Origin: a virus
Length of the DNA stretch: 26,475 bases
Direction: 5' to 3' (one strand)
Virus record (IMG/VR): IMGVR_UViG_3300017991_002649
Coordinates: 1-26,475 of that record
The position numbers and the translations under genes were made by a program. Positions 1 through 26,475 of the stretch are shown piece by piece. The notes under the pieces were generated by a model. It saw only the letters and a program-made list of their open reading frames with translations. It was not told the DNA's origin and did not search any database. Position 1 is the stretch's first letter. Each line of letters begins with the position of its first letter.

Positions 1-287
1 ATTCCTTCTTCATAAAGAAAATTCAAGAACTCTGTTTCGGTAAAAGTAAAAAGGATTTTGTCGTTGATGGTGTCTGGAACTTCAATGATCCGGTTCTTAT
101 CGTCCAATGGAACACCATAATAAGCTTTCAAGACAAAACGCTGAGCCGGATATAAACGAAAATTCAACCCCCACGGGGATTCAACAAACGTTATTATATC
201 AACGACGTCAGTTGTGTTGCCAGAAAGGAATTCATCAGTCAGGCTATCGAAAATATTAGCGTTTTTACGCTTCTTATAACGGGCCAT
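1..287 (-). CDS. terL: Terminase large subunit, N-terminal part (runs off the left edge)
   Basis: Only the first 95 codons are inside the window; the gene continues past base 1. The family is the ATPase-nuclease motor that packages DNA into proheads. The visible part has a basic start (ARYKKRKN), then FVESPWGLNFRLYPAQRFVLK around residues 33-51. This matches the adenine-binding Q-motif region of large terminases, where a segment of the type LyPgQr-vlK-yyg precedes Walker A. It ends with TETEFLNFLYEEG, also typical just before the Walker A region. Walker A itself is outside the window. The start ATG lies one base after the upstream stop (TGATATG), so translation is probably coupled to the preceding gene. 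The call is by recognised pattern and position, not by search. Confidence 0.82.
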   Translation of the reverse strand, partial: MARYKKRKNANIFDSLTDEFLSGNTTDVVDIITFVESPWGLNFRLYPAQRFVLKAYYGVPLDDKNRIIEVPDTINDKILFTFTETEFLNFLYEEG

Positions 288-288
288 A

Positions 289-888
289 TCAGCCTAACAC
301 TTCCATATCTTCAATTTCGGCCTTTAGTTCTTTGTCCCAAACATTCATAGAATCGCGAAGCGTGCGGAAAAACGTATCAGCTACTTCATCAGTATATTGC
401 AAATAAGCAAACGTTTCTTTCACCTTCTTCATAAAGAACTTGAACACAACTCGCATCGCTGGGCTATCTACATCAATACCATGCTCTCGGTCAAATGCCA
501 TTTTGGTTTGAGCTGCTTTGATTGCCTTTTCCAAAACTTCCGCACGCTTCGCCGAAATGACTGAAGAATCTCTCAATGCCCCTTGCTCCCCGGCAAGAAG
601 CTCATTACCCAAAAGATGATCGCCTTCTTTGATGATCTCATCGACAAGAGCAAGAATCAAAGACTCCATGTTGTTCTTGCCCTGCTTCCCAAGTTTGTCC
701 GCAAGCCCTTCGGAACCACCATGATACTGCTTAATCAGTTCCGCACGGTGTTCCATCATCGTCGTAGGATGAGCAGCGAGGCCAACGCCATTCCCACCGT
801 TTCCGCCATTCCCACCTGCATCGACTACCTTCGCTGGAACTTGCGTAGCGCCTGAGTCTTGATCGGCTTGATCAAATTCGTCTTCCAT
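289..888 (-). CDS. Probable terminase small subunit
   Basis: This 199-residue protein is encoded directly upstream of the large terminase, with only one base between them. It has an acidic N-terminus followed by a glycine/asparagine linker (GGNGGNGGNG, residues 26-35; a short in-frame DNA repeat). The rest is charged and helical: residues about 110-190 carry a pattern (RAEVLEKAIKAAQ, then VVFKFFMKKVKETF, then FFRTLRDSMNVWDKEL) that I associate with small proteins beside terL in large phages. No helix-turn-helix is obvious. Small terminases bind DNA at packaging sites and stimulate TerL. Start: ATG with GGTG five bases upstream, two bases after the upstream stop. The role is inferred mainly from position. 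Confidence 0.5.
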   Translation of the reverse strand: MEDEFDQADQDSGATQVPAKVVDAGGNGGNGGNGVGLAAHPTTMMEHRAELIKQYHGGSEGLADKLGKQGKNNMESLILALVDEIIKEGDHLLGNELLAGEQGALRDSSVISAKRAEVLEKAIKAAQTKMAFDREHGIDVDSPAMRVVFKFFMKKVKETFAYLQYTDEVADTFFRTLRDSMNVWDKELKAEIEDMEVLG

Positions 889-890
889 GA

Positions 891-2144
891 TTACACCTTA
901 CCAATATCAAAGTTTGCGTCACCCAGTTCAAAATCCAAGTCCTGCGGCTTTTTGATCTTGTCCAAATCAATCTTATCGGTCCCTTCAAATTCTTTTGCCA
1001 GATGCTGCGAAGGGTCTATTTCGTCAAGTATTGCAGAATTAGACAACTCAATTTCCAATTGAGGAACAAACTCGTTTACCTCTTGTGCTGCCTTTTGCAC
1101 GATAGGTTCGTCAACATCAAACAATCCCAGCGTTGGAACATGTTCCATTTCTTCAACTTGCTGATCTGTCGATTCCAACGTCATTTTCGCCTCAAAAGGA
1201 CTGCGCTTATCAGTAAGTTGAACTCCCTTCAATTCAGGTTTTGGATCGTTTCCAAACTGAACATCCATTTCAGAACGTTCCATCGTATAATCTTTTGCGT
1301 GATCTTTTGCTTTCAAGCTTGAAAACTGTTTTTCCTTTTGCGCTTTGACCCGGTTTTCAACTGCGCGCTGAAAAGCTTTTTTCAGCCTTTTGATCGGCGT
1401 CCCTTCCTGTGCTTTGATTTCTTCTGCTTCATCTTCGCTCAAATAACCAGCATTGGAAAGATCGACCACAGAATCTCCAAGATAGTCTTCGTCAATCAAT
1501 TCTTCATGAGGACCGGCAGCGAGCAAGACGGGCATATTCAATGGCTTGTAAACTATTTGGATTTCTGTCGTTTCATCTTTGCTGCTGAGCAGATCATCAA
1601 TTGAGCCTTTTTTCATTGTCGTGTTCGTGGAGAAACGGCGTTCAACATGACTTGATCCTGAAACCTGTTCCGGCGTCATCAGAACAAACTTGATGAACTT
1701 CTTGAATGGAGACGTTGAAGCAGCCTTGATTCTATTCACATGAAGCTTTTCATCCCCGCGCAAATCAACAGCAACACACCCAATGATTCCTTCAAAATCC
1801 AAAAGCTGTCTTAATTCAGGAACGACATTCGCAATTGTCTCTTCCAAGAATCTGGAGCGCAATTGAAACAACAATGCTTTTCCCATGATACCCTGATTCA
1901 TCAAAACACGCGCTGCTTCAACGCACGCTTCTGCGCTACGCCAAGGCAACTCAATATCCATCTCATCCTTGATAGTCGTTGGAGGACGCTTGTCGGCAGG
2001 AATATACACCGAGCTATTCCACTCGATCTCAAGATCGTCTTTCTTGTCTATGTCCTTGCCACCCTTCGGACGATACGTCTCTGGGTCGTTCAACCATTTT
2101 AGATTGGTCAGTGAAACATCTTCCATCGATGATCTGAGGTCCAT
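891..2144 (-). CDS. Hypothetical acidic phage protein upstream of the terminase genes
   Basis: 417 residues, not recognised. The start was moved to the ATG at 2144 because AGGAGA lies six to seven bases upstream; a longer in-frame start at 2198 has no such site and would overlap the previous gene. The first 230 residues look globular. The region near residues 245-280 is a charged helix (SEDEAEEIK, then KRLKKAFQRAVENRVKAQKEK). The last 130 residues are low-complexity and acidic, rich in E, D and Q. No cysteine cluster, transmembrane segment or catalytic motif is visible. It lies between the transcription regulators and the terminase pair, so a packaging or virion role is possible but unproven. 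Confidence 0.75.
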   Translation of the reverse strand: MDLRSSMEDVSLTNLKWLNDPETYRPKGGKDIDKKDDLEIEWNSSVYIPADKRPPTTIKDEMDIELPWRSAEACVEAARVLMNQGIMGKALLFQLRSRFLEETIANVVPELRQLLDFEGIIGCVAVDLRGDEKLHVNRIKAASTSPFKKFIKFVLMTPEQVSGSSHVERRFSTNTTMKKGSIDDLLSSKDETTEIQIVYKPLNMPVLLAAGPHEELIDEDYLGDSVVDLSNAGYLSEDEAEEIKAQEGTPIKRLKKAFQRAVENRVKAQKEKQFSSLKAKDHAKDYTMERSEMDVQFGNDPKPELKGVQLTDKRSPFEAKMTLESTDQQVEEMEHVPTLGLFDVDEPIVQKAAQEVNEFVPQLEIELSNSAILDEIDPSQHLAKEFEGTDKIDLDKIKKPQDLDFELGDANFDIGKV

Positions 2145-2194
2145 TTTACTTCTCCTAAGAGATTTTCTTGAGTGCCGACAAAAACAATTCCAAC

Positions 2195-2449
2195 TCATCC
2201 ACCGTTCAACTCATCTTCCGTAAGTACGTCGGTATCGAAAATGGGTTCGATATGCTGACCATCTTCACTAACGCGCCAAAGCGCCTGCGTTGTCCGATGA
2301 ATCAAAAGCTTGCTATCGTCTGTTGAGATAAACATATTGCGAGCATTCTTTGTGTTTGGCACTCTGGTATAAAATCGTTTATGACCATCAACGCTTTGAT
2401 CGATTCCAATTGCGCTGTGCCAAACGAAGTCATCGAAAAAGTCTCTCAT
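2195..2449 (-). CDS. Hypothetical 84-residue protein
   Basis: Small soluble protein with no recognised domain. It starts MRDFFDDFVWHSAIG and ends in an acidic tail (TDVLTEDELNGG). Alternating hydrophobic and polar stretches in the middle (LLIHRTTQALWRVSEDG) suggest a small beta fold. The start ATG has GGAGGG about nine bases upstream. It follows a 67-base gap after the sigma-like gene, which contains a weak promoter-like sequence. The next gene begins 50 bases after its stop; those 50 bases hold nothing I recognise. Confidence 0.65.
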   Translation of the reverse strand: MRDFFDDFVWHSAIGIDQSVDGHKRFYTRVPNTKNARNMFISTDDSKLLIHRTTQALWRVSEDGQHIEPIFDTDVLTEDELNGG

Positions 2450-2487
2450 GAGTACGTTCCCTCCGCTAAGTCAGAACCACAGCCTGT

Positions 2488-2500
2488 CTATATAACCTTA
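2488..2500 (-). promoter_or_regulatory. Weak promoter-like -10 sequence
   Basis: In the gap between the sigma-like gene and the 84-residue gene, the minus strand reads GGTTATATAGA. This resembles the GGTTGTATAATA motif found at four other gaps in the window but lacks the G and the perfect TATAAT. The flanking DNA is very A/T rich and no -35 stands out. It could instead serve a phage-modified polymerase. Confidence 0.3.
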
Positions 2501-2516
2501 AAATATAAAAAAATTT

Positions 2517-3065
2517 TTACGATTTCCAGACCGTGTGATCTTTGTAGACACGCTTGACCTTGTTCTTGTTACGTCGAACTGCGGAAAAAATCTCGTATGC
2601 TTCCCAGTGTTTCAGCCTTCTCATTCGTCGCAATGCTTTGTCAAATAAGCCTCTTACAAAGATTTGCGACAGACCAAGAACCCTTGCGGTCAAGGTAAAG
2701 GAAGTGGTGTAATACATCAAAACAAGAATTTCTATTGTTTGAGGATCATACTTGCGATTTCTTTGCTCAATGAAGTTTGTGAAAATATCGAAGGCTTGTC
2801 TCAAATATGCGATGAATTGAATCCGTTCTCTGATACGACGTATATCATAGCAAAGCGATGGTTGACTTCGCTTTAGGACTCTCTGTACTTCCTTCTGCTT
2901 CTTTTTTGAAACGAAAATGAGATACAAAATGTCCCTGTCTTTATCGTTCAAAAGATTAAAAATCGAGCGATTACTTGTAATTTCATCGATGTCAAAATGA
3001 AAACTTCTGCTTGAACGAACCTTTCTCGGTTGCTCAATGTAGTCGCTAACGTATTTTATTCGCAC
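2517..3065 (-). CDS. Sigma-70 region 4-like transcription factor with two HTH segments
   Basis: 182 residues if read from the GTG at 3065, chosen because AGGAG lies eight bases upstream; the longer TTG start at 3092 would overlap the NusG-like gene by 47 bases. Two helix-turn-helix-like segments are visible. Residues 39-82 (LNDKDRDILYLIF, then VQRVLKRSQPSLCYDIRRIRERI) match the sigma region 4 layout of 'aromatic helix, turn, Q-P-S recognition helix'. Residues 107-151 (YDPQTIEILVLMYYTTSF, then ARVLGLSQIFVRGLFDKALRRM) look like a second, diverged copy. Regions 2 and 3 of a full sigma factor are absent, so it is more likely a promoter-specificity or middle/late regulator than a complete sigma. 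The C-terminus is very basic. It overlaps the NusG-like gene by 20 bases. Confidence 0.65.
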   Translation of the reverse strand: MRIKYVSDYIEQPRKVRSSRSFHFDIDEITSNRSIFNLLNDKDRDILYLIFVSKKKQKEVQRVLKRSQPSLCYDIRRIRERIQFIAYLRQAFDIFTNFIEQRNRKYDPQTIEILVLMYYTTSFTLTARVLGLSQIFVRGLFDKALRRMRRLKHWEAYEIFSAVRRNKNKVKRVYKDHTVWKS

Positions 3066-3675
3066 AGATTTTTCTCCTATCTCCAATATCAATTGCAGTT
3101 GAAATCATGTTTTCTGTCAATTTTTTCCCTTTTTCCACAACTGGGAATTGAACATAATTCCAAAGGCAATCGCAAATTTCTAAATTTACTTGCCGCAAAC
3201 TTTCTACAAATTGCCGCGTATAAAGACGAAAGAAAACATTGTAACTGTTTTTCCCATTCTTCTTTACCACAATCCCAAACAGGTTTTTCAAAAACCCTGC
3301 TTTGACTCGAACCAAATCTCCTATGGAGACATCATCTTTGCTTTTGATTCTCCACTTTGTAGTCCGCTCAAAACGCGAAATTGAAGAATACGCAACTGGA
3401 GAAGGATTCTCTACGGAAGGCAAAACAATAGAAACTACAGAACTGTTTTTGATTTCATCTGTATGGTTTTGATAATTGGAACACTTGACAAAAAAATAGC
3501 TTTCCGATTGAATCTTGAAACAATCATCAGCCATCCGTTCGCCGGGAAGTATCAAATCGCAAAAATCATCTGCAAACACCCGCCCCATTTCCTTGAACAA
3601 AAAAGACTCAAGGTCTTCCAAGCCACGGGTTTTTTGCCCGTCAAGGAGAAAACAATACCATTGACGTTTAGCCAT
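3046..3675 (-). CDS. NusG/Spt5-like transcription elongation factor
   Basis: 209 residues, somewhat longer than bacterial NusG (about 180). The N-terminal part begins with a WYCFLL strand and contains SYFFVKC at residues 59-65, followed by a stretch ending VVSIVLPS, which is the beta-alpha layout of the NGN domain that binds the RNA polymerase clamp. Residues 116-140 (VSIGDLVRVKAGFLKNLFGIVVKK) form a clear KOW motif with the conserved G-D-x-V-x-V...G...G-x-V spacing. A C-terminal tail of about 50 residues is unrelated. The ATG follows directly after the upstream stop (TAAATG). Family members modulate pausing and termination; in a phage this suggests antitermination or polymerase takeover. The NGN assignment is by pattern; the KOW motif is the firmer evidence. 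Confidence 0.7.
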   Translation of the reverse strand: MAKRQWYCFLLDGQKTRGLEDLESFLFKEMGRVFADDFCDLILPGERMADDCFKIQSESYFFVKCSNYQNHTDEIKNSSVVSIVLPSVENPSPVAYSSISRFERTTKWRIKSKDDVSIGDLVRVKAGFLKNLFGIVVKKNGKNSYNVFFRLYTRQFVESLRQVNLEICDCLWNYVQFPVVEKGKKLTENMISTAIDIGDRRKICANKIR

Positions 3676-4113
3676 TTATCTTTTTGTAAATAACGACCAA
3701 AAGCATTCCCTCAAATGATATTGAAAGCGTTCCCACCTGCTCTGTCCTTCGTTGGGTATTTGCTGCAAAAACCAAAGCAGCACTGCAAGCTTTGGATATT
3801 TTTTGCCGCAAATCGAAGGGCTTTTTAGTTCATCATGAAACTTACGTGTGATTGATTCTTCTATATGTAAGCATTGATATTCAGAACAAGCTTTTGCACT
3901 TTCCGCATCATTACAAATTCGCATGGAATGCTTCGTCTTAGAAAGAATTTTTGGATTGAGACAAAAACCGATAAACCCGTTGCCTTTTACTTTGTACCGC
4001 GTATTATATCGACAGTTCCTATAATCGCAAGACAAAAATTCCTTCTTTTTCTTGCGTAACTCTCGCTCGTACAACTCATCAAACCGTTCCCGAACCTTCT
4101 CTTCCGTTTGCAT
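3676..4113 (-). CDS. Hypothetical cysteine-rich protein
   Basis: 145 residues from the ATG at 4113, chosen for the GGAGAG eight bases upstream; an upstream in-frame start at 4176 would overlap the previous gene by 98 bases. After a charged N-terminal helix (EEKVRERFDELYERELRKKKKEF), cysteines at residues 29, 34, 51, 67, 76 and 81 sit in a pattern CDYRNC...GFCLNP...RICND...KACSEYQC, which suggests one or two bound metal ions. Residues 110-120 (LAVLLWFLQQI) are hydrophobic but too short and context-poor for a sure membrane segment. It abuts the NusG-like gene and overlaps the upstream gene by 35 bases. Function unknown. Confidence 0.65.
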   Translation of the reverse strand: MQTEEKVRERFDELYERELRKKKKEFLSCDYRNCRYNTRYKVKGNGFIGFCLNPKILSKTKHSMRICNDAESAKACSEYQCLHIEESITRKFHDELKSPSICGKKYPKLAVLLWFLQQIPNEGQSRWERFQYHLRECFWSLFTKR

Positions 4114-4738
4114 TTGCTTTTCTCTCCATACTTTCAAGAAAACCATCGACTGCTTTCTTGCTTTTATGGATATCAATAAGTGGCCTCAGTTCTATCATTC
4201 TCTCTCTGCTTTCTGCTACTGTCGGCCACCGGCCAAGTTTGTTTTTCAACTCAAGATAACGGTCAATTGTTTTCTCCATTGAAAGACTCTTGGCGACAAT
4301 GACCAAATCCGACCAACCTCTAAAATTGAAATATACTTTGTTGATGGATGGGAATATTTCAGGATATGCTTTTCTTGCTCTACGGTATTTCTCTGCCGTC
4401 CAGACGTTATACTGGATCAAAAGCTGCGCCATGTACTTTGCATCTTTAGGGATTGTGTTGAGCAAATTTGGCTTGTAATCTTCTGGATAGGCTATTCGCT
4501 TGAAATTTTCCCAGCTTCCGAAAGCCCGTTCAAAATTATGTCTATTGGGATCGCCTTGCTCGCGTGCTCTATCTAATTGCCTCATGGATTTTACACCACG
4601 AGACGTCGCCCATTCAATAAGCTCATCGTCTGCAAACTTCTTCCTTGGCTTATTGTATGAACCTTTTTTGAAATCGAGTCTCAATCGCCGTCGCTGCTCT
4701 GGCGACATTGCAAAAATCTCGTCGGTGGTCCTCTTCAT
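4079..4738 (-). CDS. Protein with homing-endonuclease-associated-type repeats
   Basis: 219 residues, very basic at the N-terminus. Three tandem units of about 45-50 residues are visible: residues about 35-85 (ADDELIEWATSRG ... FGSWENFKRIAY), 100-155 (AQLLIQYNVWTAEKYRRARKAYP ... FRGWSDLVIVAK), and 158-210 (TIDRYLELKNKLGRWPTVAE ... AVDGFLESM). The layout 'helix, G-x-x-P/T, helix, F-G-S/G-W' matches the small repeats that accompany homing nucleases and bind DNA. No HNH or GIY-YIG nuclease motif is present, so this may be a pure DNA-binding protein. The ATG overlaps the upstream stop (TGATG), so I use 4738 rather than the TTG one codon earlier. Function beyond DNA binding is not inferable. Confidence 0.65.
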   Translation of the reverse strand: MKRTTDEIFAMSPEQRRRLRLDFKKGSYNKPRKKFADDELIEWATSRGVKSMRQLDRAREQGDPNRHNFERAFGSWENFKRIAYPEDYKPNLLNTIPKDAKYMAQLLIQYNVWTAEKYRRARKAYPEIFPSINKVYFNFRGWSDLVIVAKSLSMEKTIDRYLELKNKLGRWPTVAESRERMIELRPLIDIHKSKKAVDGFLESMERKANANGREGSGTV

Positions 4739-5232
4739 CAAACACCGACGTTCGCGACGTCCTCAACCGTTACGGGATTGCGTATAACGTCATCTTCGGG
4801 AATTTCCATTGGGTCTTGGGCTTTGTCGTTTTCCATCCAATTGGGAATTCCGCCAGCAGCCAAAAATTCTGCTTCGTACAATTCGTAATCGGGCCTTTTG
4901 ATTTGGCGATAATGATTGCCTTCTGGATCAAAGGCTCCTTCGGGAATCGCGCACATGATGTGAAATACCGCTAAGTTTTTCCGTTTCTGATCCATCTCCT
5001 GCCATGTGTCGTTCGCAACTTCTATAATATACGTTTGATCCATCCAAATGCTGAAAGGATAACGTACAGCCCTTAAGCTAAGTGGCCTTCTGTTGCTGCT
5101 CTTTCCTTTTGTGTGGACGCTTGAAACCTTGCTAACGTCAAACCCAGAAAAAAGGTTTGGAAAAGATTCCACCATTTTCTCCATAGCGTCTGTAACATCT
5201 GAATTTACAAAACTGTCAGGGTCTTTGGGCAT
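4738..5232 (-). CDS. Phage metallopeptidase-like protein lacking the zinc motif
   Basis: 164 residues from the ATG at 5232, which has a strong AGGAGG six bases upstream and lies one base after the previous stop; the in-frame ATG at 5280 would overlap that gene by 47 bases. The segment around residues 60-130 (IWMDQTYIIEVANDTWQEMD, then LAVFHIMCAIP, then RQIKRPDYELYEAEFLAAGGIPNW) resembles small phage metallopeptidases with the layout W-x-x-L-D...H-E-L-x-H...D-x-x-x-F...G-x-W. Here the zinc motif would read HIMCA: the first histidine is kept, the glutamate and second histidine are gone. If the relationship is right, this is an inactive, structural or regulatory copy. It lies next to the VWA metallopeptidase gene cluster. 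Confidence 0.6.
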   Translation of the reverse strand: MPKDPDSFVNSDVTDAMEKMVESFPNLFSGFDVSKVSSVHTKGKSSNRRPLSLRAVRYPFSIWMDQTYIIEVANDTWQEMDQKRKNLAVFHIMCAIPEGAFDPEGNHYRQIKRPDYELYEAEFLAAGGIPNWMENDKAQDPMEIPEDDVIRNPVTVEDVANVGV

Positions 5233-5233
5233 T

Positions 5234-5578
5234 TCATCCCTCCTCGGATTCGATGATAAGTTTTTCTTTGTTTCCGCCACGGTCCAACCGCTCAGGCAGA
5301 ACGACGTTCAATTTTTCTTCTTGCCCCATTGTGTCAACGAGACTCACTAAAATAACATCATAGGGCGGCGTAGCGTCAACTTCAATCTTGACTTGAGCCT
5401 CTCCTTCATTTTCTTTCTGCGCATCAATGACAATGCCCCGAATCTTATTTCGGATTTCATTTGCGATAGCGGGCATTTCTTCTTGTGAGGGGATTGCTTT
5501 CACAACGATGTAATCATCATACTCTTCCCCTTCATGATTTTTGATTGTACTATCTGTAACAACTAAAAGCGTCCTCAT
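5234..5578 (-). CDS. Hypothetical 114-residue acidic protein
   Basis: Start set at the ATG at 5578 because GGAGG lies five bases upstream and 14 bases separate it from the previous stop; a longer in-frame start at 5641 would overlap the VWA gene. The protein begins MRTLLVVTDSTIKNHEGEEYDDYIVVKAIPS and has an alternating beta/alpha pattern with strongly acidic character (pI clearly low by inspection). No motif is recognised. Its position directly behind the VWA/metallopeptidase gene suggests a related task, but this is only context. Confidence 0.7.
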   Translation of the reverse strand: MRTLLVVTDSTIKNHEGEEYDDYIVVKAIPSQEEMPAIANEIRNKIRGIVIDAQKENEGEAQVKIEVDATPPYDVILVSLVDTMGQEEKLNVVLPERLDRGGNKEKLIIESEEG

Positions 5579-5592
5579 AATTTCCTCCAGAT

Positions 5593-6810
5593 TTAGACAA
5601 GCTCCGGCTTGCCAGAGTCTATCTTGACGAACCTTCCCCATTTGTAAGGAAATTCGTCACGTTCCAACTCAGTCGTCAAAACCCAAAGCGTAGGAATGCG
5701 ATAACGAGTGTTGATATTGGGGGCATAGAAGTCTGTGAAATAGATTAATGCATCAAACCGACGTTCAGTTGCAACCAAAACTGGTTCAAGATCAGTACCA
5801 CCTCGCCCATGAACTTCGCCTTTGAACTTACCCTTGAATTCGTACACACGACAAATTTTGCAATCAGCCTCATACATAGTTACAATTGCACCATTTTTCC
5901 AAATCCATTTGACCTCGTTGAAAAACAACTTCAGCTGATCATCGCTGATTGACCCTGAAGTGTCAACCGCAACAGCCAGATTCAAAACGTCTTCCTTGCG
6001 CGTTCCCGGACGCGTCCCGAAGCGTTTGCTGACCCGTTTCACCGTGTAGTCCAAGTTGCTTTCCGTTGCGCTTGCTGCAAACGTTCTCAAAACCTTGTTC
6101 CAAGGAATGATCGCCTTTTTCTTCCCCAATAGCATATCAACTTGTGAAATTACTTCTCCGGGAACGTCTCCGTAATCCTGATTGCACAAATCTCTTGCCT
6201 TGGAAACGATGTCTTTGCAAAATTCTTGAAGTAGAGGGTCTTGAGCTGCTGTTTTCCACATTTCGTGGGAACCAACTTCCTCCATCATCCCACCAGCGCC
6301 AAAAGCTCCTTGCTTGCATTGCTTTTTGTATTGCTGATTGTCTTTTAGATGCGTGTAATACCAGAATGCGCCCTTGCCAGATTCAAGATTGTATTTGTCC
6401 GGCAAACAGGCTCCCGGCGTCAAGTTTGAATGGTTGATATGACTGTTCACAGCAAGGTCGCAAGCGACATTCCCGCGCACGGGGTCGCTAAATTCCATCT
6501 TGATATGGTCAAAAATGATATGAAGCGTTTCATGTTCCAAGACGCCCTGAAGGAATGTATGGGCTTGCTCTTCGGTCTTCGCAATTTCAAATATATGCTT
6601 GATAAATTCTTCATTGACGTAAAGCTTAATCAACAGTTCATTCTGCTGCTTTCCAACGCCCATCGTTGGAATTCCGTATTTTGCAGCGCCGTAGACTTTG
6701 GTGAGCTGTTGTAAGATGTGACCATAGAAAATCTTGTGGCGAATGAGATCGACAATCCCCATCATTACTTCTTTTTGCGAGTTGATGCTTGATTTCTTTA
6801 CCACTGTCAT
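5593..6810 (-). CDS. VWA-like metallopeptidase (DUF2201 type), partner of a MoxR ATPase
   Basis: 405 residues, the normal size for the family. The N-terminal half has a zinc-peptidase motif HETLH at residues 93-97 inside a helix (LEHETLHIIFDH). The C-terminal half is a von Willebrand A-type domain: DTSGS at 283-287 is the metal-binding MIDAS, GRGGTD at 335-340 supplies the threonine, and TDF at 359-361 the later acidic site. In bacteria such proteins are usually encoded beside MoxR-type AAA+ ATPases and are thought to act with them in protein or complex remodelling. Here the probable ATPase is the gene at 15789-17099, about 9 kb upstream in transcription order. The ATG overlaps the previous stop (ATGA). 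The substrate is unknown. Confidence 0.82.
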   Translation of the reverse strand: MTVVKKSSINSQKEVMMGIVDLIRHKIFYGHILQQLTKVYGAAKYGIPTMGVGKQQNELLIKLYVNEEFIKHIFEIAKTEEQAHTFLQGVLEHETLHIIFDHIKMEFSDPVRGNVACDLAVNSHINHSNLTPGACLPDKYNLESGKGAFWYYTHLKDNQQYKKQCKQGAFGAGGMMEEVGSHEMWKTAAQDPLLQEFCKDIVSKARDLCNQDYGDVPGEVISQVDMLLGKKKAIIPWNKVLRTFAASATESNLDYTVKRVSKRFGTRPGTRKEDVLNLAVAVDTSGSISDDQLKLFFNEVKWIWKNGAIVTMYEADCKICRVYEFKGKFKGEVHGRGGTDLEPVLVATERRFDALIYFTDFYAPNINTRYRIPTLWVLTTELERDEFPYKWGRFVKIDSGKPELV

Positions 6811-7127
6811 TCTCCCGGTAATATGATATTGCTGCGTCCCTGTTTTTGTCTGTTGAGTTCTGCGCAGCGTTCTTTGATGACGTGGACTATTCTATCGTCC
6901 TCTTCTCTCAAGACCAAAACCCCAAGGTCATCTGGTTCGAGGTTCATCGCCATGAAAAGACGATGCCCCAGTTTCATGTTTTCTCGGACGAACGATGGAA
7001 GCATCTCTGGTTTGTCTTCGCAGAAATACCGGAGAAGATCGAAGATGTCACAAGCCTCTCGGATTTCGTTATGCTCGAACTTCCGACCATACAATTCTGA
7101 CCAATCTTCTTCCGATGGGTTTTTCAT
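6807..7127 (-). CDS. Hypothetical 106-residue protein
   Basis: First gene after a promoter and a terminator, with CGGAG six bases before its ATG. Mostly helical and charged (EIREACDIFDLLRYFCEDKPEML, then REEDDRIVHVIKERCAELNRQ). Two or three scattered cysteines do not form a motif. Its stop overlaps the start of the VWA metallopeptidase gene, so the two are translationally coupled and probably functionally linked. I do not recognise the family. Confidence 0.7.
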   Translation of the reverse strand: MKNPSEEDWSELYGRKFEHNEIREACDIFDLLRYFCEDKPEMLPSFVRENMKLGHRLFMAMNLEPDDLGVLVLREEDDRIVHVIKERCAELNRQKQGRSNIILPGE

Positions 7128-7147
7128 AACATGCTCCGCGTTTACTA

Positions 7148-7153
7148 ATTATA
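7148..7153 (-). promoter_or_regulatory. Promoter -10 (TTGTATAAT motif) for the VWA/NusG/sigma operon
   Basis: The minus strand reads GATTGTATAATTAG, with a perfect TATAAT, 20 bases upstream of the gene starting at 7127 and just after the terminator at 7174-7220. A TTGATA lies 19 bases upstream of the hexamer, which is a long spacer. The 26 bases around it are about 20/26 identical to the promoter region at 24749. It is one of four TTGTATAAT copies in the window, all in gaps between genes. Confidence 0.65.
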
Positions 7154-7173
7154 CAATCGAAGAAGCAAAATTT

Positions 7174-7220
7174 ATCAAAAAAATATGGGCCGCGTCATTT
7201 TTTAGACACGACCCATATTT
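7174..7220 (-). terminator. Rho-independent terminator
   Basis: On the minus strand AAATATGGG (7220-7212) pairs perfectly with CCCATATTT (7189-7181). The stem continues inward with five further pairs and two mismatches (GTC with GAC next to the loop), and is followed by a run of seven T's. It lies 14 bases after the stop of the zinc-finger gene. A smaller hairpin, CAGCTT-TTT-AAGCTG, overlaps that stop codon. This closes the transcription unit that starts at the 9881 promoter. Confidence 0.8.
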
Positions 7221-7233
7221 AGAAAAATCCAGC

Positions 7234-7563
7234 TTAAAAAGCTGAAGTCGATGAAGAGCATGAAAAGCGCAAAATCGGTGGTTCCGCTCCGCAATCACAT
7301 CTTTCCATTCGCCAACCGTTCCAATCTGATTTTGCAATTTGACCCGTATCTCTGCATTTGGGACACTTTGGCGGAGGTAGCGGGTGTCGACAGGTCGGGC
7401 GCTCTCGCTCGTCTTTTACGACCCATCCCGAGCCACTGCACGTCTGGCACATGACCTCTGGACACCTTTCCCCGTTTGGGCCGCAATAGCACATTACCAT
7501 CCCATTATTCTTCGGGTCGGGGATAGCCCCTTTCCCGTGGCACGTTGGACATAATATATTCAT
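7234..7563 (-). CDS. DnaJ-type zinc-finger protein (stand-alone)
   Basis: 109 residues from the ATG at 7563, chosen for the AGGTG seven bases upstream; three codons earlier an in-frame GTG is possible. The protein is built from Cys-x-x-Cys-x-Gly-x-Gly units like those in the DnaJ central domain: CPTCHGKG (5-12), CQTCSGSG (39-46), CPKCRDTG (67-74), and a terminal CDCG (89-92), with extra cysteines between (25, 27, 34, 58). No J domain or other catalytic domain is present. Such domains bind zinc and usually bind unfolded proteins or partners. It is the last gene before the terminator. The end of the protein (FSCSSSTSAF) is low-complexity. Confidence 0.75.
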   Translation of the reverse strand: MNILCPTCHGKGAIPDPKNNGMVMCYCGPNGERCPEVMCQTCSGSGWVVKDERERPTCRHPLPPPKCPKCRDTGQIAKSDWNGWRMERCDCGAEPPILRFSCSSSTSAF

Positions 7564-7572
7564 GCTTTTCAC

Positions 7573-8655
7573 CTATCCTTTCGGAAGTCCTTTCAGATAG
7601 CCTTCCTTATCCGATGCGACCATGAAATCCTTGACGCCACCCTTTTCGATAATCTCCTTCAATTGCTCTTCAAAGCAGAAGTACAACCGGATAACGCCTC
7701 CGGCTTTGTCCTGCCATCCTTCAAGCCCGAGATCATCAGGAGATAAATCTTGCCGTATCTGCGCTCCTGCGCCAACACTGACGTCTTTGCTTTTCTTTGG
7801 CGTTGGGGCTTCAGATTGGCCGCTGATACTACTCCGCAAAGCATTGCAATTCACTTTTCCGCTTGTCTTCTCTTCAATTTGAGACACATGAAAAACGTTA
7901 ACACTCTGTGGGGCAATCAATCCTTTGGACAGCTGATCCCCAGAAAGGCAGATTGTACTGCTATCGTACGTCTGGTGATCCGACGAGTTGCTTGTCGTGT
8001 AAACCATTTGCCCGCCATAGCCACTAAACCCCCGCGTGATTCGTTGCGGTGGCGTTCTTGAAACTTTGGGCTTGTAAAATGCAAAACCAAAAGCTGGTAC
8101 GGTGTTTTCTTTTCCAATTACCGCACTGGCAATATCTCGCTTGTCTTCATCGGTGAAAAAGAATTGCCGTACCGTTCCATCCGGTTGCCTGAATCCATCC
8201 CACCAAAGCGTATTGGGATGACAAACGTAATTTTGCGGTGGCCAAGAGTAGTTGCATTCCTCACAAAAATAGCCATGCGAAAAAGGCTTGTCATGAACAG
8301 GACACTTGTCAGCATACTGCTCCAACCCCAAACCTTCAAGCTTGCGTCCGGTGATAGGATTCATTCCTTTGACGCTGGGAACAATTGTCGTGTTCATTGC
8401 ATCATTCATCGTCCAATCAAACCACAATCCCCATCCGACATCAATAGGACAAACATACGCCCCTGCTTCGCGTACCCAAGAATCCGGTGCGCCGGGCAAT
8501 GCGGCAATTGGGAAAACGGGAATGGGTTGACCGGGAGGGAGACCGTGAACCTGTTCACCTTCAAGACGCTCTGCCTTCATCAATCTTGCCTTGAAGCTGG
8601 CATGTTCCATTTCATGAACATAACCACCTTTGGCAAGTTCTTTTACGTAATCCAT
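7573..8655 (-). CDS. Conserved-looking hypothetical protein with a CxxH/CxxC zinc site
   Basis: 360 residues, no named family recognised. Residues 118-134 (CPVHDKPFSHGYFCEEC) form a likely zinc site of the type C-x2-H-x9-C-x2-C, followed by NYSWPPQNYVCHPNTLWWDGFRQ. The middle (GFAFYKPKV, then RGFSGYGGQMVY) looks like beta structure. The C-terminal part (GVIRLYFCFEEQLKEII, ending YLKGLPKG) looks like a separate domain. The gene has AAGGA upstream of its ATG. The hairpin at 8682-8707 lies between it and the upstream gene, suggesting that the two are separately adjusted at the RNA level. A virion or surface role is possible but not shown. Confidence 0.7.
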   Translation of the reverse strand: MDYVKELAKGGYVHEMEHASFKARLMKAERLEGEQVHGLPPGQPIPVFPIAALPGAPDSWVREAGAYVCPIDVGWGLWFDWTMNDAMNTTIVPSVKGMNPITGRKLEGLGLEQYADKCPVHDKPFSHGYFCEECNYSWPPQNYVCHPNTLWWDGFRQPDGTVRQFFFTDEDKRDIASAVIGKENTVPAFGFAFYKPKVSRTPPQRITRGFSGYGGQMVYTTSNSSDHQTYDSSTICLSGDQLSKGLIAPQSVNVFHVSQIEEKTSGKVNCNALRSSISGQSEAPTPKKSKDVSVGAGAQIRQDLSPDDLGLEGWQDKAGGVIRLYFCFEEQLKEIIEKGGVKDFMVASDKEGYLKGLPKG

Positions 8656-8681
8656 TTTTATATCCTTTCAGAAAGTGCTCA

Positions 8682-8707
8682 GCCCGTGGGAGTTTCCTCC
8701 CACGGGC
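8682..8707 (-). promoter_or_regulatory. Very stable GNRA-capped RNA hairpin between two genes
   Basis: On the minus strand GCCCGTGGGAG pairs perfectly over 11 bases with CTCCCACGGGC around a GAAA loop, giving a G/C-rich stem with a GNRA tetraloop. It begins 15 bases after the stop of the gene at 8722-9711 and ends 27 bases before the next ATG. No T-run follows, so it is not a standard intrinsic terminator. It may instead protect the upstream mRNA from 3' exonucleases, act as a processing site, or cause pausing. Confidence 0.7.
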
Positions 8708-8721
8708 CAAACATTTATGAT

Positions 8722-9711
8722 TTAGAAACGCTGTTTCTGGTTCGGGTTCATCGGGTCCGCATATTGACGCCCTGATGTATCCGACATTCTCACTTTCAGA
8801 TTTGGCAGAGAGTCAACTTCCTTCCGCTCATCAAAGACGAGCGCCACATGAGGATAGTTCAACCGCAAACCTTCCAAACCGCCTTGAACAGCAAGACCAA
8901 TGAATTGGCGAATATCAGGAGTCCTGCTTGTGATCTCCTCCAATTCAAGAGCAATGCGGGCAAACTGCATACATTCGTAATCAATTCCTTCCCAGACCTG
9001 CTTTGACTTGTCACAGAATCCATCCACAAGCAATGTATCTTTGTGGAAAGGACAGTGAAAATAAAACATCGCAGGAAATTCGCCAGCACGATAAAGCCGC
9101 TTCAAACTGTCGGCGACTTTGTAATTGACAGGCATTGTACGGCCACGGCGAGCTTCCCGCAACATTCTGAGCGTCGTTTCAACGTCCACAACGGCATCTT
9201 CTCTGTTGTTGAAAACAACAAAAGGACGATCATTGCTTCGCCTTTTAAGCTCGTCAATGATTGAGACCTCACATTCAGGACCGTAAGCTTCAACAAGTTC
9301 CTTGTCCTTCATTTGTCCCGGCGTACGGAGCGTTTCCTTCAAGCCCTGACTGAACTTTTCAAAGCCGCTGCTCAATTCCTTATAAGCAACGTCTGTCGTG
9401 GGCGCGGTTCTTTCTGTAAGGATAGCCCAGACACGTCTGAATCGAACCGCAGGCAGATATGGAGAGCCGCCAGTTTCGCAGAAAACACGTCTCGCTTCTC
9501 CCTCTGGACAATCAACCATTAACAACTCATGCGATTCAGCATCCCTGTAAACTCCAAGCAGGCCAAGTTTGTCCCAGATGTGCTTTGCGGCAAGTTTCTT
9601 CCGCTCTTCATCTGAGGCTTTGATAATAAAATTGGGAATGCCCAAAACGATATGAGCTGCTTCGTTGACTTTTGATTCAAGTTTTTCAACAGTAAATTTA
9701 TTCGCAGACAT
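8722..9711 (-). CDS. Hypothetical 329-residue protein
   Basis: First gene after the 9881 promoter. I chose the ATG at 9711 because AAAGGAAC lies eight bases upstream; the longer in-frame ATG at 9783 has no binding site. No known family is recognised. A CPFHKDTLLVDGFC stretch near residues 245-258 may bind metal and echoes the CPVH site of the next gene. The C-terminal end (DPMNPNQKQRF) is basic and polar. A long leader before it and a stable hairpin directly after it suggest that this mRNA is regulated or made in large amounts. Confidence 0.7.
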   Translation of the reverse strand: MSANKFTVEKLESKVNEAAHIVLGIPNFIIKASDEERKKLAAKHIWDKLGLLGVYRDAESHELLMVDCPEGEARRVFCETGGSPYLPAVRFRRVWAILTERTAPTTDVAYKELSSGFEKFSQGLKETLRTPGQMKDKELVEAYGPECEVSIIDELKRRSNDRPFVVFNNREDAVVDVETTLRMLREARRGRTMPVNYKVADSLKRLYRAGEFPAMFYFHCPFHKDTLLVDGFCDKSKQVWEGIDYECMQFARIALELEEITSRTPDIRQFIGLAVQGGLEGLRLNYPHVALVFDERKEVDSLPNLKVRMSDTSGRQYADPMNPNQKQRF

Positions 9712-9880
9712 GATTTGTTCCTTTCGCTCACTTGCAACCTTGTTATCGGTCGCGGATTCGTTAGCTTTTGTATCTGTCAACATTGACGAATGCGTTTGCT
9801 AACAAAACTCGTGTCACCTGTAAGGCCAGTGACGCACCACTTCAATTCATAGGCGACTCCTTTCTTGCCCCACTCGTCCT
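9712..9880 (-). promoter_or_regulatory. Long 5' leader with a two-codon mini-ORF
   Basis: About 165 bases lie between the promoter and the chosen start at 9711. Within it, a strong AAGGAG is followed six bases later by ATG-AAT-TGA (9842-9850), a two-codon reading frame. Downstream, GTCAC...GTGAC could form a short hairpin. A TTG-initiated 22-codon frame (starting five bases after the mini-ORF's first base) ends TGTTGA, overlapping the in-frame ATG at 9783. Any of these may regulate translation. No riboswitch class is recognised. Confidence 0.4.
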
Positions 9881-9908
9881 ATTATACAACCCAGAGATAT
9901 TTTTTCAA
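9881..9908 (-). promoter_or_regulatory. Sigma70-like promoter (TTGAAA, 16 bp, TATAAT)
   Basis: The minus strand carries TTGAAA at 9908-9903 and, after a 16-base spacer, TATAAT at 9886-9881 in the shared context GGTTGTATAATA. It lies 23 bases after the radical SAM stop codon and drives the 8722-9711 gene and those behind it. It is the only one of the four TTGTATAAT copies with a good -35 hexamer. Confidence 0.75.
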
Positions 9909-9931
9909 CACTTTTTTGAAAAAAGTTTCTC

Positions 9932-11182
9932 TCAAGCCTTTGATGAGTCGTAATCGTAGATCAGATTTCCATTCGCATCTGCGTCTGGTCTTGGTTTTAA
10001 GATTCCTTCGTACATATAGTAAGGGCTTTGTCCTGCATTTGGATTATTCCACAACCAACGCATATAATCCTTGCAAGTATGATTCACAAATGATGCTGCT
10101 TTTTCCGCCGAGCCGCGATTCATTCCAATATTCAAACGCCAAAGGAACGTATCTGCATAAGCCAAGTGAGGATCAATATCATCCCACGTAACATAGCCAC
10201 GTTTCTTTGCAATCATCAACGCTTCGCACCATTGTCCTTTGGAATAACTTCCGGGCCAATCAGCAGGCAGTCCACAACAAGAACCATTATCGCAACGCTC
10301 TTTGAAATGAGCATCACTTACATAAAAGCGCATTCCTGCTTCGCGTGCCGCCTTTTGCATTTCATCGACATAAGGTCGCTTTGTGTTTCTGTTCAAACGC
10401 ATATAGCCCTGATTGTATGAATTCTTTACATAGTATTTCCAAACATCAAAGCCAGCGCACTCACTCATTATTTTTAGACGTTCGCGCAAAATCATTGAAC
10501 GCCTTTCACAACAAAAAAATTCTGTAGACACGGCCCCAGCGCCACGTTTGCCAGATTCTTTGATAAGTTCAATATGACCATTGTTGTGATTCGTAATCCC
10601 AATAATGAAAGGTCGCAATCGCAAAGTCGCGCCACCGCAATTCAAAGCAGTAATCTTTTCAAGGGCTTTAAGTCTTTCTTTTGTCGTAGGAACTCCCGGC
10701 TCAATTTTCTTTACAAAATCTTCATTTGTCATGATGATGCTGACTTTTACGTTCCAATTCTTTTGACCTTTGAATAGTTCCGTATAGCGAGGATCATCGA
10801 GCCACCAAACGCCCTTTGTGCTAAGGCACAATGGATAGTTTATTGCCTTGAAAAACCGTAACAACTCTAATCCAACGCCATACTTCTTTTCAAAATTACA
10901 AAACGGATCAGACAACGAACCCCATTGCATTGTCTTACCCATTCTAATAAATGGCCCAAATTGAGATTTTTCTGGATCGCAGAAATGTTTAACTACGCTT
11001 TCAATCTTAACAGGCTTGACCCTTTTTGCTAAGTAATTTTCTTTCCCGTCTCCAACGGCTCGCTGAAACGTACTGAAGCAATATAAACAGCCATATGAAC
11101 AATTTGAATATTGATCAAACGTCATCGGCATCGAGCAATCGGCAATTTCTGACGTCCACCTTGGTGCTTGATAATAATCCAT
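9932..11182 (-). CDS. Radical SAM enzyme, spore-photoproduct-lyase-like, in the DNA modification operon
   Basis: 416 residues. C28-x3-C32-x2-C35 (NCSYGCLYCF) is the classic ligand motif for the 4Fe-4S cluster that cleaves S-adenosylmethionine. SLSDPFCNFEKK at 89-100 resembles the D-P-x-x-x-x-E motif of the spore photoproduct lyase/Rv2578c branch. The C-terminal half has extra cysteines (C297, C302, C303, within ERCDNGSCCG; also C319 and C370), possibly a second metal centre. It is the last gene of a five-gene operon with PIG-L and glycosyltransferase genes, nine bases after the PIG-L stop. GGACG precedes the ATG. I infer radical chemistry on a DNA base or its sugar decoration; a DNA repair role is the alternative. 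Confidence 0.82.
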   Translation of the reverse strand: MDYYQAPRWTSEIADCSMPMTFDQYSNCSYGCLYCFSTFQRAVGDGKENYLAKRVKPVKIESVVKHFCDPEKSQFGPFIRMGKTMQWGSLSDPFCNFEKKYGVGLELLRFFKAINYPLCLSTKGVWWLDDPRYTELFKGQKNWNVKVSIIMTNEDFVKKIEPGVPTTKERLKALEKITALNCGGATLRLRPFIIGITNHNNGHIELIKESGKRGAGAVSTEFFCCERRSMILRERLKIMSECAGFDVWKYYVKNSYNQGYMRLNRNTKRPYVDEMQKAAREAGMRFYVSDAHFKERCDNGSCCGLPADWPGSYSKGQWCEALMIAKKRGYVTWDDIDPHLAYADTFLWRLNIGMNRGSAEKAASFVNHTCKDYMRWLWNNPNAGQSPYYMYEGILKPRPDADANGNLIYDYDSSKA

Positions 11183-11191
11183 AACGCGTCC

Positions 11192-11788
11192 TTATAGCAC
11201 TTGCCAAATATTCTTGAAACCTTCTGCTAACACCGCCCCACACATTGCTCCTCTTACACGCGCAAGCCCAAAAATCGCTTCTGCGCGACAGTACAATTTG
11301 TTTGCTTGCGTATGATAATGTTTTATGGCTTTTACTTTCCTTTCAACATCTTCCTTCTCTACCTCAACAAACACATCCGCTGCAAAAGAGAAATTACTTC
11401 TCAAAATTTCATAACCCCAAAGCGTTGTCCCTTTGAAAGCACGCTTTGCTTCTTCCAAACTTACTTGATGGTCTTGATGTAAGTCGTCTGGCGCTGGCGT
11501 AAAAACGACATCTAAATCCAATGTATCACGAGCACGTTCAAACGTGCGCAAGATACCAGCTCTTGACGACCAAAGATCGCGATGAGGAAAATTCAAAAGC
11601 TTTATATTCTCTTCCAAACCAAGTTCTTTTGCAGCCGCTTGAACTTCTGGTTCAATATCAAATTCGCTCCGATCAGTCAATGTTAATATTGATACCTTAC
11701 AGCCATTCCGTATTAATTTGGAAATAGTTGCCCCGCAACCTAATTCTGCATCGTCAGGATGGGGCGCAATGACTAAAACAGAATTCAT
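11192..11788 (-). CDS. PIG-L/LmbE-family N-deacetylase
   Basis: 198 residues from the ATG at 11788, whose ATGA overlaps the glycosyltransferase stop; a start four codons earlier is possible. The zinc-binding motif PHPDDAELGCG is at residues 9-19 and the second motif HQDH at 104-107, both complete, so the enzyme should be active. Family members remove acetyl groups from N-acetylglucosamine-containing substrates. With a glycosyltransferase translated just before it and no lipid or mycothiol genes nearby, the likely substrate is an N-acetyl sugar attached to a modified base in phage DNA, leaving a free amine. The family call is firm; the substrate is inferred. Confidence 0.88.
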   Translation of the reverse strand: MNSVLVIAPHPDDAELGCGATISKLIRNGCKVSILTLTDRSEFDIEPEVQAAAKELGLEENIKLLNFPHRDLWSSRAGILRTFERARDTLDLDVVFTPAPDDLHQDHQVSLEEAKRAFKGTTLWGYEILRSNFSFAADVFVEVEKEDVERKVKAIKHYHTQANKLYCRAEAIFGLARVRGAMCGAVLAEGFKNIWQVL

Positions 11789-12555
11789 TGGTTGGACCAT
11801 TCTTTCGGCACCCTCATCGTAAATTCATATGGAGAACTTGCGCGATTTCTTTTTGGGATAAGAAGACCTTTCCATTTATTCATCATGTAATTATACACTT
11901 CTTCTTCCAATCCGGATTTCTTCCACGTATCCATACAACCGCCTGCTGCCTTGCGATAGGTGTAGTCAGACCAAAGATAATCTAAACGTAAAACCCGACG
12001 TCCGCTGACTGCACATTGAAGCGTATAATCATAATCCTGTTTTACCCTGCATTTTTCATCAAACATCAATTCGCAACGCTTGATAATCATGCAATGACCT
12101 TCAACAAACGTGTTAATCGAATGCGGACGCTCTGGACGATAGTAAAATTCATTGGCCGTTGGAGATTCTCCAATGAGATAAAATCCACTTTTCTCTGCAA
12201 GATCAATAGCGTTAAACCATTCGTTCATGTGTTGCTTTGACGACCATTTGACCTTTTTCTTTTTGTCACCATCTGCTGTAAAATATCCAACGACCTTTAT
12301 ATCGTCATCAAGTTGGATTACCCAATCACCCATACTTATCTTTCGCATGATAATATTTCTGATTGGCGTAAGCCCGCCATCTTCAGTATGAGTCTCAATT
12401 TTTGCATTTGGTAAATGCTTTTTGTATTCCTCCAATTCGCGTTCATGAACAAATACCGTTGCGTCTGGGAACAAATTCCAAGTTGTCCCAGCTTCCGCTC
12501 GTTCTTTAGATGGGATTACAATAGAAACTTTCTTCCCGCTTTTTGTTTCATACAT
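11785..12555 (-). CDS. GT-A-fold glycosyltransferase, TET-associated (TAGT) type
   Basis: 256 residues. It has a Rossmann-like N-terminus (VSIVIPSKERA), VHERELEEYKKHLP with the 'VH-x-x-E-x-x-x-Y' pattern of the phage TAGT group, GLTPIRNIIM with R66-N67, and QLDDDI with D83-D85 as the metal/nucleotide-sugar binding acids. KQDYDY at 172-177 supplies later acidic residues. TAGT enzymes were defined as neighbours of TET/JBP base oxidases in phages and are thought to attach sugars to hydroxymethylated bases in DNA. No TET/JBP gene is in this window. The start ATG has AGGTG six bases upstream and follows the ParB stop by three bases. Alternative: a glycosyltransferase acting on a protein or small molecule. 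Confidence 0.75.
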   Translation of the reverse strand: MYETKSGKKVSIVIPSKERAEAGTTWNLFPDATVFVHERELEEYKKHLPNAKIETHTEDGGLTPIRNIIMRKISMGDWVIQLDDDIKVVGYFTADGDKKKKVKWSSKQHMNEWFNAIDLAEKSGFYLIGESPTANEFYYRPERPHSINTFVEGHCMIIKRCELMFDEKCRVKQDYDYTLQCAVSGRRVLRLDYLWSDYTYRKAAGGCMDTWKKSGLEEEVYNYMMNKWKGLLIPKRNRASSPYEFTMRVPKEWSNQ

Positions 12556-12558
12556 GGA

Positions 12559-13251
12559 TCACCTGTTAACTTCGTCAACATCTGAAGGAACATAGACGAC
12601 CTTATCGCCTTTGATACCCAACCGCTTCATCCAAAAGCTTTTCTCTTCATCAGTTGTGTAGGTAAGCAAAAAACGTCCTGCTCTGTCGTCAACGCCTTGA
12701 ATATCAAGTTTAGGTGGGCCTTGTACTTTTTCATCGTCGGACGATCCAGAAGAGTCTCCTGACAATTCTGTAGTTGGAATTTGAGATATTTCGCCCGAAT
12801 CAATTTGAGGCATTTCCAATTGGATTTCGTCAAACCCGAGATTTTCAGAAATGACCGGCATATCAACTTTGATAGACTTCAATATAGCATCAAGCTTTGT
12901 TCTATCCCACGACCCAGCGGCTTTGTCGTTGTTTAAGCTTACGTTCAAAGCTTTTTCTTTAGCCGAGTTTGGTTCAACCTCAACCCATGTGATGTCGTCA
13001 GGATGAATCCAGTCCTGACCCAAATTTTTAAGAGCCTTTATGCGTTGGTGCCCGCCAATAATACGATTCCCTTGTCTGTTCACGGTGATCGTTGACGTCA
13101 ATCGAAAGCCCTCACCACGTTCATCTTCTGGAATGGTATCAGTGTGTTCCTTGATTGAAGCTTTTAAGTTTTCCAGTTCTTCACTCCCAATTATCCTTGG
13201 GTTGTAATCAACAACGTTGAGTGATGTCAAGCCAATCTTTTTTGTGCTCAT
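12559..13251 (-). CDS. ParB/Srx-fold protein, copy 1
   Basis: 230 residues. The first 130 residues are a ParB-like nuclease/CTPase fold: YNPR at 16-19, then GGHQRIKALKNLGQDWIH at 66-83, which is the box II (G-x-H-R/Q-R) motif. A helical region with NNDKAAGSWDRTKLDAIL follows, as in many ParB-like phage proteins. The HTH part of chromosomal ParB is missing. A low-complexity linker (SGDSSGSSDDE) leads to a small C-terminal segment. The GGAGG five bases before the ATG is very good. It is about half identical over its N-terminal half to the gene upstream. Such domains bind CTP or ATP or cut DNA; here they probably act on DNA within the modification operon. Confidence 0.82.
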   Translation of the reverse strand: MSTKKIGLTSLNVVDYNPRIIGSEELENLKASIKEHTDTIPEDERGEGFRLTSTITVNRQGNRIIGGHQRIKALKNLGQDWIHPDDITWVEVEPNSAKEKALNVSLNNDKAAGSWDRTKLDAILKSIKVDMPVISENLGFDEIQLEMPQIDSGEISQIPTTELSGDSSGSSDDEKVQGPPKLDIQGVDDRAGRFLLTYTTDEEKSFWMKRLGIKGDKVVYVPSDVDEVNR

Positions 13252-13262
13252 AATTTCCTCCG

Positions 13263-14021
13263 TTAAGGCGCATCGTTAAAGCGTTCGCAAACAATCGTGA
13301 GCGCATCAGCACTCGTTTTCGCACTATATGTTTCTTTCGCCTTTTTGATGGCGGCTAAAATTTTTTGCCGTTGTTCTGCCGTCACCGCATACGACAGAGG
13401 GTAAAGTTGCGGCATATCCGACGGAACAACGGCTTTACCATCTGTCTCTTCCAATGGCTCTTCCAAAGCAGGACCATCTTCAAAAATGGGTTCTAAGTTG
13501 AATTCTGGTTTCCCCTCTGGCTCGTCCTTTCCAGATTTCTCGGGTTCCTTCTGCGGCAACATTTCTGCTACATCTACGTTTACTTTTTCAAGTTCAATAT
13601 ACGGCAAATCAAGTTTCTCATATAACGCTTCATCGTCAATTTTGATTCCCCGCAAAAGTTCATCAAGCTTTGGCTGATTCCAAAAACCTCCATAGCGTTC
13701 ACTATTGAGCGTTATGTTCAAAGACTTTTCTTTAGAGCTATCCGGTTTAACGTCTACCCAAGTTATATCTTTGACGTGAATCCAATCCTGTCCTAACGAC
13801 TTCAACGCTTTTATTCGTTGGTGTCCGCCAACAATACGATTCCCATTGACGTTGACCGTAACAGTGGTAGTCAGCCGGTAACCTTCGCCTCTTGTCTTCT
13901 TGGGAATAGCCTTGGTATGTTCTTTTATCGACGCCTTCAGACGTTCCAATTCTATATCGGTGATTAGGCGTGGATTGTAGGACAACGCCTGAAGCGTATC
14001 CAACGATACTTTCGTTTTCAT
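13263..14021 (-). CDS. ParB/Srx-fold protein, copy 2 (paralogue)
   Basis: 252 residues from the ATG at 14021, with GAGGAAAT directly upstream; a longer start at 14063 would begin upstream of the likely transcription start. The N-terminal 130 residues repeat copy 1 closely (YNPR at 15-18; GGHQRIKALKSLGQDWIH at 65-82; GFWNQPKLDELL). The C-terminal part differs: an acidic/proline linker and then a helical tail (TAEQRQKILAAIKKAKETY). The two genes are 11 bases apart and arose by tandem duplication. It is the first gene of the operon behind the 14074 promoter. The different tails suggest different partners. Confidence 0.82.
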   Translation of the reverse strand: MKTKVSLDTLQALSYNPRLITDIELERLKASIKEHTKAIPKKTRGEGYRLTTTVTVNVNGNRIVGGHQRIKALKSLGQDWIHVKDITWVDVKPDSSKEKSLNITLNSERYGGFWNQPKLDELLRGIKIDDEALYEKLDLPYIELEKVNVDVAEMLPQKEPEKSGKDEPEGKPEFNLEPIFEDGPALEEPLEETDGKAVVPSDMPQLYPLSYAVTAEQRQKILAAIKKAKETYSAKTSADALTIVCERFNDAP

Positions 14022-14073
14022 ATTTCCTCTGTCGAGAGAGATACTTGTCTCAACAATACGCAAATATAAAATT

Positions 14074-14101
14074 ATTATATGGTTTTCGGGAAGAAAATCA
14101 A
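14074..14101 (-). promoter_or_regulatory. Promoter of the hypermodification operon
   Basis: Minus-strand TTGATT at 14101-14096 and TATAAT at 14079-14074 are separated by exactly 16 bases. The -10 context is CCATATAAT rather than the TTGTATAAT of the four other promoters. It lies in the 89-base gap before the ParB paralogue, about 53 bases upstream of its ATG, and the previous gene ends only ten bases upstream of the -35. This makes 14021-9932 a separate transcription unit. Confidence 0.7.
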
Positions 14102-14110
14102 GAAAAAAAT

Positions 14111-14685
14111 TTAGCGTTTGTTAATTGGCGTGAATTCTCGCGTGGACAGATGAGCTTTGATTTGATCAAACGAGACCGGAGTGAAATCCCAAGCATCTAC
14201 ACCTACATCGCACGAAAGTGAATCCTTTGGCTCCTCCAAAGTGCCGTGAGTGTGTCCGTAACAATGCCAAGAGCCAAAATGAGATTTGTCCCAAACCCGC
14301 ATAGCATAGTGACATAGAATGATTTCTTGATCATTGATCTTGATACGCCTCAAATCACGCTTTTCTGAAAATCCATTTGCGCGTCTGACTGCTTGGCGAT
14401 CATGGTTCCCGTAGATCAAACAAACATTTCCGTTCAAACGCTTGAGGTAACGCTCAACATCGGCAGGGTATCTGCCCCAACAAAAATCTCCCAAGTGCCA
14501 AACAATATCTCCCGCTTTGACGACTTTGTTCCAATTCTCAATAATCGCCTCGTCCATTTCTTTCGCCGACGCAAAAGGACGGTTGCAATATTTTCGGATA
14601 TTATCGTGCCCAAAATTCAGTGGGTGTCCGCAGTAAGCCACACTTCCGTAGCTCTGCGAACACCCGTATTCTCCTTTGCATTCAT
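14111..14685 (-). CDS. Metallophosphoesterase with an apparent 5' frameshift
   Basis: The open frame from a GTG at 14641 gives 176 residues starting with a poor N-terminus (AYCGHPLNFGHDNI), without the essential D-x-H metal motif. In another frame directly upstream, an ATG at 14685 with AAGGG eight bases before it encodes MNAKENTG...EVWLTADTH and stops at TGA 14617. Joining the two by a -1 shift near 14620 gives ADTH-LN-FGHDNI, almost the family consensus (S/ADTHFGHxNI). The rest is intact: GDFCWGR, GNHD, CHYAMRVWD, YGHTHG. Either a natural mutation, a sequencing error, or programmed frameshifting. No classical slippery heptamer is seen. The substrate is unknown; this branch includes phage phosphodiesterases. 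Confidence 0.75.
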
Positions 14686-14721
14686 TCTTAAACCCTTTTC
14701 AAAATTCGTGCTACACCCCAT

Positions 14722-15174
14722 CTAAGATTTTTTACTTGCATTCTTTTTCCTTTTGCCTTCTTCCTTTGCAACTTCTGCTTCTCTCTTCTTACTGTTACGA
14801 GTAATCTTTGCTAAAACGCCATCGTGCCTACGTTTATGATCTGGACAAACGTAAACCTGATCTCGCAAATCGCCGACGAATTTTCCTTTGTAATTGTAAA
14901 CACAGTGATCTGGACCAGCAGCTCCTCTGCGTAAATACGCAACCTGCCAACGGTTACATTTCTTTTTCTCTGTTTTATCGTATCTGTACCAACAGTACAT
15001 GCGCATTCGGATTCCGTAAAATCCGTCGCCCATTTTGACAAAGCGGCCAATCCCAAAATACGAATCTATGGGCTTTCCGAGCAGTCTTTCGCAACTTCGA
15101 AGGTTATTCCACCTTATGTCCTCGGAGTGCCTCATTTTGGGCTGTTTTTTAGCTCTCGGATGCGCTTTCTTCAT
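14722..15174 (-). CDS. Hypothetical basic protein with cysteines
   Basis: 150 residues from the ATG at 15174, which has AAGGA five to six bases upstream; longer in-frame starts at 15201 and 15219 overlap the previous gene more. The ends are highly basic (KKAHPRAKKQPKMRHSED; EEGKRKKNASKKS), suggesting nucleic-acid binding. The middle has aromatic-rich strands (GDGFYGIRMRMYCWYRYDKTEKKKC) and a CPDHKRRHDG stretch near residue 110 that could bind a metal. Not recognised. Confidence 0.65.
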   Translation of the reverse strand: MKKAHPRAKKQPKMRHSEDIRWNNLRSCERLLGKPIDSYFGIGRFVKMGDGFYGIRMRMYCWYRYDKTEKKKCNRWQVAYLRRGAAGPDHCVYNYKGKFVGDLRDQVYVCPDHKRRHDGVLAKITRNSKKREAEVAKEEGKRKKNASKKS

Positions 15175-15580
15175 CGTCTTCCTTTTTTCTTCTCGGGTCA
15201 TGCTGGTGTAGCAACTCATGTAATCCGCCAGACAAATCGCATTTCACGTTGCAATTCTTGTTCTCAGGATACCAATTACATTTTTCTTCATCCCTGCAAA
15301 ATTCCCTATCTTCTGGAGCACAAGGGTCCGGCGCGACAATGAAACGCGGAAGCATAACGGAACTCCCATCCAGCATTGCAAGCATAGAATGAGCAAAACC
15401 GGCAAGCCTTTCACGGGTGCTGTCTTTTTCTACTTTGGCCCAATAGTCGATCATATTCCAAACGTGCTTCATGAAATGTTCAAACACTTCGTCATACGTC
15501 ATTTCTCTCGGGCCGTCAGACGTCCTTCTACTGTCGTGAATCTTATGCCAATTCTCTTCCGCCCTTTCTTTCAAATCCAT
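15149..15580 (-). CDS. Hypothetical phage protein (143 residues)
   Basis: The central stretch ERLAGFAHSMLAMLDGSSVMLPRFIVAPDP resembles a small acidic protein found in phages and some bacteria (helix, then LDG-S-x-x-L/M-P), function unknown. Four cysteines between residues 85 and 115 (DPCAPEDREFCRDEEKCNW..., NCNVKC) may form a small metal site. The C-terminus is charged (RRKKEDDEESASES). AAGGG precedes the ATG closely. It overlaps the next gene by 26 bases. Confidence 0.68.
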   Translation of the reverse strand: MDLKERAEENWHKIHDSRRTSDGPREMTYDEVFEHFMKHVWNMIDYWAKVEKDSTRERLAGFAHSMLAMLDGSSVMLPRFIVAPDPCAPEDREFCRDEEKCNWYPENKNCNVKCDLSGGLHELLHQHDPRRKKEDDEESASES

Positions 15581-15594
15581 TTCCCTTCCCCTAA

Positions 15595-15792
15595 TTAGTG
15601 AATCGAAGCGTCCCCAGTCTGCGAGTCTTCGGATTCAATTATGTTAGTACTAAACTGAAGACGTTTTGCAGACACATCTTCATTAAACATTTCTACTGCT
15701 TCTTTGTGAGCCTTTTCTTCGTTGTATTCATCCAAGCGAATTTCGTAACAACTTGAAACTTCGACCACAAAGCGATAACGTCCTTCGCTCAT
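15595..15792 (-). CDS. Hypothetical 65-residue protein
   Basis: Small acidic protein with a beta-strand-rich start (GRYRFVVEVSSCYEIRLDEYNEEKAHKEAVEMF), a layout common in small phage proteins of the 'strand-strand-helix' kind. Its ATG overlaps the stop of the MoxR ATPase gene (ATGA), so the two are translated together. No motif points to a function. Confidence 0.7.
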   Translation of the reverse strand: MSEGRYRFVVEVSSCYEIRLDEYNEEKAHKEAVEMFNEDVSAKRLQFSTNIIESEDSQTGDASIH

Positions 15793-17099
15793 CGCAGCAT
15801 CTCCAAAATCTGTTCACGCAGCTTTTCATCCCCAATCAGCCACTTCTGATTGCGCCCGTCGTTTTCCGTGCGCTTGGAAAGACGTTTGCACAATGAGTGA
15901 CGAATGTCCGGAGGAACAACTTCGTTGGTGACGAACTTTTGGAAGTTTTTGATTCGCGCTGGCGTTTGCTCCGTTTCAGACTGAACCATCGTAGCAAAAA
16001 GTCGTTCGCAAGTGATGCCCAAAATATCCGTGCGCGGCTCCTTGCGCTTCATCAATTTCTTTACGCGGTCAGCAACGTTCTTCTTTCCATCAAGAACATC
16101 TTCCGGTTCAATGACGTCTTCCATATCCCTCGTGCAGAACACGAAAAACGCCGCAACCGTTTCTTCGTCCAAAAGGCTATGGGCGTGAACGGAAACGTCT
16201 TTGCGGATACCGCCACCGTCAAGGTCTTCAACGCTTGGAACGGTTTTCATGTACCGGAAAAACTCAGACAGCGTTCGCGGGTTGGTGCGCTCTTTCCCGA
16301 TCATCATTTCAGGGTCAAAGAGACAAAACGAAATTCCACGGGCATCAAGATTCTGCGACGTGGCCCATTCAGCCCACTGCTTGGCATCTTCCTGAAGCGT
16401 GATGTGTTTGATGCGCGTGATAATAGCCGCATCAATTGTCGTGACCAGATAATCCTGTTCATCAGGGTTGCCCGTCAAAACGATATTGCAACCGGGAGGC
16501 AATTTCCACGACACCATGCCGTAGTTCTGGAGCAACTGCATGATGCCCTTGATGATTCGGATGCTGGCGCGGTTGAAGTCATCCAGAAGCAAAATGGCAG
16601 GTCCGGGCTTGAGAGGTACCCAATCAGGCGGTGCCATAATCGTTCTCGGCGTGACGTTGGAATCAATCTGCCAACCGTCTTCCCTGAAGGCAACAACGGT
16701 CTGTTCGCGCTGCGGCACCCACTGCTCTTTCCTTTCAGAGTCCGGGCCTTTGCCCTCAATTTTGTACATCAGGATGCAGTCCATCGGAATGCCGTGAAGG
16801 TCGCCCATTTCTTCAAACTGCGCAATTGGAACATCGCGGATGTCCCAACCATCATACTTCTTGCCACGCCATTCGACGGGCGTGTTTTTGAGTTGTTTTA
16901 CCAAAGCCGTTTTCCCGATGCCGGGATGCCCCCAGATACACTGGGCAAAACGCGGCTGACCACTTTGTTCATTGATGTCGTTCAGCTCGAAATTTGTCGT
17001 GATGAAAGAGAGCAGTCGATCATACTTCACGCGCTGACCATAACAACCTTCGTACGTCTTTTCTTGTTCATTGATTTTCTTTTCTCTACGTCTCGCCAT
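15789..17099 (-). CDS. MoxR-type AAA+ ATPase
   Basis: 436 residues from the ATG at 17099 (AGGA six bases upstream); an ATG five codons earlier overlaps the previous stop by ATGA and is also possible. Walker A GHPGIGKT is at 57-64, Walker B AILLLDDFNRA at 168-178 and sensor 1 VLTGNPDE at 207-214, followed by arginine-rich ITRIKHITL. This is the layout of MoxR-family ring ATPases, which remodel complexes together with VWA-domain partners. The matching partner is probably the VWA metallopeptidase at 5593-6810. The C-terminal 130 residues are charged and helical without a known domain. The phage substrate is unknown. Confidence 0.85.
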   Translation of the reverse strand: MARRREKKINEQEKTYEGCYGQRVKYDRLLSFITTNFELNDINEQSGQPRFAQCIWGHPGIGKTALVKQLKNTPVEWRGKKYDGWDIRDVPIAQFEEMGDLHGIPMDCILMYKIEGKGPDSERKEQWVPQREQTVVAFREDGWQIDSNVTPRTIMAPPDWVPLKPGPAILLLDDFNRASIRIIKGIMQLLQNYGMVSWKLPPGCNIVLTGNPDEQDYLVTTIDAAIITRIKHITLQEDAKQWAEWATSQNLDARGISFCLFDPEMMIGKERTNPRTLSEFFRYMKTVPSVEDLDGGGIRKDVSVHAHSLLDEETVAAFFVFCTRDMEDVIEPEDVLDGKKNVADRVKKLMKRKEPRTDILGITCERLFATMVQSETEQTPARIKNFQKFVTNEVVPPDIRHSLCKRLSKRTENDGRNQKWLIGDEKLREQILEMLR

Positions 17100-17110
17100 T
17101 TTTCTTCCTT

Positions 17111-17605
17111 TCATTCAATTTCAAATTTCACGCTCATTGTTTCCTCTTCCCTCACGTTATTTGCGAGCACTTCCGGAGAATCTACTTCTTTGCAATATGC
17201 TTTGAAACCCTTCGGATCAACCTTGAATTTCTTTCCAAAGGTAAAACCCTTTTGATCGAGTAGCATGACAAGCTCCCCAAGCCGCTCTGTAGAAACATTG
17301 ACCTTCACTTCTGCCTTGACGACGTTTGCAAATTTGCCTTTTGACAGTTCACCTTCAAATTCCTTCTGCGCTTCATCGTTAGGCAACTTCAATTCATAAG
17401 CAATTCTTTTGGATACCACCGCACAAGCTTTTGTGCCTTCCAACCGAACACTTTTCTCGTCAGCTTCAAAGTCGGCCTTATTACAAAGAATTGCTTTTGT
17501 GCCTTGCAATTCCAACGCAACATTCTTCGCCGTTTGATCCAGCCGCGCACCATTGTCGATCAGCGTTGCTGTTTTGTCATCCACAGAAGCAGTCCTGATT
17601 GCCAT
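17111..17605 (-). CDS. Hypothetical 164-residue protein upstream of the MoxR gene
   Basis: The start at the ATG at 17605 is supported by GGGAG seven bases upstream. The first 70 residues look like repeated short beta strands (TATLIDNGARLDQTAKNVALEL, then VRLEGTKACAVVSKRIAYEL). A region starting near residue 100 (VKAEVKVNVSTERLGELVMLLDQKGFTFGKKFKVDP) could form a small alpha/beta domain. No catalytic motif is seen. It sits between the half-ABC ATPase and the MoxR gene with minimal gaps and may belong to either system. Confidence 0.7.
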   Translation of the reverse strand: MAIRTASVDDKTATLIDNGARLDQTAKNVALELQGTKAILCNKADFEADEKSVRLEGTKACAVVSKRIAYELKLPNDEAQKEFEGELSKGKFANVVKAEVKVNVSTERLGELVMLLDQKGFTFGKKFKVDPKGFKAYCKEVDSPEVLANNVREEETMSVKFEIE

Positions 17606-17616
17606 TCTCAATCTCC

Positions 17617-18261
17617 CTATTTAATCTTTTCAACGATAGTCGTACCGTTGTCGTCCGAGAAACGCCAAGCTACATCAGCCGCTTCCTGCATTGCTTCATG
17701 ATGGCTGCACATTACCGTTTGCAAATCAAGCCGGTGCGCTATTTCATGAATAAATTCAGCAGCACGATCGATCCGATCAGTCAAATCCATATGCTTCCAC
17801 GGCTCATCCAAAACACAAACACGGTCAGTCTGCCGCGAAGCCAACAAAACAAGCAACCGCAAAGGAACAGAAATCGTATCGCTAACACCGCCGCCAAATC
17901 CATTCATCGTGCGCCGTACAACTCCTTGCGATGTCTTTTTCAAAAGCTTGATTTCTGTAAAGCTGCGATTATTCTTAACATCATACACAAGCTCAACGCC
18001 GTAGTCGTTATCATAAATAAGCGACAACGCTTCAGACACGACGTTTTCAATTTGGCTTTTCATCTCACCGCGTCTTGAGTTTGCGACATCCTCAAGAAAT
18101 TGCAGAGCCTCTTGCCCAAGCTCAAGCTGGATCATATTATCCGAAATTCTTCGTATATGCTCGTCGATCTGCTTGTCCAACGTCTCGTTTTCGATCTGTA
18201 AACGAAGCAACGCTTCCTTTCGCTGAATCAATTTGGTCTCTACTTTTTGTAGCCTGTTCAT
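17617..18261 (-). CDS. Half ABC/Rad50-like ATPase (coiled coil plus C-terminal lobe)
   Basis: 214 residues. Residues 1-75 are a heptad-rich helix (KLIQRKEALLRLQIENETLDKQIDEHI), as at the end of an SMC/Rad50 coiled coil. The C-terminal lobe follows: GFGGGVSDTISVPLRLLVLL (121-140) in the position of the ABC signature, VCVLDEPWKHMD (148-159) as Walker B plus D-loop, and CSHHEAM (185-191) as the H-loop. There is no Walker A/N-terminal lobe in this protein, and I find no separate gene for one in the window. It may work with another subunit or as a regulator in recombination or repair. The TATAAT of the 18267 promoter lies only five bases before the ATG. Confidence 0.78.
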   Translation of the reverse strand: MNRLQKVETKLIQRKEALLRLQIENETLDKQIDEHIRRISDNMIQLELGQEALQFLEDVANSRRGEMKSQIENVVSEALSLIYDNDYGVELVYDVKNNRSFTEIKLLKKTSQGVVRRTMNGFGGGVSDTISVPLRLLVLLASRQTDRVCVLDEPWKHMDLTDRIDRAAEFIHEIAHRLDLQTVMCSHHEAMQEAADVAWRFSDDNGTTIVEKIK

Positions 18262-18266
18262 GTTTT

Positions 18267-18272
18267 ATTATA
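18267..18272 (-). promoter_or_regulatory. Promoter -10 (TTGTATAAT motif) abutting a start codon
   Basis: The minus strand reads AGGTTGTATAATAAAACATG; TATAAT ends five bases before the ATG at 18261. A transcription start six to eight bases downstream would fall at or just past the A of the ATG, giving a leaderless mRNA. No -35 consensus is visible (GCAAAA at a 17-base spacing). The gap between genes here is only 24 bases. Confidence 0.55.
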
Positions 18273-18285
18273 CAACCTTCCCGAC

Positions 18286-18897
18286 TCATTTTTGCGTGAA
18301 AAATTTGCTCGAATCAAAAACACTGTTGGTCCCCACCAAAACGAAGTGCGTTCCGTGAAAATCAAATTCCTTGTCATAATGATGATGCGCAAATACCCAA
18401 AGCTTCGGTTGATGAATTTCAAACATCATCTGAAACGCCTTCGTAGTTGGATTCAGATGGTCTGAAGTACATGCCCGTATCTGTCCAAGTACTTTCGCCG
18501 GGCATTCGTGCGTAGCAACGAAATCTGGCCTATTGGCCTCGTAAAGCTCAAGGCAATCTGAAAACTGACTGTAGGTAAGCTCTTCGCCTTTCCACCAACT
18601 CACGCCGGGAATACGCCGGTCTTTGTCAATGGAATAAGCACCGCTCACGAAAAACCAGACTTCTTTATTGAGTTGGGCGCTCCCAAAATTACCCAAGTAA
18701 TTCGGATACGTTTCGCAACCCGTCGGATCATCGTGATTCCCGCGAATGAATTTATGAGGCGACGGTGTAGCAAGAATTTCTTCGCCACGCCTATCGAAAC
18801 CAACGCCCATATCTCCAAGCTGAATTGAATACGGCAATTTCTTGATAATACCTTCGTAGGTATTAAATTCGCCGTGAATGTCGCCAATGAAAAACAT
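18286..18897 (-). CDS. Calcineurin-like metallophosphoesterase
   Basis: 203 residues from the ATG at 18897, which overlaps the previous stop (TGATG). All family motifs are present: GDIHG at 5-9, GDMGVG at 28-33, GNHDDP at 53-58, ATHECP at 128-133 and AHHH at 170-173. These bind two metal ions for hydrolysis of phosphomonoesters or phosphodiesters. Phage members act on proteins, nucleic acids or dinucleotide signals; the sequence alone does not tell which. It follows the lipoprotein gene and precedes the half-ABC ATPase, from which it is separated by a promoter. Confidence 0.85.
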   Translation of the reverse strand: MFFIGDIHGEFNTYEGIIKKLPYSIQLGDMGVGFDRRGEEILATPSPHKFIRGNHDDPTGCETYPNYLGNFGSAQLNKEVWFFVSGAYSIDKDRRIPGVSWWKGEELTYSQFSDCLELYEANRPDFVATHECPAKVLGQIRACTSDHLNPTTKAFQMMFEIHQPKLWVFAHHHYDKEFDFHGTHFVLVGTNSVFDSSKFFTQK

Positions 18898-19346
18898 CAC
18901 TCCAGTTCCTTCAAGATTTTCTTGACCTGTTCCAATGCGCTTTCATTCTCTTTGTTTTCAAGCTTTTTCTTTATCTCCAATTCCTGTTTACAGTCAAGCT
19001 TTTTCTTTTGACGCTTTGCAATCCTGCTGTTCAAGAACGTCAATGCGCCTGTTTGATTTGTTATCTCCTTGTTTTCAATCTTGTATTCAATTGCTTGCCA
19101 AAATACTTTGTTCATTTTCTTCACAAGCGTTTCAGCTTCATCTTTCTTTTCAACCTTCAAAAGTTTTTCCCACGCTTTGTTGTAATGCCAAAGTGTTTTC
19201 CACCAATTCTTTTTCTCAAGATATTTTTCAGCCCGTTGAGTATGTTCTTCAACGGACAATGATTTTTCTCTCCCGCGTGCTTCGATTAAAGAGCACGACG
19301 AAACCACTATCAACAATACTGCACTCAGTTTTCTTGTTTCATCCAT
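18897..19346 (-). CDS. Predicted lipoprotein with TPR-like helices
   Basis: 149 residues. The N-terminus MDETRKLSAVLLIVVSSCS has a charged start, a hydrophobic core and a plausible lipobox VSSC, with Cys18 as the acylated residue. After this, residues 35-75 (AEKYLEKKNWWKTLWHYNKAWEKLL) look like a TPR helix pair, and the rest is a strongly charged coiled helix. A phage-encoded lipoprotein would sit in the host envelope; superinfection exclusion and lysis are known roles for such proteins, but nothing here decides. The nearest good SD (GAGAGGA) is about 12 bases from the ATG, rather far, and the first 22 bases overlap the preceding small gene. Confidence 0.6.
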   Translation of the reverse strand: MDETRKLSAVLLIVVSSCSLIEARGREKSLSVEEHTQRAEKYLEKKNWWKTLWHYNKAWEKLLKVEKKDEAETLVKKMNKVFWQAIEYKIENKEITNQTGALTFLNSRIAKRQKKKLDCKQELEIKKKLENKENESALEQVKKILKELE

Positions 19347-19483
19347 ATCGCTGAAGTATCCTCTCTTTTGACTTCAATTCTTTTTCCTACAACAGAATCA
19401 ATAGCCTTGTCTTCTGCTTCGGTTGGATTCTCGGCATCAATGTTGACTATCATTTTGACATTGACAGAAACTGAATACTTCAT
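19325..19483 (-). CDS. Small 52-residue protein (overlapping both neighbours)
   Basis: Reading MKYSVSVNVKMIVNIDAENPTEAEDKAIDS and on to KQEN-stop, this frame starts with an ATG that overlaps the previous stop by ATGA (19483-19480) and ends 22 bases inside the lipoprotein gene. The fold pattern 'strand with alternating V/polar, then E/A-rich helix' is common in small phage proteins. It fills a gap that would otherwise be 133 bases without a gene. Function unknown. Confidence 0.75.
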   Translation of the reverse strand: MKYSVSVNVKMIVNIDAENPTEAEDKAIDSVVGKRIEVKREDTSAIWMKQEN

Positions 19484-19728
19484 TCTTCGCTTCCTTCTGG
19501 TTTCTTGTTTGTCTTTACAGCGATTATAGAACCATCGGGCAATATAATGTTTTGCGTATGCTTCATTTCCTTTTTGACTCGCGTGCGAAATCTTTTACGC
19601 CTTTCTATTGCTTCCATTGAGAAGTCTGCTTTCAGAACCTTTTCAACTTCTTCCGGAGCGACTAACCCATTTTCAATTGCCGATGCGTATGCTTCTAACG
19701 TTTCTTTCATATTACAAGGGTCTTCCAT
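19480..19728 (-). CDS. Hypothetical 82-residue protein
   Basis: Helical and charged. It starts MEDPCNMKETLEAYASAIENGLVAPEEVEKVL, has a basic middle (RRKRFRTRVKKEMKH) and ends in a beta-like stretch (NIILPDGSIIAVKT). GGAGAACTGAAATG gives a good binding site with seven bases of spacing. The ATG and stop overlap neighbours closely, in line with polycistronic translation. Not recognised. Confidence 0.7.
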   Translation of the reverse strand: MEDPCNMKETLEAYASAIENGLVAPEEVEKVLKADFSMEAIERRKRFRTRVKKEMKHTQNIILPDGSIIAVKTNKKPEGSEE

Positions 19729-19729
19729 T

Positions 19730-19822
19730 TCAGTTCTCCAACAATTTCATCCGGTTGAGTTGGCGTCGAACGTTTCGCGCCTCCTGCACCGTCGACAGAT
19801 CAATCCGGTACTCCCGCTTCAT
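19730..19822 (-). CDS. Possible 30-residue overlapping ORF
   Basis: A frame reading MKREYRIDLSTVQEARNVRRQLNRM and ending LLEN-stop covers the 71 bases left between the 64-residue gene and the next one. It has sensible codons and helix-forming residues but no clear Shine-Dalgarno. The same frame is open back to 19978 and looks protein-like from a second ATG (MNGKFIKFPP). It could be a short gene, the end of a frameshift product of the 19800-19994 gene, or chance. Confidence 0.25.
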   Translation of the reverse strand: MKREYRIDLSTVQEARNVRRQLNRMKLLEN

Positions 19823-19994
19823 CAAGTAAAGCGTCCAGCCACCTGCCAGCATCGGCGGGAACTTTATGAACTTGCCATTCATCACAGTTTGGTTTCTTCG
19901 CCCAAAGAGAATGCCGCGAAGTAGGCGCAGTAGCCCTTTTGATAGGCCCAAAAGCCCAACCATGACACATTGCTTCAACGAGCCTCACCGACAT
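19800..19994 (-). CDS. Hypothetical 64-residue protein
   Basis: The ATG at 19994 has GGGAG seven bases upstream, three bases after the previous stop, so I prefer this frame to the longer overlapping one in the next frame. The protein starts MSVRLVEAMCHGWAFGPIKRA and ends DAGRWLDALLDEAGVPD. Codon choice resembles the neighbours. Function unknown. Confidence 0.65.
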   Translation of the reverse strand: MSVRLVEAMCHGWAFGPIKRATAPTSRHSLWAKKPNCDEWQVHKVPADAGRWLDALLDEAGVPD

Positions 19995-19997
19995 CGT

Positions 19998-20447
19998 TCA
20001 CTCCCAACCTTTGAATAAATGGATTAGGTCTTTGAAAAATCCCGATTCATCGTCCTCTGCTTTCGGTTTGGAAGCGTGGCAAAGGAATGCCGCGTTTATT
20101 GGCGCTGGAATTCCAGCCCCTTCAAACGGTTCATCAGCAAAAACTCCACCATCATGATCAATGCAAACCAAAAGAGTTTCACCGCCTTCAAGATGGTACA
20201 AACCAAAAGCAACGATTCCATCTCCGTTGGGCCATATCTTTTCATTATCGTTTGAGTAATAAGCAATCAAATCCTTGTAATGCTTTTCTGCTTCCTTGCT
20301 GGAAAGCCGGTAATAAACGGTATCAAGATCAACCGCCAAATTCCATGGGTCATCGCAAAACTCTCCGCAATGGAGTATGGTGTATTCATTCGGTTGTACC
20401 ATCATCCCGAAATACTCAATTGGTTTGTTGTGAATGACTTCCATCAT
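19998..20447 (-). CDS. Hypothetical 149-residue protein
   Basis: Start at the ATG at 20447 (ATGATG, overlapping the upstream stop TGA), rather than 39 bases further up inside the previous gene. It reads MMEVIHNKPIEYFGMMVQPNEYTILHCGEFCDD, then a helix with KEAEKHYKDLIAYY, then beta-rich LEGGETLLVCIDHDGG and an acidic tail. No known domain. Hydrophobic and polar residues alternate as in a small soluble enzyme or binding protein. Confidence 0.68.
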   Translation of the reverse strand: MMEVIHNKPIEYFGMMVQPNEYTILHCGEFCDDPWNLAVDLDTVYYRLSSKEAEKHYKDLIAYYSNDNEKIWPNGDGIVAFGLYHLEGGETLLVCIDHDGGVFADEPFEGAGIPAPINAAFLCHASKPKAEDDESGFFKDLIHLFKGWE

Positions 20448-20752
20448 GCCCTTCCTTCTGCAAACAAACGGAGACACTTTTTGCATGTCACGTTCTTTCT
20501 TACCGTTGTCGCGTTATCTCCATTAACGAAATAACTGCATGCGGCAGCGGGCCATTGAGGGTCGGCTCGAAAATGCATTGGTGCGCCTTTTCGGATTTTC
20601 TTTTCCCCAACCCTTTCGATGTGCTCGTCGATTTCAGATCGAAGCTCGTTCAAAATAGAAAGAGCCTCCTTTTTGGGACATGCTCTTTCTACGCGCTCAA
20701 CAATCCACTTCACGTCATGGAGCGAACCTGTTCTTATTTTCCTATTCATCAT
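20444..20752 (-). CDS. Small putative zinc-binding protein
   Basis: 102 residues from the ATG at 20752, with AAGGA six bases upstream. The N-terminal half is a charged helix (LHDVKWIVERVERACPKKEALSILNELRSEIDEHI). The C-terminal end has the phage-typical pattern MHFRA...AACSYFVNG...VTCKKCLRLF, in which H, C and CxxC could hold one zinc ion. Similar small zinc proteins are common in phage accessory regions without known roles. Confidence 0.65.
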   Translation of the reverse strand: MMNRKIRTGSLHDVKWIVERVERACPKKEALSILNELRSEIDEHIERVGEKKIRKGAPMHFRADPQWPAAACSYFVNGDNATTVRKNVTCKKCLRLFAEGRA

Positions 20753-20942
20753 GTACCTTCCTTTTAATTTCTTCAACACAACATGGACAAAGCGTTAAAT
20801 CTTCATCCCATTTTTTAGGATTGTCAGGATATTCGTAACATGTAGCACAAAGACGAAAACCACACTCTTGACAAACATAGTCTTCAAAAAGCGCATTCGC
20901 TGGAGTAACTTCTCCGCATTCAGCACATTTCATTTCACTCAT
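20742..20942 (-). CDS. Small zinc-ribbon/RING-like protein
   Basis: 66 residues with many paired cysteines: CAECGE, then CQECGFRLCATCYEYP, then LCPCCVEE. This gives at least two zinc-binding knuckle pairs and looks like a double zinc ribbon. The ATG overlaps the previous stop (TGATG), and the stop overlaps the next gene by 11 bases. Partner or target unknown. Confidence 0.72.
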   Translation of the reverse strand: MSEMKCAECGEVTPANALFEDYVCQECGFRLCATCYEYPDNPKKWDEDLTLCPCCVEEIKRKVHDE

Positions 20943-21829
20943 CACGCACCCGCTTTTTCACAAAGTTCCTTAATCCTGCGCATGTAACGCATCAATTTGC
21001 CTTCTGAAACCACTGCCTCAGACAACGACCCGTAATGATGTTCGAGACAGTCCATGAGCAATTCTTTGATTGCCTCTTCATCCGGCAACTGCTGAAGCTT
21101 GGAACGTGTGTAAAGCGACTCCAAATCCTTTTCTTTTGTCGCATACCATTCTTCAATCCGCTCTAACGACCACTCGCCACGGCGAATTTCCTTGAGCTGC
21201 TCGCGATTGCGTTCAAGGTTGATATCGCCTTCCGCCATGATCTGTTCGATTTCGTCAAGCAGCCTGACGATGTTGTAACAAAACTTCGTATCAAATCCGT
21301 ATTTGTCTACGAGTTCTTTCCGCTTGCCTTCTGGTTCTTTGTTCTTCGCCTTCTTGAGCTGCGAGCCAGCGTAGTTTTTGAAGCGGTGCCAGCTGCCTTT
21401 GTGCAAGAATATTTTCCGTTTCTCCCGCACGATGCTTCCAACCTGCGTACAATGCAAGATACAGCGTTGCGGCACAAACAAAGAGTCAATGACGTTTGGG
21501 TTATTGTTCATCAACAAATTGAAGTACTTGATGATACTGAAAATCTGAAAGTCAAACTCTGTATTTTGCTCTTTGTCTTTGACCCCGTGCTCTTGCCACT
21601 GATTGAATTTCTCCGGCTGCGTTCCAAAATTGGGAATATACCCAGCAATGTGCGGAAAGATCATATGCTTGGGCGGGATACAAAACCCGTAAAGGTCCAC
21701 ATCACTTGAATCAGAATGACATCCATAAGCGATGCTACCCATCATCGTCAAGTAATGAGTATTGCTGATCACAAACCCCGGTGGATGGATCAATTTCTTA
21801 TCAGCTAACTTGCGCAAATCAACTTTCAT
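20942..21829 (-). CDS. RlaP-like nucleotidyltransferase (DNA polymerase beta superfamily)
   Basis: 295 residues. MGSIAYGCHSDSSDVDLYG at residues 30-48 is the catalytic loop: G31-S32 followed by the metal-binding pair D43 and D45. The sequence then runs through ...FDFQIFSIIKYFNLLMNNNPNVIDSLF, typical of the COG3541/RlaP branch, which has been linked to RNA repair. The C-terminal half is helical (FCYNIVRLLDEIEQIM...). The AAGGTG site is close to the ATG. Together with a CCA-adding enzyme 4 kb upstream it suggests that this phage edits RNA ends, but the substrate is not shown by the sequence. Confidence 0.75.
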   Translation of the reverse strand: MKVDLRKLADKKLIHPPGFVISNTHYLTMMGSIAYGCHSDSSDVDLYGFCIPPKHMIFPHIAGYIPNFGTQPEKFNQWQEHGVKDKEQNTEFDFQIFSIIKYFNLLMNNNPNVIDSLFVPQRCILHCTQVGSIVREKRKIFLHKGSWHRFKNYAGSQLKKAKNKEPEGKRKELVDKYGFDTKFCYNIVRLLDEIEQIMAEGDINLERNREQLKEIRRGEWSLERIEEWYATKEKDLESLYTRSKLQQLPDEEAIKELLMDCLEHHYGSLSEAVVSEGKLMRYMRRIKELCEKAGA

Positions 21830-21904
21830 TTGTCACCTTCAAATTCAGGTTGCTGCTCCAAACAATCCGCTTCAAAAGTCAGTCAATCCGGCGTTCCAAC
21901 GTCC

Positions 21905-22192
21905 TCAAACTATTTTGAGGCCGACGAGAATGCCAGCGCTTACAGCCATTCCGATAGTCTTCAGAACAACTTCGTGGTCGAACACAGGGGGCCGGGCAAC
22001 CATATTTCCATCCTTGTAATAGGTGAAACGAATGGCTTCCCATTTGCTGCCGTCGTTCTCTTTGACGAGAACCTGCTGAACCGCGAATTGATAATTCGGA
22101 TTAGCAGTTTTGACGTCACCCTCTGCTCCGCCAATCATGTCTGAACGCACTTCACGAACGACAATGTAGTTTGCTGTTTCTTTCAAAGACAT
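21905..22192 (-). CDS. Small protein with a C-terminal membrane segment
   Basis: 95 residues. The first 75 are soluble and beta-rich (YIVVREVRSDMIGG, QFAVQQVLVKENDGSKWEAIRFTYYKDGN). The last 20 (VVLKTIGMAVSAGILVGLKIV) are hydrophobic and glycine-rich and can cross a membrane, making it a possible tail-anchored protein. AGGTAGG precedes the ATG. The 75 bases between its stop and the next gene hold nothing I recognise. Function unknown. Confidence 0.65.
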   Translation of the reverse strand: MSLKETANYIVVREVRSDMIGGAEGDVKTANPNYQFAVQQVLVKENDGSKWEAIRFTYYKDGNMVARPPVFDHEVVLKTIGMAVSAGILVGLKIV

Positions 22193-22236
22193 ATCAACCT
22201 ACCTTCCTGCGGGAAGTCCAGAGCAGCAACCCTCCT

Positions 22237-22347
22237 TCAATAATCTCGCAACGCTTTGGCGGCAAGTCCAGCCACCACTCCAATAGCAATAAAGCTTCCC
22301 AATCCAAGAGCAACTGCGTCGTCTTCTCTCGGTTCCTGATTTCTCAT
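22237..22347 (-). CDS. Tiny 36-residue membrane protein
   Basis: The frame MRNQEPREDDAVALGLGSFI, then AIGVVAGLAAKALRDY-stop, has a charged N-terminus and one hydrophobic, glycine-rich segment (about residues 11-32). It starts three bases after the previous stop, with CGGAG about 11 bases upstream, and fills a 157-base gap. Its membrane segment is similar in character to that of the next gene (22192). A paired membrane function is possible. Confidence 0.7.
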   Translation of the reverse strand: MRNQEPREDDAVALGLGSFIAIGVVAGLAAKALRDY

Positions 22348-22349
22348 CG

Positions 22350-22688
22350 TTAATTAATCTCCGTTAAATAAAACGGTTCAACCAACTTGACCCCGTAATT
22401 TGTCCCACGCTTGATAAACGTCCAAGTGCCGCTCAACATTCCGTTATCAAGCTTTTTGACTATTGCATCAAACTCCTTCAAGAACATCGTGTACTTCCTA
22501 TCCATATCAACTCCCTGAAACTCGAAATACGTCGCGCTCCTTCCACGACAATAAGTCATATACTCCAAGCAATCTTCAAACTTGCAATTGTCCCGCCATT
22601 CCTTCGCTTTCCAAATGGACGTATCAGCATAGTGCATTTGGTTTCCATCTTCGTCAAATGGAATCTGGTAGTCCCCTTTCTTTGGCAT
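22350..22688 (-). CDS. Hypothetical 112-residue protein
   Basis: Starts MPKKGDYQIPFDEDGNQMHYADTSIWKAKEW. It has a few cysteines (NCKFEDC..., YCRG) and a beta-rich end (MLSGTWTFIKRGTNYGVKLVEPFYL). GGAG lies four bases before the ATG, and the gene overlaps the previous one by 35 bases. Not recognised. Confidence 0.68.
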   Translation of the reverse strand: MPKKGDYQIPFDEDGNQMHYADTSIWKAKEWRDNCKFEDCLEYMTYCRGRSATYFEFQGVDMDRKYTMFLKEFDAIVKKLDNGMLSGTWTFIKRGTNYGVKLVEPFYLTEIN

Positions 22689-23004
22689 TCATCTCCTCCA
22701 AAATATCCAAACGATATTTCTTGATGATCTGCTTCGCCGTCAAACGTTTTTCTTTATCGCCAGCACGATTACAACTGATAGTTTCTTCCATAGAAGCGTC
22801 CATATGAAAGGACGTTCCTTTTTCCATAACACGTTCCATGCGAAGTTTGAAACCACGCATCCCGTAACGGCCATATTCCTCTTTGTAATACGCTTTCAGT
22901 TCCTTCAGCGTCAGCAAATAGGTAACGGGAGCGTCAACAACCGTTGACCATTCGCAAAAATAGTCAACGCCTTCATGCGTGAACTTAACTATACCGCGCC
23001 CCAT
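22654..23004 (-). CDS. Hypothetical 116-residue protein
   Basis: Starts MGRGIVKFTHEGVDYFCEWSTVVDAPVTYLLT, a strand-rich segment followed by a helix (LKELKAYYKEEYGRYG). The C-terminal half is charged and helical (KRLTAKQIIKKYRLDILEEMNAKERG). GGGGGA lies six bases before the ATG. Family unknown. Confidence 0.68.
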   Translation of the reverse strand: MGRGIVKFTHEGVDYFCEWSTVVDAPVTYLLTLKELKAYYKEEYGRYGMRGFKLRMERVMEKGTSFHMDASMEETISCNRAGDKEKRLTAKQIIKKYRLDILEEMNAKERGLPDSI

Positions 23005-23197
23005 ATGATTCCCCCATTACCGTATGTTCGAGCCTGTATGGACATCTTTCCGGCACCGAAGTTTCTTCATCAACCCAAGCGCCTTTAAGAACTTTGCAAA
23101 TCCAAAAGGTTTTGTATTTGATTTTTGTCAAGTTGTTTGAAGCAACTTGACACAGATGGCATCTCACACAAACTCTTTTATGTATTCGCACTTGCAT
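22985..23197 (-). CDS. Small cysteine-containing protein (70 residues)
   Basis: CVRCHLC at residues 10-16 with further cysteines at 34 and 52 suggests one bound metal ion. It overlaps the preceding CxxCxxCC gene and the following gene by 20 bases each. The SD is weak (GAGACAAG), so coupling to the upstream gene is likely. Function unknown. Confidence 0.62.
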   Translation of the reverse strand: MQVRIHKRVCVRCHLCQVASNNLTKIKYKTFWICKVLKGAWVDEETSVPERCPYRLEHTVMGESYGARYS

Positions 23198-23486
23198 TTT
23201 CTTGTCTCAAAATGTATTCACCCATGCGACAAACATCATCGGGCGAACGTTCTATTTGACTGTGAGAATAGCATGGCGTATCTTTGTACCACGGTTCATC
23301 GTGAATCGCGCAACTGTATTCTCCGGCTTTGTCTCCCCTCAAATGCTTGCAACGTTTTCCATTTCCCCCGTGATAGACAAGATTGTCCCGGCAGTCAGGA
23401 CTACTAACGTCCAAACCTTTCTCTGGATCATCAACGATGATAACGCAGAGTTCTTTACAACAATATCCGCAACGTACGCAAATCAC
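23178..23486 (-). CDS. CxxCxxCC (YkgJ-like) zinc/iron-chelating domain protein
   Basis: 102 residues. MICVRCGYCCKELC gives the C3-x2-C6-x2-C9-C10 signature, followed by further cysteines in SPDCRDN, KRCKHLRG, EYSCAIHDEPWYKDTPC and DDVCRMGEY. This is the layout of the putative zinc- or iron-chelating domain family (YkgJ). Bacterial members are poorly characterised. The start is a GTG that overlaps the upstream stop (GTGA). Confidence 0.75.
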   Translation of the reverse strand: MICVRCGYCCKELCVIIVDDPEKGLDVSSPDCRDNLVYHGGNGKRCKHLRGDKAGEYSCAIHDEPWYKDTPCYSHSQIERSPDDVCRMGEYILRQENASANT

Positions 23487-23992
23487 TTAACCAACGGCCT
23501 TTCTTTTCTAAAACAAGTCAAATTGCATTTCGCATTTACTTTGTACTGTTTCACGTACTCTTCATCAACAAGTACGTTCTTTTCCAACAAACCCAAAAGA
23601 CGATTCCATTTCTCAATAACGCGCTCCAAAGCCTCAGTAGGGGCTTTGAGTTCCAACTTGCGCTGCTTCAAATATTCACTTTCAAAAAAACACCACCGCG
23701 CTTTCCACTTGGCTTTATCGCGTAAAAGAAAACCGTGTTCTTTCAAACCGTCTTCAAGACTCGCCCGTGATTCCCATACTTCCTTCCGCTTCTTGAAGTT
23801 GCTAAATGAAAAAATCAACTCATCTATTTCCCAATTCCAAAAATCAATCTGAGCGAGAAAAACAAGCCTTCGCATGGTTGCAGATTTCTTACCCTTTGCT
23901 CCAAGGAAAAAATCAATCGCCTTTTCAAGCGCCTCGGCTTTTTCCGTGAGGTAAATCGAATGACGGTTTATTTTCTTTTCCGCGTCTTTCAT
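23483..23992 (-). CDS. Hypothetical charged helical protein
   Basis: 169 residues from the ATG at 23992, whose ATGA overlaps the previous stop; a GTG two codons earlier is possible. Very rich in K, E, R and L with long predicted helices (LTEKAEALEKAIDFFLG, then FFESEYLKQRKLELKAPTEALERVIEKWNRLLGLLEK), so a coiled-coil or helical bundle protein. Not recognised. Confidence 0.68.
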   Translation of the reverse strand: MKDAEKKINRHSIYLTEKAEALEKAIDFFLGAKGKKSATMRRLVFLAQIDFWNWEIDELIFSFSNFKKRKEVWESRASLEDGLKEHGFLLRDKAKWKARWCFFESEYLKQRKLELKAPTEALERVIEKWNRLLGLLEKNVLVDEEYVKQYKVNAKCNLTCFRKERPLVK

Positions 23993-24696
23993 ACGCACAA
24001 TGCCTTTCTAACTTCGTCAGGCAGTTTTGCAAGGTTAGCATCAATCACCGCATCGAATTGACCATACTCCAAAATCCGCGCCGTTGAATAATTGACCAAC
24101 CAAATCCGCTGCTTTTCCGGACGCTGAATTACAAATTCACCCCTTCGGAGGAGTTTTTCAATATGATGTCTTGCGGCTTCAAAATGCCAATCGCCAATCC
24201 AAAGTGGATTCTTCTTTATGTATTCATCCGCATCTTCCCAAGACATATCTGCTGGCCTGTAAAACTGGCCGGAAGAAGTACAAGAATGATATGTCATCAA
24301 ATCGTTTGGCTTCCACGCAGCGTAAAAATTTCCCCCGTTGAAACCACTTTCAGCAAAGGAAGAATAAACGAAAAGAATTCCAAGCTGCGCTTGCCAACTG
24401 GCAACCAAAACTTCTTGTACGTTCTCGCACTCGAATTCTTCTTTGTAGACAACCTGAAAACCCATTGACTCAAGAACCCTTTCGGCGTCTTTGAGTTTGA
24501 TGCCGTAATACAAATCATCGTTTCTGGACAGCAGCTTTCGCTTTTCAGCGGCTGAAGTCGCTACAGCAATAAAGCTCAAACCTCTTCCTTCGGGAGTGTC
24601 CAAGCTGCCCGTGATCTTTTCAACCGTATCCAATGGGTCAAATTCCAAAGCCCGATCAATTTCTTCCGGGAACGGAGTCTGGCGGGGCATTATCAT
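23989..24696 (-). CDS. Hypothetical 235-residue protein, first of its operon
   Basis: GAGGAGG five to six bases before the ATG is among the strongest binding sites in the window, and the 24749 promoter lies 53 bases upstream. The protein has a mixed alpha/beta layout (GLSFIAVATSAAEKRKLL; AERVLESMGFQVVYKEEFE; VLVASWQAQLGILFVYSSF). The glycine/aromatic stretch SGFNGGNFYAAW could be a ligand-binding loop. No catalytic motif recognised. An ATG two codons further in is a possible alternative start. Confidence 0.7.
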   Translation of the reverse strand: MIMPRQTPFPEEIDRALEFDPLDTVEKITGSLDTPEGRGLSFIAVATSAAEKRKLLSRNDDLYYGIKLKDAERVLESMGFQVVYKEEFECENVQEVLVASWQAQLGILFVYSSFAESGFNGGNFYAAWKPNDLMTYHSCTSSGQFYRPADMSWEDADEYIKKNPLWIGDWHFEAARHHIEKLLRRGEFVIQRPEKQRIWLVNYSTARILEYGQFDAVIDANLAKLPDEVRKALCV

Positions 24697-24748
24697 ATTT
24701 TCCTCCTCGGCAAATCACACAGAACAAAGGACATATCATTTACATTTT

Positions 24749-24754
24749 ATTATA
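24749..24754 (-). promoter_or_regulatory. Promoter -10 (TTGTATAAT motif)
   Basis: The minus strand reads CGGGTTGTATAATAAAATG in the 107-base gap between two genes. It shares about 20 of 26 bases with the promoter region at 7148, including GAAGCAA/TTGCTTC just upstream of the -10. No -35 consensus is present; GCAAAA occupies that position, as at the 18267 promoter. It probably starts the long run of small genes from 24696 leftward. Confidence 0.65.
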
Positions 24755-24803
24755 CAACCCGAGAAGCAAGTTTTGCTGATTTTTTGCAAATTCGGTGTGA
24801 ATT

Positions 24804-25148
24804 TTAGAGGTGTTTTAGATTGGCGAGAAACCGCCGGATACCACGCTTAAACATCGTCCAATAGGGCCGACGAACGTGATTGATCATTTCACGGCATAAT
24901 TGTGTAAGCTGCTCATCATGCAATTCAGAATCGCACTCAAAACAGAACCAATATCCCGTCGCAGATAACTGTGGAAAATTCCCTTCGGCCACAAGCTTGC
25001 GCTGAGAAATCAAAGAAGAATCGCGCTGCCGAAATGGATGGTTTTCAGGAATTTGAACACAGATTCCTTTTGTGCCTTCGACGTCAACAATGGCATAATG
25101 AATGCCTTTGAAAACGTTCCTGATACAAGATGTGAAATTGACAACCAT
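24804..25148 (-). CDS. Hypothetical 114-residue protein
   Basis: Starts directly after the stop of the CCA enzyme (TGAATGG) without its own binding site, so it is coupled to that gene. A beta-rich first half (IHYAIVDVEGTKGICVQIPENHPF) is followed by FCFECDSEL and a basic helix (HVRRPYWTMFKRGIRRFLANLKHL). The C-terminus may contact nucleic acid. Not recognised. Confidence 0.65.
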   Translation of the reverse strand: MVVNFTSCIRNVFKGIHYAIVDVEGTKGICVQIPENHPFRQRDSSLISQRKLVAEGNFPQLSATGYWFCFECDSELHDEQLTQLCREMINHVRRPYWTMFKRGIRRFLANLKHL

Positions 25149-26475
25149 TCAACGACTATATCTTTCAAGCACCTGTTTCTTTGCTTCGTCCTTCTTCAAC
25201 GCTTTTCCTTTTGCGGCATAGTCCTCTTCCAACTCAATCAGAAACCGCGACACGTCCCCAACAAGCGGTCCCGGCTTCACGTTCAGTATTTGCATAATTT
25301 CTTTGCCGTCCAACACTGGCTTTTTTGAAACGGGTAACGGAGACTTTCTGATATCATCAATCATGCGCCTCAGATTGGGAGCATAATTCTGCGGCGGCAA
25401 CTTTCCGATCGCATCCGCCTCTGCCAAGTCAATCAACGCATCAATAGATTCATCACCAATCTTGCGGACAAAGCGACGCAATACTTTCTGCACACGCGCT
25501 GAATCGCCCTTGTTTGATTTTATCATATCATCAATTCGATGTGGCCGCATATGATTTTCAACCAATTTGCGAACAGTATTGATCGTACGACTGTCAAACT
25601 TCAGCCTACGCAAAATTGCTTCCGCGATTTCACCAGACACTTTTTCATGGCCATGGAATGAAATCCCGTTTCCAAATATCTGCTGCGTCTTTGCCTTTCC
25701 AACGTCATGCAACAACGCCGCCATCTGAGCCTCTACCGTTGGCTTTGCGTTTTTCAATACCATCATAGTATGTTTGAATACGTTTCCTTCTGCATGTTGC
25801 TTCGGCGACTGCTTGACTTTTGTAAGCTCATCCACTTCTGGAAGTACATATTTGAGTAAACCTGTTATCTTCATTAATCGAATTGCTTTGTTCAGTTTGC
25901 CCAATTTCATTACCTTTTCAAGTTCTCCCATAATGCGTTCAGGCGACACAATTTGAATTCGTTTTGCATTGCGTTTGACAATGCGTAACACATCCATTGG
26001 AATGTCCCATCCGTATTTCGTTTGGAACCGGATCAAACGTATCATTCGCAACGGGTCGTTCATGAAAATCTTATCAAGCGAAACGCCGGGATGACCGCGC
26101 AAGATTCCTTTCTTCAAATCATTCTTACTCACTCCGGTCAAGTCTTTGATTTCACCGTTTGTCAAATCTTTCATCAACATGTTGACGGTAAAATCTCGGC
26201 GTTTAACGTCCTGCTCAAGCGTTCCATATTCAGTTTGTCGTTGTCTGCTTTCTGGGTCAGGAAAACTCTCAGTCATCGTATCGGCAAATTCAAGAACCGC
26301 GCCTTTGGTTTTATACGTCTTACCCTCATAAGAAATATCTTCTTTGAAAGCAATCTGCCAAATAGGATAACCAGCGCCCAATTGCCTCGGAGTAGAAACT
26401 GCTTTGCCCAATTCCTTCTTAATCAACTTAGTAAGTTTTTCAGCGCCACCCTTCATCTCTACAACAACGTCAAGG
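25149..26475 (-). CDS. Class II CCA-adding enzyme/poly(A) polymerase with HD domain (5' end outside the window)
   Basis: The visible 441 residues begin LDVVVEMKGG; the frame stays open to the edge, so the ATG at 26456 is internal and the N-terminal 'GG-x-x-R-D ... D-x-D' part lies outside. Visible class II nucleotidyltransferase motifs (fragment numbering): RRDFTVNM at 92-99, DPLRMIRLIRF at 140-150 and ISPERI-like VSPERI near 176. A C-terminal HD phosphohydrolase domain follows, with FKHT and ALLHDVGKAKT (H256-D257) and SFHGHEK. This arrangement is found in bacterial tRNA nucleotidyltransferases that also carry 2',3'-phosphatase or phosphodiesterase activity. A phage copy would mature phage or damaged tRNAs. 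No tRNA gene is seen in the window. Confidence 0.85.
   Translation of the reverse strand, partial: LDVVVEMKGGAEKLTKLIKKELGKAVSTPRQLGAGYPIWQIAFKEDISYEGKTYKTKGAVLEFADTMTESFPDPESRQRQTEYGTLEQDVKRRDFTVNMLMKDLTNGEIKDLTGVSKNDLKKGILRGHPGVSLDKIFMNDPLRMIRLIRFQTKYGWDIPMDVLRIVKRNAKRIQIVSPERIMGELEKVMKLGKLNKAIRLMKITGLLKYVLPEVDELTKVKQSPKQHAEGNVFKHTMMVLKNAKPTVEAQMAALLHDVGKAKTQQIFGNGISFHGHEKVSGEIAEAILRRLKFDSRTINTVRKLVENHMRPHRIDDMIKSNKGDSARVQKVLRRFVRKIGDESIDALIDLAEADAIGKLPPQNYAPNLRRMIDDIRKSPLPVSKKPVLDGKEIMQILNVKPGPLVGDVSRFLIELEEDYAAKGKALKKDEAKKQVLERYSR

Follow-up and report, generated by a model that had tools for sequence, protein, structure and literature searches.

A viral five-gene operon with a radical SAM enzyme, a candidate cassette for hypermodification of DNA bases

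Gene content of the operon

The window analysed here is a stretch of viral DNA of 26,475 nt, a 26-kb fragment rather than a complete genome. On its minus strand lies the five-gene operon (ParB, ParB, TAGT, PIG-L and radical SAM) recognised in the original prediction. All five ORFs are found where they had been placed, and the families were confirmed by matches to PF20691, PF02585 and PHROG ParB families and, for the radical SAM enzyme (rSAM), by motif and fold. The genes and flanking sites are as follows.

14074..14101, minus strand: promoter-like site upstream of the operon (TTGATT-16-TATAAT, 10/12 consensus)
13263..14020, minus strand: ParB-like protein 1 (PHROG ParB/DNA-methyltransferase-associated families, E 1e-15; own ParB family HMM, E 1.7e-29)
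12559..13251, minus strand: ParB-like protein 2, a paralogue of ParB1 with a putative DNA-targeting role (PHROG ParB families, E 1e-19; ParB HMM, E 1e-42)
11785..12555, minus strand: TAGT-family GT-A glycosyltransferase, predicted to glycosylate a 5-hydroxymethylpyrimidine in DNA (PF20691, E 1.4e-12, over the cut-off)
11192..11800 (alternative start 11788), minus strand: PIG-L/LmbE-type N-acetyl-sugar deacetylase (PF02585, E 9.2e-18)
9932..11182, minus strand: rSAM with a fold like that of spore photoproduct lyase (SPL), the putative maker of a hydroxymethyl handle on thymine (PF04055, E 1.4e-4, below Pfam's cut-off; CxxxCxxC motif)
9881..9908, minus strand: promoter-like site of the next transcription unit (TTGAAA-16-TATAAT, 11/12 consensus)

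The genes are closely packed, as had been described, with gaps of 11 nt (ParB1-ParB2), 3 nt (ParB2-TAGT) and 9 nt (PIG-L-rSAM), and a 16 nt overlap between TAGT and PIG-L that shrinks to 4 nt if PIG-L begins at its second ATG (11788). For ParB1, the ATG at 14020, behind the ribosome-binding site GAGGAAAT, is a likelier start than the TTG at 14063 chosen previously. Both of the promoters proposed to flank the operon are present as sites, and no minus-strand match in the promoter scan is stronger than these two, but the number of promoter-like matches (13) is not above that expected by chance (10.4 ± 3.5). Rfam and tRNA scans of the window gave no matches.

The two ParB-like proteins have no Pfam match at E 1e-3, and their ParB-like N-terminal domain was recognised by the PHROG ParB families. 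The TAGT has conserved DDD and ED motifs, and the closest folds to its AF2 model (pLDDT 92.9) are RmlT and TarP/TarS. In PIG-L, residues H14, D16, D17, E19 and H108-H111 are invariant, forming an HPDD(x)E/HxDH motif, and the metal/catalytic motifs HPDDAE and HQDH are common to the homologues of viral contig L015 and Vibrio PG28. The window was said to lack a TET/JBP oxygenase (PF12851) or hydroxymethylase. A TET model built in this analysis found no match in it, nor did phmmer with the thymidylate synthase (TS) of phage M6 against its ORFs, and family scans showed no TS-family dUMP hydroxymethylase among the window genes that they covered. Searches of the window for a 5hmdU DNA kinase and an amino acid:DNA transferase (ADDT) were negative down to E 0.1.

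A phmmer search of rSAM against PDB sequences was empty, and structure prediction was therefore used. The top PDB fold for the AF2 model (pLDDT 92.3) is SPL (E 7e-9), a radical SAM enzyme that acts on thymine in DNA. PFL-AE, viperin and AprD4 (E 1e-4) also match, and the protein combines the CxxxCxxC motif and partial TIM barrel of the radical SAM superfamily. The cluster motif C28-C32-C35, together with C16, C302 and C303, is kept in 99-100% of 111 relatives; C28, C32 and C35 are conserved in all but one. A single relative (L027) is without C302-C303, and it is also the only one of 49 rSAM records to carry PF00303 (thymidylate-synthase family).

Two cassettes around one radical SAM family

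Single-protein queries with the window's TAGT and PIG-L returned no confirmed relatives from viral contigs. Alignments of the rSAM, TAGT and ADDT families were therefore used as queries, the ADDT one being a narrower alignment rather than the full one. Most of the contigs compared are fragments. The rSAM family comprises at least 261 viral loci or relatives, and its two cellular-genome matches are both Bacteroidota MAGs. Its members occur in two cassettes, either ParB, ADDT, a 5hmdU-kinase-like gene and rSAM, or ParB, TAGT and rSAM, the type found in the window. Within 5 kb of 109 rSAM loci, TAGT only was present at 33, kinase/ADDT only at 55, both at 1 and neither at 20. Both tailoring modules are present in L016 and L282. 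Other viral contigs repeat the order ParB-ParB-TAGT-rSAM.

The kinase family and the 5hmdU DNA kinase of M6 are homologues (hhalign E 3.9e-14). Eighteen of 20 members of the ADDT set match PF18724 at E <= 0.01 (best 4e-23); compared with M6 ADDT by hhalign, the narrow set was negative (E 0.038) and a broader set gave E 1.4e-5. Since rSAM relatives adjoin TET/JBP, ADDT, 5hmdU-kinase-like genes and TAGT, the assignment of the operon to a DNA hypermodification system is well supported. Of about 103 rSAM loci, 22 have a gene for S-adenosylmethionine synthetase within 4 kb; no ADDT locus with TET or TS has one.

In the rSAM tree the cassette types are intermixed, and its well supported branches require that one label or the other was gained or lost at least 16 times. 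Tailoring modules are thus exchanged around one rSAM, and members of opposite cassettes can be 92-93% identical (L057/L063 and L011/L098). Because of this intermixing and near identity, the substrate of rSAM should be something that the two routes share.

Suppliers of the hydroxymethyl handle

Hydroxymethyl pyrimidines in DNA come from the nucleotide pool, by TS-family hydroxymethylases, or are made in DNA by oxygen-dependent TET/JBP enzymes, and to our knowledge the making of this handle has so far been known only from these two unrelated families. An independent sample of 78 ADDT loci, obtained with ADDT as query, had rSAM at 60, TET/JBP at 6, a TS-family gene at 3 and none of them at 9; no locus had two suppliers. 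For this mutual exclusion the Fisher test gives 2.7e-7, and 6.7e-4 after thinning at 70% ADDT identity. The TET and TS identities were confirmed, and rSAM was missing throughout the whole TET- or TS-bearing records in a search that detected its positive control. The nine loci with no supplier are mostly cut by contig ends or on very short contigs, and one (L266) has PF00303 elsewhere in its record. Among ADDT phage isolates, PF00303 is present in 11/11 and this rSAM in 0/11, in a search with a working control. Conversely, PF00303 occurs in 1/49 and 0/10 rSAM records, and TET is absent from 47 of the 49. With at most one supplier at each ADDT locus, and a TS-family enzyme without rSAM in all 11 isolates, rSAM apparently takes over the making of the hydroxymethyl handle from these enzymes.

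In TAGT cassettes, not finding another supplier is by itself little evidence, because most TAGT loci show no recognisable one (TET, rSAM or TS). ParB adjoins TAGT in 71 of 80 independently sampled loci, which, like the recurring ParB-ParB-TAGT-rSAM order, goes beyond chance; TET/JBP is paired with TAGT in 12. The complete phage record Javan291 has ParB-TAGT with none of the three suppliers. The conserved neighbours of TAGT loci without a supplier offered no obvious alternative hydroxylase, the annotatable ones being terminase subunits, HTH proteins and a sigma factor. The scarcity of PF00303 in rSAM records was dropped as evidence for TAGT cassettes, as TAGT records, nearly all of them without this rSAM, also lack it (0/34); the case is made from the ADDT comparison only. 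One lineage (L006/L008/L009) carries TET, this rSAM and TAGT together, and its sister L199 has TET without rSAM. In phage M6, a TS-family gene is accompanied by an SPL-like rSAM distantly homologous to this one, so the presence of such an enzyme in a modification cluster does not by itself make it the supplier.

Proposed route, alternatives and known systems

The plan suggested by these cassettes is a handle supplier with tailoring enzymes and ParB. The SPL-like rSAM would act on thymine in DNA by removing a hydrogen from its C5-methyl group; the thymine radical would be oxidised and hydroxylated, probably by water, giving 5-hydroxymethyluracil with no need for oxygen. It would thereby stand in for TET/JBP dioxygenases or the TS-family dUMP hydroxymethylase. 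The TAGT may then add a hexose, probably N-acetylhexosamine, to the hydroxymethyl group to form a base-J-like nucleotide, from which PIG-L would strip the acetyl to leave a positively charged amino sugar, with the paired ParB proteins perhaps guiding the enzymes to their sites. The acceptor base, left open in the original prediction, is most likely 5-hydroxymethyluracil. We give this explanation as a whole an even chance of being right.

The original prediction had placed rSAM last: a base hydroxymethylated elsewhere would be glycosylated by TAGT and deacetylated by PIG-L, and rSAM would then alter the product by radical chemistry. Such remodelling of an amino sugar would resemble what AprD4-type enzymes do with aminoglycosides (AprD4 is a diol dehydratase acting on paromamine). 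Glycosylation followed by deacetylation is plausible, as the PIG-L catalytic motifs are present and the coupled TAGT-PIG-L pair was found once more, in L015, a 61.6 kb, probably complete genome with a 102-bp terminal repeat. L015 belongs to the TAGT type of rSAM locus, and its lack of PF00303 and TET/JBP favours rSAM as the supplier. The gene order and the AprD4 fold match also fit. A final rSAM step on the sugar amine is unsupported, because near-identical rSAMs serve cassettes without a glycosyltransferase and replace TET/JBP or TS in ADDT loci; PIG-L, moreover, is present in only 2/49 rSAM records. We consider this order unlikely. The same low probability is given to an M6-like tailoring role, in which rSAM, as an isomerase or C-C bond former, would come in once the handle exists and act on a structure that the two cassettes share. 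It draws on the M6 rSAM being a distant homologue (hhalign prob 94.8, E 5e-8) and on the best viral fold match, whose 469 aa equal, as a match of length alone, a Rhizobium phage RHph_I65 protein encoded near kinase, ADDT and TS. Such an enzyme would be expected to co-occur with TET or TS, which is not seen in ADDT loci, and TAGT cassettes have no amino-acid transferase to make its substrate.

Cytosine as the target, with rSAM or an unseen C5-methyltransferase plus oxidation producing 5hmC for the TAGT, would agree with the PHROG annotation of the TAGT family as HMC glucosyltransferase and with the naming of TAGTs for their TET association. It is improbable given that an SPL-like fold acts on thymine and that this rSAM also serves cassettes of the ADDT/5hmdU-kinase kind, the characterised members of which use 5hmdU (PMC6449724). 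We regard as very improbable a cell-surface glycan or small-molecule pathway for the glycosyltransferase and PIG-L, with rSAM as a DNA-repair (SPL) enzyme. The nearest solved glycosyltransferase folds are indeed the wall-teichoic-acid enzymes RmlT, TarP and TarS, but these matches are generic GT-A (TMq about 0.5), and the pairing of TAGT with ParB and TET/JBP, and of rSAM with ADDT/kinase, points away from such pathways.

Returning to the proposed rSAM route, we suggest tentatively, at somewhat under even likelihood, that the family provides a third route to 5-hydroxymethyluracil in DNA, one independent of oxygen, which in hundreds of phages has supplanted TET/JBP and the dUMP hydroxymethylase and feeds interchangeable modules for amino-acid transfer or, here, for an amino sugar that yields a base-J-like hexosaminyl nucleotide. 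No description of an rSAM hydroxymethyl source or route was found in the literature searched. If true, this would add a new reaction on DNA to those of radical SAM enzymes, would make the same chemistry possible in anaerobic hosts (the two cellular matches being Bacteroidota MAGs) and would explain the handle source in phages that have rSAM and ADDT but neither known supplier. It also predicts that phage DNA contains glycosylated 5hmU, possibly with an amino sugar.

Pairs of a glycosyltransferase and PIG-L in bacillithiol, mycothiol, aminoglycoside and GPI biosynthesis transfer GlcNAc and then deacetylate it to a glucosaminyl product; the two steps are the same here, whereas the acceptor would be DNA. 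The CmoX/CmoY cytosine hypermodification system likewise joins a phage base handle to a tailoring enzyme, with ParBc genes on many contigs, but uses carboxymethylcytosine chemistry and no rSAM (PMC12783734). With M6/ViI-type thymidine hypermodification the rSAM cassettes share homologues of the kinase and transferase, and M6 also has an SPL-like rSAM, whereas the window has TAGT and PIG-L in place of these two enzymes, and the TS-family enzyme found in all 11 tested isolates is absent from the rSAM cassettes. The TET/JBP and TAGT phage clusters and kinetoplastid base J (JBP and JGT) resemble the operon in having TAGT, ParB and a handle-maker together and in the predicted glycosyloxymethyl pyrimidine product, and differ in that the window has rSAM in place of TET/JBP, and PIG-L in addition. 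SPL shares the fold and the CxxxCxxC cluster with rSAM at 14-16% identity and a TM-score of 0.48-0.58, whereas rSAM has the additional conserved C16, C302 and C303 and sits in modification operons.

Genes of the operon

The minus strand of this 26,475-base IMG/VR virus record carries the predicted run of five open reading frames, with agreeing positions and short gaps or overlaps between neighbours. It is listed here with other genes of the window:

9932–14101, minus strand: two ParB genes, TAGT glycosyltransferase, PIG-L deacetylase, radical SAM enzyme (rSAM)
5593–6810: VWA/metallopeptidase-like DUF2201 protein
15789–17114: AAA ATPase (phrog_1297); with the preceding protein it may form a MoxR-VWA-type pair
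20942–21829: RlaP-family RNA-repair nucleotidyltransferase
25149–26456: CCA-adding/poly(A) polymerase-like protein with an HD domain

The operon gene identities of the original prediction agree with Pfam and PHROGs matches, which include two ParB-like proteins. TAGT matches PF20691 (E 1.4e-12), PIG-L matches PF02585 (E 9e-18) and has both motifs, HPDDAE and HQDH, intact, and rSAM matches the radical SAM domain PF04055 (E 1.4e-4, under the cut-off). The first ParB gene more probably starts at ATG 14020, and PIG-L may start at 11788, when its overlap with TAGT would be 4 nt. Promoter-like sites are present at both proposed promoters, but the count of such sites is not above chance. The predicted rSAM model (pLDDT 92) best matches spore photoproduct lyase (SPL) in the PDB (E 7e-9, TM-scores 0.48–0.58). 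The TAGT model (pLDDT 93) has a GT-A fold nearest to RmlT and the GlcNAc transferases TarP and TarS, a similarity compatible with an N-acetylhexosamine donor.

As an accessory, PIG-L is uncommon: it occurs in 2 of 49 rSAM records and in none of 80 TAGT loci. The closest parallel to the window is a 61.6 kb record (L015), where PIG-L overlaps TAGT and rSAM is accompanied by a second, SPASM-domain rSAM. In Vibrio phage PG28 (L044:7001–13005), terminase is adjoined by a run of genes that may be an independent cluster for sugar-type DNA modification: PIG-L, two WbqC-like proteins, a methyltransferase, a group-1 glycosyltransferase and ParB.

One radical SAM family, two cassettes

The window rSAM retrieved 40 viral contigs as a single query and 261 as an alignment, 80 of which were kept. 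Relatives were absent from 50,697 phage records searched, and occurred in two contigs assembled as Bacteroidota MAGs. Among 111 distinct members, six cysteines are conserved at 99–100%: C28, C32 and C35 of the cluster motif, plus C16, C302 and C303; the sole relative without C302–C303 (L027, 9959–15444) is also the sole rSAM record, of 49, with a thymidylate-synthase family (TS) gene.

Neighbours of rSAM include ParB (within 4 kb in 63 of about 103 loci), a P-loop kinase, GNAT, amino acid:DNA transferase (ADDT), TAGT and S-adenosylmethionine synthetase, the last at L005:1015–2067 and in 21 more loci. By hhalign (E 3.9e-14), this kinase family shares homology with the 5hmdU DNA kinase of phage M6; in the ADDT-type set, 18 of 20 proteins have a PF18724 match (best E 4e-23). 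With ADDT, 5hmdU-kinase homologues and TAGT in the cassettes of its relatives, the operon very probably has the DNA hypermodification role predicted for it.

Among 109 rSAM loci, 33 have TAGT without kinase/ADDT, 55 have kinase/ADDT without TAGT, one has both and 20 neither; a second locus with both (L282) is additional to this count. The window cassette is of the TAGT type; apart from its PIG-L insertion, its gene order is that of L003, L017, L083, L101 and L102. Cassette types are interspersed on the rSAM tree, where well supported branches require each label to have been gained or lost at least 16 times, and rSAM identity between opposite types reaches 92–93%. This points to one rSAM, with one activity, for both cassettes, so that it would act on something both cassettes require and not on the amino acid or the sugar that each adds. 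The radical step once proposed on a sugar amine is accordingly disfavoured.

Some TAGT-type cassettes (L057:910–1998; also L011, L014, L018, L084) encode a two-part protein adjoining TAGT, with a phosphoheptose-isomerase-like PHROG match and a weak APH-kinase match, perhaps for sugar supply.

ParB adjoins TAGT in 71 of 80 loci. It also lies close to ADDT in loci that have rSAM or TET, and was not found in TS-type ADDT loci, a distribution suggesting a targeting factor that accompanies modification within DNA. Most TAGT contigs among L170–L249 have ParB immediately ahead of TAGT, frequently with terminase subunits alongside, and no recognisable TET/JBP, rSAM or TS gene.

Source of the hydroxymethyl handle

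In characterised phages, 5hmdU is the substrate of the kinase and ADDT (PMC6449724), and in phiW-14 it is made from dUMP by a phage synthase (PMC5977210). An ADDT query sampled 79 viral loci, and 78 were scored for suppliers of the hydroxymethyl group (the handle): 60 have rSAM, six TET/JBP, three TS, nine none of these, and none has two. Pfam confirmed TET/JBP in five of the six (E 3e-19 to 4e-25) and TS in two of the three (E 2e-26 and 8e-27); a fourth ADDT record with TS (L266) has the gene outside the stretch fetched for scoring. The exclusion gives a Fisher P of 2.7e-7, or 6.7e-4 when thinned at 70% ADDT identity, with relatedness remaining in both. A search with a positive control found no rSAM along whole TET- and TS-type ADDT records. 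The TS-family domain PF00303 occurs in 11 of 11 diverse ADDT isolates, against 0 of 10 rSAM-ADDT records and 1 of 49 rSAM records. Both TS and TET are absent from five rSAM records (L015, L033, L053, L103, L105) that are probably complete, having terminal repeats or shared end sequence.

On the simplest reading, thymine in DNA would acquire its handle through rSAM; the resulting 5hmU would be the acceptor for glycosylation by TAGT, and PIG-L would deacetylate the sugar afterwards. The SPL-like fold, thymine as one natural substrate of that fold, and the three extra conserved cysteines all fit rSAM as handle maker, as do the S-adenosylmethionine synthetase genes of rSAM loci, which were not found in TET- or TS-type ADDT loci. 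We put the chance that rSAM supplies the handle at about even.

Other observations do not fit this reading. TET and rSAM occur together in the L006 lineage, and its sister L199 has TET without rSAM; the arrangement (L006:7764–12994, L008, L009, L199) is ParB-TET/JBP-ParB-rSAM-TAGT-rSAM(SPASM), without the first rSAM in L199. Most TAGT loci (among them that of Javan291, a complete phage record) lack all three suppliers, which implies a further supplier or alternative acceptors for TAGT; the window is a genome fragment, and a supplier may lie elsewhere in the same genome. Phage M6 carries its own SPL-like rSAM, a distant relative of the window enzyme, alongside TS, and Lee et al. in 2022 reportedly described it as an isomerase of the amino-acid adduct. 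It is therefore conceivable, at a lower probability, that the window rSAM is likewise a tailoring isomerase or C-C bond former acting after the handle is made.

The operon is of a known kind, phage base hypermodification. Its exact gene set, which had been thought possibly undescribed, differs from every described set found, and the new part is the possible rSAM reaction.
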